A stretch of DNA of 64,000 nucleotides, taken from the NCBI RefSeq assembly GCF_009363695.1, contig NZ_CP045403.1, positions 3,018,001-3,082,000 of the forward strand. The letters are read 5' to 3'. Both the position numbers and the translations under genes were made by a program. Shown here one piece after another: positions 1 to 64,000 of this stretch. Below the pieces are notes generated by a model, which was not told the DNA's origin, searched no databases, and worked only from the letters and a program-made list of their open reading frames with translations. Within the stretch, counting starts at the first letter, position 1; each line of letters opens with the position of its first letter. This DNA comes from Bacillus sp. THAF10 (lineage in GTDB: Bacteria > Bacillota > Bacilli > Bacillales > Bacillaceae_I).

Positions 1-1567
1 GCTCCTTTTGTCGAAGCTCTATTCTGCGGATTTTTCCTGACGTAGTTTTCGGTAAGTCCGTCACATACTCTATTTTTCGAGGATATTTGTAAGGCGCTGT
101 CAGCTCCTTCACATGCTCCTGCAAAAGTTTAGTGAGTTTCTCTTCATCCTGTTCCACACCTTCTTGCAGGACAACATATGCTTTAACCACGTTTCCTCTA
201 ACCTCATCTGGGCTTGCAACCACGGCGCATTCACGGACAAGCGGATGTTTGACCAGAGCGTCCTCCACTTCAAAAGGTCCGATTGTGTAGCCGGAGCTGA
301 TGATTATATCATCACTTCGTCCTTCAAACCAAAAATATCCTTCTTCGTCTTTTTTGGCTTTATCTCCGGTAATATAATAGTCACCCCTGAATTGGCTTGA
401 GGTACGTTCAGAATCTTTATAATAATGCTTAAATAATGCAGGTGTTTCTCTATGAACAGCAATATCTCCTACTTCTCCCACTTCACATTCTTCGGCGTTT
501 TCGTTTATAATTGCCACTCTGTTTCCAGGGGTTGGTTTTCCCATGGATCCTGGTTTAATCTCCATTCCTTTTAATACACCAAGTAAGAGAGTATTCTCTG
601 TTTGCCCATAACCATCCCGTACGTCTATTCGATAATGCTTTCTGAAGGTTTCAATTACTTCACGATTTAATGGCTCGCCGGCAGAAACGGCGCTGTGTAA
701 ATGCGGAAGACTGTAAGCATTCAAATTGTCCACTTTTGCCATCAGCCTATATTCTGTTGGCGTGCAACAAAGCACATTTATTTCATATGATTCCAAAAGC
801 TTTAAATACGTGTTGGGATCAAATTTCCCGTGATAGACAAAGCCTGTTGCTCCTGAACCAAGTGTTGATAGGAATGGACTCCAAATCCATTTTTGCCATC
901 CTGGACTTGCAGTTGCCCATACTACATCCTTGTCTTCGATTCCTAACCAGTTTTTAGCTGTTGTGCGCAGATGTGCATATGCCCAGCCATGTGTATGAAC
1001 AACACCCTTTGGATTTCCCGTTGTTCCAGACGTATAGGACAAGAAAGCCATATCCTCATTCGTAGTTTGAGCAAATGCAAGCTCATCCTTTTGTTTTTCC
1101 ATCGCATCCTCAAGGTTTGTCCAGCCTTTTTCTGGCATCCCACCAACGCTAAAACGTACAAGTTTTCTAACTTCTTCGAGCTGGTTTGCTTGTTCAACAA
1201 ATGGATAATAAGTAATAATTCCTTTTACGTCTCCATGCTCAATTCTATACGATAGATCTTTTTCCCTTAACATTTCAGAACATGGAATAACCGCAAGACC
1301 TGCTTTTAAGGCACCTAGGTAAACTTGATAAGATTCAATCAGCCTTGGCATCATGACAAGAACTACATCTCCCTTTTGCAGCCCTTCAGAAAGTAAAGCG
1401 TTTCCAATTTTATTTGCATCTTTTATTAGTTGTTGATATGTTACTTGTTTTTTCTCCCCTTGTTCGCTTTCCCATATTAAGGCAAGCCTTTCACTATCTT
1501 TTGCGTACTTTTCTACTTCTTCAACTAGATTGTATCTTTGCGGTGCCAATAACTCTTCTCTTTTCAT
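1..1567 (-). CDS. ytcI: Acyl-CoA synthetase, MbcS/YtcI type (C-terminus cut by window edge)
   Basis: ANL-superfamily acid:CoA ligase that activates an organic acid to its acyl-CoA through an acyl-adenylate in the cytosol. I read 522 codons from ATG at 1567, preceded by AAAGGGG. The AMP-binding P-loop reads SYTSGTTGNPKG, followed further on by GYGQTE and, near the edge, the PKTTSGKIRR lysine motif of the C-terminal lid. The family is about 525-530 residues, so only a few residues are missing. It is related to, but shorter than, the AcsA encoded at 31513-33231. In B. subtilis ytcI lies next to sspA and thiI, as here. Substrate class (medium or branched-chain acids) is taken from the family and not read from the sequence. 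Confidence 0.88.
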   Translation of the reverse strand, partial: MKREELLAPQRYNLVEEVEKYAKDSERLALIWESEQGEKKQVTYQQLIKDANKIGNALLSEGLQKGDVVLVMMPRLIESYQVYLGALKAGLAVIPCSEMLREKDLSYRIEHGDVKGIITYYPFVEQANQLEEVRKLVRFSVGGMPEKGWTNLEDAMEKQKDELAFAQTTNEDMAFLSYTSGTTGNPKGVVHTHGWAYAHLRTTAKNWLGIEDKDVVWATASPGWQKWIWSPFLSTLGSGATGFVYHGKFDPNTYLKLLESYEINVLCCTPTEYRLMAKVDNLNAYSLPHLHSAVSAGEPLNREVIETFRKHYRIDVRDGYGQTENTLLLGVLKGMEIKPGSMGKPTPGNRVAIINENAEECEVGEVGDIAVHRETPALFKHYYKDSERTSSQFRGDYYITGDKAKKDEEGYFWFEGRSDDIIISSGYTIGPFEVEDALVKHPLVRECAVVASPDEVRGNVVKAYVVLQEGVEQDEEKLTKLLQEHVKELTAPYKYPRKIEYVTDLPKTTSGKIRRIELRQKE

Positions 1568-1660
1568 CTGAAGTCATCCCCTTTGAATAAGTACTACTCC
1601 TATCATACATAATTTTTGTAATAATTTGAATTATTTTGACGGGATTTTCAGAAAATAAAG

Positions 1661-1683
1661 AAAGACGGGGTTTCCCCCGCCTC
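1661..1683 (-). terminator. Rho-independent terminator of sspA
   Basis: On the minus strand GGCGGGG, loop GAAA, CCCCGTC (one G-U pair) is followed by a T-rich TTTCTTTATTTT tract, just after the sspA stop. Confidence 0.8.
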
Positions 1684-1701
1684 GTAGCCAATTATATATA
1701 A

Positions 1702-1896
1702 TTATTTGCCACCAAAGCTTTGCTCAGCCATTTGAACTAAACGCTTAGTGATTTCTCCACCAACGGAACCGTTAGCGCGAGCTGTTGCATCAGGACCAAG
1801 TTGAACTCCGAATTCAGAAGCGATTTCGTATTTCATTTGGTCAAGAGCTTGTTGTACACCTGGTACAACTAGTTGGTTTGATGAGTTGTATGCCAT
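1702..1896 (-). CDS. sspA: Alpha/beta-type small acid-soluble spore protein
   Basis: 64-residue SASP that coats and protects forespore DNA and is degraded at germination. The germination-protease site EIASEFGV lies at residues 24-31, and the conserved DNA-binding halves ([13 protein letters not shown] and [13 protein letters not shown]) are both present. The start is fixed by an AAGGAGGTG ribosome-binding site. A clear sigma-G promoter lies directly upstream, so expression should be confined to the forespore. It is monocistronic, with its own terminator, between ytcI and thiI. Confidence 0.95.
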
Positions 1897-1919
1897 GTGT
1901 TTTCACCTCCTTGTGACTT

Positions 1920-1950
1920 TAGAATGTGTCAAAACACATGGCATCATTCA
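1920..1950 (-). promoter_or_regulatory. Sigma-G promoter of sspA
   Basis: Minus strand: TGAATG (-35, 1945-1950), 18-bp spacer, CATTCTA (-10, 1920-1926). This closely matches the sigma-G consensus TGAATA / CATACTA, at the right distance from a SASP gene. Confidence 0.8.
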
Positions 1951-1987
1951 TTAAATGAAAATGGTAATTCTTCACAATAATTGGAGG

Positions 1988-3196
1988 TTAAAAGAGATCC
2001 TCTATTCTTTTGTCTTCTGTCGTTTCTTTTCCGGTAATTAACAGCTTCTCTGTGCGTTCGACGGCATCTTCCACCATTTTTTCTCCATCTAAGAAGCTTT
2101 CATAAAAATTGATCTTTTCCTTTTTTGGTTTTGTTTTCGGTGAGGCTGGTGTGAAGATGGTACAGCAATCCTCATATGGTCTGTTTGAAATTTCCATTGT
2201 ATCAATGGTTTTAGCTATATCCATAATTTCAAGTTTATCCATTGTTATTAAAGGGCGGATGATTGGTGTTGATGTTACCTCATTGATGGCTAACATGCTT
2301 TCTAGCGTTTGGCTTGCAACTTGACCAAGGCTCTCGCCAGTAATGATTGCTAACGCATTTTCTTTTTCACGTATTTTATCAGCTACCTTAAGCATAAACC
2401 GTCTTGTAGAGGTCATCGTGTAATTTTCTGGCACCTGCTTTTGAATGGCCACTTGAATATCGGTAAATGGGACGATATGAAGATTAATGGAATGTCCATA
2501 ATCCGTTAATTTTTTCGTTAAATCAATCACTTTTTGCTTCGCACGATCACTTGTATAAGGTGGACTAAAGAAATGAACTACCTCTAACCTTATTCCTCTT
2601 TTCATGGATAGGTAGCCTGCTACTGGGCTGTCAATTCCTCCTGAAAGCATTAACAGGCCTGTTCCACTTGTTCCCACAGGAAGCCCACCAGATCCCTTTA
2701 TGTCTTTACACGTAATATAAGAGGCTTCTTCGCGCACTTCCACTCTTACATTAATATCAGGCTCTTTCACGTTCACAGTTAATCCTTCTGTGTTTCGTAA
2801 AAGGTGCGAGCCGATGGCATAGTTGAGTTCGTTTGTATCGAGTTCAAAGCCTTTGTAGGAGCGTTTTGCCGTTACTTTAAAAGTTTTATTTTGATAAGGA
2901 AGAGCGTTTAAGGCAAAGAGTGCTCCTTTTTTTAAGTCTTCGATATCTGTTTTGGTTTTTACCGCTAAGCTAAAAGAATGAATGCCGAAAATATATTGGA
3001 GTCTATCTATGATTGGCTCATGAGGCTCTCCGTTTAATATAATAAACATTCTGTCTCTGCTTTTCTCAATCTTGGCCTTTGGGAATTCTTTTATTTTTTC
3101 TAAAATGTTTTGACTGAGCTTTTGGATAAAAAGCTTTCTGTTTCTACCTTTTGTAGATAGTTCTCCAAAGCGTATTAATATATGATCATAATTCAT
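1988..3196 (-). CDS. thiI: tRNA 4-thiouridine synthase / thiamine sulfurtransferase ThiI
   Basis: Adenylates U8 of tRNA and inserts sulfur to make 4-thiouridine; in some organisms it also feeds thiazole synthesis. The 402 residues contain an N-terminal ferredoxin-like plus THUMP region (about 61-165) and a PP-loop ATPase, SGGIDS at 185-190. As in B. subtilis there is no C-terminal rhodanese domain; the protein ends soon after the CCTIF motif. Its ribosome-binding site (GAGGT) overlaps the nifZ stop codon 5 bp upstream, so the two are translationally coupled. NifZ is the dedicated sulfur donor for this route. Confidence 0.95.
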   Translation of the reverse strand: MNYDHILIRFGELSTKGRNRKLFIQKLSQNILEKIKEFPKAKIEKSRDRMFIILNGEPHEPIIDRLQYIFGIHSFSLAVKTKTDIEDLKKGALFALNALPYQNKTFKVTAKRSYKGFELDTNELNYAIGSHLLRNTEGLTVNVKEPDINVRVEVREEASYITCKDIKGSGGLPVGTSGTGLLMLSGGIDSPVAGYLSMKRGIRLEVVHFFSPPYTSDRAKQKVIDLTKKLTDYGHSINLHIVPFTDIQVAIQKQVPENYTMTSTRRFMLKVADKIREKENALAIITGESLGQVASQTLESMLAINEVTSTPIIRPLITMDKLEIMDIAKTIDTMEISNRPYEDCCTIFTPASPKTKPKKEKINFYESFLDGEKMVEDAVERTEKLLITGKETTEDKRIEDLF

Positions 3197-3201
3197 TTTT
3201 T

Positions 3202-4338
3202 CTACCTCATTACTTCTTTTATGGTGTATATTGCATTTTTTAGTTCTTTTAAAAATTCTTCTATTTCGTCCTTTGTTGTCTCAGCATTCATACTTATACG
3301 AATAGAGCTATCTGCAATCGCCTGCGTTGTCCCCATCGCAGTCAAAGTTCGACTTGGAGTTTTCCTTTTTGAGGAACAAGCAGAAGTTGTCGAAACAAAA
3401 ATGTTTTTGTTTCCTAATGTATGGACAAGGACTTCCGATTTTAATCCAGGAATAGAGAAGTTCACGATATGTGGAGCAGAATGATGGACTGGTGTATTGA
3501 CATGTACAGCGGGTATGTTTAGTAATTCTGATATGCAAAAATTTTTTAACGCTTCCATATGAGATTGACTTTTACCGCTAGCTTCTAATGTCATCCGCAG
3601 TGCTTTTGTCATCGCTACGATACCTGCTACATTCTCCGTCCCTGACCTTAACTCCCACTCTTGTTCACCACCATGTTGCAGTGGAGTAAGTTTTGTTCCT
3701 GCCTTTGCAATTAACATACCTGTTCCTTTTAGGCCATGAAATTTATGTGCTGACATTGTACATAAATCAATATTAGTTAGACTTAATGGTACCTTTCCTA
3801 TGCCTTGAACATAATCAACATGCAGTGTAACACGAGGATACTTGGCTACATGCTCTGCAATGCTTTCAATGGGCTGAATTACTCCCGTCTCGTTGTTAAC
3901 ATGCATTACGGAAACCAGAATCGTTTCTGTTGTAATAGCTGCTTCTACCTGTTGAGGAGTTACCTTTCCAGACGTATCAACAGGTAGATAGGTTACTTGA
4001 AAGCCATCTTTTTCAAGTGATTGAAAGGCAAAATGTACAGAAGGATGTTCAATGGATGTTGTAATCAGATGCTTTCCTAAGTGTTTCTTGGCCATGGCCG
4101 TTCCTTTTATGGCAAGATTATTGCTTTCTGTTCCTCCAGAAGTGAAAATTACTTCCTTATCATCAACCCCGAGTAAGGATGCAATGTTTTCTCTCGAGCG
4201 GTGCAGTAGCTTTTCCGCTTTCCCACCAAGAGAATGAAGAGAGGAAGGATTAGCAAAAAAATCCGTTGAAACAGTTAGAAATGAATCCAAAACTTCCTGA
4301 TATGGTTTCGTTGTTGCGCTGTTATCTAAATAAATCAT
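3202..4338 (-). CDS. nifZ: Cysteine desulfurase dedicated to ThiI (NifZ/IscS-like)
   Basis: PLP-dependent class V aminotransferase-fold enzyme that removes sulfur from cysteine and passes it as a persulfide to ThiI. The PLP lysine is K199 in SAHKFHG; the mobile catalytic loop carries C321 in STTSACSS; SGGTESNN binds the cofactor. It has 378 residues, normal for the group. ATG is preceded by GGAGGATCTCG. It is first in the nifZ-thiI pair, transcribed away from the divergent brnQ gene. Confidence 0.92.
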   Translation of the reverse strand: MIYLDNSATTKPYQEVLDSFLTVSTDFFANPSSLHSLGGKAEKLLHRSRENIASLLGVDDKEVIFTSGGTESNNLAIKGTAMAKKHLGKHLITTSIEHPSVHFAFQSLEKDGFQVTYLPVDTSGKVTPQQVEAAITTETILVSVMHVNNETGVIQPIESIAEHVAKYPRVTLHVDYVQGIGKVPLSLTNIDLCTMSAHKFHGLKGTGMLIAKAGTKLTPLQHGGEQEWELRSGTENVAGIVAMTKALRMTLEASGKSQSHMEALKNFCISELLNIPAVHVNTPVHHSAPHIVNFSIPGLKSEVLVHTLGNKNIFVSTTSACSSKRKTPSRTLTAMGTTQAIADSSIRISMNAETTKDEIEEFLKELKNAIYTIKEVMR

Positions 4339-4634
4339 CGAGATCCTCCAAAGAAAATCCTTTATGGATAATATGGTAATTTTGAAAGATGTTATTATTT
4401 ATAACGAATCTTTAAGCAACTAATAATGTTAGCATACTTTCGTCTCTCAGAAAAGATAAGTGGATTTTTGGAAATTACCCATTTTCTCTTTTCAAACTTG
4501 TATAGACATGCTACCATATTAATGTTTTTCAAATATAGCGAATTATTGAACTTTTAAGTTATTCGACAAAATTCATCAAAATTATGATAGGATGAAAACG
4601 TATTCATCTCTTATAGTCATCAGGAGGATCATTC
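4339..4634. other. Divergent intergenic region nifZ / brnQ
   Basis: 296-bp AT-rich region that must hold both divergent promoters. A weak brnQ candidate is TTCGAC with TATGAT 15 bp downstream. I looked for a CodY box because branched-chain carriers are often CodY targets; the best match, near 4473, has about five mismatches to the 15-bp consensus, so I do not call one. No T-box or riboswitch is visible. Confidence 0.4.
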
Positions 4635-5969
4635 ATGCAAACAAAGGTATACAAAAATAAAGATATATTAGTGTTAGGGTTGATGCTTTTTGCTCTGTTC
4701 TTAGGAGCAGGAAATATGATATTCCCTCCATTACTAGGACAGGCGTCAGGTGATAATGTTGGTGTTGCGGTATTAGGCTTCCTCATTACAGGAGTCGGAT
4801 TACCATTGCTTGGGGTGATGGCGATTGCGTATACTGGCGGGGATTTACAATCACTTGCTAATCGCGTTCATCCAATTTTCGGAATAGTTTTTACCATTGT
4901 GATGTATTTAGCAATTGGGCCGTTTTTTGGCATTCCCCGAACAGGAACAGTGGCGTTTGAAATTGGGGCGACTCCTTTTCTACCTGAATCTATGAATTCA
5001 GGAGGCATTGCCTTGTTTATATTCACTATCATCTTTTTTATCATTACATTTTATCTCTCTTTAAATCCAACGAAACTTGTTGATAGAATTGGGAAGATAC
5101 TAACTCCGATTTTACTTTCGGTTATTGGTTTACTGGTGATAAAAAGCATCATTACACCAATGGGAGGAATTGGGGCGCCCACTGAGGATTACACAAGCTC
5201 CCCATTTTTCAAAGGCTTCTTAGAAGGTTATCTTACAATGGACACCATTGCTGCCTTAGTTTTCGGAATTGTTGTAATTTCAGCAATTAAAGATAAAGGG
5301 GTTACAGATAGGAAAGTAATTACGTCCTTATGTTTAAAGGCTGGATTTATTGCAGCAGCCGGGTTGACCTTTGTGTATGGTGGCCTATCCTATTTAGGTG
5401 CTACAAGCTTGAAGGCGGTAGGCATTGCTGAAAATGGCGGCCAAATTCTTTCCGGCTCCGCGAGCTACCTATTCGGTAGTATCGGTGCTGTCATTCTTGG
5501 AACAGCTATAACATTTGCTTGCTTAACTACTTCAGTGGGATTAGTATCAGCAACAAGTACGTTTTTCTCCAAGATAATGCCGGCAGTTTCCTATAGAGTA
5601 TATGTAGGGATTTTTAGTGCCTTTAGTTTGCTTGTAGCAAATGTTGGTTTGGATCAGCTTATCTCCCTTTCCTTGCCTGTGTTAATCATGATCTATCCAT
5701 TAGCGATTGTTTTAATTTTACTATCCTTCATTCGCTGGAAAAATGAATCTTATGTCTTTGGCTTTGCCCTACTTTTTACAGGGGTTATTAGCTTTTTTGA
5801 CGGCCTAGCAACTGCAGGGATAGATATTACGTTTATACAAAAAGTTTTCTCTGTGCTTCCTTTCTACAATGAAGGAGTCGGTTGGTTAGTTCCTGCCATT
5901 ATTGGGATGCTTTTAGGTATGCTCATCGGGACATTAACCTCCAAATCTTCTGAAGAAAGCATCGCATAG
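4635..5969 (+). CDS. brnQ: Branched-chain amino acid:cation symporter (LIVCS family)
   Basis: Takes up leucine, isoleucine and valine with Na+ or H+ across the cytoplasmic membrane. The 444 residues form about 12 hydrophobic segments. The family signature LGAGNMIFPP lies near the N-terminus and GPFFGIPRTGTVAFE near residue 100. The start has a CAGGAGG site 7 bp upstream. It is convergent with ezrA and shares a terminator with it. In B. subtilis the gene at this location is braB. Confidence 0.93.
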   Translation: MQTKVYKNKDILVLGLMLFALFLGAGNMIFPPLLGQASGDNVGVAVLGFLITGVGLPLLGVMAIAYTGGDLQSLANRVHPIFGIVFTIVMYLAIGPFFGIPRTGTVAFEIGATPFLPESMNSGGIALFIFTIIFFIITFYLSLNPTKLVDRIGKILTPILLSVIGLLVIKSIITPMGGIGAPTEDYTSSPFFKGFLEGYLTMDTIAALVFGIVVISAIKDKGVTDRKVITSLCLKAGFIAAAGLTFVYGGLSYLGATSLKAVGIAENGGQILSGSASYLFGSIGAVILGTAITFACLTTSVGLVSATSTFFSKIMPAVSYRVYVGIFSAFSLLVANVGLDQLISLSLPVLIMIYPLAIVLILLSFIRWKNESYVFGFALLFTGVISFFDGLATAGIDITFIQKVFSVLPFYNEGVGWLVPAIIGMLLGMLIGTLTSKSSEESIA

Positions 5970-5970
5970 A

Positions 5971-6004
5971 AAAAAGACCCGGAACTCTTATCCGGGTCTT
6001 TTTT
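5971..6004. terminator. Bidirectional terminator brnQ / ezrA
   Basis: AAAAAGACCCGGA, 7-nt loop, TCCGGGTCTTTTT. The hairpin has T-runs on both strands and lies between the convergent stops. Confidence 0.9.
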
Positions 6005-7694
6005 ACGCTTCTTTTTGTAGTATCTTTTCAATTTTCTTCATCACGCCAGGCTCAACTTTTTCCAAGGAAGTCGCTGCTTCCTCTAACGAAGATTTATACT
6101 CATAGTTTCGGAAAAGCTGCTCTGCTTCAATAAGGCTTTCATGGATAGAAGGATGTTTGCTGCGATAGCGGTTACCGTATTGAATAACACTTTCCGCTAG
6201 GTAAGCATGATCTAAAATATCCATTGCTTCTTCATGAATCTTTTCGACACTCGAAACCGCTTCTTGCAAGAGAACATTAACATCGGTAATATTTAAAGGC
6301 TTTTCTTCAAGCTTATCTGTTACCGCCCTTATTAAATCATGTGATAGTGACAGGTCTTGATAAACTTTTTTCGGCAAGCCAGGAATATTACTTTTTTCAA
6401 TAGATCTTTTGGCTTCCAAGAGTAGTTTTTTAAGTGAAACAAGCTGCTCCCTGGCAGTCATTTCATCTTTTCTAAGTGTGGTGAGGATTTCCGTGTACTG
6501 CTGATGAATTTCCTGCAATGAGTTTATTTGTTCGCAAATATCCTCTAACTCTTCTTTTAGGATAGAAAACGCCACCGTTTGTTCTTCCAATTGACCACTT
6601 AATTTTTCGTAGCGGTCGTTTAGCGTGAAGATGGAGTCCTCGATTTTTCGTTGGGTTTTTAAATCCTCTTCCTGCAACTGATAGCTTTCCTGAACTGCAT
6701 ACGTTTCTTGCTTTGTTTTTTCATTGGCCGTAGTAAGAGCAGTTAGAATTGTTTTTACAGATGGAAGTTCTTTTACCACATAATGCTTAGCAAGTACTTC
6801 TTTCTCAATTTCGTCGTACAATTGATCCATCTCACGTCTAATTTGTTCCATGCCTTCTTTTGCTTCTGCTACCTTCGTCTCGAGGAGAAGGCTTGAAATA
6901 TGCTTCATTTTATCTTGAAGGCTCTCGATGCTTTTTTCAAGGTTAACATGATCTAGTATGTATCCTTGTTCTAGCATTTCTTTATAGCCAGAATCCACTT
7001 CTGCTAGTTGACTTGGGATAACAGACTGACAATCTATTAGCATGGATGGAATAAGCTCGATTTTCATCTCAAGCTCTGATAAGTCATTTTCGACCTTAGC
7101 AACTAGCTCTCTAGCAACTAAATAATTTCCATTGGCAATAGCTTCCTCGAAATCAGCAAAAAGTGCTTGTAGCTGTTCCATCTCTTTTTCTAATAAAGAA
7201 GTGGTGCTTCCGTACTGATGTCTTTGGTTAAGAAGTTGCTTTTTTATACCATGGAACTTCTCTACAAGCTTCTCGTTATCTTGGACACTTTTCGCTTGGC
7301 TGCCAATAAGCTCATCTAACTCTTGATAAATCTCGTTAATTCGTTGTTCTATATCTTGAAGCTTCGTATCTGCCAATTGCAAAACCTGTTTGGCTTTTCC
7401 AAATCTGTATTTATCTACATAATCTTCTGCGTCAAATAAATACTCTTCAATATTGATTAGTTCTGTTGATAGAATATCATCCCACTGGTAGCGCCAATTC
7501 TCGAACAATTGCTCAGTCTGGCCCGTCATATTTAAATCCTTCACTTTGGAAAGCTCTTCTGACACAGGCTTGTTCATGATGGATACCTTCCACATTTCTA
7601 GGCGATCCACTTCTGTATAGATTTTTTTTCTTCTAAAATAACCAAAAGTGATAAATAGTACGATAATTGCGATAATCCCAATGATAATTTCCAT
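6003..7694 (-). CDS. ezrA: Septation ring regulator EzrA
   Basis: Membrane-anchored negative regulator of FtsZ ring assembly that also helps bring PBP1 to the divisome. One N-terminal transmembrane helix (about 2-19) is followed by a long coiled-coil cytoplasmic domain rich in Glu/Lys/Gln heptads; the conserved KMTGQTE-like site reads NMTGQTEQLFENWR. I start at ATG 7694 (563 residues): AAGGGG precedes it by 8 bp and the N-terminus matches EzrA. An upstream in-frame ATG at 7748 adds 18 non-conserved polar residues before the membrane helix and is not favoured. Confidence 0.93.
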   Translation of the reverse strand: MEIIIGIIAIIVLFITFGYFRRKKIYTEVDRLEMWKVSIMNKPVSEELSKVKDLNMTGQTEQLFENWRYQWDDILSTELINIEEYLFDAEDYVDKYRFGKAKQVLQLADTKLQDIEQRINEIYQELDELIGSQAKSVQDNEKLVEKFHGIKKQLLNQRHQYGSTTSLLEKEMEQLQALFADFEEAIANGNYLVARELVAKVENDLSELEMKIELIPSMLIDCQSVIPSQLAEVDSGYKEMLEQGYILDHVNLEKSIESLQDKMKHISSLLLETKVAEAKEGMEQIRREMDQLYDEIEKEVLAKHYVVKELPSVKTILTALTTANEKTKQETYAVQESYQLQEEDLKTQRKIEDSIFTLNDRYEKLSGQLEEQTVAFSILKEELEDICEQINSLQEIHQQYTEILTTLRKDEMTAREQLVSLKKLLLEAKRSIEKSNIPGLPKKVYQDLSLSHDLIRAVTDKLEEKPLNITDVNVLLQEAVSSVEKIHEEAMDILDHAYLAESVIQYGNRYRSKHPSIHESLIEAEQLFRNYEYKSSLEEAATSLEKVEPGVMKKIEKILQKEA

Positions 7695-7782
7695 ACCTAG
7701 TCCCCTTCTACCGGATGGTGATTCCTGTCTACAATAATAAGCTCGCATGTTAAAAATGAATAATATGTCATATAATTAGTGA

Positions 7783-7880
7783 AAGCTCTTTTGTAAAGGC
7801 TGCTTTCGCAAACTTTGTTGCTACTGCGTATAGTTAAGACCCTCCGTGGAGGAGTTTCAAAATCTTTTAGAAAAGAGCTT
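7783..7880. repeat. MITE-like repeat, family A, short copy
   Basis: 98 bp with perfect 10-bp outer inverted ends (AAGCTCTTTT / AAAAGAGCTT). Within it, 7798-7880 contains the family left end (GGCTGCTTTCGCAAACTTTG) and right end (AATCTTTTAGAAAAGAGC) around a small internal hairpin CCTCC GTGG AGG. It lies between ezrA and hisJ. Confidence 0.7.
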
Positions 7881-8023
7881 AAGTAAATTAAGAATAGTTG
7901 TCGATATGTACATCTAGCCCATTTTATTTATGTAACAATGACTTTATGATACCATGTATACGACATTTTTTGACCAATAATTTTAAATTTTTTACATATT
8001 TCTCATTGTTCGGAGGGATTTTC

Positions 8024-8830
8024 GTGATTATCGACAAACATGTCCATACACCTTATTGTCCGCATGGTAGCACAGATTCATTTGAATTGTACATTGAACA
8101 GGCTTTAAGCTTACATTACTCGGAAATTTCCTTTACCGAGCATGCGCCCTTGCCAAAAAATTTTGTGGATCCTGCACCTGATAAAGATAGTGCCATGGAT
8201 ATATCCAATTTGGCTTCTTACCTTCAAGAATTAACAAATTTAAAGTCCTACTATCGAAATGCACTGAAAATAAACATTGGACTTGAAATTGATTATATTG
8301 AAGGCTTTGAACACGAGACAAAAGAATTTTTAAATGAATATGGACCCTATCTTGATGACAGTATTTTGTCTGTGCATTTTTTAAAAAACAAGGATAGCTA
8401 TTTTTGTATGGACTTTAGTGAAGAGGAGTTTGATCGGATGATCGGCCATTTCGGCAGTCTCGAGCAGATTTATAACACTTACTTTGCTACTCTTTATAAG
8501 TCCATCAACAGTGACCTTGGTCCCTTTAAACCAAAGCGGCTTGGTCATATTACCTTAGTTGAAAAATTCAAGCATCGCTTCCCTCATGCTATTGGGATTG
8601 ATCATTATGTTATTCCGTTGTTGGATGAAATCGCAAAGAAAGGATACGAATTAGATTACAATGGCGCAGGTTTCGTGAAGCCCTTATGTAAAGATTCCTA
8701 TCCTCCTAGTCACATTGCTCTTGAAGCATTCAAACGAAAAATCCCTTTGCATTATGGCTCAGATGCCCACAGTGCAAAGGGATTAGCGCAAGGGTATAAC
8801 AGGTTGGAAAAAGCAACGTTAAACGACTAA
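8024..8830 (+). CDS. hisJ: Histidinol-phosphatase, PHP type
   Basis: Dephosphorylates histidinol phosphate, the penultimate step of histidine synthesis. It is a PHP-domain metallo-phosphatase: KHVHTPYCPHG at the N-terminus, FTEHAP, a GLEIDY segment and C-terminal YGSDAHS supply the metal ligands. I choose GTG at 8024, 6 bp after GGAGGG, giving 268 residues as in B. subtilis HisJ. The longer in-frame ATG at 7898 would add a non-conserved extension. It converges on refZ; the two stop codons overlap (8827-8830) with no terminator between them. Confidence 0.92.
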   Translation: MIIDKHVHTPYCPHGSTDSFELYIEQALSLHYSEISFTEHAPLPKNFVDPAPDKDSAMDISNLASYLQELTNLKSYYRNALKINIGLEIDYIEGFEHETKEFLNEYGPYLDDSILSVHFLKNKDSYFCMDFSEEEFDRMIGHFGSLEQIYNTYFATLYKSINSDLGPFKPKRLGHITLVEKFKHRFPHAIGIDHYVIPLLDEIAKKGYELDYNGAGFVKPLCKDSYPPSHIALEAFKRKIPLHYGSDAHSAKGLAQGYNRLEKATLND

Positions 8831-9450
8831 AGAGCTATTTGTTTGACCTTTTGCCTGAATACTGTTTTTTCAAGCCATTGTTTAATGATTTCTTCATATT
8901 GATCAACAGCGGTGGTTTCATAAGGCATAATATGCCAAACCTCCGCAAGGTATTGTGATTGAAGGAATGGCGTGCTAATCATACTTTTCAACTGCATGAT
9001 GGTTTGCAGCAGAGACGTCACATGAAATTCTTTGCTTTTATTTCCTTTGTCAATTATCGCTTTGAAATAAAACTTTTCTTTTGTCAGATAAGTAGACATA
9101 ATTTCTCTGACTAAGATGGTATCTAGTGTAATTTCTCGGTAGACGTATCTTGCAAGCTGTCGGTTTTCTCTATGAAACTTCATAACACTATCTACACTTT
9201 GAAGAAGACACTCTGTAGCAGATTTATTCGGCAGCTTTTTATACTCTGCTTCGAGTAATTTGACATGCTGATCAAAAAAGCTTGTTAACAGATATTCCTG
9301 TAAGCCCACTTTGTTATCAAAGTAATAGGAAATGTGGCTAACATTGACTTTTGCTTTTTTAGCTAACTCTCGAATGGATGTTCCATCATATCCTTTGGTA
9401 TTAAATAATAAAACAGCTGCGTCAATTATTCGTTGCTTTGTACTTTCCAT
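8827..9450 (-). CDS. refZ: TetR-family regulator of FtsZ ring position RefZ
   Basis: DNA-binding protein that, bound at motifs around the origin, helps time and place the polar septum at sporulation. The N-terminal TetR helix-turn-helix covers about residues 5-50 (TKGYDGTSIRELAKKA, then VSHISYYF). I choose ATG 9450 (207 residues, the B. subtilis length) because AAAGGGTG is about 8 bp upstream; the GTG at 9459 would lie directly on that site. Order ezrA-hisJ-refZ-ytsP matches B. subtilis. Confidence 0.9.
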   Translation of the reverse strand: MESTKQRIIDAAVLLFNTKGYDGTSIRELAKKAKVNVSHISYYFDNKVGLQEYLLTSFFDQHVKLLEAEYKKLPNKSATECLLQSVDSVMKFHRENRQLARYVYREITLDTILVREIMSTYLTKEKFYFKAIIDKGNKSKEFHVTSLLQTIMQLKSMISTPFLQSQYLAEVWHIMPYETTAVDQYEEIIKQWLEKTVFRQKVKQIAL

Positions 9451-9601
9451 CTCCCTCACCCTTTCCCAGTGCTGAAATCTTATTTATTGATTTCTAGAAA
9501 TGAAACCATTATCCTTTTATTAAATGTCGACAAGTTTAATTGGTTTTCTACTAAAAATTGATTTTTTCCACAATCTCTATTAAAAATGTGAGGGGTTTAT
9601 G

Positions 9602-10090
9602 ATGTTCCAAGTCGAAAATTATACAGGTACGCGAGAAGAAAATTATGAATTAGTGATAAAACAACTACAGGCATTGATTGCGGACGAACCAAACGTTATT
9701 GCAAACCTATCTAATGCCTCAGCACTGCTTAATGCTTTTTTAGATAAAGTTAACTGGGTTGGGTTTTACCTTACAGATGAGCAAAAGGAAAACATGCTCG
9801 TTCTAGGACCATTTCAAGGACTTCCTGCTTGCGTCCGAATTCCTTTCGGCCGTGGAGTTTGTGGAACGGCTGCATCCACTCAAGAAACGCAGCTAGTTGC
9901 GGACGTTCATGCATTCCCAGGTCATATTGCCTGTGACGCTGCCTCCCAATCAGAGATTGTCGTCCCGATGGTGGTAGAGGGGAAATTTATAGGGGTGTTG
10001 GATATTGATAGCCCTGTGAAAGACCGTTTCGATGAGGTGGATAAACAGTACTTAGAGCGTTTTGTCGCTGTGCTTTTACAAGCACAATAA
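9602..10090 (+). CDS. ytsP: Free methionine-(R)-sulfoxide reductase, GAF-domain type
   Basis: Single GAF-domain enzyme that reduces free L-methionine-(R)-sulfoxide. Three cysteines (C77, C87, C111) have spacings of 10 and 24 residues, the same as the catalytic set C84/C94/C118 of the E. coli enzyme. PFGRGVCGTA and AFPGHIACDAAS are the family motifs. Two ATGs are adjacent (9599, 9602); AGGGG is 6 bp from the second, which also matches the B. subtilis YtsP start. A family A repeat follows the stop. Met-sulfoxide repair beside methionine gamma-lyase is suggestive only. Confidence 0.9.
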   Translation: MFQVENYTGTREENYELVIKQLQALIADEPNVIANLSNASALLNAFLDKVNWVGFYLTDEQKENMLVLGPFQGLPACVRIPFGRGVCGTAASTQETQLVADVHAFPGHIACDAASQSEIVVPMVVEGKFIGVLDIDSPVKDRFDEVDKQYLERFVAVLLQAQ

Positions 10091-10097
10091 TTAAGTA

Positions 10098-10270
10098 AGC
10101 TCTTTTCTAAAAGATTGTTGCTATTAACCTGAAAAAAGTCGGCTTTAAGACTTTTTTCAATCTTTATCCTAAGCATGTTTAAATCTTCTTCCACGAAAAG
10201 AGCTCGACAGCAACGTTGATTACGTTTGTCTTATCTATTCGCAGTAGCAACAAAGTTTACGAAAACAGCC
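10098..10270. repeat. MITE-like repeat, family A, long copy
   Basis: 173 bp beginning AGCTCTTTTCTAAAAGATTG and ending GCAACAAAGTTTACGAAAACAGCC-like sequence, i.e. inverted ends of about 26 bp with a few differences. It has an internal hairpin (AAAAAAGTC ... GACTTTTTT) and aligns along most of its length, in inverted orientation, with 38966-39151. Confidence 0.75.
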
Positions 10271-10280
10271 AATAAGTAAG

Positions 10281-10316
10281 AGACTTCCTTTTTAATGAAA
10301 GGAAGTCTCTTTTCAT
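10281..10316. terminator. Terminator between ytsP and megL
   Basis: AGAGACTTCCTTT, loop TTAATG, AAAGGAAGTCTCT, then TTTCATTTTTT on the plus strand. The tract on the minus strand is weaker, but the hairpin can serve both convergent genes. Confidence 0.85.
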
Positions 10317-10322
10317 TTTTTA

Positions 10323-11510
10323 TCACACTTTATCAAGTGCTTGTTTTAAGTCATGCCAAATATCCTCTTTTGCCTCAAGTCCTACTGACAAGCGAAGAAG
10401 ATTGTCGGTAATCCCCATTTGCTCTCTGTTTTCTTGAGGTACCACCGCGTGTGTCATGGTAGCAGGGTGCTGAATTAAGGTTTCGGCATCTCCTAAGCTC
10501 ACTGCTATTTTCAAAAGCTTAAGCTCATTTAGAATACGTTGAGCTTCTTCTTTTCCACCTTTTACTGTAAAGGAAATTAATCCCCCGCCTCGTTTCATCT
10601 GTTTCTTTGCAATCATGAATGAGTTACTGCTCGTGTCTCCAGGGTAGAAAACCTTTTCTACAGCCTCATGCGCTTTTAATTGCTCAAACATGTATTCTGC
10701 ATTATCACAATGACGATCAAGGCGAACATGTAAAGTTTTCAAGCCGCGAATTAATAACCAGGCATCAAATGGCGACATGACACCACCGATATCCTTTAGG
10801 GTTGTCATCGCAATTTCGCTTATTGTTTCTTGATCTCCGGCAATTAAACCTGCAATCACATCACCATGCCCACCGATATATTTCGTTGCACTGTGTATGA
10901 CAAGATCACACCCAAGATCGATTGGCTTTTGGAGGTACGGGGAACAGAACGTGTTGTCGACGACTACTTTTATGTTGTGCTCTTTTGCTATAGAAACGAC
11001 CATTTCTAAATCGATTAATGCCATGGTTGGGTTAATCGGAGTCTCCACATAAATGCAAGTCGTTTCTGGACGAATTGCCTCTCTAAGTTCTTCTTCCGTT
11101 TGCATCGTACAAAAGCTATGTGATACATCATATTTTTTCTTCATTAGTTGAAGTAATCCAAAAGTACAACCATAAATTCCTTGTGAACATAGAATATGGT
11201 CATTACTTTTCGTTAAGCCAATCAATACAGCAGAAACTGCTGCCATTCCTGAGCCAAATGCCAGCCCAGCATCCGCATTTTCCAGTGCTGCGATTCTATC
11301 TTCTAGCATTTTCACCGTTGGATTACCAAGTCTTGAGTAAATATATCCTTCCTCTTCACCAGCAAATCTGTTTTCCCCTTGTTGTGCTGTTTGAAAGGAA
11401 AAAGTAGAAGTTTGAAAGATTGGCGGTGCCAAGCTTCCCTGATACAACGTACCATCATAACCGTGGTGAATAACCTCTGTTTCAAACTGCTGCTTTGATT
11501 GCTTCTCCAT
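10323..11510 (-). CDS. megL: Methionine gamma-lyase (Cys/Met metabolism PLP enzyme)
   Basis: PLP enzyme of the trans-sulfuration family, predicted to cleave methionine to methanethiol, 2-oxobutyrate and ammonia. The PLP lysine is K210 (HSATKYIGGHGD). The residue that separates methionine lyases from cystathionine lyases is present: C115 in GIYGCTF, equivalent to C116 of the Pseudomonas enzyme. I choose ATG 11510 (395 residues), 8 bp after GAAGGGAG; the ATG at 11537 precedes that site. No S-box leader is visible, so methionine control is not shown. Cystathionine gamma-synthase or lyase activity is the alternative. Confidence 0.8.
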   Translation of the reverse strand: MEKQSKQQFETEVIHHGYDGTLYQGSLAPPIFQTSTFSFQTAQQGENRFAGEEEGYIYSRLGNPTVKMLEDRIAALENADAGLAFGSGMAAVSAVLIGLTKSNDHILCSQGIYGCTFGLLQLMKKKYDVSHSFCTMQTEEELREAIRPETTCIYVETPINPTMALIDLEMVVSIAKEHNIKVVVDNTFCSPYLQKPIDLGCDLVIHSATKYIGGHGDVIAGLIAGDQETISEIAMTTLKDIGGVMSPFDAWLLIRGLKTLHVRLDRHCDNAEYMFEQLKAHEAVEKVFYPGDTSSNSFMIAKKQMKRGGGLISFTVKGGKEEAQRILNELKLLKIAVSLGDAETLIQHPATMTHAVVPQENREQMGITDNLLRLSVGLEAKEDIWHDLKQALDKV

Positions 11511-11617
11511 AAAAATTTCTCCCTTCAATTTTCCCATCCATTAATAGCATATGGCAAAGAAGGAGAAAATGAAAGCGTTTTCTTTTTGTGGAAATATTTT
11601 GACATTATTCCTTGCAA

Positions 11618-11686
11618 GAACAAAAGCGCAATGCGCCCGTTATGCTAGTCGCTAGCGAATGGAGATGGACGCTGCTTCTTTTGTTC
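11618..11686. repeat. 69-bp intergenic palindromic element (family C)
   Basis: Perfect 9-bp inverted ends GAACAAAAG / CTTTTGTTC, nested with GCGC-rich arms and an inner GCTAGCG hairpin. GC-richer than its surroundings. It lies between megL and dgcP. I recall similar elements scattered in Bacillus genomes; only one copy is in this window. Confidence 0.55.
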
Positions 11687-11727
11687 CAGATATCCACAGA
11701 CATATTTTTTATAATCTCCTAAACAAT

Positions 11728-11767
11728 AAAAAAAGAACAACTCCTCAGAAGATAGGAAAAGTTGCTC
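11728..11767 (-). terminator. Terminator of dgcP
   Basis: Minus strand: GAGCAACT ... AGTTGTTC followed by TTTTTTT. Confidence 0.8.
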
Positions 11768-11777
11768 AAAAATAGTG

Positions 11778-13547
11778 TTAACAAAAAGTTAAATCAGAGC
11801 AGTGTTGATTTTTGCCTCTGTCTTTTGCTTGATATAAGGCATAGTCCGCACGATGAAACAGCTCTTTTGGGGTATCTTTTGTTTCTTTACTCCAAAATGA
11901 CAATCCACAGGATACAGTTACAGCTGGGTTGGTAGCTTCTCTAATTTTTTCTATTATTCTGTTGATAATGCTTTCTCCTGTTTGCAAATCAATTTTCGGC
12001 AGGTAGATTGCAAGTTCTTCGCCTCCCCACCTAGCTCCAATATCGGTGTCCCTAATATTTTCTTTGATAATATTAGCTACCTGAACAAGAATGGTATCAC
12101 CAATCTGATGCCCATATGTATCATTGACAATTTTAAAATCATCGATATCCACGAGAATGAAGGTTCCATAGGTGTCACGCTGCATGGATTTTCCGATTTT
12201 TTCATCCAAGTACTTTCTAGAATAAAGTTTCGTTAAATAGTCGGTGATAACGTACTGCTCTAGTTCTTCCCTCAGCATAGAATTGTTAAATGCTAGAGTA
12301 GAATGATGAATCAAGGACTGCAGCAATTTAAACTGTTCAAAGCTAAAAAAATACGGCAGTGGATGAGCGACTACACAGGCTCCCTTCACTCCATTTGTGG
12401 CAAGCACCGGGATAATCATGCACGAACAAAATGGGAGGTTAGAAAGGTTTTCGTGCACTCGTAAATCTCCCAAGAAAAGAGGCTCTCCATCCTTGTACAA
12501 ATAATTTTTAGTGTGTAATAAATGCTCTTTTATATTCGGATTGTGGAAGAAAGGAGTTGATCCTGGTAGCACTTCTGTTCCACTTCCCTTAAAAAGAATA
12601 AATCCTGCTTCCTTTGCTTGGAATGCATCAAGAATTTCCTGCACCATAAAGGATGTAACCTCTGACAAGCGAAGATTGGTATTTAATTGATGAGAGGTTT
12701 CATTAATGATTTGCAAATCAGAAATAACCTTTTTGGATTGTTCGTATAAATGGGTATTTTCTAAAGCCGAGCCAGTAGCATCTGCTACCAATTTGATGAA
12801 TTTTATCTCTGCCTCTGGAAGAATGGCTGCATCAAGTGAGATAATTTGCAAAACACCATAAACACCTTGTGCCCCTTTAACTGGGATATAGATGTTTGTC
12901 CTTCTATCTTTTATGGAGTTTTCATACTGAACATCTCCAGTAACATAGGCGTTCATTGCACAAATATTTGAATCATCAAATTCCAGTTTTTTTATTGGCA
13001 AATGGTCTAAATTATCATAATCCGCTGTGAGAAGTAATTGATATGAGAAATCTTCATAGAGCTGTTGAAGAAGCCTTATAACCTCGCTTAAAATCATGTC
13101 AATTTTCATGGCTGAATGAAATTTTGACGTTATTTTGTATAAAGCTTCAAATTGCTTTTCCTCGTGTCTTTTTAATATGTATTGATTATAATGTTGAAAA
13201 ATGGTGGAGAGTTCTTGTGAGATGTCAGCAAAATGATTTAGCGATAGTGGTCCAGGAGAACGAAATTGAAGATCAATTCTTCCAATCGCTTCAATTCTGT
13301 CAAATAGAGGTAATACCACATTTTCCAGACTATTGCTGATGTAGGAAACTGAAGGCTCATACACAAATGCAGCACGATGATGATTCAAGCTACTTTCTAA
13401 CGTCACTTTCGCCTCTATAGCTTGGAGTTCCTCTTTCAAAAGTTTTTGAAGGTGTATGATAAACGTTGTTTGTGTAAGATCAGTAGAGGAAAGAAAAAAA
13501 TCAAATATTCTGCTTTTTATTTCTAGCACTTTTTTATTCGAATCCAT
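11778..13547 (-). CDS. dgcP: Diguanylate cyclase with GAF sensor domains
   Basis: Makes cyclic di-GMP from two GTP. A C-terminal GGDEF domain (about residues 415-589) carries an intact GGEEL active site at about 508-512 and the FILVDIDDFKIVNDTYGH segment. The preceding 400 residues look like two GAF-type domains; no membrane segment is visible, so the protein should be cytosolic or peripheral. Position next to ytsP and rpsD matches B. subtilis dgcP (ytrP). ATG 13547 is chosen because AAAGGTG lies 7 bp upstream; a GTG 9 bp further up would overlap that site. Confidence 0.87.
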   Translation of the reverse strand: MDSNKKVLEIKSRIFDFFLSSTDLTQTTFIIHLQKLLKEELQAIEAKVTLESSLNHHRAAFVYEPSVSYISNSLENVVLPLFDRIEAIGRIDLQFRSPGPLSLNHFADISQELSTIFQHYNQYILKRHEEKQFEALYKITSKFHSAMKIDMILSEVIRLLQQLYEDFSYQLLLTADYDNLDHLPIKKLEFDDSNICAMNAYVTGDVQYENSIKDRRTNIYIPVKGAQGVYGVLQIISLDAAILPEAEIKFIKLVADATGSALENTHLYEQSKKVISDLQIINETSHQLNTNLRLSEVTSFMVQEILDAFQAKEAGFILFKGSGTEVLPGSTPFFHNPNIKEHLLHTKNYLYKDGEPLFLGDLRVHENLSNLPFCSCMIIPVLATNGVKGACVVAHPLPYFFSFEQFKLLQSLIHHSTLAFNNSMLREELEQYVITDYLTKLYSRKYLDEKIGKSMQRDTYGTFILVDIDDFKIVNDTYGHQIGDTILVQVANIIKENIRDTDIGARWGGEELAIYLPKIDLQTGESIINRIIEKIREATNPAVTVSCGLSFWSKETKDTPKELFHRADYALYQAKDRGKNQHCSDLTFC

Positions 13548-13618
13548 TTTTTTCACCTTTTACATTACTTATTACCTATTATTATACCTGTAATAAGGAA
13601 CTTTTTCCTAGTTTTTTT

Positions 13619-14221
13619 TTATGGAACTAACAAGATTGATTCTTTTTCGAATAAAACAAACCAGAGATCATTATTTTCTGAGAGTCTAATGATAGATTTC
13701 GGCTCGTGATTTAAGGTTTTTTCCAGTAACACTCCTTGATCATTCTCTACTGATACCGAATACTTATCATCACTTTTCTCAACAGAATACGAAAATTTAT
13801 TCCTTTCATCTAAAATGTTATGCTCTTCTCTTGCTTCTGTTTCTAAGCTTTCATTATAATAAGTCCAACTACCAGAGGTTTCTACCCATACTCCGTCTGA
13901 GCTCTTATCTTTTTTTAGTTTTTGTGGTACAGTGTCAAGTGTCACTGCACTAATGGTTTCAAAAAGGTAATTCTTTTCTTTATTTACACGATAGATAATG
14001 AGGGTAGGCTTTCCGTCATATTCCCTAATCATAGCAAGCTTTGGGGTGTCCTGATGCTGATTACTCTCTTGCAGAGTTAATGCCAATTGTTTTATTGGTT
14101 TTGTATCTACTGTGATTTGTTCTGAGGCATATTGGTTCATAAATAAATACATAATGAAGATGCCGATCAATGCTATGATTGTAAAACGAATTATCTTTTC
14201 TTTTTGCGTTTCCTTGTACAT
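13619..14221 (-). CDS. Hypothetical single-pass membrane protein
   Basis: I do not recognise this protein. It has 200 residues: a basic N-terminus, one transmembrane helix (about 12-31, FTIIALIGIFIMYLFMN), then an extracytoplasmic, charged, probably beta-rich domain with no cysteines. The start at ATG 14221 is set by AAGGTGG 7 bp upstream; two earlier ATGs overlap or precede that site. It is divergent from rpsD and ends 62 bp before the dgcP start. B. subtilis has no gene at this place as far as I recall. Confidence 0.7.
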   Translation of the reverse strand: MYKETQKEKIIRFTIIALIGIFIMYLFMNQYASEQITVDTKPIKQLALTLQESNQHQDTPKLAMIREYDGKPTLIIYRVNKEKNYLFETISAVTLDTVPQKLKKDKSSDGVWVETSGSWTYYNESLETEAREEHNILDERNKFSYSVEKSDDKYSVSVENDQGVLLEKTLNHEPKSIIRLSENNDLWFVLFEKESILLVP

Positions 14222-14302
14222 CTTCATTCCACCTTGATTCTTTTCTTGCAAAAATTATACCACAGCTTTACCATCGTCTAGCATCCTCTTTAAAAACTTC
14301 CC

Positions 14303-14332
14303 TTGACTTTTCTTCCGTTTTTCTTATATAAT
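14303..14332 (+). promoter_or_regulatory. Sigma-A promoter of rpsD
   Basis: TTGACT (14303-14308), 18-bp spacer, TATAAT (14327-14332). Transcription should start near 14340, leaving a leader of about 185 nt. Confidence 0.85.
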
Positions 14333-14338
14333 AGCCTT

Positions 14339-14520
14339 TGTGTAAAATATTGCAGCCTATGTGGTATGCTATGTTGAATCATTTTGTTCCCCGTTACAAT
14401 TAACGGAGGTGTATCGTGTAACTCTTTGCTGCAGAGCGAGGATACATGAAAACAAAATGCTCAAGTAGATGAGTCACATCTGTTATTATTTTACAACAAA
14501 TAATAACACAAAGGAGGAGT
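14339..14520 (+). ncRNA. rpsD leader: S4 autoregulatory mRNA structure
   Basis: The leader can fold into a branched structure: outer helix CATTTTGTT (14380-14388) with AACAAAATG (14451-14459), enclosing CCGTT/AACGG (14391-14406) and GTATC/GATAC (14411-14445). B. subtilis rpsD carries a leader bound by S4 for autogenous control, and this arrangement is consistent with it. A separate perfect 10-bp hairpin (GTTATTATTT / AAATAATAAC, 14482-14507) ends just before the AAAGGAGG site and could affect initiation. Confidence 0.65.
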
Positions 14521-14525
14521 CATTC

Positions 14526-15128
14526 ATGGCTCGCTATACAGGTCCAAGTTGGAAACTTTCTCGCCGTTTAGGCATTTCTTTAAGCGGTACTGGTAAAGAG
14601 TTGGAAAAGCGTCCTTACGCTCCTGGACAACACGGTCCAAACCAACGCAAAAAAATCTCTGAGTACGGCTTACAATTACAGGAGAAACAAAAATTACGTC
14701 ACATGTACGGCGTAAACGAGCGTCAATTCCGCAGTCTTTTCGATGCTGCTGGTAAAATGCAAGGTAAGCACGGTGAAAACTTCATGATTCTTTTAGAATC
14801 TCGTTTAGACAACGTTGTTTACCGTTTAGGTCTTGCTCGCACTCGTCGTGGAGCTCGTCAATTAGTTAACCACGGTCACATCACGGTTGATGGATCTCGC
14901 GTAGATATCCCATCTTTCCGCGTTAAACCTGGTCAAGTAATCGGCCTTCGCGAAAAATCTCGCAACCTAAGCTCTGTTAAGGAATCTGTAGAAGTAAACA
15001 ACTTCGTACCAGAATACCTAACGTTCAGTGCTGACGCTTTAGAAGGTACGTTCACTCGTCTACCTGAGCGCTCTGAATTAGCTGCTGAAATTAATGAAGC
15101 ACTAATCGTTGAGTTCTACTCTCGTTAA
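14526..15128 (+). CDS. rpsD: Ribosomal protein S4
   Basis: Primary 16S rRNA-binding protein of the 30S subunit and, in Bacillus, repressor of its own mRNA. 200 residues. The N-terminal [14 protein letters not shown] and the S4 RNA-binding fold ([26 protein letters not shown], in two parts) are typical. The start is ATG 14526 after AAAGGAGGAG; the upstream in-frame ATG at 14469 is in the leader. Codon use (CGT, GGT, TAC) is more biased than in neighbours, as expected for a highly expressed gene. Confidence 0.98.
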
Positions 15129-15154
15129 TCTTTGTAATTTGCAGGATAACACAC

Positions 15155-15200
15155 AAAAAACCCTTGAAACGTTGATATATCAATGTTTCAAGGGTTTTTT
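15155..15200 (+). terminator. Terminator of rpsD
   Basis: AACCCTTGAAAC ... GTTTCAAGGGTT (one mismatch region at the loop) followed by TTTTTT. It marks the end of the core segment before the island. Confidence 0.92.
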
Positions 15201-15202
15201 AT

Positions 15203-15540
15203 TTAATTTGCAAAATAATGCAAGATAATGAATTGATTTGGGGCCAGCTGAGGCCAAAGTGGGACCAATAAAATAATACATGGGTGAATGAATAGAAAGA
15301 AGCAAGTTATATAATGAATATTAAGAGGATACTTACGAGAAGCAAACATAAAAAATCCAGACCAATCTGCAAGGTGATATACACCATTTGCATTTTGAAA
15401 TTTCACGGTGTATATCACATGTAAAAAGCTAAGAGGGGGTTTCCTCTTAGCCTTATTCTATAAATTATCTTATTCCATTAAAGCCCCTTATATGGAATAA
15501 GACATTTCCTTTGCTGTTTTGTTTATAACTTAGACTTTAC
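15203..15540. other. Island left-edge intergenic region with inverted repeats
   Basis: No convincing gene. It holds a 12-bp perfect inverted repeat, GTGATATACACC (15374-15385) with GGTGTATATCAC (15407-15418); the Mrr terminator (15424-15451); and a 10-bp perfect inverted repeat, CTTATTCCAT (15469-15478) with ATGGAATAAG (15492-15501). Three palindromes within 130 bp at a core/accessory junction could be remnants of a mobile-element end. Confidence 0.5.
15424..15451 (-). terminator. Terminator of the Mrr-like gene
   Basis: Minus strand GCTAAGAGG, loop AAACCC, CCTCTTAGC, then TTTTTA. Confidence 0.75.
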
Positions 15541-15560
15541 CTTTATTCGTTGTACTTTAT

Positions 15561-16472
15561 TTACTTTGAAATGACTTCACCATTATCATTAAAAGTCCAT
15601 TTATCTAAATCTTGGTCAAATATAATTTGGTCAAAGTCCTCATCAAGAACTTTAAATACCAATAAGGCAACTTTACTTCCTTGGTCAATAATAGTTTCAG
15701 TTACGTTTTGGCTACTTGTGAATTCATAGTCAAATCCTCTGACTCCCACTAATACCCCTGCCAGTTTAACATATTTAATTGTATCAAATTCATAACGACC
15801 AGTAGTTGGAGAATCCGGGTCTCTGGGTAGACTATTGAATATAGGTTTTAAAACTGTTTGTAGATTTTCTTGAGGTTTTCCTGCTTGATCATAAATGAAT
15901 GTTTCTATTGTACTAGTGTTTTGAGTTGTATTAATTTCTTCATTAGCATTAGCATGAAATTTTTCAATTTCCTGTTCATTAGCTGCAACCCAAGATAATG
16001 TCGGTTGGTTCATAAAGGTAATCGTCCCTTTTAAATTTATAGCTTTTATTCTGCCTTCCCAATCCTCTTCTTTAAAACCTCTAAGTATTGCTAATATTAT
16101 TCCTTCATCTTCTGCAAAGGTTCTGGCACCTCTTGTATATCCTTCAGTAGTAACAACAAAAGCTTCATTAGGGTTAATTTGGTGAACCGCACCAAAGAAA
16201 TCTCTTACTATACTTATCCCAACTTTGGAGTCATAGTCTTTACATTCAATTAAGATTCGCTTAGATACATTTGAGCTTGGGCTTTGGACTGTGACATCTA
16301 TTTGATGTCCTGTTTTCTTTCCATCTCCACGAAGTGTTAAATCATGAATAACAACATCATTCTGGTTTAGTATTTTAAATACTACTGCTGCAAGTTTTTC
16401 ATACTTTGTACCTTGTTTTAATTTTTCCTCTGCAATATTTTCATTGTAAATAGTATCTATTTCTTTACTCAT
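15561..16472 (-). CDS. Mrr-like restriction endonuclease-fold protein
   Basis: Probable nuclease of the Mrr/PD-(D/E)xK group. Residues 20-135 show the pattern: GTKYEKLAAVVF helix, catalytic D59 in GHQIDVTV, E76-x-K78 in ILIECKDY, then a conserved helix (VRDFFGAV) and AFVVTTEGYTRGA. The C-terminal 150 residues are acidic and not recognised, perhaps a partner or sensor domain. The start follows AAAGGAGAG. No methyltransferase or specificity subunit is adjacent, so it may act alone, as type IV enzymes do on modified DNA; that is inference. It lies at the left end of an AT-rich island. Confidence 0.75.
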   Translation of the reverse strand: MSKEIDTIYNENIAEEKLKQGTKYEKLAAVVFKILNQNDVVIHDLTLRGDGKKTGHQIDVTVQSPSSNVSKRILIECKDYDSKVGISIVRDFFGAVHQINPNEAFVVTTEGYTRGARTFAEDEGIILAILRGFKEEDWEGRIKAINLKGTITFMNQPTLSWVAANEQEIEKFHANANEEINTTQNTSTIETFIYDQAGKPQENLQTVLKPIFNSLPRDPDSPTTGRYEFDTIKYVKLAGVLVGVRGFDYEFTSSQNVTETIIDQGSKVALLVFKVLDEDFDQIIFDQDLDKWTFNDNGEVISK

Positions 16473-16502
16473 TTCAACTCTCCTTTTTACTTATTATACC
16501 AT

Positions 16503-16854
16503 TTATTGCAAGTTTTTATGGTAGATATTAAATAGAACTGCACGTTTGTTAAGTGAACGAACTCAAAATATTATAGATATCCATACTTAAATCATATCAG
16601 AAGACAAAAATTATTATTTTGTTTTTCTATAAATATGGAAATATTACGTCGGAGGTGGTACATTCATGTCATTGGGTGTAATCACACTGGAAAACATCTT
16701 AAAACAGGACAGCGTTTTATAGTTTGCTCCTACAAAAATGAGGATTATTTTATTCAATACTCCTACTATTGATAATTTGTTTACTTATTAAAGAGCAATC
16801 AAAAAATCCTAGAAACATTTGTTACCTAAAGTATCTGGGGTTTTTATATTATTT
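16503..16854. other. AT-rich stretch between Mrr-like gene and a gene fragment
   Basis: No supported gene. Short overlapping frames at 16635-16772 (45 codons, no ribosome-binding site) and 16666-16722 (18 codons after GGAGGTGG) look like one decayed or chance coding stretch. A terminator-like hairpin lies at 16802-16848. Confidence 0.4.
16802..16848 (-). terminator. Terminator-like hairpin after gene fragment
   Basis: Minus strand AAAAACCCCAG ... CTAGGATTTTTT, imperfect stem plus T-run, just after the stop of the 16855-17142 reading frame. Confidence 0.5.
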
Positions 16855-17142
16855 CTAAATTGTAGAATAAATCTCATCATCCAAGAAAAAGGATTTTTTG
16901 TTTAATAACTTTGAATGATCTAGATATAAATATTCTTTCATAAGCTCTAATTCCAGATCCTTTTGAACAGGTTTCTTTTTTAATCTCTTTTGATCTCTAC
17001 TAACAAACTTTTTATCTTTTTTTAGAACAAGAATCTTATTAGTAATAATTCTACCCAAGGATTTCTCTGGATACTTATCCCTATATTTCCACAATCCTTC
17101 TTCAGTATCAAACTCAATCGCTGCACTTTTAAGTTTATTTTT
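16855..17142 (-). pseudogene. Fragment of an unidentified Lys-rich protein
   Basis: An open frame of about 95 codons runs from just after a TGA to a TAG-type end at 16855. It has no ATG; the only initiator is an internal TTG at 17094 without a ribosome-binding site. The product is basic (GRIITNKILVLKKDKKF) with an acidic C-terminus (FFLDDEIYSTI). The intact 3' end plus terminator and missing 5' end suggest the tail of a truncated gene. I do not recognise the family. Confidence 0.35.
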
Positions 17143-17362
17143 TCAATGAATCATATAACTGAAAAAAGAAGAAAAATTCGCGAAGAGAAAATTAAAAAAA
17201 TTGAGGATCAAGTGGATGAATTACTCAGTTTATTAAACAATGATAGTAAATAGTAGTCCACAAACAGGGCAGCTGACAGCTAAGTGTGTATATGTTACTC
17301 CCGTCTTCCCCCGTTAAAAATAGGAAGAGGTTTTATTTACTCAGTTTTATTCTCGTCTACTA

Positions 17363-17530
17363 TTACTCATATTCAGATAAATCCGGTGGATAGGATGGAA
17401 ATGATCGTTTTCCATATACCAGCCCGCCATCTATACCACACCGACCACAACTACACCTCTGAAAGTCGTGTTGATCTTTAGACTCTATTTTATCTTTACA
17501 ATGCTTACATTGAATAAGGAATGTGTGACT
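17363..17530 (-). pseudogene. N-terminally truncated DUF7695-like zinc-ribbon protein
   Basis: Minus-strand frame reading IQCKHCKDKIESKDQHDFQR then CSCGRCGIDGG, GKRSFPSYPPDL and stop. The two CxxC/CxC pairs followed by a Val/Ile-Asp-Gly-Gly segment are typical of small Bacillus proteins of this type. The frame is closed upstream by TGA exactly where PadR coding sequence of the opposite strand begins, so the N-terminus is lost. Confidence 0.5.
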
Positions 17531-17675
17531 TCATACTGGAGTCAGGAATCGGAAGGCGGAAGGAGAAAATATTATTCAATCACTGAAACCGGGAGTACTG
17601 TATTGGCAGACAAAACTAAAGAATTGGAAACAAATCAATAAGTTAATCGAAAATACAGTGGAAGGATTATCATGA
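17531..17675 (+). pseudogene. PadR-family regulator, C-terminal remnant with a frameshift
   Basis: SYWSQESEGGRRKYYSITET then GSTVLADKTKE is the wing and following helix of PadR winged-helix regulators. An extra T near 17624 shifts the frame; removing it restores EWKQINKLIENTVEGLS and a TGA that overlaps the ATG of the next gene (ATGA), the normal padR-HAAS coupling. The DNA-binding N-terminus is missing. Confidence 0.6.
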
Positions 17676-17875
17676 AGAAGCTTGAGCGGTATGTGAAGGA
17701 GATAACGAAGGACCTGCCCGAAGATGAAAAAGAGGAATTGACGGAAGAGATTTACGGACACCTTCAGGACCATGTAAACGAGCTGCTAATCAAAGGACAA
17801 TCTGAAAAAAAGGCAATCCGTTATGACATTAGAAATCCTATGCAATATTTTCTTACCTGCTTACGTTACGTCTGA
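17672..17875 (+). pseudogene. HAAS-domain (DUF1700-like) membrane protein, truncated
   Basis: 67 codons. The first 50 residues (LERYVKEITKDLPEDEKEEL, then TEEIYGHLQDHVNELL) are the HAAS/permease-prefix domain usually found at the N-terminus of membrane proteins encoded with PadR. After about residue 53 the sequence becomes unrelated (RNPMQYFLTCLRYV) and stops, so the membrane part is lost. Confidence 0.55.
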
Positions 17876-17901
17876 GTTGTCTTTTTAATGCTTTACCTTC
17901 T

Positions 17902-17956
17902 TAGAAACTGCACTATACCTGTCGCTTTTTTCCTCTAAAATGAAGTGCAATTTCTA
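17902..17956. repeat. Short inverted-repeat element
   Basis: TAGAAACTGCACTA (17902-17915) and AAGTGCAATTTCTA (17943-17956) are inverted copies matching at 12 of 14 positions around a 27-bp centre. It follows the broken HAAS gene; it could be a minimal transposon end pair. Confidence 0.4.
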
Positions 17957-18008
17957 TGGATTGTCATTATTCAGTAAGCTATTTAGTCATAATTATTATA
18001 ATTAACAA

Positions 18009-18042
18009 CTTGAGTGTGATAATGGCTATTTTCGCACTCTTG
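18009..18042 (-). terminator. Terminator-like hairpin after HEPN-motif gene
   Basis: Plus-strand GAGTGTGA (18012-18019) and TCGCACTC (18032-18039). It is nearly identical to the hairpin at 20213-20246 after the ImmA gene. Confidence 0.6.
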
Positions 18043-18054
18043 CTATAAGTAATA

Positions 18055-19875
18055 TTATAAAAAAAGATATTTAGGCATAGCTACTTCCATTTTACTATCT
18101 CCAACATCTGAAGCTAGATGACGGGTGTACCATTCATATGTATCTTGTATAGAATAAAGTATCTCTATTATTGTTAATTCTGGATTTCTTTTCATATGAT
18201 AAATTAATGTGCCTAACAACGAATTCACATACGCAAATAACCTTGCAGTAATTATATTTAAATTCGGTGGCATAAGTCCCCCAGAATGGACTAACTTATT
18301 TCGAATACGATAAATTCTGTTCAAATCGAATTTGATAGATTTCTCAGTGTACGTCATAAACTCTAATATATTTGTTGCATCTTTTAATAAAAAATTTATA
18401 TCTGCAATTTCTCTTTGAATAATAATATTATCCTTTGATTCATAATACAAACAAGTTGATAAAGTTTTGTCAGACAAAAAGTCTAGGATATTATTTTTTT
18501 TATATTTGACTTTCCCGCTTTCATCAGTATAACTGCAACGTTCAAAAAAGAGGCTCATCGCAGGAAGTTCTTCGTGTAAATTTCCCTTTTCCCTTTTTTT
18601 ATAGTATCTTCCCTCTATTCTATCCCATAAGATATTTATTTTATCCTTTAACAAGTATAGACAGATTACTTTAGGGATTATATTTCTGACTTTTTCAATG
18701 ATTGAACTCTTTGGCAAAATACCCACTATATACTCTGTTGAATACCAAAAGTTAAGCAATTTATTTTCTTCCGAAGAACCTTCAAATGAATTTATAGTAT
18801 TTAAAGCTCTTTCTATAGTAATTATATCAAATTGATTGCTTTTAGAAGTGGAAAGCTTCCGTAACTCGATAAAATCTTTAATATCTTCCTTAAACCTTTC
18901 ATTAAGTTTAAATATATCATTATCTAATGAAATATCTAAACGTTTCTTTTCCCACTTTTCACCTACATAAAGCAAATATGTATTATCAAATATATTATTT
19001 GGGAACTTTTCTATATGTTTGTATATTTGAATATATTCAATAAAAATCTTTGATAGATTATTAATTGCTTTATATTCATCCAATTCATATATTTCTGTTT
19101 GTAAAAGTTGTTTTTTATTATCATTTAAACCAGTAAAATTGTCCTGTACTATACTTTTTAAATCTGAACCCACACTTTTATAAGTAATGTCTTGTGTGTT
19201 TATATACCCATTATCTTCGAGGTCTCTTCTTACCCCATTAGGTAACCATGTACGGATAATTACTTTAAAGCAACTTTTAGTTAGATGAATTTTTTTGAAG
19301 TTATCTAAAATTCCCTCTAACTCCTCTGCCGATTTTTCTATGCCTGTTAATGAGCTTTTTATATTTGAAATCCACCAATCACTCAAGTATTTCAATGAAA
19401 ATCCTCTATTAACTAGGTCACTAACGATGCACTCTATCAACCTATCAACTTCTCCAAAGCTTAGATTCTTATTTTTTAATAGATCGATATAGAGTTCCAT
19501 AAAATCATAATTTTTTAACCTCTTAGTAAACGAACTTACTGTATGATGTAAAGCAGGATTAGTTTCAGTACCTTTAATCCTAGATAATAATTTTTGAATA
19601 TCTTTTTTAAAAAACTCATGTTTATAAATCGGATTATAGTTAATAACATGTTCTATATTATCGTATAAATTAAGCAATATTTTTTCCAATCGATCCTTAT
19701 TTCCTGCACTAGCTGCTATCTCTTCCAATAATTCGTTACATTCTTCAAATAAGAATACCAAAGAATCTAAGCGTTTCTTCTTTAGTGAATTATGATGATC
19801 ATTAAAGAATTCTTGTATCTTATAGATAAAATAATACTTGCTATTATTTTTTTCTGTATTTATAACCCGACTCAT
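18055..19875 (-). CDS. Unknown 606-residue protein with C-terminal HEPN-type motif
   Basis: No family is recognised over the first 480 residues, which are mainly helical, Lys/Asn/Ile-rich and lack transmembrane segments. The C-terminal part (about 490-575) resembles an Apea-like HEPN domain: a helix ending RIYRIRNKLVH supplies R525-x4-H530, the catalytic pattern of HEPN ribonucleases, followed by a hydrophobic helix. HEPN proteins of this size include single-gene antiphage factors. The start follows GGGGGTG. It is transcribed alone, AT-rich, in an island beside a putative nuclease and an ImmA protein. Target and activity are unknown. Confidence 0.65.
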   Translation of the reverse strand: MSRVINTEKNNSKYYFIYKIQEFFNDHHNSLKKKRLDSLVFLFEECNELLEEIAASAGNKDRLEKILLNLYDNIEHVINYNPIYKHEFFKKDIQKLLSRIKGTETNPALHHTVSSFTKRLKNYDFMELYIDLLKNKNLSFGEVDRLIECIVSDLVNRGFSLKYLSDWWISNIKSSLTGIEKSAEELEGILDNFKKIHLTKSCFKVIIRTWLPNGVRRDLEDNGYINTQDITYKSVGSDLKSIVQDNFTGLNDNKKQLLQTEIYELDEYKAINNLSKIFIEYIQIYKHIEKFPNNIFDNTYLLYVGEKWEKKRLDISLDNDIFKLNERFKEDIKDFIELRKLSTSKSNQFDIITIERALNTINSFEGSSEENKLLNFWYSTEYIVGILPKSSIIEKVRNIIPKVICLYLLKDKINILWDRIEGRYYKKREKGNLHEELPAMSLFFERCSYTDESGKVKYKKNNILDFLSDKTLSTCLYYESKDNIIIQREIADINFLLKDATNILEFMTYTEKSIKFDLNRIYRIRNKLVHSGGLMPPNLNIITARLFAYVNSLLGTLIYHMKRNPELTIIEILYSIQDTYEWYTRHLASDVGDSKMEVAMPKYLFL

Positions 19876-20272
19876 TTTTTCACCCCCAGATATTGACTAA
19901 CTCCTATAAGAGTATTATAATTAATTCATAAACAAAACCAAAGTAACATATAATAATTATGCAAATACTGAGCATATCACTTACGAAACGGGCTGCATGA
20001 GCAGTTCCCCCGAGGTGTTTATGCTCTTTAATATTTTTAGGAGAGGTTTTTTTTTATACTTACTATTATAAATTTTACCAATAACGAAAGTAAAACGTTT
20101 AAAACAAAAATACTCTTCAGATGATTCTTCTCTAATCACCTATCCATTATTTACTTATAGTTTTTGAATATTAAAACACAATTGATAACTCCTTAATATA
20201 ATTTTTCAATAATAAGAGTGCGATAATGATAATTTTCGCACTCTCATATATATATGCTTTTAGACAAAATAA
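19876..20272. other. Intergenic region between HEPN-motif gene and immA-like gene
   Basis: 397 bp, strongly AT-rich. It must contain the promoter of the minus-strand HEPN-motif gene and holds the terminator of the downstream-facing ImmA operon. No gene seen. Confidence 0.5.
20213..20246 (-). terminator. Terminator of XRE/ImmA operon
   Basis: GAGTGCGA (20216-20223) and TCGCACTC (20236-20243); on the minus strand it is followed by TTATTATTG. Near-duplicate of 18009-18042. Confidence 0.65.
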
Positions 20273-21436
20273 TTAACTACTTTGTTTTTGTTTAAAATCT
20301 TTTATTTTTAAGACCACTTTAGATTGACTATTATCCATGAACAGAGCTGGGTCAACTCCACAAATCATTGCTAACATTTTCGGCGTAAGATATAGATTAT
20401 ATTGCTCAGCAATTTTCAACGGTATTTCATGTCCTTGTAAAATATTTTCATCAATTAACAATTCTAAAGATTGTTTTAATGCAACGGGTAAAGTTACTTT
20501 TGTTTCTGTATCAAACGGTTCTGGATTCCTCCATTTTCTATAATGCATTTGTTTATATAATTTCACTTCTTGTTCAACTGAAATTATATCCAAATCTCTA
20601 GCTCGTTTAATCATAGCTGCCATAGAAACGTTCCATCTTCTTTTCAAATTATAATATGTGTCTATCTCATCTACTATTTTTGACTTTAATTCTTCTCCAA
20701 AGGATTCCTTTGGCAAAAGAAATATTGAGGCAATTTTATTAGCCTCATCTTCAATTACCTTATACTCATCTTTATCTAATTCTTGGGGATTAATACTTTG
20801 ATGAAGAACCCAGTGACCTATCTCATGAGCAATACTAAATTGCTGTCTATAAAACGATCCTGACTCACCTGTAGTAATTACAAAATAACTATTTCCATTA
20901 ATAGTGTTCATACTACTAAAGGCATCAACTTTATCTTCTTGATATTCCATACTTATAACCGTGAATCCCATTAATTCTGCAACTTCAATAATGTCATGAA
21001 TTGGTTTTAACCCTAAACTCATAGACTTTCGGATGTTTAAAGCAATTTCTTCAGGATCATCTTTTCCCTCATAAATTTCCCTATTATGCAAAACAGGGAA
21101 ATCAATATACTGTTCCAGAAAGTCTCTTACAATAACTGAATATTTTAGTGCAATGGAGGCAGGTTCTTTTGATTTCTGGGTTGTTGTTAACCTAGATCTA
21201 AAAAAAGTTCCTTCATTGTCAATTAGGTGCTTATCAACAGTATAGAAAAATTCACGTGGATATCCTAAAATATCAATTAACTGTAGAGATTTTTCGAAAC
21301 TTGGTTCACTCTTTCCACTTTCATATTTTGAAACCATTTGCTTAGTGACATTTAACTTCTCAGCTAATTCGGTTATGGTAAGTTTATTGTATAGTCTAGC
21401 TTCCTTTAGCCTGCTTCCATTAAATATCTTTTTCAT
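20273..21436 (-). CDS. XRE helix-turn-helix / ImmA-IrrE metallopeptidase protein
   Basis: 387-residue fusion. Residues 8-62 form a Cro/C1-type helix-turn-helix (RLKEARLYNKLTITELAEKL, then VSKYESGKSEPS). Residues 110-260 form an ImmA/IrrE (COG2856) zinc peptidase with H204-E205-x-x-H208 and a downstream E231 as likely third ligand. A C-terminal segment of about 120 residues is unassigned. Such fusions act as regulators or antitoxins that cleave a repressor or neutralise a partner. It begins 16 bp after the upstream 236-residue gene, with a GGAG site in that gap, so the two form an operon. Confidence 0.85.
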   Translation of the reverse strand: MKKIFNGSRLKEARLYNKLTITELAEKLNVTKQMVSKYESGKSEPSFEKSLQLIDILGYPREFFYTVDKHLIDNEGTFFRSRLTTTQKSKEPASIALKYSVIVRDFLEQYIDFPVLHNREIYEGKDDPEEIALNIRKSMSLGLKPIHDIIEVAELMGFTVISMEYQEDKVDAFSSMNTINGNSYFVITTGESGSFYRQQFSIAHEIGHWVLHQSINPQELDKDEYKVIEDEANKIASIFLLPKESFGEELKSKIVDEIDTYYNLKRRWNVSMAAMIKRARDLDIISVEQEVKLYKQMHYRKWRNPEPFDTETKVTLPVALKQSLELLIDENILQGHEIPLKIAEQYNLYLTPKMLAMICGVDPALFMDNSQSKVVLKIKDFKQKQSS

Positions 21437-21452
21437 ATTACTATCTCCAAAC

Positions 21453-22163
21453 TTACTTTATATTTTTCAAACTAACAATTTGTTTTTTCTCCTTCTTGGT
21501 CTCAGGAGCATTTTTACTTTCTCGTTTCTCAGGTTTAATATTATCATCTTTAAGGACCAATCTATAATTGCTTTCTATAAGATCAGTAAAGTCACTTTCC
21601 CATACAACTTCCTGTCTAGTATTAAAGGCAAAAGCTTTAACAGTCGAAACAAAAGAATGGTCAAAAGTAAATATGAACACTTTTGATGGGTCTCCTTCCA
21701 TCTTACTTAGCATTTCCCTCGCTTGCTCTTTTAAAATTTCTATACTTTCATCTTCACTGTCTAAAATAGGAAGTGCTATTTGCGAATCAATTGGGAGCAA
21801 TTCATCAAAATACTCATTGAATAAATTGAGAAGTTTTAAATAATGATTATTCTTACCTTTTTTAATAATTTGTCTCATATTTTTGTGACTAAAGAAAACA
21901 AATAGTTCATTATCCTGCCCTAAAATCAAAACAGCTTCCCATAATCTACCTCTATCAATCTTTATGTACCCTAACCCAAACCTTTTTGCTATTTCGATTA
22001 ATGTGTTATACCTATAATCCCATTTTTGTTTTGAACTACTATTCTGAGTGCCTTCCCCAGACTCATTATTTATAGATTGTAAGTATAGTTGTCGTGCTTC
22101 TGGATCATCCATTACAAGAGCATTTACTATGGCTTTTACAATGTCATTATGTAAGTTAATCAT
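21453..22163 (-). CDS. Unknown protein paired with XRE/ImmA (DUF5986-like)
   Basis: 236 residues, no membrane segment. An N-terminal helix (INLHNDIVKAIVNALV), a central alpha/beta region (RFGLGYIKIDRGRLWEAVL) and a charged Lys/Glu-rich tail. It resembles proteins annotated DUF5986 that I recall beside ImmA-type genes; that recall is moderate. ATG follows ATAGGAGG. As first gene of a two-gene operon with an XRE/ImmA protein it is a candidate effector or toxin, which is inference from context. Confidence 0.6.
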   Translation of the reverse strand: MINLHNDIVKAIVNALVMDDPEARQLYLQSINNESGEGTQNSSSKQKWDYRYNTLIEIAKRFGLGYIKIDRGRLWEAVLILGQDNELFVFFSHKNMRQIIKKGKNNHYLKLLNLFNEYFDELLPIDSQIALPILDSEDESIEILKEQAREMLSKMEGDPSKVFIFTFDHSFVSTVKAFAFNTRQEVVWESDFTDLIESNYRLVLKDDNIKPEKRESKNAPETKKEKKQIVSLKNIK

Positions 22164-22507
22164 TTAATACCTCCTATTCTATCTACTATTTTAGATTTTT
22201 TTGTTAAAAAGTCAACCATTTTTGATATATATTGATAAAAATTATATTTTCAACATCATAAGATCCATTTTGTTATTTCTATTTGATGTGGCTACTATCA
22301 TGATTTGGGGCTGGATTGGAACTGGTTAAAATCGTGGAAAGACGCTTTAAGGCGATTATTGTATATATAATATGATGTTGTAATTAGGCCTTGATTAAAT
22401 ATGAATCTTTGTTACAAAAAAACAAGATCCCTTGCCTCAACTAAATAATTGAGGCAAGGGATCTTGTAGAACTTCTTGTCATTTTTTCTTATGAGGCTTT
22501 CTAATTA
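22164..22507. other. Intergenic region with perfect 19-bp hairpin
   Basis: AT-rich; should hold the promoter of the DUF5986-like/ImmA operon at its left end. The only clear structure is the hairpin at 22415-22467. No gene seen. Confidence 0.4.
22415..22467 (-). terminator. Perfect 19-bp hairpin terminator
   Basis: Arms 22422-22440 and 22449-22467 pair at all 19 positions around CTAAATAA; on the minus strand a T7 tract follows. It lies downstream of the thiC remnant and could be its old terminator. Confidence 0.75.
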
Positions 22508-22603
22508 CTAGTAAAATGAAACATTTATTTTATTACAATTGATACATTTTTCATGATGGTTATTTCCTACAAAATTATGATTACAATTTTGTAGGATCTC
22601 TTT
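22508..22603 (-). pseudogene. Possible zinc-ribbon protein C-terminal remnant
   Basis: Minus-strand frame of 31 codons reading ILQNCNHNFVGNNHHEKCIN then CNKINVSFY and TAG. The CxH ... CxxC pattern resembles tails of small phage-type zinc-ribbon proteins. No start codon. An 11-bp inverted repeat (CCTACAAAATT, 22566-22595) lies inside it. Confidence 0.3.
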
Positions 22604-22744
22604 TTAACTTTTCTCAAAAAATGCCCGGTGAGTCTTGAGTTAATTAATTTACACTTCAATTTTTTTCTACATTCACCCAAATATCCCCCTAAGAAAGTTA
22701 CTATATATGTTACCACCAGATTGCTTATACTGTGCAGCATTTTC

Positions 22745-23331
<587 letters not shown>

Positions 23332-23822
23332 AAGAGTCATTTGGTCTGAAAAAAATTAGATCGACTAATTGAACGAATTTGAATGAAGTTAGATGATAGA
23401 GTTGAAGTTTAATAATATCGTAATGTTTACTAAGAAGTTATCTGGTTTTAGAGAACTAAAAGCTCAGAAGAAAAATTTATAAATCTTGCGTGATCTTAAA
23501 CAAGGATTTTGCAAGTCTTCATTTTAATATTCTTTTATAGAGAGATTTAGTTATTAGTTATTTAAAAATCGTAATTAGATACTTCCAATTAGAAAAAAAT
23601 AAATTTTTTGCCATATTTCAGACAAGTATTAAATTAAATTAGTAAAGAAAGATTAAATTGTACCACAACAAAAGGACTAAAACTATATGCCTAGAAGAAT
23701 ACTTAATTTTATTTACATATCAAATATAAAAATTTAAAGTAATATTATGTAAATTAAGGAGGGTGGATTAATAGACAGAGAACTTTTAGAAAATATTAGA
23801 TTTTAATAGGGAGAGAGATTTA
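23332..23822. other. AT-rich intergenic stretch
   Basis: About 490 bp without a supported gene. AAGGAGGGTGG near 23758 is a good ribosome-binding site but is not followed by a usable start; the frame after it closes within 12 codons. The promoter of the amidase gene probably lies here. Confidence 0.4.
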
Positions 23823-24869
23823 ATGAAAAAGAAAATTTTAAAAATTTTACTTTGTATGGGTTTAATTTTCACATTGGTTCCATTTCAGCCATCTATTAAC
23901 GCATCAACTATCAACGAAAATATTATGTTGGTGGATCTAGAGAACTTAGTAAAAAGTCATTTAGAAGAAAATCAGCTCAATCATCATCTATCTGTTGAAA
24001 CTTACACAGAATATTTAATGTCATTACTAATAGAAGATGCAGATCCTATTTTAGCTAACCATCCTAATTATGAACAGATTTTGTATTATGCTGCTGAGTA
24101 CATTTATGAGTTAGAGAAGTTACAAACAGCAGCTATAACAAATCCTGAAGTATTGGATGAAATCGAGAATTTTGATCTTGGTGATAAATTAGATAGTACC
24201 TTAAAAGAAATAAAACATGAAATAGCTCAAGAAGAAAACCAAATCGAAGAAGATATAAAAAGTTTTAGAGAAACTAGTATTCAACCCATCAAACTAATGG
24301 AAAATGTAAATAATGGGGGGAAAATTGGAATACAAGACATAGGTGGTTCTGGTTGGAATGGTGCCGCTGCTGCTAGTTATGCTTATGACTGGTACAAAAA
24401 ACGTAATTCTCAATACGATAGTCACACATTAAATTGTACAAACTTTGTATCACAAGCTATTCACGCTGGTGGAATGAGTGAGAAAAAACTATCTCCTTTA
24501 CCTAGACATATTTATGATACTACTTCATATTGGTATTCAGACCGTACACACGAGTGTGTAGGATCTAATAGTTGCCGATACCATTATCATGAAGCTACAT
24601 CTTGGATTAGGGTAGTTGACTTTTACTCATATTGGAGTAAAACAAAAAATGTGACAATATCAAGCACTAAATCTACTATTGTCAGCAACTCCTTAGTAGG
24701 AGATGTTGTTCAACTTAAAAGAGCATCGGATGGAAGGTGGTTCCATTCAATGATAGTGAATAGAAAAGCTAACGGAACAATTTATCTCGCAGGAAATACC
24801 AACGATACTTATGATAAACCGCTCACAGATATAAGCGCGCAATCATTCAGAGTTATCAAATTTAGATGA
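23823..24869 (+). CDS. Secreted protein with putative amidase (Amidase_6) domain
   Basis: 348 residues. An N-terminal signal peptide (MKKKILKILLCMGLIFTLVP) with probable cleavage after INAS, a helical acidic region (30-155), then an Amidase_6/CHAP-like papain-fold domain: C205 in TLNCTNFVSQAIHAGG, H308 in RWFHSM and a downstream Asn in LAGNTND fit the Cys-His-Asn site. It is likely exported and acts on the cell wall or on proteins outside the cell. A small membrane protein gene follows 84 bp later. AT-rich coding sequence like the rest of the island. Confidence 0.75.
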   Translation: MKKKILKILLCMGLIFTLVPFQPSINASTINENIMLVDLENLVKSHLEENQLNHHLSVETYTEYLMSLLIEDADPILANHPNYEQILYYAAEYIYELEKLQTAAITNPEVLDEIENFDLGDKLDSTLKEIKHEIAQEENQIEEDIKSFRETSIQPIKLMENVNNGGKIGIQDIGGSGWNGAAAASYAYDWYKKRNSQYDSHTLNCTNFVSQAIHAGGMSEKKLSPLPRHIYDTTSYWYSDRTHECVGSNSCRYHYHEATSWIRVVDFYSYWSKTKNVTISSTKSTIVSNSLVGDVVQLKRASDGRWFHSMIVNRKANGTIYLAGNTNDTYDKPLTDISAQSFRVIKFR

Positions 24870-24953
24870 TACTACTATTTCCTCATTACAAAAGTTTCAA
24901 TTATGATTATATTTATAATTAGATTATTTACACAGTAGGCGAGGATGGTTAAT

Positions 24954-25409
24954 ATGAAAAAAATAAAGAAAATATTATTGACTGTTTCTGTTATTTTTAT
25001 AATTGTTTTAGCCTGGGGTTTATATTCGTATTCTCAATATGGAGAATTAAGAGGTGAGGGTAATACGGGTGCTACAAATTGGACTGCCTCATACATTCCA
25101 GATAAATCTGTAAAAGAAATTTGGAGAGGAGACCTAACTTGGGAACAGCAAGAAGGTAAAATCACAAAATATGAATTTATTAAAGATGGCCAAATAATGT
25201 CTACTCTAGAGGATAATAAGTCAATTAATATGGCTTCTAAGGGTATTCATTCATTTGCTTCAATAGGTGAACCTCCCATTAAGGGTTCTGAATATAAACT
25301 GGTGATTTTTTGGGAAGTGAATGGTGAAACCTTTAACGAAGAGATTCAATTGAAATACAAGAACAGCTTTTTTGTTATTCCACGAATATTTTATACACTA
25401 TCAAATTAA
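24954..25409 (+). CDS. Hypothetical membrane-anchored protein next to amidase gene
   Basis: 151 residues: one N-terminal transmembrane helix (about 6-27, KILLTVSVIFIIVLAWGLYS), then an extracytoplasmic domain with no cysteine. I do not recognise it. I choose ATG 24954, 9 bp after GAGG; the ATG at 24945 abuts the site. Same strand as the amidase-like gene and close behind it, so the two may be co-transcribed and act together outside the cell, for instance as an immunity or modulator protein; that is conjecture. Confidence 0.6.
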   Translation: MKKIKKILLTVSVIFIIVLAWGLYSYSQYGELRGEGNTGATNWTASYIPDKSVKEIWRGDLTWEQQEGKITKYEFIKDGQIMSTLEDNKSINMASKGIHSFASIGEPPIKGSEYKLVIFWEVNGETFNEEIQLKYKNSFFVIPRIFYTLSN

Positions 25410-25474
25410 AATCACTGTTAGATTTTCTCTAGATAGTAGAATATACTCCCTTTAGGCTAAGGAAGGGCTTTTTA

Positions 25475-25664
25475 TTACTTGCGCAACTTATTCAAAAAAT
25501 TTGTATTCTGTGCTGTAGTACCAATGTAGTACTTAACTCCGTGTAGTTTGGCCAACTTAACACGATTAGCAAAAGATGAGTCTTGATTAACCGAAGTAAT
25601 CGACAATACTAACAGTTTTTAAATTTCCTTGAGCCAGTTGAGATTGAAGTTATCCTTAGCCAAA
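25475..25664 (-). pseudogene. Phage-type lysin C-terminal cell-wall-binding remnant
   Basis: Minus strand: LQSQLAQGNLKTVSIVDYF, a one-base frameshift, then SVNQDSSFANRVKLAKLHGV and KYYIGTTAQNTNFLNKLRK with stop. The pattern SSFxxRxKLAxxxGIxxYxGTxxQNxxLL is the repeat found at the C-termini of Bacillus phage endolysins and autolysins. No catalytic domain remains upstream. Confidence 0.55.
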
Positions 25665-25773
25665 AGTTAAAACAAAGATGATTATATTTTTATCTCCTAT
25701 CAACCTGGACACCAATGACTGAAAATACCATCATGTATTCTATGAGAAGAATTTTATAAAGAAACTAACCTTA

Positions 25774-25807
25774 AAACAGGACGGATATATTCCGTCCTGT
25801 TTTTTTG
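25774..25807. terminator. Terminator of GNAT gene, usable on both strands
   Basis: AAAACAGGACGGA, ATATAT loop, TCCGTCCTGTTTTTTT; TTTT tract on both strands. Confidence 0.85.
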
Positions 25808-25812
25808 TATGT

Positions 25813-26484
25813 TTATTTTTCTTTAAAGGGATTCTTCCATTCCATAAGGGTACCGTAGTTCTTAGAGTCTTCGTCTTCAAGGTAATTTTCGATTATTTTA
25901 ACCGGGGTGCGGCCACAGCGTAGGAGAAAAGTGATGACTGGGTCTTTTATCTCGCCGTTAAGTACCTTTTCCAAATACGTTTGAGCAGACATCGTTTCGG
26001 CATGTTTGTGATAGCCCGGCATTCTACCGCCCCCAAGTAAACGGTCAAGCTGGAGTTGAATGACTACCTCATACATAGATTGCATAAGCCATTTCCCAAG
26101 CCCAAGCTTTCTGAAACTTGGGCTTACGCTAATGTCTACTACATATAAAGTGTTGCCTTGGGGCTGGTGGTTACGAATATAGCCATTGTCTGTGATTTCT
26201 TCCCAGGTGTGATCTGGTTTGTGCGGATCATGATTTACGAGCAGCCCCGTCATGGAGCCAGCAATTTTGCCGTCTATTTCCACGCACAAGGCTCCTTCTG
26301 GAAACAATGTCACGTGGTTTTGCAGTTGTTCCTCGTTCCACCATAGATCAGATGGAAATGGCGGTGGGAAGCTCTCCTGCTGGACGAGAATTAAGTCCTT
26401 AAAATCCTGTGTTCCATAGTTTCTAATAACGGCTTTTTTCGGCTGATCTTGATCAAAAACATAAAGGTCTTTTCGATACAACAC
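25813..26484 (-). CDS. GNAT-family N-acetyltransferase
   Basis: 223 residues; acetyl-CoA binding motif A is visible as VVDISVSPSFRKLGLGKWLM. Substrate unknown; small-molecule or protein N-acetylation are both possible. AAGGAGGG is followed by adjacent GTG (26484) and TTG (26481); spacing slightly favours TTG, codon strength GTG. Transcribed alone, with terminator, on the tyrS side of the island. Base composition is like the core genes, so it probably marks the right border of the accessory DNA. Confidence 0.8.
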   Translation of the reverse strand: MLYRKDLYVFDQDQPKKAVIRNYGTQDFKDLILVQQESFPPPFPSDLWWNEEQLQNHVTLFPEGALCVEIDGKIAGSMTGLLVNHDPHKPDHTWEEITDNGYIRNHQPQGNTLYVVDISVSPSFRKLGLGKWLMQSMYEVVIQLQLDRLLGGGRMPGYHKHAETMSAQTYLEKVLNGEIKDPVITFLLRCGRTPVKIIENYLEDEDSKNYGTLMEWKNPFKEK

Positions 26485-26800
26485 TATCCCTCCTTAAATC
26501 AGCATATTGAGTTGAATTATTTAAAGATTACCATATTTTCTGAAAATATGTGATGAATTGGTTTAGTGTGATCGATTACCTTTGAGTGGAAAATGTTTAA
26601 TCTCTAAAGGGGTGCCTTTTTGCTTTGAAGGTTATGTAAATGTCTCGAAAGTTGTGCACTTTTGCATCAAAGGTTTTGCTAATATCTCGAAAGGTGAGCA
26701 CTTTTGCATCGAAGTTTTGCTTTTTTCCTTAAAAGCTTTTCTGTTTTCCTGGTGAGTTATAAAAAACGGCCGCCACAAAACATGGCGACCAATCTAATTA
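26485..26800. other. Intergenic region tyrS / GNAT with 42-bp tandem repeats
   Basis: 316 bp without a gene. The GNAT promoter should lie at its left end; 26595-26735 is occupied by degenerate tandem repeats. Confidence 0.5.
26595..26735. repeat. Degenerate tandem repeat, period 42 bp
   Basis: The marker TCTCGAAAG (first copy TCTCTAAAG) occurs at 26601, 26643 and 26685, exactly 42 bp apart. The two right-hand units share GAGCACTTTTGCATCGAAG-like sequence almost completely. Confidence 0.65.
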
Positions 26801-28063
<1,263 letters not shown>

Positions 28064-28082
28064 TCATTCTCCTTTAATTCTA

Positions 28083-28345
28083 AAATAAACAAAAAAACCC
28101 ATCCCTCCTAAAAAGAAGGGACGAGTTTATACGCGGTACCACCCTAATTGGAAAGCAAAATATTGCCTTCCCACTCAAAAAAGTAACGGTTTTCACCGTC
28201 CACTGCTACTAAGTCAACGGACTTTTCCCAATGGATGCTCTAGGAGGTAATTCATACTATAAGGTGTACTGATTTTCACCAACCATCAGTTCTCTGAAAA
28301 CATGCCTTAACGTACTACTAATTCCTGTCTTTGCACATGCTATAC
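28083..28345 (-). promoter_or_regulatory. Tyrosine T-box riboswitch with terminator/antiterminator
   Basis: Minus strand shows the T-box core GGGTGGTACCGCG (about 28130-28142), followed by a terminator (CTCGTCCCTTCTTTTTAGGA, then GGATGGG and T8). The likely specifier codon is UAC (Tyr) at 28247-28249 within GAATTACCTCC, agreeing with the downstream gene. Uncharged tRNA-Tyr should switch on antitermination. Confidence 0.93.
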
Positions 28346-28367
28346 ATACAAAATTAAATATAGAATC

Positions 28368-28397
28368 TTTTTACCACAATTTCAAATTGCTTGTCAA
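28368..28397 (-). promoter_or_regulatory. Candidate sigma-A promoter of tyrS
   Basis: Minus strand TTGACA (28392-28397), 18-bp spacer, TAAAAA (28368-28373). The -35 is perfect and the -10 matches 4 of 6. Confidence 0.5.
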
Positions 28398-28457
28398 TTA
28401 TTTTTGGAAGAAAATTTTGGCAAGCTTAAAAATTTATCTCTCACTAAAAACTCAATA

Positions 28458-28466
28458 TGCTATAAT
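28458..28466 (+). promoter_or_regulatory. Extended -10 promoter of the PBP gene
   Basis: TGCTATAAT with no good -35 at 16-18 bp; the TG extension could compensate. ATG follows at 28495. Confidence 0.45.
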
Positions 28467-28494
28467 TAGTATGATTTGCCGGGGGGTAGAAAAT

Positions 28495-31443
28495 ATGTCA
28501 AACTACGACAAGTTTAAAGAGAAAACACAGTCCTTTTTTCAGTTATTAGTGAATAATAAGACGAAAAAAGGCGCCAACATTACATATTTAGTAGTGTGGA
28601 ATTTAATTCTGATCTTTCTTGTTATCGGACTAATAGGAGCATCCTTTGCAGGTGGAGCGGGAGCTGGATATTTTGCAGCGCTTGTTAGAGAAGAACCGAT
28701 TCGTTCTGTTGATGATATGAGAAAGAACATTTACAACTACGAAGAATCTACAGAAATGTATTTTGCAGATAATGTGTACTTAGGGAAGTACCGAGCAGAC
28801 CTGCTACGAGAAGAGACATCACTCAAGGATGTATCTGAGCATTTAATCAATGCCCTCATCTCCACAGAAGATGAATACTTCTATGAGCATGAAGGAGTAG
28901 TTCCAAAAGCAATTCTTCGTGCCATTGTTCAAGAAGTCACTAACTCTGCTAACCAAACAGGTGGTAGTACGTTAACACAACAGCTAATTAAGAACCAGGT
29001 CTTAACCAATGAAGTTTCTTTTGATCGTAAAGCAAAAGAAATCCTGCTTGCACTTCGACTAGAAAATTACTTTTCGAAAGAAGAGATACTGGAAGCATAT
29101 TTGAATGTTTCTCCGTTTGGAAGAGATGCAAACGGCAGGAATATAGCTGGAGCACAAACAGCAGCTGAAGGAATATTTGGAGTGGATATTAGTGAGCTAA
29201 ACATACCACAGGCGGCATTTATTGCCGGATTACCTCAAAGTCCTTTTGCTTACACTCCTTTCACTCGCTCTGCAGAAGTAAAAACTGCGGAAGGGTTAGA
29301 ACCTGGATTATCAAGAATGAAATATGTTCTTAACAGAATGCATGAAATGGGGCATATTGATAGCAAACAGTACAAGGAAGCTCTTGCATACGATATTACA
29401 AAGGATTTAACAAAGCCTACAAACAGTGCAATTGATGAATTTCCATACGTAACATTTGAAATTGAAGAACGTGCACAAGAGATTATTGCTGAGCAGTTAG
29501 CAATAGAAGATGGCTATGAACTAGAGGAATTGGAAACAAACGAGGAATTGTATAGTGAATACAAAAACCTAGCAGATCTCGCTTTAAGGCAAAACGGATA
29601 TGTTATTCAAACTACTATTAATAAAGAAATTTATTCTAAAATGCGCCAAATCACGGACGAATTTAAGTATTTTGATGGCACCAGAGTTTACTCATATGAA
29701 GAAGAAATAGACCCAGATACAAAAAAATTGGTTGCTAGAAATGCTGAACAGGTCGGTGCATTGTTAATGGACAATAAGACCGGTGCCATAATCAGTTTTG
29801 TTGGCGGAAGAGATTTTAAGCTGAAAGACCTAAATTTCTCCACCAATACTTGGCGTCATAACGGATCTACGATGAAGCCTTTACTTGGATATGCACCTGC
29901 CTATGAATATGGAACATTACAACCAGGAAGTGTACTCGCTGACCTTCCACTGACTGTTAAAATTCCTGGACAAGAAGATTGGTCTCCAATGAACTGGAAT
30001 AATAAATTCAATGGATTGCAGACTGTTCGACAATCGGTCGCACTATCTCATAACTTAGCTGCTATTCGAGGGTACATGGAAATTCTTCCTCGTCGCCCAA
30101 TGGATTTTCTATTCAAACAAAACTTTACCAAACTTACAGCTGAAGATGCGGAAAATAAGTCAGCTGTCTTAGGATCACCTGCTATAGGAGTTAGTGTAGA
30201 AGAAAATACAGCTGGCTATGCGACTTTTGCAAACGGTGGAAATTATATAAAGCCATATCTAATTGAAAGTATTAAAACAAAAGACGGGAAAGTAATTTAT
30301 GAACATAAAGTAGAACCTGTGGAGATTTATTCCCCACAAACTGCTTACCTGATGATTGATACGATGCGTGATACTTTCAAAAGAGGTACAGCAGGTCCAG
30401 CAAGAGACTATTTACAATTTAGTGCAGACTGGGCTGGAAAAACAGGTACTACACAAGATACCCATGATATTTGGATGATGGGTACCAACCCTAATATTAC
30501 ATTTGGACTATGGATGGGTTACGATGAGCGACATGTATTGAAAACTATTAATGGTCGTACTCCAACACAAAGAAGTCAGTTACTGTGGGCTCAGCTTTTA
30601 AATGGTGCCCATGACATTAACCCTGAGTTAATTGGACCCTCTAATAATTTCCAAATGCCAGGTGGAATTGTCCGCCGTAGCTATTGTAAGCTTTCTGGGA
30701 TGCTTCCATCTGATCTTTGCAGTAAAGCTGGACTAGTTGGAGAAGACCTTTTCAACGCCAAATATGCTCCAACAAAAGTGGATGACAGTTTAACAACCGG
30801 AAAATATGTACAAATAGGCGAAGTAGCATACGCACCTCTAAGTTCAACCCCTTCTGAGTTCATAAAAGAAGGACCAATGGTAAAACCTGATTTTCTGAAA
30901 AAATTACAGGTTGACAGCTTAGAAGAGCTTGCAGAACATATGGATAAGGATATCTTCAAAGGATTAACAGTCCTCTCTGAAGACCCACTCCCTGCTAACA
31001 ACTCAGCACCAGGTAAAGTAAACGGTGTAAGCTTGAGTGGCTCTACCTTGAAATGGGCGGCAAGCTCTGAAAAAGATGTTATTGGCTACTATGTGTATTA
31101 TGCAAAAAACAGCTCTAGCACTCCAAGTAAAATTGCAGCAGTGCAGGCTGGAAAAGATTTAAATACAAAGATTTCGCAAAATAGCGGTGTTTTCTATGTT
31201 ACTGCTGTGAATGCAAGCGGAAAACAATCAGCTCCTTCCTCTACTGTAAAACGAGGGGAACCAGACAAAAAAGAAGAAAAGCCGAAGCCGAAACCAAAGC
31301 CAAAACCACCTACAAATGGTGGAGACAATGGTGGCGGTGATGGCAATGGAGATGACAACTCTACAGATCCTCCACCAGATGATAGCGGAGATAACGGTGG
31401 AGACGACAGTGGAAATGATGGTGGAGATAACGGCGGAGATTAA
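28495..31443 (+). CDS. Class A penicillin-binding protein (PBP1A family)
   Basis: Bifunctional peptidoglycan synthase. One transmembrane helix (about 31-62); GT51 glycosyltransferase (catalytic Glu in STEDEYFYEHEG, GGSTLTQQ at 156-163); transpeptidase with S458-T-M-K461, S518-H-N520 and KTGT at 649-652; a fibronectin III-like module near 835-925; and a low-complexity tail of Lys-Pro repeats followed by Gly/Asp/Asn runs. I choose ATG 28495 after GGGGGGTAG (982 residues); the ATG at 28387 lies upstream of the promoter. Divergent from tyrS, convergent with acsA. Which of the B. subtilis class A PBPs it replaces is unclear. Confidence 0.92.
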   Translation: MSNYDKFKEKTQSFFQLLVNNKTKKGANITYLVVWNLILIFLVIGLIGASFAGGAGAGYFAALVREEPIRSVDDMRKNIYNYEESTEMYFADNVYLGKYRADLLREETSLKDVSEHLINALISTEDEYFYEHEGVVPKAILRAIVQEVTNSANQTGGSTLTQQLIKNQVLTNEVSFDRKAKEILLALRLENYFSKEEILEAYLNVSPFGRDANGRNIAGAQTAAEGIFGVDISELNIPQAAFIAGLPQSPFAYTPFTRSAEVKTAEGLEPGLSRMKYVLNRMHEMGHIDSKQYKEALAYDITKDLTKPTNSAIDEFPYVTFEIEERAQEIIAEQLAIEDGYELEELETNEELYSEYKNLADLALRQNGYVIQTTINKEIYSKMRQITDEFKYFDGTRVYSYEEEIDPDTKKLVARNAEQVGALLMDNKTGAIISFVGGRDFKLKDLNFSTNTWRHNGSTMKPLLGYAPAYEYGTLQPGSVLADLPLTVKIPGQEDWSPMNWNNKFNGLQTVRQSVALSHNLAAIRGYMEILPRRPMDFLFKQNFTKLTAEDAENKSAVLGSPAIGVSVEENTAGYATFANGGNYIKPYLIESIKTKDGKVIYEHKVEPVEIYSPQTAYLMIDTMRDTFKRGTAGPARDYLQFSADWAGKTGTTQDTHDIWMMGTNPNITFGLWMGYDERHVLKTINGRTPTQRSQLLWAQLLNGAHDINPELIGPSNNFQMPGGIVRRSYCKLSGMLPSDLCSKAGLVGEDLFNAKYAPTKVDDSLTTGKYVQIGEVAYAPLSSTPSEFIKEGPMVKPDFLKKLQVDSLEELAEHMDKDIFKGLTVLSEDPLPANNSAPGKVNGVSLSGSTLKWAASSEKDVIGYYVYYAKNSSSTPSKIAAVQAGKDLNTKISQNSGVFYVTAVNASGKQSAPSSTVKRGEPDKKEEKPKPKPKPKPPTNGGDNGGGDGNGDDNSTDPPPDDSGDNGGDDSGNDGGDNGGD

Positions 31444-31466
31444 TCCGTTTCTCCCCTAGCTAAATC

Positions 31467-31512
31467 AAAAAGGCACGCGGCCCTCTAAACAGGGCTGCGT
31501 GCCTTTATTTTT
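31467..31512. terminator. Bidirectional terminator PBP / acsA
   Basis: AAAGGCACGCGGCCCT ... AGGGCTGCGTGCCTTT with T-rich flanks, between convergent genes. Confidence 0.9.
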
Positions 31513-33231
31513 TTAGTCTTCCATTGTTGATAAATCACCTGTAGGTAAATCAAGCTCCCAAGCCTTTAAAACGCGACGCATGATTTTTCCACTGCGGGTT
31601 TTAGGAAGCTTGTCACGGAATTCAATTTCTCGTGGGGCTGCATGTGCTGCAAGACCGCGTTTCACGAATTGACGAATTTCCTCTTTCAATTCATCACTTG
31701 CCGTGTGACCGTCACGGAGTGCCACAAACGCTTTTATGATTTCTCCGCGAACAGGATCGGGCTTTCCGATTACTCCTGCCTCTGCTACGGCTGGATGCTC
31801 TACAAGCTTACTTTCCACTTCAAACGGTCCAACCCGCTCCCCAGATGTCATAATTACATCATCAATACGGCCTTGGAACCAGAAATAGCCTTCCTCATCC
31901 ATGTAGGCAGAATCACCAGAAACATACCAGTCACCTGGCATGAAGTATGATTCATACTTCGCCTCATTGTTCCAAATAGTGTGCATCATCGATGGCCAGC
32001 CTTTTTTGATTGCCAAGTTCCCCATTCGGTATGGCGGTAATTCATTTCCTTGATCGTCTACAATAGCAGCTTCCACACCTGGGATTGGTTTCCCCATGGA
32101 GCCTGGTTTAATCTCCATGCAAGGATAGTTACAAATTAACTGTGCTCCGGTTTCTGTCATCCACCAAGTGTCATGCACTCGCAGATTAAATACCTTCACG
32201 CCCCAGCGAATAACTTCAGGATTTAATGGCTCTCCAACACTGAGAATATGACGTAAGGAGGACAGGTCATATTTCTTTACTACTTCATCCCCTGCACCCA
32301 TTAGCATTCGGAAGGCCGTTGGAGCACTGTACCATACAGATACACCGAAGTCTTCAATCGTCTCATACCATGCTTCTGGACGGAAACGACCACCTACAAT
32401 AACATTGGAAGCACCTACTAGCCATGGACCAAAGATTCCATAGGCAGTTCCAGTTACCCAGCCAGGATCTGCAGTGCACCAGTATACATCTTCCTCTTTC
32501 AGGTCAAGCACCCATTTAGCCGTTTGATAATGCTGCATCATGGCGTTGTGAACATGAAGCACACCCTTTGGCTTTCCTGTTGAACCACTAGTATAGTGAA
32601 GTACAAGTCCATCCGTTTTTTCAACCCATTCCACCTGTAGCTTTTTACTGGCAGATTTCATCCTGTTATTAAAATCAATGAATGGTCCCTCTTCGGTGAT
32701 GTTTTCTCCAACTAACACCACATGCTTTAGTGATGGGAGTTGATCTAAAGGAATTCGCTTTAAAAGCTCAGGTGTTGTAATAATTACCTTTGCTTCACTG
32801 TCTTCTAGTCTGTCTTTTACAGCACCTTCCATAAACGCTTCAAATAAAGGGCCTATAATTGCACCTAGCTTAATAGCTCCAAGTGCTGCAAAATACAATT
32901 CTGGTGATCGCGGCATAAAGATAAACACACGATCTCCTTTTTCTACATCACAGGTTTGCTTTAATATGTTTCCTGCCTTATTGGACAGATCCTTCATTTC
33001 TTTATACGTATACTTTTCCTCACGCTCAGGATCACGATAGTAAAGTGCCACTTTGTTTTTTCGTGATGACTCTGCGTGACGGTCAATAGCTTCGTGCGCT
33101 ACATTCACTCTTCCTGTCTGGGCAAAGCTGAAGTTTGTTTCCACATCTGCCCAATTGAAATTCTGATAGGTTTGTTCATAGTCTTCTAGATTGTAGTTCC
33201 CCTTCGTTACTGGTAACGCTTCCACTTTCAT
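31513..33231 (-). CDS. acsA: Acetyl-CoA synthetase
   Basis: Activates acetate to acetyl-CoA with ATP. 572 residues, as in B. subtilis. P-loop HYTSGSTGKPKG; WWMTETG; C-terminal PKTRSGKIMRR whose lysine is K549, the residue acetylated by AcuA and deacetylated by AcuC in B. subtilis. ATG 33231 is chosen: AAGGGGTG lies 7 bp upstream and the N-terminus (MKVEALP) aligns. Divergent from acuABC, which encode its regulators. A sigma-A promoter lies upstream and a cre box in the shared region. Confidence 0.96.
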   Translation of the reverse strand: MKVEALPVTKGNYNLEDYEQTYQNFNWADVETNFSFAQTGRVNVAHEAIDRHAESSRKNKVALYYRDPEREEKYTYKEMKDLSNKAGNILKQTCDVEKGDRVFIFMPRSPELYFAALGAIKLGAIIGPLFEAFMEGAVKDRLEDSEAKVIITTPELLKRIPLDQLPSLKHVVLVGENITEEGPFIDFNNRMKSASKKLQVEWVEKTDGLVLHYTSGSTGKPKGVLHVHNAMMQHYQTAKWVLDLKEEDVYWCTADPGWVTGTAYGIFGPWLVGASNVIVGGRFRPEAWYETIEDFGVSVWYSAPTAFRMLMGAGDEVVKKYDLSSLRHILSVGEPLNPEVIRWGVKVFNLRVHDTWWMTETGAQLICNYPCMEIKPGSMGKPIPGVEAAIVDDQGNELPPYRMGNLAIKKGWPSMMHTIWNNEAKYESYFMPGDWYVSGDSAYMDEEGYFWFQGRIDDVIMTSGERVGPFEVESKLVEHPAVAEAGVIGKPDPVRGEIIKAFVALRDGHTASDELKEEIRQFVKRGLAAHAAPREIEFRDKLPKTRSGKIMRRVLKAWELDLPTGDLSTMED

Positions 33232-33265
33232 GCACAAACACCCCTTATCTCTTTTCTACGCTTCT

Positions 33266-33294
33266 ATTATAGTACAGAAAATATTTTTTCTCAA
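33266..33294 (-). promoter_or_regulatory. Sigma-A promoter of acsA
   Basis: Minus strand TTGAGA (33289-33294), 17-bp spacer, TATAAT (33266-33271), about 35 bp before the ATG. Confidence 0.82.
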
Positions 33295-33362
33295 TTTTTT
33301 AAAAATTCTCTGTAAAACATGATTATTTTTCTGATTTTTAGTAGACTAGTAGTGAAGCACCA

Positions 33363-33376
33363 TGAAAGCGTTTTAA
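33363..33376. promoter_or_regulatory. CcpA-binding cre site in the acsA-acuA region
   Basis: TGAAAGCGTTTTAA matches the cre consensus TGWAANCGNTNWCA at 13 of 14 positions. It lies 35 bp before the acuA start. acsA and acuABC are CcpA targets in B. subtilis, and ccpA itself is encoded 4 kb away. Confidence 0.75.
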
Positions 33377-33410
33377 TATATTCTTGTAGGTAAAAGTAGG
33401 TGGAGCTAAA

Positions 33411-34043
33411 ATGGAACATCGAAAAACGTATAATGCGAAGGAATTAAAAACTAGAAATGGACGCTTGTTTATTGAAGGTCCTGTAACACCTGAAGTGCTG
33501 GCAGGCTATGATTTTCATAAAGACCTTGTTGCATTTAGACCTCCTGAACAGCAACGGAAAGCCTTGATTGAAATTGCAGGTCTTCCTGAAGGCAGAATCA
33601 TCATTGCAAGAAATGAAGATACCATTGTTGGTTATGTCACCTATCTGTATCCAGATCCGATGGAAAGATGGTCAGAAGGAAAAATGGCAAACCTTATTGA
33701 GTTGGGGGCAATTGAAGTCATTCCGGATTATAGAGGTAGCTCCGTTGGAAAATCTCTCTTAAAAGTTTCTATGATGGATACGATGATGGAGAATTATATT
33801 GTTATAACAACGGAATATTATTGGCATTGGGATTTAAAAGGTACCGGTTTGAATGTTTGGGAGTATCGCAAAGTGATGGAAAAAATGATGAATGCTGGAG
33901 GGCTGGAATATTACGCAACAGACGACCCAGAAATCAGCTCACACCCTGCCAATTGCTTGATGGCAAGAATCGGAAAAAATATAGACCCTGATTCTATTCA
34001 AAAATTTGATCAACTCCGCTTTCACAACCGTTTTATGTACTAG
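33411..34043 (+). CDS. acuA: Protein acetyltransferase AcuA (acts on AcsA)
   Basis: GNAT enzyme that acetylates the active-site lysine of acetyl-CoA synthetase and turns it off. 210 residues; acetyl-CoA site EVIPDYRGSSVGKSLL. First gene of acuABC, divergent from its target acsA. Spacing to acuB is 43 bp; a cre box just upstream suggests glucose repression. Confidence 0.93.
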   Translation: MEHRKTYNAKELKTRNGRLFIEGPVTPEVLAGYDFHKDLVAFRPPEQQRKALIEIAGLPEGRIIIARNEDTIVGYVTYLYPDPMERWSEGKMANLIELGAIEVIPDYRGSSVGKSLLKVSMMDTMMENYIVITTEYYWHWDLKGTGLNVWEYRKVMEKMMNAGGLEYYATDDPEISSHPANCLMARIGKNIDPDSIQKFDQLRFHNRFMY

Positions 34044-34086
34044 CATATACTATATTACACAATTCTTCAGATAAGGAGGAATGAGT

Positions 34087-34731
34087 ATGATTGTGGAAAG
34101 AATAATGAAAAAAAATGTCCTAACCCTTCTTCCTTCTGATACGGTTGAGCAAGCTCTGTTATTAATGGAAGAAAAAAGTATTCGTCACATTCCTATTGTG
34201 AATGACAAACAGCAGTTGGTCGGAATTGTATCTGATAGAGATATCCGGAATGGTCTTCAGGCAGCGCTTTATGGAAATAGCGCACAGGAGGATATGAAGC
34301 AGCCACTCTCTAGGGTCATGAAAACCAATCTTTTGACAGGTCATCCTTTAGATTTTGTGGAGGAGGTTGCAGCAACTTTTTATGATTACAAGATAAGCTG
34401 TCTTCCTATTATTCAAGACTCCAAGCTTGTCGGGATAGTCACCGAAACGGATCTGCTTTATACATTTGTACAATTAACAGGAGCGAATCAGCCTGCATCT
34501 CAGTTTGAGGTGAAGGTAGAAAACATCTCCGGTAAGCTTGCAGAGGTAACCGCCATTTTAAGCAAACGAAAATTAAACATTCTCAGTGTACTTGTCTACC
34601 CTCATCAAGATGAGCAGTATAAGATTCTGGTATTCCGAGTCCAAACCATGAATCCCACAAGTGTCATTCAGGACCTTCAAGGGAACGGATATGAAGTTTT
34701 ATGGCCAAACCTTCCTGGAGTGACATCATGA
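34087..34731 (+). CDS. acuB: AcuB, CBS-pair and ACT domain protein
   Basis: Regulatory protein of acetoin/acetate use, exact role unsettled. Two CBS domains (about 1-58 and 75-135; SIRHIPIVNDKQQLVGIVSD and CLPIIQDSKLVGIVTETDLL) and a C-terminal ACT-like domain. I choose ATG 34087 (214 residues): AAGGAGG lies 7 bp upstream, while the ATG at 34081 nearly touches it. The stop overlaps the acuC start (ATGA), so the two are translationally coupled. Confidence 0.93.
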   Translation: MIVERIMKKNVLTLLPSDTVEQALLLMEEKSIRHIPIVNDKQQLVGIVSDRDIRNGLQAALYGNSAQEDMKQPLSRVMKTNLLTGHPLDFVEEVAATFYDYKISCLPIIQDSKLVGIVTETDLLYTFVQLTGANQPASQFEVKVENISGKLAEVTAILSKRKLNILSVLVYPHQDEQYKILVFRVQTMNPTSVIQDLQGNGYEVLWPNLPGVTS

Positions 34732-35903
34732 AAAAAGCAGCTTTCATTTATTCGGATGACTTTCAAACTTATAAATTTAGTGAAAATCATCCCTTTAATC
34801 AATTACGAGTGAAACTTACAATGGATTTGCTGCAAAAAAGCGGTCACCTTTCGTTAAAGGATATTGTCCCTCCGAGAATGGCTACTGATGAGGAATTATC
34901 ACTCATTCATGATTCTCGTTATGTGGAGGCTGTTAAGCTTGCTGGAAAAGGAATGCTGCCAAAAGAAAAGGCAAGCAGTTACGGACTTGGAACAGAAGAT
35001 ACACCGATATTTGAGAACATGCACGAGGCTAGTGCCTTACTTGTTGGAGGCACACTCACGGCCGTAGATGAGGTGATGACAGGTAGGTCGGAGCATGCCC
35101 TAAATTTAGGTGGAGGGCTACACCATGGGTTTCGTGGCAAGGCTTCGGGTTTTTGTATTTATAATGATACGGCAGTAGCTATCAAATATTTACAGGAAAA
35201 ATACAATGCCCGTGTCCTGTATGTTGATACAGATGCTCATCATGGTGATGGTGTTCAATGGGCATTTTATGAGGATCCAGATGTTTGTACGCTTTCCATT
35301 CATGAGACAGGACGATATTTATTCCCTGGAACGGGCAATATCAATGAACGTGGCCAAGGAGAGGGGTATGGGTATTCCTTTAATATTCCTATTGACGCTT
35401 TTACAGAGGATGATTCCTTTCTTGAAGTTTACGAACAAGCATTAACAGAGATTGCGGCATTTTTTAAGCCTGATGTAATTATCACGCAAAACGGTGCAGA
35501 TGCCCATCATTACGATCCTCTGACACATTTGTCGAGTTCAATTAGAATCTTTCGGGAGATTCCAAAACTTGCCCACAAAATAGCCCATCAATATTGTAGA
35601 GGGCGTTGGATTGGTGTGGGTGGCGGTGGCTATGATATTTGGCGAGTGGTTCCTAGAGCCTGGTCACACATCTGGTTAGAGATGATGGACAAAAATAACG
35701 TACTAGGGGCATTACCAGAAACTTGGCTCAGTTCATGGAAAGCGCAATCTCCAGTGGAACTTCCGCAAACTTGGGAGGACAGAGAGGATATCTATCAGCC
35801 TATCCCGAGAAAACAAGAAATCTCAGAAAAAAACAAACAAGTGTTATTAAAAGCACTCTATCCGATCAGTCATTTAAGAAATGGCAACACACATATTGGC
35901 TAA
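34728..35903 (+). CDS. acuC: AcuC, class I-type protein deacetylase
   Basis: Zn-dependent histone-deacetylase-fold enzyme that removes the acetyl group from AcsA. Zn and catalytic residues appear in LGGGLHHGFRGKASGFCIYN, VDTDAHHGDGVQ and QNGADAHHYDPL, with GGGGYD near the C-terminus. 391 residues from the ATG that overlaps the acuB stop. Confidence 0.95.
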   Translation: MKKAAFIYSDDFQTYKFSENHPFNQLRVKLTMDLLQKSGHLSLKDIVPPRMATDEELSLIHDSRYVEAVKLAGKGMLPKEKASSYGLGTEDTPIFENMHEASALLVGGTLTAVDEVMTGRSEHALNLGGGLHHGFRGKASGFCIYNDTAVAIKYLQEKYNARVLYVDTDAHHGDGVQWAFYEDPDVCTLSIHETGRYLFPGTGNINERGQGEGYGYSFNIPIDAFTEDDSFLEVYEQALTEIAAFFKPDVIITQNGADAHHYDPLTHLSSSIRIFREIPKLAHKIAHQYCRGRWIGVGGGGYDIWRVVPRAWSHIWLEMMDKNNVLGALPETWLSSWKAQSPVELPQTWEDREDIYQPIPRKQEISEKNKQVLLKALYPISHLRNGNTHIG

Positions 35904-35944
35904 AATAAAACCAGTTCAAGGTATCCTGAACTGGTTTTATTTTG
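35902..35944. terminator. Bidirectional terminator acuC / motS
   Basis: AAAATAAAACCAGTTCA, 8-nt loop, TGAACTGGTTTTATTTT. Confidence 0.9.
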
Positions 35945-35947
35945 CCT

Positions 35948-36706
35948 TTAATTTAATTTTTCCTCATACTGCGGATCTGAAATAACAATTTCTACTCTTC
36001 TATTTTTTTGATAATTTTCATTAGATGAGTTCTGGACAATAGGTCTAGTATCTCCATAGCCAACTGCCACGAATCTTTCAGGATCGAGACTATGCTCTTC
36101 TATTAGATAACGGATGACACTGCTTGCTCGGGCAGCTGATAGTTCCCAGTTGGAAGGATATTTTTCTGTTGAGATCGGGCGATTATCTGTATGCCCTTCA
36201 ATTTTAACGAGATTAGGTAATTTTGCTAGTAGCATTCCTACCTTATCAAGGAAAGGATGAGCAATGGGAAGAATTCTTGCTTCCGCTGTCTCAAAAAGCA
36301 CTTTTTCCTCCAACACCAATACAATCCCCCGTTCTGTTCGGTTAGCAACCACAACGTCCTCTAAATCGTTTGCTTCTAGGAAGTCCTGAACTTCGGATAA
36401 CAGCTCCTGTAGTTTTTTTTCACTTTCTGCTGCATCCATGGAGACTGTCTCTTCCTTTTGGTTGTTGGTGGTTTCTGTTTCTACAGAAAAATCAGTGGGA
36501 TGCTCAAAAGGAACAGCTGATGGGTGATAGTCTAAGAAGTTCACTTGTTTAAAAGACTCCGCTACTGCTTTGAATTTTACCAAATCAATTTGCGACATGG
36601 AAAAAAGCAGGATAAAGAAAACAAGAACAAGCATGAACAAATCGGAAAATGTCACCATCCATTTTGGTGCACCTTTATCCTCCTCGTGCTTTCTGCGTTG
36701 CATCAT
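35948..36706 (-). CDS. motS: Flagellar stator protein MotS (MotB-like, Na+ type)
   Basis: Partner of MotP in a Na+-driven stator. One transmembrane helix with the ion-binding aspartate in MVTFSDLFMLVLVFF (about residues 17-31), a linker, and a C-terminal OmpA-like peptidoglycan-binding domain (IEGHTDNRPI; SNWELSAARASSVIRYL). 252 residues. The ATG overlaps the motP stop. Location between acuC and ccpA is that of B. subtilis motPS rather than motAB. Confidence 0.93.
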   Translation of the reverse strand: MMQRRKHEEDKGAPKWMVTFSDLFMLVLVFFILLFSMSQIDLVKFKAVAESFKQVNFLDYHPSAVPFEHPTDFSVETETTNNQKEETVSMDAAESEKKLQELLSEVQDFLEANDLEDVVVANRTERGIVLVLEEKVLFETAEARILPIAHPFLDKVGMLLAKLPNLVKIEGHTDNRPISTEKYPSNWELSAARASSVIRYLIEEHSLDPERFVAVGYGDTRPIVQNSSNENYQKNRRVEIVISDPQYEEKLN

Positions 36707-37518
36707 TGGAAATTCTCCTCTAGTGCTTCTGCCACTTCTTCTTCACTTTTTTCACGATCCTGATTAGAAAGAAAGGCTGAAAGCTTCTCCTCCAATATTT
36801 TTGGGTTCTGGCCAGATTGTACGCCAATTACTCCTTCAATAATTATTTGCTTGATAAATACTTCTCGTTCCGTTTTATTTCCTAGCTTGTTAGCCATCGG
36901 AATAAATACTAGATTTGCCAAAAGCGTTCCATACAAGGTTGTTAAAATGGCAATGGCCATATTTGGTCCAAGTGTGGATGGATCATTTAAGTTTTTTAGC
37001 ATGAGCACAAGTCCAATTAACGTTCCGATCATCCCCCATGAAGGAGCATAATCTCCAGCCTTTTCCAAAATACTGCGGCCTTTTCTATGTCGTTCTTCCA
37101 TAGCGGCAATTTCAGCATTCATAATATCATTGATTACTTCTGGTTCCACTCCATCTACTGCAAGGAGGACACCTTTTTTTAGAAAATCATTATTTACATC
37201 ATCAAGCTCTGCCTCAAGAGCTAGCAACCCTTCTCTGCGGGCTCTGTCTGAGAGTTTGACAAAGGTGTGAATTAATTCAGACAGTTCATTTTCCTGCTTT
37301 GAAAATACTTGTTTCATAACACCTGGGAGAACTTGCATTTCTTTCATGTTAAAGGTAATGAGTAATGCACCTATTGTTCCTCCAAGCACAATTAAAAGTG
37401 AAGGGAAGTCAATAAAGCTAGTCGCTCCCATGATTCCAGAGTTATTAATTATTCCAAACATAATCATTGCAAAGCCTAAGACAAGTCCGATTGGTGTTAA
37501 TAGATCCTTCTTTTTCAT
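36703..37518 (-). CDS. motP: Flagellar stator protein MotP (MotA-like, Na+ type)
   Basis: Membrane component of the stator with four transmembrane helices (around 5-25, 30-52, 145-170, 180-205), and the cytoplasmic loop that contacts FliG. The proton-channel family segment GDYAPSWGMIGTLIGLVLML is present. 271 residues. Forms an operon with motS. MotPS can add Na+-driven motility under high salt or pH; whether a separate MotAB exists lies outside the window. Confidence 0.93.
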   Translation of the reverse strand: MKKKDLLTPIGLVLGFAMIMFGIINNSGIMGATSFIDFPSLLIVLGGTIGALLITFNMKEMQVLPGVMKQVFSKQENELSELIHTFVKLSDRARREGLLALEAELDDVNNDFLKKGVLLAVDGVEPEVINDIMNAEIAAMEERHRKGRSILEKAGDYAPSWGMIGTLIGLVLMLKNLNDPSTLGPNMAIAILTTLYGTLLANLVFIPMANKLGNKTEREVFIKQIIIEGVIGVQSGQNPKILEEKLSAFLSNQDREKSEEEVAEALEENFQ

Positions 37519-37560
37519 ACTTTCTCCCCTGACTAACTTTGAAATAGTCTTTGATAAATT

Positions 37561-37675
37561 GCTGTAGATTTTCGCGTCCTGAAGGGGCGGCCATGAGCCT
37601 CTAAGGCTTCGCCTGTGTGGTTTCCTTGCCGCTTTATTTCCGCGAGAGTATCCGCCTTTTGCTCCAATCTACAGC
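37561..37675. repeat. Dispersed repeat family B, copy 1
   Basis: 115 bp with perfect 10-bp inverted ends GCTGTAGATT / AATCTACAGC. The interior (GCCTCTAAGGCTTCGCCTGT; CCGCGAGAGTATCCGCCTTT) matches the copies at 48278 and 43034. Between motP and ccpA. Confidence 0.75.
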
Positions 37676-37702
37676 TAGCATAATGCTGATTATTATCAAC
37701 TA

Positions 37703-37721
37703 TCTGTTTTAGAAAAGAGCC
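37703..37721. repeat. Solo end of family A repeat
   Basis: TCTGTTTTAGAAAAGAGCC matches the right end of family A copies; no partner end is nearby. Confidence 0.45.
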
Positions 37722-37727
37722 CTTTTA

Positions 37728-37768
37728 ATAAAAAAAGAGGACAAAGAATTTGCATTTTGTCCTCTTTT
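37728..37768 (-). terminator. Terminator of ccpA
   Basis: Minus strand AAAGAGGACAAA, 10-nt loop, TTTGTCCTCTTT followed by TTTTATT. Confidence 0.9.
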
Positions 37769-37790
37769 ACTATCTATATCGACAGCTTTT

Positions 37791-38789
37791 TTATTTTGTT
37801 GAGCGTCTAAATTCAATTCTGTGGGGAAGTACGACCGTGTGATCTTCAACTTTCTCTTTGTTCATGTATTTTGTCAGTAATCTCATCGCAACCGCGCCAA
37901 TATCGTACATTGGCTGTACTACAGTGGTAAGCTGTGGTCGCACCATGGTCGCAAGGCGCGTATTGTCAAAACCAATGACTTCAATGTCCTCTGGAATAGA
38001 CACGCCATTATCTTGCGCTCCATGAATTACTCCAAGCGCCATTTCATCTGTTCCTACAAATACTGCTGTTGGTTTATCATCCAAGCTGATTAGCTTCTCT
38101 ATTGCTTCCATTCCGGAATCATAGGTATAATCACCTTCCACAACAAGCTCTTCATCATACGCAAGACCTGCATTGTCTAAAGCTTTTTTATACCCAGCTA
38201 GCTTCATTTCACCATTGATAGGCTCATCAAATAGTCCAGAAACATATCCTACTCTTTTATGTCCCTTTTCAATCAATGCTGTTACAGCGTCAAGGGAAGC
38301 CTGTACATAATCAATAGTAACAGATGGAACCTTGTTGTTTTTTTCAACAGATGCCGCTAAGACTATCGGAACTGGCGACCTTTCGAATTCCGCAGCTAGT
38401 TCTTCGGTAATATTTCCACTCATGAAAACAATTCCATCTACTTGTTTACCAAGCATGGTATTTAATAAATGCAGCTCTTTGTCCACATTCTGATCCGAGT
38501 TACTTAAAATGATATTGTATTTATACATCGTAGCAATATCCTCAATACCTCGTGCAAGCTCCGCATAGAAAATGCTTGAGATGTCAGGGATAATTACCCC
38601 AACTGTGGTTGTTTTTTTACTTGCAAGTCCTCTTGCCACCGCATTTGGACGATAACCAAGTCGCTCTATGGCTTCTAAAACTTTCTTACGCGTGGTTGGC
38701 TTTACATTAGGGTTTCCATTCACTACACGGGAAACCGTGGCCATGGAAACATTCGCTTCTCTGGCAACATCATAAATTGTTACATTCAT
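37791..38789 (-). CDS. ccpA: Catabolite control protein A
   Basis: LacI-family master regulator of carbon catabolite control; binds cre sites with HPr-Ser46-P. Helix-turn-helix and hinge at 1-58 ([27 protein letters not shown]), then a periplasmic-binding-protein-like core. I choose ATG 38789 (332 residues): AAGGAGAG precedes it; the upstream in-frame ATG at 38846 adds 19 basic residues not found in CcpA. A cre-like sequence lies upstream (38832-38845). aroA lies upstream in the same direction, separated by a terminator and a family A repeat. Confidence 0.96.
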
Positions 38790-38831
38790 TTGGAACACTC
38801 TCCTTCGTCTTTTCACTATCCATCTATGTAG

Positions 38832-38845
38832 GGCAATCGCTTTCA
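38832..38845 (-). promoter_or_regulatory. Candidate cre upstream of ccpA
   Basis: TGAAAGCGATTGCC, 12 of 14 to the cre consensus, 43 bp before the ccpA ATG. It could mediate autoregulation; the evidence is the motif alone. Confidence 0.35.
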
Positions 38846-38965
38846 TGTGTTAAATTAGCAAAATAACGGATTTATCTAATAATCATACGTCATTCTTTTC
38901 ATTCAAGCAACGAATTTACTATACTCGTTACTATATCTTTTACTAAATCTAACTATTTTATGAAA

Positions 38966-39151
38966 GACTGTTTTCGTATATATTGTTGCTACTTGGTATT
39001 GTTAAGACTCCCGTTATCAACGTTGCTGTCGTGCTCTTATCGTGGAGGACGATCTAAACATGTGGAAATTTTTATTCGCATACTGATTGGAAAAAGTCCT
39101 AAAGCCGACTTTCTCTTTGGTTTTTAGCAAACAATCTTTTAGAAAAGAGCC
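38966..39151. repeat. MITE-like repeat, family A, full-length copy
   Basis: 186 bp, from GACTGTTTTCG to AGAAAAGAGCC. Long internal matches with 10098-10270 in the opposite orientation (ATCAACGTTGCTGTCG, AAAGCCGACTTT, CAATCTTTTAGAAAAGAGC). Between aroA and ccpA. Confidence 0.75.
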
Positions 39152-39172
39152 TACTGTTAGAGGCTGAAAACA

Positions 39173-39204
39173 GATAAAAGACGAGCGATGTTGCGCTCGT
39201 CTTT
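39173..39204 (-). terminator. Terminator of aroA
   Basis: Minus strand AAAGACGAGCG, CAACAT loop, CGCTCGTCTTT then TATC. Suggests that aroA and ccpA are not simply co-transcribed. Confidence 0.8.
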
Positions 39205-39215
39205 GATGAGTAAGC

Positions 39216-40292
39216 TTAAGCTTTGTATGCGTAATGACTGCGTAGTTCTGTAATGAATGCATTGAATTCTTCGATGTCCATTTGTTGAGCTGAATCGGAT
39301 AGCGCAACTGCTGGATCCGGATGAACCTCCGCCATGACACCATCCGCATCAATGGCAAGTGCAGCTTTGGCTGTTGGTAATAACAAGTCTTTTCTTCCTG
39401 TAGAGTGAGTGACATCCACAAATACAGGTAAATGTGTTTCTTTTTTCAGAATTGGAACTGCTGAAATATCTAACGTATTTCTTGTTGCTTTTTCGTAGGT
39501 TCTAATTCCTCGCTCACAAAGGATAATCTGGTCGTTTCCTTGAGAGATAATGTATTCTGCAGCATTGATGAATTCGTCAATCGTTGCTGCTAATCCACGT
39601 TTTAACAGGACAGGCTTTTTAACAGCTCCTGCAGCTTTTAGTAATTCGAAATTCTGCATGTTTCTTGCGCCAATTTGAATTACATCGACATACTCACACG
39701 CTACCTCAATATCTGCTGGGTTGACGATTTCACTGATGATTGCCATGTCAAATTCGTCGCCAACCTTTTTAAGAATCTTTAATCCTTCTAGGCCAAGGCC
39801 TTGGAAATCGTAAGGAGAGGTTCTTGGTTTGAACGCACCTCCGCGAAGAAGTTTGATTCCTTGTGCTTTTGCAGCCTGAGCAACCTGAGCAACCTGTTCA
39901 TAGCTCTCTACTGCGCAAGGACCAACGATGAAATTCTGAGAGCCATCGCCTATTTTTACCCCTTTTACATTGACAATCGTATTTTCCGGCTTTTTCTTTC
40001 TTGAAACCAATAATGCTTTTCTATGATCATCCTTTTGAAGTTCAAGGCCTGCTTTGAAAATTTCTTTGAATAAGTGCTGTAAAGTAGAAGTCTCGAAAGG
40101 TCCATCGTTATGCTCCGTGATTAAATCTAGCATTTTACGTTCACGGACTGGGTCATATCGATTTACACCTTGCGCTTCCTTAAGCTTGCCAATCTCCTTG
40201 ACGAGCTCACCACGTTTGTTGATTACTTCCAATAGTTGTAGATTTAATTCTTCGACTTGTCTTCGCAAGGCATCTAGTTCGTTATGACTCAT
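39216..40292 (-). CDS. aroA: Chorismate mutase-DAHP synthase fusion
   Basis: First step of the shikimate pathway, with a fused regulatory chorismate mutase. Residues 1-85 are an AroQ-type chorismate mutase helix bundle ([30 protein letters not shown]); residues 95-358 are a KDO8PS/DAHPS TIM barrel ([41 protein letters not shown]). 358 residues as in B. subtilis AroA(G). The N-terminal domain gives feedback inhibition by prephenate/chorismate in that species. Confidence 0.96.
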
Positions 40293-40459
40293 ATCTTTTC
40301 ATCCTTTCTATATTTATAACTGTACCGAGTTATGGTACATTTCTATTAATTAGTTATTATATACGAAGCTTTCTAGAAAGTCACGGATTTTCTCTTTATT
40401 AATTAAACGCTTTTAAGTGATAAAGTATTATATGATGTTTGATAAGGAAGGTGAACAAT

Positions 40460-42613
40460 TTGATTTTTGCACTTGATATAGGAACAAGATCTGTTGTTGG
40501 GCTTTTGCTAGAAGAAGAACAGCAGCAGTTTCGTATCATTGATTTTGTCGTCAAAGAGCATGATGAAAGAGCGATGCTAGATGGACAAATTCATGATATT
40601 TTTGCAGTCTCAAAGGTCATCACATATGTAAAAAAAGAATTAGAGAAAAAGCATGGCCCCTTATCAAAAGTATGTGTTGCTGCTGCTGGACGAGCATTAA
40701 AAACCCAAACAGCGTTTGCTGTACAAAATATTAAAGGAAAAACATTATTCAATGAAGAGGATATTTTCTTGCTGGAGCTCTCTGCAGTACAAGAGGCACA
40801 AAGAAAGTTATTGACCAATGAAAAAGACAGCATACATGCAGATCAATACTTTTGTGTGGGCTACTCTGTTCTACGTTATTATTTGGATGAAGATGAAATT
40901 GGGAGTCTGCTTGACCAACGTGGTGAACAAGCCTCAGTAGAAGTGATATCGACCTTTCTTCCAAAGATCGTCGTAGAATCATTAATTTCAGCTCTACAAC
41001 GTGCAAATCTTCAATTGGAAGCATTAACACTAGAGCCAATCGCTGCCATAAATGTTCTGATTCCACCTTCCATGAGAAGATTGAATCTTGCATTGGTCGA
41101 TATAGGAGCAGGTACATCTGATATAGCCATATCCTTAGATGGTACCATCACAGCATACGGGATGGTGCCAAATGCTGGAGATGAAATAACAGAAGCATTA
41201 AGTGATGCTTATCTGCTAGATTTTCCACAGGCTGAAAAGGTAAAAAGACAGTTAATGACAGAAGATGAAATCAGATTTACCGATATTCTTGGTTTTGAAC
41301 AAACACTACATAGAGAAGAGATGGTCAATGAGATATCACCATCTATAGAAAAACTAGCTACTGCGATTACTGGAGAAATCTTCAAACAAAACAATAACAA
41401 GTCACCTAAAGCTGTCATGCTTGTAGGTGGAGGTAGTCTTACCCCTACCCTTCCCGCAACAATAGCAGCTAAGCTTGGCCTTCCAGAAAACCGGGTAGCC
41501 ATTCGCGGTGTAGACGCAATCACCTCCCTTCAGCCGTCCGAGGTGCCACTGAAAGGGCCTGAATTCATCACCCCGATTGGAATAGCCATCGCAAGTAAAC
41601 AAAAACCAATTGAATATGTATCCGTTACGGTCAATGAGGTTCCAGTACGATTATTTGATGTGAAAAAATTAACCGTCGGAGACAGCTTACTCGCAGCTGG
41701 GGTAAACATTCATAAGCTTGTAGGAAAGCCTGGTTTAGCATTAATGGTCAACCTAAATGGAAAAAATATTACAGTACCAGGTACTTTTGGAGAAGCACCT
41801 TTACTATTTAAGAACGGCATTGCTGCTCAAAGCCTTGATTCCATCAAAAATGGAGACGAGATTATCGTACAGAAAGGGAAAGATGGAGATTCTCCATCCG
41901 TAACAGTAGCACAAATGATAGGATCGGACCAACCTGAAACAAAAACCATGGTCTTAAACGATGAGAAAGTAGAATTATCTCCTTCCATTCTGGTAAATGA
42001 CAACATCGCAAGTTTAGACACTGTTCTTTCTGATCGTGATAGCGTCCGCTATACAATCCCGACCTCTATAAAGGAGGTGCTCCTTCAAACAGATTCTGGG
42101 TTTGTAGAAGGAGATTTAGAACCTTTTTATGTCTATATTAATGGTGAGAAGGCAATCATCGATCATTTCTCTTTACAGGTGAAAAAGAATGGCGTAACCG
42201 TTCCGATTATGAGTTCTTTTGAAAATAATGACGAAATAGAAGTGATCACGCACCAAACCCCTTCCGTAAAAATGCTTGCCATTCATAAACAATACGAGAT
42301 AAAACAAGAAATAAGCGTCACTTATCATCAGAAAAAGGTAGTCCTTGAAAAGATGCTTCTTGAATTTTACCGAAATGGGACAAAATTATCAGAGGACGAT
42401 TTCATTGAAAAGGGTGACCATTTACAGGTTATGGTCAAGAGGAAAGAACCGTTTATCTTCCAGGACATTTTCCGTTTTGTAGATATTGAAAAGCCAAAAG
42501 GAGCAGGGATATTTGAATTGAAAAAGAACGGCGAGGAAGCTTCCTTTTACGATTTCATTGAAAATGGAGATGTGCTAGAGATTCATTGGCAAAAAAAGAA
42601 CGTGCCCTCTTGA
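40460..42613 (+). CDS. FtsA/PilM-like actin-fold ATPase with long C-terminal extension
   Basis: Residues 1-370 form an actin-like fold of the FtsA/PilM group: phosphate loops FALDIGTRSVVGLLL and LVDIGAGTSDIAI, adenosine motif VMLVGGGSLTP. The remaining 345 residues are beta-rich, with two or three similar segments (VYINGEKA, FYRNGTK, ELKKNGEE, each followed by D/E-F-I-E-x-G-D), and are not recognised. No amphipathic membrane-targeting helix is obvious at the C-terminus. Start is TTG 40460, 7 bp after GGAAGGTG; 717 residues. Monocistronic between aroA and ytxJ. Function unknown; a role in envelope or division is only suggested by the fold. Confidence 0.75.
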   Translation: MIFALDIGTRSVVGLLLEEEQQQFRIIDFVVKEHDERAMLDGQIHDIFAVSKVITYVKKELEKKHGPLSKVCVAAAGRALKTQTAFAVQNIKGKTLFNEEDIFLLELSAVQEAQRKLLTNEKDSIHADQYFCVGYSVLRYYLDEDEIGSLLDQRGEQASVEVISTFLPKIVVESLISALQRANLQLEALTLEPIAAINVLIPPSMRRLNLALVDIGAGTSDIAISLDGTITAYGMVPNAGDEITEALSDAYLLDFPQAEKVKRQLMTEDEIRFTDILGFEQTLHREEMVNEISPSIEKLATAITGEIFKQNNNKSPKAVMLVGGGSLTPTLPATIAAKLGLPENRVAIRGVDAITSLQPSEVPLKGPEFITPIGIAIASKQKPIEYVSVTVNEVPVRLFDVKKLTVGDSLLAAGVNIHKLVGKPGLALMVNLNGKNITVPGTFGEAPLLFKNGIAAQSLDSIKNGDEIIVQKGKDGDSPSVTVAQMIGSDQPETKTMVLNDEKVELSPSILVNDNIASLDTVLSDRDSVRYTIPTSIKEVLLQTDSGFVEGDLEPFYVYINGEKAIIDHFSLQVKKNGVTVPIMSSFENNDEIEVITHQTPSVKMLAIHKQYEIKQEISVTYHQKKVVLEKMLLEFYRNGTKLSEDDFIEKGDHLQVMVKRKEPFIFQDIFRFVDIEKPKGAGIFELKKNGEEASFYDFIENGDVLEIHWQKKNVPS

Positions 42614-42628
42614 GCACGTTCTTTTTTT
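42591..42628 (+). terminator. Terminator of FtsA-like gene
   Basis: AAAGAACGTGC, loop, GCACGTTCTTTTTTT; the stem begins inside the last codons. Confidence 0.88.
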
Positions 42629-42630
42629 AA

Positions 42631-42681
42631 GCTGGTTTCTAAAAGATTGTTGCTTAAGCAACAAAGTTTTCAAAAACAGCC
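42631..42681. repeat. MITE-like repeat, family A, minimal copy
   Basis: 51 bp made of the two family ends joined almost directly: TTTCTAAAAGATTGTTGC then GCAACAAAGTTTTCAAAAAC and AGCC. A hairpin with practically no interior. Confidence 0.75.
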
Positions 42682-43008
42682 TTATTTTACATTCTCTTGT
42701 AATGCAGAGTAGGTAATTTTCCAGTGTGAAGCATTCCACACCACTTTTCCATTTTTGAAAAACAGTGCTTGTGGAGATTCATGCTTAATGGCATACTCTT
42801 CTGCAATCTGGTTAGATAGAGGTCTTGCTTCCTGCACATTTAAATAATAGCAAGGAATCTCACTTTCGTCGGCTGCAAAATGGTCAAATTCCTCAAATGC
42901 AGCCTGTGAAATAGGACAGGTAGTGCTGTTTTTAAAGAATAAGAAAACATCCTTTTCACTATTCAGTTTCTGAAACTCTTCCATTGTGTTGATATTAATT
43001 TTCGCCAT
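42682..43008 (-). CDS. ytxJ: Monothiol bacilliredoxin YtxJ (BrxC)
   Basis: Thioredoxin-fold protein linked to bacillithiol redox control. The single-cysteine motif TCPIS (C31) is diagnostic. 108 residues from ATG 43008, with AAGGGTG 6 bp upstream; the GTG at 43017 lies in that site. In B. subtilis ytxG-ytxH-ytxJ form a stress operon; here ytxJ is separated from ytxH by a hairpin and a family B repeat. Confidence 0.9.
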   Translation of the reverse strand: MAKININTMEEFQKLNSEKDVFLFFKNSTTCPISQAAFEEFDHFAADESEIPCYYLNVQEARPLSNQIAEEYAIKHESPQALFFKNGKVVWNASHWKITYSALQENVK

Positions 43009-43033
43009 AATTTTCACCCTTCTGATAAACTAC

Positions 43034-43096
43034 GCTGATGAATTCCGCAAATAGCTTCGTCCCGCAGGAGTCTACGCCTTTGCTACAATCAACAGC
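43034..43096. repeat. Dispersed repeat family B, short copy
   Basis: 63 bp from GCTGATGAATTCCGC to AATCAACAGC; keeps GGAGTCTACGCCTTTGCT of the right half but lacks the centre found in the other copies. Between ytxH and ytxJ. Confidence 0.65.
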
Positions 43097-43142
43097 AAGA
43101 TTCATATTGTAGAAACCAGCTATTTTTACTACGCCATCATAA

Positions 43143-43179
43143 TGAAACGGCGAAGCAATCATACCACTTCGCCGTTTCA
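43143..43179 (-). terminator. Hairpin after ytxH
   Basis: Perfect 13-bp stem TGAAACGGCGAAG / CTTCGCCGTTTCA; T-run on the minus side is short, so read-through to ytxJ is possible. Confidence 0.65.
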
Positions 43180-43187
43180 CTCTCAAG

Positions 43188-43667
43188 TTATTCGTTTTCA
43201 GATAGCTTTTTTTCTACGTCCTCTAATGCCGCTTTTGTATCTTCAAGCTTTTGTCTCACTTCATCTGTCATATCCTCAGAACCAGATTCAATCGCAGTTG
43301 CCGCTTCAGAAATGATGTCCTGAACCTGCTCCTGCAATTCAAGAGAAACATCTTCGTTCTTTGCACGCATTTGTTTTACTCTATCCATCACCTGTTGCGT
43401 TTGATCAGTAATCGCTTTTGAAAGTTGATTTGTTTTATCTCTTGCCGTTTCAGCTAAATCGTTGGAGAATTCAGTTGCCTGAAGCTTCCAATTATCCGTT
43501 TTTTCTTTCAGCTGAGTAGCTTGATCTGTAATATCTTCGCGAAGTTCTCTACCGGATTTTGGAGCTAGGAAAAGTGCTGTTGTAGCTCCCACAATTCCAC
43601 CAATCAGTGTTCCAATAAGAAAATCTTTTGTGTTAATGCCATCTTTGTTCATCTCTTCTTTGCTCAT
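43188..43667 (-). CDS. ytxH: YtxH family general stress protein
   Basis: 159 residues: one N-terminal transmembrane/amphipathic segment of the YtxH type (FLIGTLIGGIVGATTALFLA, then PKSGRELR) followed by a long helical, Gln/Glu/Lys-rich coiled coil. Start ATG 43667 has GAGGAGG 8 bp upstream; the longer frame to 43763 runs back into ytxG. Likely co-transcribed with ytxG from its sigma-B promoter. Confidence 0.9.
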   Translation of the reverse strand: MSKEEMNKDGINTKDFLIGTLIGGIVGATTALFLAPKSGRELREDITDQATQLKEKTDNWKLQATEFSNDLAETARDKTNQLSKAITDQTQQVMDRVKQMRAKNEDVSLELQEQVQDIISEAATAIESGSEDMTDEVRQKLEDTKAALEDVEKKLSENE

Positions 43668-43680
43668 TCCCGATTCCTCC

Positions 43681-44115
43681 TCAAACTTTGTTAATGTTAT
43701 TTTTCTTTTTTCTTTCATTCCATTTATCCACAAGCTCCATCGCCACATTAGACCATTGGACAACCTGTGATACTTTGTCTTGATTTTGATCTAATTGCTG
43801 TGACACATTATTAGATAAACGTGTAACGGAATGATTAAATCCTTGAATGGAAGTACCAACATCCTTGACTGCAGTTACAACTGTATTAAGCTGCTGAGAC
43901 TTATCTTGAATGTCATCCATTAATACATTGGTTTTATGTAATATCTGCTCTGTCTCGGATGTAATCCCCTGCATTTGCTTTTCAATGCTCCCGAGTGTGC
44001 CGGCTACTTGATCAAGTGTGCCTTGCACAGATCGTAGAGTTTTCGAAACGAATATGACTAGTATTAAAAAAGCAATAGCTACAATAATTGCACTAACATA
44101 AAGCAATTCCACCAA
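43681..44115 (-). CDS. ytxG: YtxG, DUF948 membrane stress protein
   Basis: One N-terminal transmembrane helix ([20 protein letters not shown]) and a long coiled coil. I favour TTG 44115 (144 residues) because AGGAGGTG lies 9 bp upstream and the sigma-B start would give a leader of about 35 nt; the in-frame ATG at 44142 lies ahead of this site and nearly at the transcription start. Function unknown; the B. subtilis operon is controlled by sigma-B and sigma-H. Confidence 0.85.
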
Positions 44116-44156
44116 AAAAAGTGACACCTCCTGCTGTTCCATGACTTATAAACACT

Positions 44157-44181
44157 TTACCCTTCATTGTAAAGTTTAAAC
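44157..44181 (-). promoter_or_regulatory. Sigma-B promoter of ytxGH
   Basis: Minus strand GTTTAA (44176-44181), 13-bp spacer, GGGTAA (44157-44162), against consensus GTTTAA N12-14 GGGTAT. Confidence 0.82.
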
Positions 44182-44329
44182 ATACTATACACTTTTATTC
44201 TAGGACAAAAAAGAAATCCCTTCAAAAAAGTTAATTTTTTTGTAAATAATCGTCCCTTAAAATTCAACAAAATCTGCGTAATCGGTTACAATAATACTAG
44301 TACATAATAAACTATTAGGGGGAAGAAAC

Positions 44330-45445
44330 ATGAAAGATCCTCGTATTCAAACACTTGCAAAAAATTTAATCAACTATTCTGTTCGTCTTCAAAAAGGGGA
44401 AAAAGTCCTTATTGAAAACTTTGGACTACAAAGAGAACTTGTTACTGCGCTAGTAGAAGAAGCCTACAAAGCTGGTGGATATCCATTTGTATCCTTAAAA
44501 GATGTTCAAGTAGATCGTTCGTTGCTTCTTGGAGCACAAGAAGAACAATTCAATATGATTGCTGATTTTGAAGCAAATGTGATGAGCAAAATGGATGCAT
44601 ACATTGGACTTCGTTCAGGTGACAATATCAATGAACTGTCAGATGTACCTGATGAAAAACAAAAAATTCAAGGCAGCACGGTAGGAAAGAAAGTGCACAG
44701 AGATATTCGAGTTCCTAAAACAAAATGGGTGGTACTTCGCTATCCTAACGCCTCTATGGCACAGCTTGCAAAAATGAGCACAGAAGGCTTTGAGAATTTC
44801 TATTTTGATGTTTGTAATTTGGATTATGCGAAAATGAGTAATGCAATGGATGCGCTTGTCGAGCTTATGAACAGAACAGACAAGGTTCGTATTACAGGAG
44901 AGGGAACAGATTTAACGTTTTCTATTAAAGACATTCCATCTGTCAAATGTGCAGGTGAAATGAACATTCCTGATGGAGAAGTATACACAGCTCCTGTTAA
45001 GGACTCTGTAAATGGAACTATTACGTATAACACGCCATCTCCTTACCAAGGATTTACCTATGAAAATGTTAAGCTCACTTTCCGTGATGGAAAAATTGTC
45101 GAGGCTACTGCAAACGATTCTGAACGAATCAATAAGATTTTTGATACAGATGAAGGCGCGCGCTATATTGGGGAGTTTGCGATTGGCGTAAATCCTTACA
45201 TTCAACATCCAATGCAAGATATTTTGTTCGATGAAAAAATCGATGGCAGCTTCCACTTCACACCAGGACAAGCTTATGAGGATACTTGGAATGGAAATAG
45301 CTCTGATATTCACTGGGATATGGTGATGATTCAACGCCCAGAGTATGGTGGAGGAGAAATATATTTTGACGATGTCTTAATTCGAAAAGACGGTAAATTT
45401 GTTGTTTCAGAATTAGAAGCTTTAAATCCTGAAAATCTTAAATAA
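44330..45445 (+). CDS. M29-family metal-dependent aminopeptidase
   Basis: Cytosolic thermophilic-type aminopeptidase (AmpS/PepS/aminopeptidase T family). Metal ligands lie in KCAGEMNIPDGEVYTAPV, the downstream ATANDSE segment and the C-terminal HWDMV...GGGEIYFDD region. 371 residues, a little shorter than AmpS (about 410). Start follows GGGGGAAG. Monocistronic. Confidence 0.88.
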   Translation: MKDPRIQTLAKNLINYSVRLQKGEKVLIENFGLQRELVTALVEEAYKAGGYPFVSLKDVQVDRSLLLGAQEEQFNMIADFEANVMSKMDAYIGLRSGDNINELSDVPDEKQKIQGSTVGKKVHRDIRVPKTKWVVLRYPNASMAQLAKMSTEGFENFYFDVCNLDYAKMSNAMDALVELMNRTDKVRITGEGTDLTFSIKDIPSVKCAGEMNIPDGEVYTAPVKDSVNGTITYNTPSPYQGFTYENVKLTFRDGKIVEATANDSERINKIFDTDEGARYIGEFAIGVNPYIQHPMQDILFDEKIDGSFHFTPGQAYEDTWNGNSSDIHWDMVMIQRPEYGGGEIYFDDVLIRKDGKFVVSELEALNPENLK

Positions 45446-45448
45446 ATG

Positions 45449-45485
45449 ATTAAGAGCCTCCCACAGCTGGGAGGCTCTATTTTAT
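45449..45485. terminator. Bidirectional terminator aminopeptidase / murC
   Basis: AGAGCCTCCCA CAGC TGGGAGGCTCT with T-rich flank TATTTTATT. Confidence 0.88.
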
Positions 45486-46786
45486 TGAACTTGTTTGGAA
45501 TTTTCATATGCTTCTTGGAACTTTGTAATATCTCCAGCACCCATGAAAATAATAACGCTACTTTCATGCTTGGCGAGCACTTCTGTACCTTCCTCCGTTA
45601 AGATATTCGCCTGAGGAATTTTGTTTAACAAATCATTGATTGTCAGTTTACCTTGGTTCTCCCGCGCTGAGCCAAATATGTCACAAAGATACACACAGTC
45701 TGCCCCACTAAGACTTTCTGCAAATTCATTCAAGAAGGTTTGCGTTCTAGTGAAGGTATGTGGTTGGAACACGGCTACCACTTCTCGATCAGGATATTTT
45801 TGTTTGGCAGCGTCAATGGTAGCGCGAATCTCCGTTGGATGATGAGCGTAGTCATCTATTAATACTTGAGATCCCACTACTTTTTCAGAAAAACGTCGCT
45901 TTACTCCTTCAAAGGTTAAAAGCTGCTGTTGGATTACATCAACGGAAATCTCCTCATAGTGGCATAAAGCAATTACAGCCAAGGCATTCATAATGTTGTG
46001 ATCTCCATAGCCATTAATTTTAAAGGTAGCATAATAATTGTTACGAACGAATACATCAAAAGTCGTTCCTTCGGTAGATTTCTCTACATGACGGGCCTGG
46101 AAGTCATTTTCCTCTCCAAAACCATAGTATATTACAGGTACCTTTGCTTGGATTTTTTGGAGGTATTCATCATCACCGAACGCTATAATTCCCTTTTTAA
46201 CCTGCAATGCCATCTCTTGAAAAGCAGAAAACACATCATCAATACTCCCAAAATAATCAGGATGATCAAAATCGATATTGGTCATAATGGTGTAATCCGG
46301 GAAATAGGACAAGAAATGACGCTTATATTCACATGCTTCAAACACGAAATACTCGCTTCCTTCCACACCCTTCCCTGTACCATCACCTATAAGATAGGAG
46401 GTGGGTTTCGCACCCTGTACAACATGAGCCAATAGCCCGGTTGTTGATGTTTTCCCATGGGCACCTGTTACGGCAATACTAGTGTATTTATCCATAAATT
46501 GTCCGAGAAATTGTGGATAACGGATCACGGGAATATTGAGCTCTCTTGCAGCTACGATTTCCTCATGCGTATCAGGAAAAGCATTACCTGCAATAACAGT
46601 CATATTGTCTTTCACATTTTCTTTAGCAAAAGGAAGAATGGTGATGCCCTTTTCTTCTAGTCCTTTTTGGGTAAAGAATCTCTTTTCAATATCTGAGCCT
46701 TGAACTTGATAGTGCATATCATCTAAAATGCCTGCAAGTGCGCTCATTCCTGAACCTTTTATACCAACGAAATGATAAATGGTCAT
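45482..46786 (-). CDS. murC: UDP-N-acetylmuramate--L-alanine ligase
   Basis: Adds L-Ala to UDP-MurNAc, the first amino acid of the peptidoglycan stem. Mur ligase with UDP-binding [14 protein letters not shown] at the N-terminus, ATP loop [10 protein letters not shown] (108-117), [14 protein letters not shown] in the centre and a C-terminal [10 protein letters not shown] segment. 434 residues. Sits next to sftA/ytpQ as in B. subtilis. Confidence 0.97.
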
Positions 46787-47059
46787 GAAAAAACCTCCAA
46801 CATTTATCTCTAAAACATTCGGCTTCTTCCACTAAATATTAGGATAAACGAATGTTTTTATAGTTATTTTGTGTCAGTCATCGCCCTATCATAATTTGAT
46901 ATTGCCATTATATGATATGCGTCTAAAATTGCTAATTCCCCTAATTACCTACATACAAACCATATGTACTTTTCTCTTTCATGCACTATTTGCATGCATC
47001 GACCTATTATAGCATTTATCCGTGTTTTCCTCCACCTCATGAGAAGATAAACAAGGCAA
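46787..47059. other. Intergenic region upstream of murC
   Basis: About 270 bp; must hold the murC promoter. No gene, leader RNA or repeat recognised. Confidence 0.4.
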
Positions 47060-47096
47060 AAAGAAAAACTGATAGCAGGAAAAGTACTATCAGTTT
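47060..47096 (-). terminator. Terminator of pncB-like gene
   Basis: Minus strand AAACTGATAG, 11-nt loop, CTATCAGTTT followed by TTCTTTTT. Confidence 0.85.
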
Positions 47097-47124
47097 CCCA
47101 TCTTTTTATAATGTATATACGTTC

Positions 47125-48210
47125 CTACTCTACCTTTTCAAGTCGTTCGTTAAATCTGTATCTTCTGCCAGCCTTGGCTTGCAATTCACCATTGAGCACT
47201 ACATTGTCTCCTGTAAAACCAATATGAATTTTCAATAAGCTTCCGCCAACTCCATAAATATTAACTGGGACATTTTGTTCCTCAAACTCTTTAATTCGCT
47301 GCTCACTGAAGCCTCCACTTACCACAATTTTCACATGCTGGTAGCCTTCTTTATCAAGGGCCTCACGAAGTGCAAACACAAGTGGAGCATTTACGCCCCT
47401 TGGATCAAAGGTTCCTAACACATCCTGGTTACGAATAAAATATTGATCAATCATCGTCCGGGAAGTGTCCACACGAACACCCTTTAGTTTGTCACCAAAT
47501 TCTCTTGCAACACGCAGGGCATCCGTTATGACATCATTATTGTAATCAACTAACACTACCAGGTCATCCTCAGGGAATTTGGAATGATATGCTTTGGATG
47601 CTTCCACTACATCTCCATTGAAAAGCTGGATTAATGCGTGAGGCATCGTACCCATCCCTTTTTTTCCCCACCATTCATTCATAGCATGAGTGGCTTGTGC
47701 AGTAGAACCTCCAATATGAGCTGCATAACCATCTCCGGCCTGCTGTGTATAGTGATCATCTCGATCTCCCATAAAAATAACAGGCTTTTGCCCCGCTGCT
47801 TTCACGACATTATAGACATTCGTAGCAACGGATGTTCTTCTGGCCAGTATGCCATCAATTACTCCTTCAAGGTAACCAAAGCTCTGATAAGGACCTGTAA
47901 TGGTCATCACCGTTTCAAATGGCGCAATTTTATCTCCATCTTTTAATGAATAAATTTCAAGTTCATCGGGATTATCAGCAAAGGCTTTTATTAAGGCTAT
48001 TACTTCATCTGTCCCACACAAAACCGCATGGTCCTTTTGAAAAAATTGCATGGTAACAATATTGTCTGGCTTAAATTCTTTTACGATTTCCCTTGTTTTT
48101 AAAAAATAGACAGCTGAAAACCAGCCTTCTTTTACACGTTCATCAAACTTGAAGGTATTGTTTGTCAGCCTATTAATTTTCCCTTGTAGTTTCAATTCAA
48201 TTTCTTTCAT
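47125..48210 (-). CDS. Nicotinate phosphoribosyltransferase-like enzyme (short form)
   Basis: Predicted to form nicotinate mononucleotide from nicotinate and PRPP for NAD salvage. 361 residues, clearly shorter than B. subtilis PncB (about 490) and of the short type II-like group. The TIM-barrel PRPP region shows GDRDDHYTQQAGDGYAAHIG, LVDYNNDVITDALR, GVRVDTSRTM and VVSGGFSEQRI, then a Gly-rich phosphate site (YGVGGSLL). Substrate is assigned by family only. Monocistronic, next to sftA. Confidence 0.82.
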   Translation of the reverse strand: MKEIELKLQGKINRLTNNTFKFDERVKEGWFSAVYFLKTREIVKEFKPDNIVTMQFFQKDHAVLCGTDEVIALIKAFADNPDELEIYSLKDGDKIAPFETVMTITGPYQSFGYLEGVIDGILARRTSVATNVYNVVKAAGQKPVIFMGDRDDHYTQQAGDGYAAHIGGSTAQATHAMNEWWGKKGMGTMPHALIQLFNGDVVEASKAYHSKFPEDDLVVLVDYNNDVITDALRVAREFGDKLKGVRVDTSRTMIDQYFIRNQDVLGTFDPRGVNAPLVFALREALDKEGYQHVKIVVSGGFSEQRIKEFEEQNVPVNIYGVGGSLLKIHIGFTGDNVVLNGELQAKAGRRYRFNERLEKVE

Positions 48211-48277
48211 TCTACATAAAGCTCCTTATAGCCCTGTATAACCAGTTATTATTTTCATTTAAAGCTTTGTTATATGC

Positions 48278-48408
48278 AGCTATTGATTTCCGCCAAAGGG
48301 TAGGCTTTCCGCGAGGCGACCTTGAGACTCCTCGGCTTCGCCTGTTGGGTCTCAAGATTACCGCTTCATTCCAGAGAAGCGTCTACGTCTTTTGCTCAAT
48401 CAACAGCT
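48278..48408. repeat. Dispersed repeat family B, copy 3
   Basis: 131 bp with ends AGCTATTGATT / AATCAACAGCT (one mismatch). Interior GGCTTTCCGCGAGGCGACCT, GAGACTCCTCGGCTTCGCCT and GTCTACGTCTTTTGCTC. Lies in the 325-bp gap between sftA and the pncB-like gene; nothing else is seen there. Confidence 0.78.
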
Positions 48409-48535
48409 AGAAACTACTCACTTTCCACCATCATCTAAAAAAATGAATCCTTTAATAACAATATGCATTAGTTGCTTTCTAGTATTTATAATAATAGAAG
48501 AATCTATCCATTTACAACATTTCCTGATACTAGGC

Positions 48536-51037
48536 TCAATAGTCAGAATCCTTCCATTCCATGAAGTCTTCTTCTGAGACGAGTACATCCCTTGGTTTGC
48601 TTCCCTTTGATGCGGAGATGACACCTTGGTTCTCCATCATTTCCATTAGGCGGGCTGCACGATTATAGCCTATCCGAAATTTTCTTTGTAAGCTAGAGGT
48701 AGAAGCACCACCTTGTTCAATGACAAATTGACAGGCTTCCACAAACAATTCGTCTTCCTCATTGCTTGTGTTTTCTTTTAACAGCTCACTTTGTTCAAAA
48801 AGATAGTTTGGCTTTTGTTCCTGCCTGACATGTGCAACAGCTCTTTCAATTTCCTCATCGGCTACAAAGTTCCCTTGCACTCTAATCGGCTTGGGGGCTC
48901 CGTTTTCGAGCAGCAACATATCTCCTCTTCCTAGTAATCTCTCAGCTCCCCCAATATCAATAATGGTTCGAGAATCCACTTGGGATGAAACGGAAAAAGC
49001 AATACGTGTAGGAATGTTTGCTTTAATTAGCCCTGTGATGACATCTACTGATGGTCGCTGTGTGGCAATTAACAGATGCATACCACAAGCACGAGCTTTT
49101 TGGGCGATACGGCATATCGCTTCTTCCACATCGCTTGGTGCTACCATCATTAAATCAGCCAGTTCATCTATGATGATGACCATATAAGGGAGCGTTTCTT
49201 GGTGATGCTTTTTAGCAAGCTCATTAAATTTGGTGATATCTCTAACTCCGGCATGAACGAAAAGTTCATACCTTCTCTCCATCTCCTCCACTGCCCATTT
49301 TAATGCGGCGGTGGCTGCTTTGACATCTGTAATCACAGGGCTCACAAGATGAGGAATATGATTGTATGGCGTCAGCTCTACCATTTTAGGATCAATCAAT
49401 AGTAGCTTAACTTCATCTGGTGTACTTTTATATAGCAAACTCATAATGATGGAATTGACACACACACTCTTACCAGATCCTGTGGCACCTGCAATTAATC
49501 CATGTGGCATTTTTTGCAAATCAAGCACAACCGGCTTACCTGAAATATCAAGTCCCATAGCAACGGTAAGTGGAGAACTATGTTGGATAAACATTGGATC
49601 CTGAATTATTTCACGGATAAAAACTGGCTTACTTACTCGGTTAGGCACTTCTATCCCAATGGTGTTCTTCCCTGGTATCGGCGCCTCCATCCGAATATCT
49701 CTTGCAGACAAGCTTAGTTTTATATCATCACTAAGGTTCGTAATTTTATTCACTTTCACCCCTGGTTCTGGCTGCACCTCAAATTGTGTGACAGATGGTC
49801 CTTGCGTTGCTTTCACCACTCTCGCACCTACTTTAAAATGGTGAAGTGTTTCATCAAGAAGCCTCTTTTGTTCCAATACCCATTCCTGATCATTCTCGGA
49901 ATGCTGCGGTGGTAATGTTAAAAAGTGAAGAGGTGGTGTTTGATAATAGGGTTGTGGTTCTCCATCCAACGACACTTGTTCTTCTAGATGCTCTACTGGC
50001 TCTTGAATATTTTGTACCTTTGCGCTAGGTTGTTTTTGAGAGTAATCAGATGTTTGCGAAAGCTGTGAATCTCTTTGCCTTCTCTGCTCTAGGGAACGTT
50101 TATCTTGCTTCAGCATTATTACATTAAACGGAACATGCTGTCGTTTTCTTTTTGGCTTTTCATTTTGTTCTTGTTTGATGTCTGTTTCTGCAGTAGCTGC
50201 TGCTTCTTTGGCGGAAAGATAGCCTTCCTGATTAATAGATTCGTCTTGTTTCATCGGTTCTTCTTGTATTACAGCTTCTTCCTGTATAACAGGTTCTTCT
50301 TGTATTACAGCTTCTTCCCGTATAACAGCTTCTTCTTGTATTACAGCTTCTTCTTGTATTACAGCATCTTCTTGTATTACAGCTTCTTCTTGTATTACAG
50401 CTTCTTCTTGTATTACAGCTTCTCCCTGTATAACAACTTCTTCTTGAACATCAGTTTCATCCGGTTGAATATCGGATATCTCCGCTTTCTCCTCTAAAGG
50501 AGATATATCCATTACTTCTTCATTTACCATTACTTCTTCTTGCGAGCTTGTGTCATCTCGTTCTGTTCGTGCAAATTCAAATTCTTCTGTTAGTTCAATT
50601 TCAGGCACATAACCCTCTAGTTTCTTTGGCGGACGAGGATTATTTCCATAAATTGGCGATGGTACCTCTGTTGGATGAAAGGGCTGACTGTCTACTTTTG
50701 TAACCTTTTCAAACTTTTTTTCCTTTTGCCATTTTGCACCCTCATCTTTTTTCTGTGGAGGATCTTCATTTATGTTGTTTTCCTTTTTTTCTTCGTCATT
50801 TAAAGTAACATCCGGCTCTGGACTTCGCTGTGCTTTTTCCCTTTTTGTTCGTCTAGCTTGCTGCCTTTGTTGCTCTTCATCTGGGATGAGAGGAAAACGG
50901 AATTTCCCTGTAGGATATTGATAAGCAACTTTAGCATGAGGATCCTTACCACTTGTTCCTCTTTCCTGCTCCCTTTTAAGCTCTATGACTTTTTCTTCTC
51001 CCTCAATCTGATTAAACAGTTTTTTTATCCAATTCAC
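48536..51037 (-). CDS. sftA: Septum-associated DNA translocase SftA
   Basis: FtsK/SpoIIIE-type ATPase that clears DNA from the closing septum; unlike SpoIIIE it has no transmembrane helices, and none are seen here. An N-terminal region of about 370 residues is variable and acidic, with ten VIQEEA-type hexapeptides; the motor follows with Walker A GATGSGKS (517-524) and Walker B LLLIDPKMVE, then a C-terminal winged-helix gamma domain (GGASTSSLQRKFRIGYNRAA). GTG 51037 gives MNWIKKLF, aligning with B. subtilis SftA MSWLHKFF; GTG 51046 is possible, as the ribosome-binding site is weak. Confidence 0.94.
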   Translation of the reverse strand: MNWIKKLFNQIEGEEKVIELKREQERGTSGKDPHAKVAYQYPTGKFRFPLIPDEEQQRQQARRTKREKAQRSPEPDVTLNDEEKKENNINEDPPQKKDEGAKWQKEKKFEKVTKVDSQPFHPTEVPSPIYGNNPRPPKKLEGYVPEIELTEEFEFARTERDDTSSQEEVMVNEEVMDISPLEEKAEISDIQPDETDVQEEVVIQGEAVIQEEAVIQEEAVIQEDAVIQEEAVIQEEAVIREEAVIQEEPVIQEEAVIQEEPMKQDESINQEGYLSAKEAAATAETDIKQEQNEKPKRKRQHVPFNVIMLKQDKRSLEQRRQRDSQLSQTSDYSQKQPSAKVQNIQEPVEHLEEQVSLDGEPQPYYQTPPLHFLTLPPQHSENDQEWVLEQKRLLDETLHHFKVGARVVKATQGPSVTQFEVQPEPGVKVNKITNLSDDIKLSLSARDIRMEAPIPGKNTIGIEVPNRVSKPVFIREIIQDPMFIQHSSPLTVAMGLDISGKPVVLDLQKMPHGLIAGATGSGKSVCVNSIIMSLLYKSTPDEVKLLLIDPKMVELTPYNHIPHLVSPVITDVKAATAALKWAVEEMERRYELFVHAGVRDITKFNELAKKHHQETLPYMVIIIDELADLMMVAPSDVEEAICRIAQKARACGMHLLIATQRPSVDVITGLIKANIPTRIAFSVSSQVDSRTIIDIGGAERLLGRGDMLLLENGAPKPIRVQGNFVADEEIERAVAHVRQEQKPNYLFEQSELLKENTSNEEDELFVEACQFVIEQGGASTSSLQRKFRIGYNRAARLMEMMENQGVISASKGSKPRDVLVSEEDFMEWKDSDY
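50255..50434 (-). repeat. 18-bp tandem repeat within sftA (10 units)
   Basis: Ten consecutive units encode VIQGEA, VIQEEA, VIQEDA, VIREEA or VIQEEP. Several units are identical in DNA (TCTTGTATTACAGCTTCT on the plus strand), so copy number can change by slippage without a frameshift. Confidence 0.9.
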
Positions 51038-51092
51038 CGCTATCACACTCTTTCTACCTTTTTAGCTTTTTGCTCTAAATCAGACTGGTTGC

Positions 51093-51117
51093 AAAAAACC
51101 ACTAGAAAACTAGTGGT
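51093..51117 (-). terminator. Terminator of ytpQ
   Basis: Minus strand ACCACTAG TTTT CTAGTGGT followed by TTTTTT. Confidence 0.85.
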
Positions 51118-51195
51118 ATCATAAGGTTGTCCTACTTACATGTTCAAGTACTTTAGAAGATAATTCGAAACTTTGGGCTTTTTTTTGCCAGCCCT

Positions 51196-52005
51196 TTATT
51201 GCTGCTTTTTATTATCTTTTCCTAAAATAAAGATTGGCTCAAGCTCCCCTTCTTCATATAGAAAGGATAATGCGGTTATAGGAATTTTTCCATTTACGAA
51301 GAAGCTCATTGTTAATTCAGCCAATATGTCATAACCGACTTCATTCTGAATGTCAGCGATAATTAACACATCTTGGTGTGGGACTGCTACGGTCATAGAT
51401 CCGGTAATTTTCTTTTTAAAAGAATCAAGAAATGAATCATTAAGAATTCTGCTAGCATCATAGCCATCGTTGGAACGAACAAAATAGAATATGTTCCCGG
51501 CAACATGATCTTCTTTTACATTTTCAGTAAGAGACCGAACATTAAACATTGCCATTTCTTTAACTGTATTTTTAGAAAGTCCTTCCCTTTCTAAGAGCTT
51601 TTCATCAATTAGCTTATATGATTTTCCAAGGTCTACTGCATAGTAAATTCGAGTTTCTGCAGTATGCTCATCATATACAAGCGGAATATCGTTGCTTGCT
51701 TTTGGAAACGACGTGGACCTAATCACAGGATAAATAAGCCTCTCCGCTCCGTTTAACCGAATAGGCATCTTCATGCTCGTTAAAGCCTCTTTGATGTAAT
51801 ATACATACTCATCGACAGCCTTTATGTCATTTGTTTGTTCATATTTAGAAACTACCCCTTGAAGAGCAATAGTAATACCTTTATGCGTATCTTTATCTTC
51901 TATTCTTAAGGACTCTTTATCGCGATCATATGTCAACGTCCAGTTAGGATGGGAAAGCTTTTCTTCTAGAATGCGTTTCATTTTCAGTACTGTCATATTT
52001 TCCAT
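51196..52005 (-). CDS. ytpQ: YtpQ, DUF1444 family protein
   Basis: Conserved Bacillus protein of unknown function, 269 residues, soluble alpha/beta. Recognisable segments are [27 protein letters not shown] and [13 protein letters not shown]. Start ATG 52005 follows AAAGGAA by about 11 bp; the TTG at 52014 touches that site. In B. subtilis ytpQ lies directly beside ytpP; here bpr is between them. Confidence 0.88.
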
Positions 52006-52014
52006 GAGAAACAA

Positions 52015-52658
52015 TTCCTTTCTCTGTATTAATCAATCTTTATTGTACAACAAAACGACAAAAGAGTGTAATAGTCGAGATTCTTGTATCCTAAGCTTGA
52101 CAAATATCTCCAAGGCTATCCACAAACATTTGTCTCCAACTAGGATATTTCTCCTGTACTTTTTTCCGATACCTTCTTAAGCACTGACCATTCTCCTTTT
52201 TTTGATAAAAAACAACCGTCCTCTTTACCTCCTTTATTCTTTTAGGAATACAGTCTCTAGGTACAAACACATGTTTTTATTTGGATTACTTGTTTTAAAG
52301 TCAGTAATGGGAATTTCCTCCCATCTATTTTTTTGTACGTTATTAATGGTAAATATATCCTCTATCCTTGCTTATAAATAGAATTTTTTAACATTATTAC
52401 TTTGTTTTACTATTTATTATCCAACCTCTACCAAAAGACTAGATGAAAATTTATGTCTGAATCTATTGGATTATTTTTTGAATTTTCTGATACTTTTCTG
52501 TCAATTTCGACATCATTCTTCTACACGCTTTATTAATCTGAACTTGTCACCGAGATATCCTTACATAAGTTAAATACCTACTAGTTTAGTAGAGGAACTT
52601 TAACGAAAGGGGGAGCGTTCATCGGTTTTTTGACATTTATTTTAAAGGGGGATATGAA
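52015..52658. other. 640-bp region between ytpQ and bpr
   Basis: Holds a possible small minus-strand frame (52091-52270), a terminator-like hairpin on the plus strand (ATGGGA ATTTCC TCCCAT, 52307-52324, then T7), and a 6-bp inverted repeat CTACTA GTT TAGTAG near 52577 that could be an operator for bpr. No sure promoter. Confidence 0.4.
52091..52270 (-). CDS. Possible small or decayed protein gene
   Basis: Frame of 59 codons from a GTG at 52270, reading MFVPRDCIPKRIKEVKRTVV then FYQKKENGQCLRRYRKKVQE and KYPSWRQMFVDSLGDICQA. Composition is protein-like. A strong AAAGGAGG lies inside the frame, 8 bp before an ACG codon, so the true start may be a mutated ATG there. No homologue is recognised. 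Confidence 0.3.
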   Translation of the reverse strand: MFVPRDCIPKRIKEVKRTVVFYQKKENGQCLRRYRKKVQEKYPSWRQMFVDSLGDICQA

Positions 52659-55600
52659 ATGACCAGGAAAAGAAATCGTAATTTTGCTAAAGTGTTTAGT
52701 ATCATTATGTGTTTGTTACTGATCGTCCCAAGCTTTATTCCGCAAAATGCAGCAGCACAAGGAAAAAAAGCATCCATCTCTTTAGGGGAATCAAAAGAAG
52801 TGATGGCAAATAAAATACCTGAAAGATTAACTACACAATTTAGTAAGAATGATGAAAAAGTTACATTCCTAATTAAATTTAAGGACCAAGTGGATACGCT
52901 GGCAGTAGCGGCCAAAGCTGAAAAGTCAGCGAAAATCCAAAAAGCCTCTGCAGGTCAACAAAAACTTATGAAACGCAACGCTGTTGTCTCCGAATTAAGG
53001 GCAACTGCCATTGAAACGCAGGGAAATGTAAAAGAATATCTTGAAAAGGTACAAGCAGAAGGGAAAGCAAAAGACATCCAGTCCTTCTATGTAGTAAACG
53101 GGATGGCCGTTACAGCTACAAAAGAAGTAATGGAAGAACTTGCGAAATTCCCTGAAATTGAAAAACTATTACCAAATGAAACACGTCAGCTAGACCCTTC
53201 AGCAGAAGCAGCTAACACCACTGGAGTTGCAGTGGAGGAAAAACCAGCTGCTGGACTTGCAAATATCGAGTGGGGTGTAGCCCAAATTGGTGCTCCACAG
53301 GCTTGGGAAATGGGTGTGGATGGTCAAGGAACTGTGGTGGCCAGCATTGATACTGGTGTGCAGTGGGATCATCCAGCATTAATGGAAAAATATCGCGGCT
53401 ACAATGCAGGAAATGGTAGTGCAAGTCATGAGTACAACTGGTTTGATGCTACCCCAGCAAACCAATCTACTCCATATGATGATGACGGACATGGAACGCA
53501 CGTAACTGGTACGATGGTTGGTTCTGAGCCTAATGGATCGAACCAGGTTGGAGTTGCACCTGGTGCTAAATGGATCGGTGTTAAAGCATTTACCCCTTCA
53601 GGCGGGACCGATGTAGCCTTACTAGCAGCTGGGGAATGGATACTTGCTCCAAAAGATGCAAACGGAACACCTAATCCAGCGATGGCGCCAGATGTTGTCA
53701 ACAACTCTTGGGGTGGTGGACCTGGATTAGACGAGTGGTATCGTCCGATGGTGCAAGCTTGGGTTGCTGCTGACATCTTCCCTGCTTTTGCAGCTGGAAA
53801 TACAAGAATCGGAAACCCAGGCGGTCCTGGATCTGTATCCACACCTGGTAACTATCCAGAGTCCTTTGCAACAGGGGCAACCGATGTAAACATGAATCTG
53901 GCTAGCTTTTCTTTGCAAGGTCCTTCTCCTTATGATGAAACGAAGCCCGAAGTTTCTGCACCAGGCGTTGGTATTCGATCTTCCTTTCCTGGAAGCAGCT
54001 ATGGTGCTGCAAGTGGAACCTCGATGGCAAGTCCGCATGTGGCTGGGGTTGTAGCACTATTAAAGCAGGTTAACGCTAACTTAACCGTTGCTGACATTGA
54101 AGAAATTTTAATGACAACTGCAACTCCAAGAACGGATACAAACTTCCCTGAATCTCCAAACAACGGATATGGACATGGAATCATCAATGCGTTTGATGCA
54201 GTATCCTCCATTATCTCCGGGCTAGGAAAAATAAAAGGGCAAGTAGCGAAAGACGGTGAAGATAACGATGCTCCTACGTATGAACATTCTGCTCCAGCAG
54301 AAACTTATTCTGGCATGAGTCTTCCATTAAGCATTCATGTTCAAGACAACGTGAGTATCTCGTCTGTCACCCTTCAATACCAAAACACTACTGGTGATTG
54401 GGTAAACCTTGACGCAGAGCGTGCTTCTGGATCTTACAATGATGCAACTTACACTGCAACTATACCTGGCGACGACATTGCAGAGCCTTCTGTATCGTAT
54501 CGCTGGCGCATAGTGGACTTTGGTGGAAATGATGTATCCACAGATACGTATGAAGTAAGCGTTCAACCAGGAATCACCATTGGATACTCTACCGATTTTG
54601 AAACAGACCCAATTGGTTGGTACTCCTTTGGTGCAGAGAATACTTGGCAATGGGGGGCCCCTACAAGTGGGCCAAACGGTGCCAACTCTGGTGAAAAAGT
54701 ATATGCTACTAACCTAGAAGGCAACTACGGAAACCGTGCAAACATGACTCTTGTGATGCCTCCTATCGACCTGCCAGCTGATAGTGCAGCATATTTACAA
54801 TTCATGAACTGGTTCAACCTTGAAACACGGTATGACTTTGCTCATGTATTTGTTTCCACTGACCAAGAAAACTGGACACAGCTTCTCCGCTTTGACGGAA
54901 TCAGCGAAAACTGGACGGCAAGAGAAGTAGACTTATCAGAGTACGCTGGTCAACGTATCTACATCGGCTTTAACGTAACAACAGATGGAAGTGTTGTTCG
55001 ATCAGGCTGGTATCTTGATGATGTCGCATTATCTGCTGAATCTAATGCGAGTGAGTCTGCTTCCACTCAATTGGAAGTGGAAAAAGAAGAGAAAGTAGCA
55101 GTAAAAGAAGAGAAAGTAAATCCGGATAAAATTCATCCTATTGCCACTCCTGAAAAAGCAGAAGCAGTGACAGAGGATGTAAATCCAGCGGTCCTCCCAT
55201 TACATGCACAAGTTACCGTTGTAGAAACAAACCGCTCTGCAAACACGAACCCTGCAAATGGGCAATATGAGCTTTTACATGCAGCAGGAACATTTACGGT
55301 AAAAGCAGAAGCTTATGGGTTCCACCCAGCTGAGCAAACAGTGGAAATTGCACCAGACGGGGAAGCAGTTGCAAACTTTGTGCTAGAAGAAATCGCACAA
55401 GGGACATTAACAGGTACGGTCCTTAACAGCGCAACAGGTGAGCCTGTGTCAAACGCAACCTTAATGTTAGTCGAAGATGCGGCCATTGCTCCTGTTACTA
55501 CAGATGAAAATGGAAACTTCTCCATCACAGCATATGAAGGAGACTACACGCTTCGTGTGATGGCGCCTTCGTATTACAGCGAAAATGTAGAAGTTAGCAT

Positions 55601-57065
55601 TACTGGGGATGAAACTACCGAGCTTGACCTTGAATTACGCCCATTCATTGGATATCCAGGTGAACTAGGATATGACGATGGTACCGCTGAAAATGCACGT
55701 GCCTTCTTTGACGCAGGTAACGGGTGGGCAGTGAAAATGTCGCTACCAGAAGGTCAAAATAGTGCCCTCGTCACTGGCGGATTGTTCCGCTTCTGGGATA
55801 CATCATGGCCAGATCCTGGTGGAACAGACTTTCAAGTAGAGGTTTGGGATGCTACTGGCACAGACGGAGCACCTGGTTCGAAGCTTGCTGGTCCATTTGA
55901 CGGAACGGCACTTCGTACAGGAGAATGGACAACTGTTGATTTGGCTGCACATGGGATCATTGTAGAACAAGACTTCTATATGGTTTACATCCAGTCTCAC
56001 CCTAACCCGAATACACCTGGTCTTGGAACGGATGAAGATGGAGAATTTGCTGGACGCAGCTGGCAATACGTTGGCGGAGCATGGTCACCATCTCCAGAAG
56101 AAGAAGGCAACTATATGATCCGAGCACTTGTGAACTTTGAAGTAACACCACCAACAATCACTTCTCCTGCTGATGGTTCTTACACAAATGAATCTTCAGT
56201 CACAGTAGAAGGGAACGCGTCTCCTACTACAACCGTTCATGTGTTAAACAATGGAGAGGAAGTTGCCACTGCTACAGCCACGGACGAAGGAACATTTACA
56301 GTAGACATTGAGCTTGGTGAAGGCGAAAACGTCCTAACTGCTAAATCTTCAACAGAAACTGGCGAAACTGAGGAATCTGTTCCAGTAACCATTGTCCTTG
56401 ATCAAGACGCTCCTGAGCTTGCGATTACAAGCCCAGCTGATAAATCCAAAACCAATCGTGAAACAGTAACGGTTACTGGAACGGTTGCAGATGCAAACCT
56501 TAAGTTTGTAAAAGTTAATGGTCAAAAAGCAACGGTAACGGATGGCACTTATTCTCACCGTGTCATGCTTGAGAATGGGGAAAATAACATTCGCGTTGTG
56601 GCAGTAGATTTAGCAGGAAATCGAGTGCGTGAAAATGTGACGATTTATGCTAAATATAACGCACCAGAAATTTCTAATCTTCAACCAACAGAGGATAAGC
56701 ATTTACGTGCCGGTGAATCAGTGAAGATTGAGTTTAATAGTGAAGAAGACTTACGTGCAACATTCTCCATCCGCATGCCGCTGACAAATACAGCGACCAT
56801 GATGCAAGGAAACGATGTGAATTACAATGTAAGTAACGCTGTTGAGCTTCCTTTAATGGAACAATCTCCTGGTTACTATGTTGGTTACTGGACGGCCACT
56901 TCAAGCGTGGTCGCAAGTGGAGCGGAAATTGAAGTAAAGGTAGTCGATGACTTTGAAAATGTAACGCGCGCTATCGCAGATGGGAAACTGTATATTAATG
57001 AACCAGAAGAGGATAATGGAAAAGGGAAAAAGAAGCCTAAAAAGCCAAAAAAGAAGAAAAACTAA
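52659..57065 (+). CDS. bpr: Bacillopeptidase F, secreted S8 subtilase
   Basis: Large extracellular serine protease. Signal peptide (about 1-33, ending NAAAQ), inhibitor_I9-like propeptide to about 190, subtilisin domain with D231 (ASIDTGVQW), H278 (GHGTHVTG), oxyanion N381 (FAAGN) and S455 (GTSMASPH), then carboxypeptidase-regulatory-like, jelly-roll and Ig-like/glucodextranase-type beta domains. It is colinear with B. subtilis Bpr (1433 residues) over nearly all its 1468 residues. The C-terminus ends in a Lys/Pro tail (KKKPKKPKKKKN). ATG follows AAAGGGGGAT. Located between ytpQ and ytpP, not at the B. subtilis bpr site. Confidence 0.95.
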   Translation: MTRKRNRNFAKVFSIIMCLLLIVPSFIPQNAAAQGKKASISLGESKEVMANKIPERLTTQFSKNDEKVTFLIKFKDQVDTLAVAAKAEKSAKIQKASAGQQKLMKRNAVVSELRATAIETQGNVKEYLEKVQAEGKAKDIQSFYVVNGMAVTATKEVMEELAKFPEIEKLLPNETRQLDPSAEAANTTGVAVEEKPAAGLANIEWGVAQIGAPQAWEMGVDGQGTVVASIDTGVQWDHPALMEKYRGYNAGNGSASHEYNWFDATPANQSTPYDDDGHGTHVTGTMVGSEPNGSNQVGVAPGAKWIGVKAFTPSGGTDVALLAAGEWILAPKDANGTPNPAMAPDVVNNSWGGGPGLDEWYRPMVQAWVAADIFPAFAAGNTRIGNPGGPGSVSTPGNYPESFATGATDVNMNLASFSLQGPSPYDETKPEVSAPGVGIRSSFPGSSYGAASGTSMASPHVAGVVALLKQVNANLTVADIEEILMTTATPRTDTNFPESPNNGYGHGIINAFDAVSSIISGLGKIKGQVAKDGEDNDAPTYEHSAPAETYSGMSLPLSIHVQDNVSISSVTLQYQNTTGDWVNLDAERASGSYNDATYTATIPGDDIAEPSVSYRWRIVDFGGNDVSTDTYEVSVQPGITIGYSTDFETDPIGWYSFGAENTWQWGAPTSGPNGANSGEKVYATNLEGNYGNRANMTLVMPPIDLPADSAAYLQFMNWFNLETRYDFAHVFVSTDQENWTQLLRFDGISENWTAREVDLSEYAGQRIYIGFNVTTDGSVVRSGWYLDDVALSAESNASESASTQLEVEKEEKVAVKEEKVNPDKIHPIATPEKAEAVTEDVNPAVLPLHAQVTVVETNRSANTNPANGQYELLHAAGTFTVKAEAYGFHPAEQTVEIAPDGEAVANFVLEEIAQGTLTGTVLNSATGEPVSNATLMLVEDAAIAPVTTDENGNFSITAYEGDYTLRVMAPSYYSENVEVSITGDETTELDLELRPFIGYPGELGYDDGTAENARAFFDAGNGWAVKMSLPEGQNSALVTGGLFRFWDTSWPDPGGTDFQVEVWDATGTDGAPGSKLAGPFDGTALRTGEWTTVDLAAHGIIVEQDFYMVYIQSHPNPNTPGLGTDEDGEFAGRSWQYVGGAWSPSPEEEGNYMIRALVNFEVTPPTITSPADGSYTNESSVTVEGNASPTTTVHVLNNGEEVATATATDEGTFTVDIELGEGENVLTAKSSTETGETEESVPVTIVLDQDAPELAITSPADKSKTNRETVTVTGTVADANLKFVKVNGQKATVTDGTYSHRVMLENGENNIRVVAVDLAGNRVRENVTIYAKYNAPEISNLQPTEDKHLRAGESVKIEFNSEEDLRATFSIRMPLTNTATMMQGNDVNYNVSNAVELPLMEQSPGYYVGYWTATSSVVASGAEIEVKVVDDFENVTRAIADGKLYINEPEEDNGKGKKKPKKPKKKKN

Positions 57066-57083
57066 GTAGAGTTTTTGTGAAGG

Positions 57084-57118
57084 GGCAGTCACTTTCGGGT
57101 GATTGCCTGTTTTTTTTT
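57084..57118 (+). terminator. Terminator of bpr
   Basis: GGCAGTCAC TTTCGG GTGATTGCC (one G-U) followed by TGTTTTTTTT. Confidence 0.85.
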
Positions 57119-57298
57119 GGGTGTTGATGTGGTGGACCTTGCATTTATGGGAGTGGAATTAATTTATCGTCAAACTTTTGATTTTATGAGCGACTTTTTC
57201 ATTTTATCGTCCACTTGAGGCAAGATAAAGGCCATTCGACACAAAACCACAAATTTCGCAATCGCCTCCCTTTTCCCCCACTCCACCAAAAATCACCA

Positions 57299-57332
57299 CA
57301 AAAAAAACCAGCCACCCCACAGATGACCGGCT
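57299..57332 (-). terminator. Terminator of ytpP
   Basis: Minus strand CCGGTCATC ... GGGTGGCTGG (9 pairs, some G-U) followed by TTTTTTTT. Confidence 0.7.
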
Positions 57333-57348
57333 TTCCCAAAAACAAAAA

Positions 57349-57663
57349 TTAACCAAGTGACGCAACAAACGCCTCAATTTCATCTTGTGTTTTACGATCC
57401 TTGCTTACAAATCTTCCTGCCTCTTCACCATTTCGATAGCCAACAAAGCTAGGAATTCCGAAGACACTCAATTCTGCACAAAGGTCAATGAATTTATCTC
57501 TGTCCACATAAATGAATGTGTACTCTTTAAACTTTTCCATAATTTCAGGCAACACAGGCTCGATAACACGACAGTCCGGACACCAGTCCGCAGAGAACAT
57601 AAACACTACATTCCCTTCTGCTTTCAATGCCTCAAATTGCTCCAAAGATTGTAATTTTTCCAT
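57349..57663 (-). CDS. ytpP: Thioredoxin-like protein YtpP
   Basis: 104-residue single-domain thioredoxin fold; redox motif WCPDC (C28, C31) and cis-proline in FGIPSF. It may interact with bacillithiol or reduce cytosolic disulfides. Start ATG 57663: GGAGG is 9 bp upstream; the TTG at 57678 overlaps the site. It begins 4 bp after the stop of the EIIC-like gene, so the two are co-transcribed. Confidence 0.92.
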   Translation of the reverse strand: MEKLQSLEQFEALKAEGNVVFMFSADWCPDCRVIEPVLPEIMEKFKEYTFIYVDRDKFIDLCAELSVFGIPSFVGYRNGEEAGRFVSKDRKTQDEIEAFVASLG

Positions 57664-57667
57664 TACC

Positions 57668-58681
57668 CTAACCTCCAATATTTATTTTCATATCGCCAGC
57701 TTTGATAAGTGATTTTTTTCTTAACCATTCCGATATCGCTAAACTTACCACAGCAGGCCCAACAATGTGAAGCAATAAGATTTTCAGCAAAACAGAAACA
57801 GAGAAACCCATAGCGGCAAAGGTCATAATTTGCCCGACAAATCCACTAGTTCCCATACCTGCTCCTTCCTTCACATTGGTCATTTGAAACAGAGTGGTAC
57901 CAAGCGGAGCAAACAAAACTCCTGCAACTGTTGGAGGGACAATAATCCATGGGTTTCTTATCACATTTGGCACTTGTAGCATCGATGTCCCTATTCCTAA
58001 AGCTAACAATCCAGATACTTTGTTTTCACGATAGCTACTCACTGCAAACCCAACCATTTGGGCTGCACATCCAATAGTAGCAGCACCTGCAGCAACTCCT
58101 TCTAGCCCGAGCATCATGGCAATCGCCGCACTTGAAATGGGAGCTGTTAACGCCCATCCCATTAAAACAGCTACCAAGATTCCCATGATTATTGGCTGTT
58201 GCTCCGTAGCCCACATAATGATAGAGCCCAGAGAATTCATTCCAGTATTAATCGGTGGACCAATAAACGTAGCAACCAAAAAACCAACAAAAATAGTAAC
58301 AAACGGAGTCACAAGAATATCTATCTTCGTTTCTTTTGAGACGAGTTTCCCAATCTCTGTTGCGAAAAGCGCAGCTACAAAACTACCTGCAGGTCCTCCA
58401 AGCTGTGCACCCGCTGCCCCAGCAATGACTGTCGCAAAAAGAACCAGTGGCGGGGCCTTTAAGCCATAGGCAACTGCTGCACCTATTGCTGGTCCCATTA
58501 GCCCCATCGCAAGAATTCCCATATCTGTAAAAAAGGCAAAGCCTAGCTGGTCTCCCAATGTTTTTATAATCAGACCAATAATAAGGGAAGAAAAAAGACC
58601 TAATGCCATATAACTCAAACCATCTATTAGATACACCTTTAACGATAAAGAAACACCTTTTTTTTCAAAAAAAGCTTTCAT
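57668..58681 (-). CDS. PTS_EIIC_2 / PfoR-type membrane protein
   Basis: 337 residues, about 9-10 hydrophobic segments rich in Gly/Ala, of the family that includes the Clostridium perfringens regulator PfoR. Family-like segments are GAAGAQLGGPAGSFVAALF and GPPINTGMN. No EIIA or EIIB domain or gene is adjacent, so classic PTS sugar transport is doubtful. It precedes ytpP with a 4-bp gap. Confidence 0.75.
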   Translation of the reverse strand: MKAFFEKKGVSLSLKVYLIDGLSYMALGLFSSLIIGLIIKTLGDQLGFAFFTDMGILAMGLMGPAIGAAVAYGLKAPPLVLFATVIAGAAGAQLGGPAGSFVAALFATEIGKLVSKETKIDILVTPFVTIFVGFLVATFIGPPINTGMNSLGSIIMWATEQQPIIMGILVAVLMGWALTAPISSAAIAMMLGLEGVAAGAATIGCAAQMVGFAVSSYRENKVSGLLALGIGTSMLQVPNVIRNPWIIVPPTVAGVLFAPLGTTLFQMTNVKEGAGMGTSGFVGQIMTFAAMGFSVSVLLKILLLHIVGPAVVSLAISEWLRKKSLIKAGDMKINIGG

Positions 58682-58797
58682 AATCCTCTCTCTTTCTTCT
58701 TTAAAATTTTGTCGCGTTTACAATTTAATAATAGCGAAAAATAGACGATATATACTAGTAGATTCTTTTATCTGGAGAAAAATTTGTAAAAACTTTA

Positions 58798-58827
58798 TTG
58801 AGAAACATGTAGAATTATGTCTATAAT
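58798..58827 (+). promoter_or_regulatory. Candidate sigma-A promoter of chemoreceptor gene
   Basis: TTGAGA (58798-58803), 18-bp spacer, TATAAT (58822-58827). No sigma-D (TAAA/GCCGATAT) motif seen, although many chemoreceptor genes use it. Confidence 0.65.
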
Positions 58828-58897
58828 AACTTAAAATGTCAGATTTTTAGTAAATTATACAAAATTCGAACGTTTTTCGCTTTTTAGGGGGGGTCCT

Positions 58898-61054
58898 ATG
58901 AAAACAATCAGGGGTAGAGTTAGATTTATTTTGTTAGCAGCCATTATTGGACTTGTTATTGTGCTTTTATTTAATTTTTTCTTTTATCTTACACAGTCAA
59001 ATGCCAAAGAACAGGAAGCTGCATTGTATGAAGCTGTGAATGGAAGCAAAGAAATAAAGTTCTTATTTTCGGATACAAGAAAAAATGAACAAGAATTTTT
59101 GCGAATTCCTAGTGATGAATCATCGACTGTTATAAAAGAAAATTTAGCAAAAATTATGGAGGAATCAAAAGACCTGCAAAGTGAGTTTGCTGAATACGAA
59201 GAATTGGTCAGCCAATTTAGCCAAATAGAAACAGCAGCCTCCAACTACTTAAATGAGTATGTCCCACTTGAAGAACTTTATAAAGAAATTGGATACACAG
59301 AATTTACAGGTCTTCAAGGGCAATTGAATAGTCATGTGAAAAATCTTGTAATCAATGTGAGAGGTTCGAGTGATGAGGATTTAAACAATACCATTTTAAA
59401 TCTTCGCCTTTTTGAACAACAATATCTCGCTACAAAACAGGATGCAAGATACCGTGATTTTGAGAAAACAGCCAAACTTTTCAAAACACAAATAGAGGAA
59501 TCGGAATTAACGGATTCTCAAAAAAGCGGGCTGATAGATCTCTACAATCCTTATGTGCAAGCAATGGAGTCTTTATATAATAATTACAATGCTTCTTATG
59601 GTTTCGTGAGAAATTTCGGTACCATTAGTACAGAAGTGGAGGAAAGTGTCAATCAAGTAGAAAGTTCTGTAACTGAGCTGCAAGCTAATCTTCAAGCAGA
59701 ATCCAACTCTAAGCTTCAAACTATCATGCTTTTAACGCTGATTATTAGTGTGCTTCTACTCATATTCTTGAGCACAACTGGATATTTCTTAAATCGAAAA
59801 ATCGCCTCGTCTATTCGGTCTTTAAAAGATGGAGCAACAAAGATTGGAGAAGGAAACTTTGCGTATCGCGTGCCAATTTCTACGAAAGATGAAATGGCAG
59901 ACTTGGCAGTTACCTTCAACTATATGGCAGAAAAGATGCAGATTTCTCTTTTAAAGGTGATGGACGCAACAGACAAGTTGCAAGCTTCTTCTCAAAACCT
60001 AGCTGCTATATCTGAAGAAACCACTGCACAATCAACAGAAGTAAATGAAGCCATTAAACAAGTGGCCATTGGCTCCAGTGAACAAGCCTTACATTTAGAT
60101 GAAAGTACCGATATTCTGAAAAAAGTAAAAGATGCCGTTGAGCTTGCTCAGCAGTTAAGCTTGACCATTAAAACGAAAGCCGACAACACTAGGATAATGG
60201 GAGAAGATGGATTAACGGTAGTCAAAGATCTTCATCAATCTTCAGAACAATTCCTAGAGCTTGCCAATCATTTGACAGAACGTGTGCAGCAGGCAACGAA
60301 ACAATCACAGCAAATTCATTCTATCGTTGCAACCATTCAGGAAATTGCCGAGAATACTGATTTGCTAGCCCTCAATGCTGCCATTGAATCAGCAAGAGCT
60401 GGTGAGGCAGGTCGCGGCTTTGCAGTTGTTGCCCAAGAAGTAAGAAAACTTGCTGAACGTTCTAAGCATGAAGCACTGTCGATTAAAAAATTGGTAACTG
60501 AAATGGGATCACAAATGAGCAAGCTCTCTGAGGACGCGCTTCAATTTAACGAGTACCGTGATCTTCAGCAACAATCTGTCGATAAAACAAAAACATCCTT
60601 TGAAAACATTGCAGGAAATGTTCTTGAGATCAATAATAGAGTAGCAGATGTCCAAGATGCCATCATCCAAGTAACCAGCTCAAACAAACAATTGGAAGAA
60701 AAACTATCAGACGTACATTACATCTCAGAACAAGCAGCGGCTACTTCTGAACAGGTTAGTGCATCAAGTGAGCATCAAATCGTCGCTATTGAACAGGTAA
60801 ATGAAGCCGCCATTTCGCTTTCCAATATTGCTACAGAGCTTCAAGAAGAAGTAAGCCAATTTATTGTCGAAGAAGATAACCTTGAAGAAACCTCTCTGGA
60901 ATTAGAGAAGGAAGAAACAGAAATGGAAAACGAAAGCCTGACTGAAGAAAGCAGTCTCACAGACTATCCGAATGATGAAAGAAATGCTTATGAAGAAGCC
61001 GCTATTGGTTTAGAAGAACAAGAATCCTTTGAAGATCAGGAAAAAAAGAAATAA
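58898..61054 (+). CDS. Methyl-accepting chemotaxis protein with helical sensor
   Basis: Transmembrane receptor feeding CheA/CheW. TM1 about 8-31; an all-helical extracellular sensor to about 275, resembling an HBM/four-helix-bundle type; TM2 about 277-298; HAMP 300-350; and a cytoplasmic signalling hairpin with tip [20 protein letters not shown], then [19 protein letters not shown]. An acidic tail of about 70 residues after the hairpin ([17 protein letters not shown]) is unusual. 718 residues; start follows AGGGGGGG. Ligand unknown. Confidence 0.93.
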
Positions 61055-61093
61055 AATAAAGCTGGACCAGGAAATTCTGGTCCAGCTTTTTTA
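61055..61093. terminator. Bidirectional terminator chemoreceptor / lipoprotein
   Basis: AAAGCTGGACCAG GAAATT CTGGTCCAGCTTTTTTA. Confidence 0.9.
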
Positions 61094-61612
61094 TTGTTGA
61101 TCCTTCACTTTTACAGAAGAAACAATCTCCATCATATATTTTGTACTGTTTTCTAGGTTATTCGTTTCTGTGACGGTAGTCATTTTTACACCGCCAATTC
61201 CTACCGTTACTTCGTGTTTCATATTTTCTTCCTCTTCAAGTGGAGCAACCAATACATATCCCAGTCTGCCATTATGAGAAAACGTATGATCTAGTTGCAG
61301 CTCACTATAATTTGATTTGGTAGATTCATAAACAACATCTGAATCTTTTGCCTCCATTGGATTAACAAAAAGAAGATAATGCTGCTCTTTATGTAGTAAA
61401 ACGACATTGTTATTAGAAGCTGATTCAACCTCAAATTTTTCAGGGAGATGATATGTAAACATCTCTGTATCTTCTGTTGCTTCTACTGTTTCACCCTGGA
61501 AAACCTGTTCAAAGGTCTCTTTTGATTTCTCTAAAGCTTCTTCCTCTGAAACGGAACAACCAACCATAACGGATAAAGAAATAATAAATATAAAGACTCT
61601 TCCTAAATTCAA
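61091..61612 (-). CDS. Putative lipoprotein
   Basis: With a TTG start at 61612, placed behind AAAGGAGTGG, the product begins MNLGRVFIFIISLSVMVGC, a signal peptide ending in lipobox VMVGC, then an acidic soluble domain of about 150 residues. The frame extends to an ATG at 61663, but that start would give an odd N-terminal extension before the signal. Function unknown. Divergent from ytoQ. Confidence 0.75.
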   Translation of the reverse strand: MNLGRVFIFIISLSVMVGCSVSEEEALEKSKETFEQVFQGETVEATEDTEMFTYHLPEKFEVESASNNNVVLLHKEQHYLLFVNPMEAKDSDVVYESTKSNYSELQLDHTFSHNGRLGYVLVAPLEEEENMKHEVTVGIGGVKMTTVTETNNLENSTKYMMEIVSSVKVKDQQ

Positions 61613-61777
61613 CTCTTCCACTCCTTTTAGTACCTTAGAACTAAAAACCACTAATCCTATCATACCGATAATTTATTCTTATGTACATGCATTATTTAGA
61701 ATTATCACTTTATTATCCTTTTTATGATAGACTAAATACTAGTGAAATAACAAGAGGTACTATTTGGAGGGATTATG

Positions 61778-62218
61778 ATGAAATTTACTGTATATCTTGC
61801 AGGAGAAATTCATACGAACTGGAGAGAAGAGTTAATGGATAAAGCGAAATCATTAGATCTTCCCTTAGAGTTCGTCAGTCCTATGACAGACCATAATCGT
61901 TCTGATCATATTGGGGAAATGGTACTTGGTACCCAGCCAAACGCTATTGCAAAGGACGAGGCTGCTTCACAAATCAATAATCTTCGTACAGAATTGCTTA
62001 TGAAAAAATCAGATCTTGTTATTGCGTTGTTTGGAGAAAAGTACAAACAATGGAATACTGCGATGGACGCAAGTGCAGCTATTTCCTTACAAAAGCCACT
62101 AATTTTGATTCGACCCCAAACATTGCATCATCCTTTAAAAGAGCTATCAAACAAAGCGAATGTCACAGTGGAAACAGTGAATCAAGCTTTGAAGGTCTTA
62201 ACCTATATTCTTGAATAA
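61778..62218 (+). CDS. ytoQ: YtoQ family protein
   Basis: 146 residues, close to B. subtilis YtoQ: VYLAGEIHTNWREEL, VSPMTDHNRSDHIGE, VIALFGEKYKQWNTAMDAS. The fold is probably nucleoside 2-deoxyribosyltransferase-like; the reaction is unproven. Of two adjacent ATGs, 61778 lies 6 bp after GGAGGG and is preferred over 61775. Confidence 0.92.
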   Translation: MKFTVYLAGEIHTNWREELMDKAKSLDLPLEFVSPMTDHNRSDHIGEMVLGTQPNAIAKDEAASQINNLRTELLMKKSDLVIALFGEKYKQWNTAMDASAAISLQKPLILIRPQTLHHPLKELSNKANVTVETVNQALKVLTYILE

Positions 62219-62250
62219 AAATAGCAGGCCATCTTCGCCTGCTATTTTTT
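62217..62250. terminator. Bidirectional terminator ytoQ / DUF84 gene
   Basis: AAAATAGCAGGC CATCTTC GCCTGCTATTTTTT. Confidence 0.88.
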
Positions 62251-62766
62251 ATGATATTGCCATTGTCCCAGTAATAAATCAGTAACATGCTTAAACATGT
62301 CAAGCCTGGTTATTGCACCTGCTGTAAAAACTCCTACTGCTCCCTCGTGCTTTCTAACATCTTTTCGTTGGCAATATTCATCCATTAGCACCCCAAGCTC
62401 TACTCCGTCTAAAAGCGGATCTTTAAATGAAGGTGGCAAAGGTATTCTTGCCCCTCCTGCGATAAATTCATTGCCCGTTCTGTCTACAATGGCACCCCAA
62501 TTACACACCATTACCTGATTGTGAGAGGCTGGAAATATTACACCACCCTCTAAACCAATGGCAAGGTCTGCATGTTCATCTGATTCTAAGGCTTGCCTTG
62601 CTCTATATAATGCACCGGTTATTGTTTCATCATCGCTCCTTGGCTGCTGGCTTACACCTGAATCAACATCACGAAAACTTGTCTCTGCCTTCATTTGAAG
62701 GTCCTGTATACTTTTTTGCACTGCTTTATATTTTGCTGGATTTAAAGATCCTACTACAATCTTCAT
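62242..62766 (-). CDS. Inosine/xanthosine triphosphatase-like protein (DUF84, YjjX family)
   Basis: Predicted house-cleaning NTPase that hydrolyses deaminated purine nucleotides. Family motifs: VGSLNPAKYKAVQ at the N-terminus, SGVSQQPRSDDETI, GLEGGV and HEGAVGVFTAGAITR. 174 residues from ATG 62766, 8 bp after AAAGGAG; the ATG at 62814 falls within the upstream terminator. Confidence 0.88.
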   Translation of the reverse strand: MKIVVGSLNPAKYKAVQKSIQDLQMKAETSFRDVDSGVSQQPRSDDETITGALYRARQALESDEHADLAIGLEGGVIFPASHNQVMVCNWGAIVDRTGNEFIAGGARIPLPPSFKDPLLDGVELGVLMDEYCQRKDVRKHEGAVGVFTAGAITRLDMFKHVTDLLLGQWQYHKK

Positions 62767-62782
62767 TGCATGTACTCCTTTA

Positions 62783-62818
62783 AATAACAAAGTGATGAGT
62801 GGTGAACTCATCACTTTG
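62783..62818 (-). terminator. Hairpin terminator after ytoP
   Basis: Minus strand CAAAGTGATGAG TTCACCA CTCATCACTTTG then TTATTTAAAGGAG. The T-tract runs into the ribosome-binding site of the next gene, so read-through could place that site beside a stable hairpin. Confidence 0.75.
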
Positions 62819-62827
62819 CTCTTAGTA

Positions 62828-63898
62828 TTATCGATTTCTAATGGAATCCACCGTCGATTGATCGGCTGATTTTACAAGTCTTACGATGAGCTCTTTCGCT
62901 GCTGCATAATCATCAACATGAACGATTGAAGCATGTGTATGAATATAGCGTGAGCAAATACCTACTACTGCTGAAGGAACGCCGTCATTTGACGTATGTA
63001 CACGCCCTGCATCTGTTCCCCCTTGAGAAATAAAATACTGATATGGAATTTGATTAGATTCCGCTGTATCTAAAACAAAATCCCTCATCCCAGTATGCGT
63101 AATCATGGAACGGTCATAAATACGAAGCAATGCTCCCTTTCCTAGATGACCGAATTCTTTTTTATCCCCTGTCATATCATTGGCAGGTGAAGCGTCTAAG
63201 GCGAAGAAAATATCTGGCTTTATCATATTGGCTGCTGCTTGCGCTCCACGCAAACCAACCTCTTCTTGAACTGTAGCTCCAGAATATAGAATGTTCGGTA
63301 GTGTTTCCCCTTGAAGCTCTTTTAACAATTCGATGGAAAGACCACAGCCATATCGGTTGTCCCATGATTTTGCCAGAATTTTTTTCTCGTTTGCCATTGG
63401 AGTGAATGGACAAATAGGAACGATTTGCTGACCAGGCTTAATGCCTATTCTTAACGCATCTTCTTTATCATCTGCACCGATGTCAATAAGCATGTTCTTG
63501 ATATCCATTGGTTTGGCTCGCTTTGCTTCATCTAATAGATGAGGTGGGATAGAACCGATGACCCCAATAACTGGACCATTATCCGTCATCACCTGTACGC
63601 GCTGTGCAAGTAAAACTTGATTCCACCAGCCTCCTAAAGGTTGAAAACGTAGCATGCCGTTTTCCGTGATAGAGGTGACCATAAAACCAACTTCATCCAT
63701 ATGTCCAGCTACCATGACAGTTGGGCCAGTTTCATCCCCTTTTTTCACACCAAAAACGCCACCAAGTCGGTCTTGAACGATTTCGTCCGCATACTTTTCC
63801 AGTTCAGATCGCATAAAACGGCGGACATCATGCTCAAATCCTGGTGCACCTTGTAGTTCTGTTAATGTTTTAAAAAGTGACAATGTTTCCTGATTCAA
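62828..63898 (-). CDS. ytoP: M42-family metal-dependent aminopeptidase YtoP
   Basis: Glutamyl/leucyl aminopeptidase of the dinuclear M42 family. Metal and catalytic residues: [33 protein letters not shown] and [19 protein letters not shown] gives the last histidine ligand. 356 residues from TTG 63898, 9 bp after AAAGGAG; the ATG at 63907 directly touches that site, so I prefer TTG. Matches B. subtilis YtoP in length and location. Confidence 0.9.
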
Positions 63899-63907
63899 TA
63901 AAGTCAT

Positions 63908-64000
63908 CTCCTTTTTCTTGTGGTTCCTATGTATGAATGCTCGATATCGTTTAGATTATCGAAATATTATAATTATATTGTATCGAACTTTCTCATTCGT
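63908..64000. other. Right edge, ytoP upstream region
   Basis: AT-rich; TATAATTATAAT (minus strand) may be a -10 but has no clear -35 inside the window. Confidence 0.3.

Follow-up and report, generated by a model that had tools for sequence, protein, structure and literature searches.

A predicted divergent ApeA-type HEPN protein encoded in a variable island of Bacillus sp. THAF10

The ApeA family of HEPN proteins was reportedly named by Anantharaman and colleagues, and according to the title of a preprint, deoxydinucleotides are said to activate ApeA. ApeA is listed as a known antiphage HEPN protein in passages of two reports (PMC10952713, PMC7699616), and a passage of a third states that HEPN RNases act as homodimers, with ApeA among those named (PMC13405049). 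An excerpt of a survey names the ApeA HEPN family and places it, in epsilonproteobacteria, inside restriction-modification (R-M) operons (PMC3710099), and enzymes that destroy deoxydinucleotides are described in part of another report as occurring near defence genes in Gram-positive bacteria (PMC11706625). No paper on the mechanism or structure of ApeA was among the literature matches listed. A further system that enters the comparison, RosmerTA, is presented in an excerpt of PMC10440598 as a tested antiphage system.

The window analysed here is a stretch of 64,000 nucleotides from Bacillus sp. THAF10 (contig NZ_CP045403.1, positions 3,018,001 to 3,082,000), whose genome forms one 4.09-Mb contig and gives one match to the ApeA-like protein. 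The gene and its parts are as follows.

18055..19875, minus strand: ApeA-like stand-alone HEPN protein, 606 aa (open reading frame; solved ApeA matched by profiles; unrecognised by four family libraries)
18841..19875, minus strand: putative N-terminal sensor half, residues 1-345 (N-terminal-only profile versus ApeA, E 3e-17; secondary structure of the model, pLDDT 82.6)
18058..18912, minus strand: C-terminal HEPN domain, residues 322-606
18286..18312, minus strand: predicted catalytic motif YRIRNKLVH, residues 522-530 (R525, N526, H530), with Y522, R525, N526 and H530 invariant in 23/23
20065..20094, minus strand: promoter-like site TTTACT-18-TATAAT, possible own promoter (10/12 consensus matches)

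The open reading frame comprises 606 codons with an ATG start preceded by a ribosome-binding-like stretch, GGGGGTG, and the plus-strand reading of the same stretch contains 56 stops. An earlier interpretation made from the letters of this DNA (the sequence-only reading) had given the coordinates and the length of 606 residues correctly, and had left the minus strand unstated. It had also called the gene monocistronic, which is plausible from the sequence context: the gene lies 397 bp from the RmrA gene and 1582 bp from the Mrr gene, and it is preceded by its ribosome-binding-like stretch and by the promoter-like site at 20094-20065, which is a consensus match only, of a type common in this AT-rich region (64 sites found versus 49.1 expected, sd 7.6). 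Upstream of the gene there was no signal of a structured RNA leader (z-score -0.21).

No significant match to the protein was found in Pfam, PADLOC, NCBIfam or PHROGs, using the curated cut-offs of the libraries and, for PHROGs, which has none, a significant E-value. The best sub-threshold matches were Pfam DUF6123 (E 0.039, below the cut-off) and a PHROGs family (0.087), with none at E<=1 in NCBIfam; an HMM check of the kind proposed in the sequence-only reading, run on Pfam and PADLOC, gave no HEPN model that matches. Among 5.8 billion proteins searched, seven relatives were found besides the query, with identities from 74 to 31% and none with a precomputed Pfam domain, the closest being a protein of 606 aa at 74% identity. 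A profile search of the same proteins returned no relatives beyond those seven; these protein searches scored the 7994 candidates sharing most words, and distant relatives may be missing.

The kinship with ApeA emerged when profiles were compared with the sequences of the PDB. For a profile of the eight closest sequences, all six distinct matches at E<=1 are E. coli ApeA, the best with E 3.7e-10 over residues 111-601 and with a composition bias of 34.4 bits against a score of 42 bits; later profiles add intermediates. With the 23-member profile, ApeA accounts for seven of the nine distinct PDB sequences at E<=1 (E 4e-52 to 7.3e-38), and positions 15-592 of the 607 in the profile align to residues 17-570 of the 593 in Ec2ApeA at E 4e-52; the other two matches are 8g4k (5HCS_TGFBR2_1, E 0.0094) and a de novo protein (0.082). 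A profile of the N-terminal half, built from residues 1-345 of the window protein together with the corresponding halves of 12 homologues (13 in all), finds Ec2ApeA at E 3e-17 (over 17-312), Ec1ApeA at 1.8e-13 and Ec4ApeA at 1.1e-8. Of the 21 distinct sequences that it finds at E<=1, six belong to ApeA and the other 15 score 0.19 or worse; the Ec3 chain, which the 23-member profile matches, is not among the 21.

Independently, the PADLOC ApeA model matches four of 24 family members, of which three align over almost their full length, and all four score 4.7e-25 to 4.9e-15 with the A1 profile; the best of them, L019, has 1.8e-16 with the PADLOC model and 4.7e-25 with A1. The same model misses 20/24 family members at E<=0.01 and matches none of the eight sequences comprising the window protein and its seven closest relatives at E<=1, and because both the window protein and most of the family are missed, the window protein lies far from the tested ApeA members. 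Recognition by this model is a matter of detection threshold and does not define ApeA.

Judged by these alignments, the window protein is a divergent ApeA homologue over nearly its whole length and not a new architecture. Since the N-terminal profile matches ApeA, the putative sensor half is related to that of ApeA, and the candidate of a new sensor domain is ruled out by the same match. The sequence-only reading had found the first 480 residues unlike any family, a view contradicted by the N-terminal match (E 3e-17) and the whole-length one (E 4e-52), and it had assigned the C-terminal domain to the Apea-like HEPN type, with which the sequence comparison agrees. Its proposal of a stand-alone defence factor holds as far as a stand-alone, defence-associated gene is concerned and fails in the novelty of the sensor part.

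In the C-terminal domain, YRIRNKLVHSG spans residues 522-532 and contains R525 and H530 at the positions given in that reading. A bare R-x4-H occurs once in the window protein and is weak evidence, because 40% of 2000 composition shuffles contain at least one; YR-x-RN-x3-H was found in 0/2000 such shuffles. In a 23-row alignment, seven of the 606 columns are invariant (W377, E381, Y522, R525, N526, H530 and Y549), all of them in the C-terminal domain, and six of the seven remain so in a 24-row alignment that includes the truncated homologue L007. The 23-row alignment (A4), all rows of which were counted for invariance, omits L007 (487 aa, with approximately 110 residues missing at its N-terminal end), the fragments in L006, L012, L014 and L021, the plasmid homologue L024, and also L011 and L015, which have no open reading frame at E<=0.01. 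Rows L002-L005, L008 and L009 were found by patterns, one of which is the HEPN motif, and the invariance of the motif therefore comes partly from selection; P0002-P0008 were found through shared words taken from the query's first 500 residues.

When the eight-sequence profile is aligned to the PDB sequences, R525, N526 and H530 fall on YRTRNLIVH of Ec2ApeA. At the position aligned with R525, PDB entry 9hxe (whose sequence is common to 9hxf, 9hxg and 9hxh) has A where 9hxd has R, and this difference suggests that 9hxe is an inactive mutant made deliberately by the depositors.

In the structure model (pLDDT 82.6), the N-terminal half is predicted to be helical from about 11 to 195 and mixed alpha/beta from about 202 to 312. 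Foldseek with the whole model gave no match at E<=0.001, and the VIA rows of the whole-model fold search consisted mostly of unspecific helical matches to 37-123. The viral fold library likewise yielded 0 matches at E<=0.001, and the ApeA PDB entries are absent among the 50 fold-search matches listed, from a library that extends to 2026-04-08 and may not contain them.

We propose, with a probability of roughly 0.85, that this divergent ApeA acts as a single-protein abortive-infection RNase, in which the N-terminal half would sense infection and a composite HEPN site would cut RNA. The N-terminal half (approximately residues 1-345) would keep the C-terminal HEPN domain inactive and would sense a product of phage infection; if E. 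coli ApeA is a guide, the trigger would be deoxydinucleotides or something similar released when DNA is broken down. Upon sensing, the HEPN domains of two chains would come together, their R525, N526 and H530 making up a composite RNase site, and cleavage of RNA at this site would stop phage growth and arrest the infected cell. In this scheme the RNase activity, the pairing, the sensing of infection, the trigger and the growth arrest are all borrowed from ApeA or from HEPN biology in general. The N-terminal ligand may differ from that of ApeA, because residues 1-320 are without an invariant residue in the 23 homologues.

A special case of this proposal, whose odds lie within those just given and not beside them, is a re-targeted N-terminal half, the protein being an ApeA-fold RNase that responds to another cue (an oligonucleotide or a phage protein) or acts on another RNA target. 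We regard it as a tentative possibility: residues 1-320 diverge fast and hold 0/7 of the invariant columns, and the model libraries miss the clade, but collinearity with ApeA persists in the N-terminal half, where F16, G158, F193 and D266 are kept in 20-21 of the 23 homologues.

The surroundings of the gene comprise the following features.

15130..25772, no strand assigned: variable mosaic island between rpsD and the GNAT-like gene before tyrS (empty site in L037 and L038; rpsD-tyrS distances; GC)
15561..16472, minus strand: Mrr_cat restriction-endonuclease-like protein (Pfam PF04471, E 8.5e-14)
20273..21436, minus strand: RmrA, HTH plus ImmA/IrrE-type protease antitoxin of RosmerTA (PADLOC E 4.6e-121; Peptidase_M78 and HTH_3)
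21453..22163, minus strand: RmrT, RosmerTA toxin (PADLOC RmrT E 5e-29; Pfam DUF5986 E 2.1e-23)

The island was delimited by a genome comparison with one genome per species. Its left edge falls at 15130 or 15205 according to the relative compared, with L033-L035 staying alike to 15204. In two same-genus genomes (L037, L038), the end of rpsD meets the GNAT-like gene within a few bases and the island of approximately 10.6 kb is absent; since these sites are empty, 15130/15205-25772 is inserted sequence. The genes that we take to be rpsD, tyrS and the GNAT-like gene were named from their translations. The GC content of 15205-25772 is 0.307, compared with 0.378 and 0.402 in the flanks. A single contig holds both rpsD and tyrS in 14 of 20 relatives, with distances between the two of approximately 0.13-1.5 kb in 10, 3.5-4.7 kb in three and 44 kb in one, compared with 11.7 kb here; of the remaining six, four have the two genes on different contigs and two are without a match for one or both. 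Between 14000 and 28500, Rfam finds nothing besides a T-box at 28114-28340 on the minus strand, upstream of tyrS (RF00230, 142.9 bits), and there are no tRNA genes in 9000-33000.

The 44-kb case (G002, L031-L033) contains a prophage of approximately 42 kb beside the GNAT-like gene, called from a reading of its open reading frames with the integrase and amidase confirmed. The segment 25478-25643 (minus strand) of the window is 60% identical over 45 residues to the C-terminal end of the G002 prophage amidase and is likely to be a prophage remnant; as this fragment sits at the right end of the island, the island may have arrived with a prophage at the same site. The mosaic nature of the island shows in the segment 22303-23329, which resembles the 3' end of thiC and the sequence after it in the relative G004, where thiC is located within the rpsD-tyrS interval. 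The segment shares 85-88% identity with L034:3576-4689, a stretch from a same-genus genome that includes the 3' end of an intact thiC open reading frame (2511-4295) and sequence downstream. It looks like a remnant of the thiC 3' end, given that no open reading frame of at least 90 aa is listed over it. The island also encodes an Amidase_6 protein at 23823-24869 on the plus strand (Pfam E 1.9e-22).

The decayed look of parts of the island, namely the amidase fragment and the thiC remnant, would fit a passenger gene of a prophage relic that is itself decaying and has lost its function. This is improbable for a gene with an intact 606-codon frame, a 606-aa relative at 74% identity, all seven invariant residues kept and a ribosome-binding-like sequence, and the window protein is probably a functional divergent ApeA.

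The defence-like neighbours that the sequence-only reading had remarked on are borne out by PADLOC and Pfam, with RmrT and RmrA upstream and the Mrr_cat endonuclease downstream. The HEPN protein could be a third component of RosmerTA, an extra toxin held under the RmrA protease/antitoxin and not under its own N-terminal sensor: the gene comes immediately after RmrT-RmrA and shares their strand, and RmrA antitoxins paired with different toxins are described in part of PMC10440598. Such an arrangement is quite unlikely in view of the 397-bp gap with its promoter-like site, the presence of the same N-terminal half in the ApeA relatives, and the neighbourhoods of the homologues, where none of 12 loci (11-20 kb) has a match to RmrA, RmrT or the Mrr gene (tblastn, E<=0.01). 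As 0/12 of these loci carry RmrA or RmrT, a functional link to RosmerTA was rejected, and RosmerTA looks like a neighbour and not a partner.

The homologues themselves are found in several other settings. In Clostridium sulfidigenes (L004) the homologue is flanked by hsdS and hsdR within a type I R-M locus, in L026 it is approximately 4.9 kb from IetS, and in L029 it directly follows a gene for a DrmD-type helicase, with PglZ lying further upstream. In L030 it is preceded by a resolvase gene and by transposition genes of the TnsD/TniQ type, and in L024 a plasmid of Priestia carries it. At least five homologue loci (L004, L024, L026, L029 and L030) thus share a defence or mobile setting with the window, an association without a measured background. 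Among 84 open reading frames of at least 100 aa within 5 kb at 11 of the 12 loci (L006 being left out), named defence systems occur in at least three of the 11 neighbourhoods scanned, considering the best 25 of 204 families; the PADLOC candidate PDC-M69B accounts for three of the 84 neighbours among the matches listed. At L030:83-9624 the ApeA-like gene is the apparent cargo of a Tn7-like element with a Mu-transposase C-terminal domain, TniB and TnsD/TniQ. At L006:3732-8885, from Halonatronum saccharophilum, the homologue is split, with a Mutator-family transposase (4732-5913) and what are presumably pyrimidine genes between its two parts.

The ApeA-like family is sparse and patchy. Species genomes contain eight loci with relatives, the last ones distant, and a relative at E<=1e-3 is present in 3/41 genomes, counting the genome itself and with one of the three being a weak partial match. 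At E<=1e-5 the figures are 7/397 genomes for the order and 8/398 for the phylum; both include the genome itself, and several of the matches are partial. Phage-borne copies were found in 0/50,697 phage records; in IMG/VR, 202 stretches match a pattern and none encodes a relative by tblastn. Two of 72,556 plasmid records have a match, one covering at least 80% of the query. A housekeeping function outside defence, for which no supporting point was found, is very improbable for a HEPN gene that sits in a variable island and has so patchy a distribution.

The divergent-ApeA reading extends ApeA to a clade missed by the models of Pfam, PADLOC, NCBIfam and PHROGs, and because these four libraries miss it, counts of such systems in Bacillota genomes are probably too low. 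The 23-sequence alignment provides a ready detection profile for the clade, and more defence cargo could be sought in the rpsD-tyrS interval. Whether or not this branch responds to the same deoxydinucleotides would show how flexible ApeA sensing is; a re-targeted sensor, if true, would amount to a separate, currently undetected type of single-gene defence that has its RNase in common with ApeA. The surprise is modest, in that this is a known kind of system and an ApeA member beyond current models.

Among the known systems that can be set beside it, RosmerTA (RmrT-RmrA) is a known antiphage system and the direct genomic neighbour of the ApeA-like gene, but its proteins differ from the ApeA-like protein and it is not found beside the homologues. 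The fold match to the Csm6 HEPN ribonucleases (PDB 6tug, 8pe3, 5yjc and 4rgp) does not reach the safe level, and unrelated receptors occur in the same list of matches. The ApeA-NTD1 domain is described in the excerpt of PMC3710099 as consisting mostly of beta strands, whereas the N-terminal half of the window protein is helical and then mixed in its predicted structure. Relative to ApeA itself, the window clade is too divergent for the PADLOC ApeA model and shares few N-terminal residues, and in contrast to the E. coli proteins, the close relatives with known names belong to Bacillota. Like E. coli ApeA (Ec1-Ec4ApeA; PDB 9hxb-9hxn), with which it is collinear, the window protein has the RN-x3-H HEPN motif and consists of one chain of approximately 600 aa.
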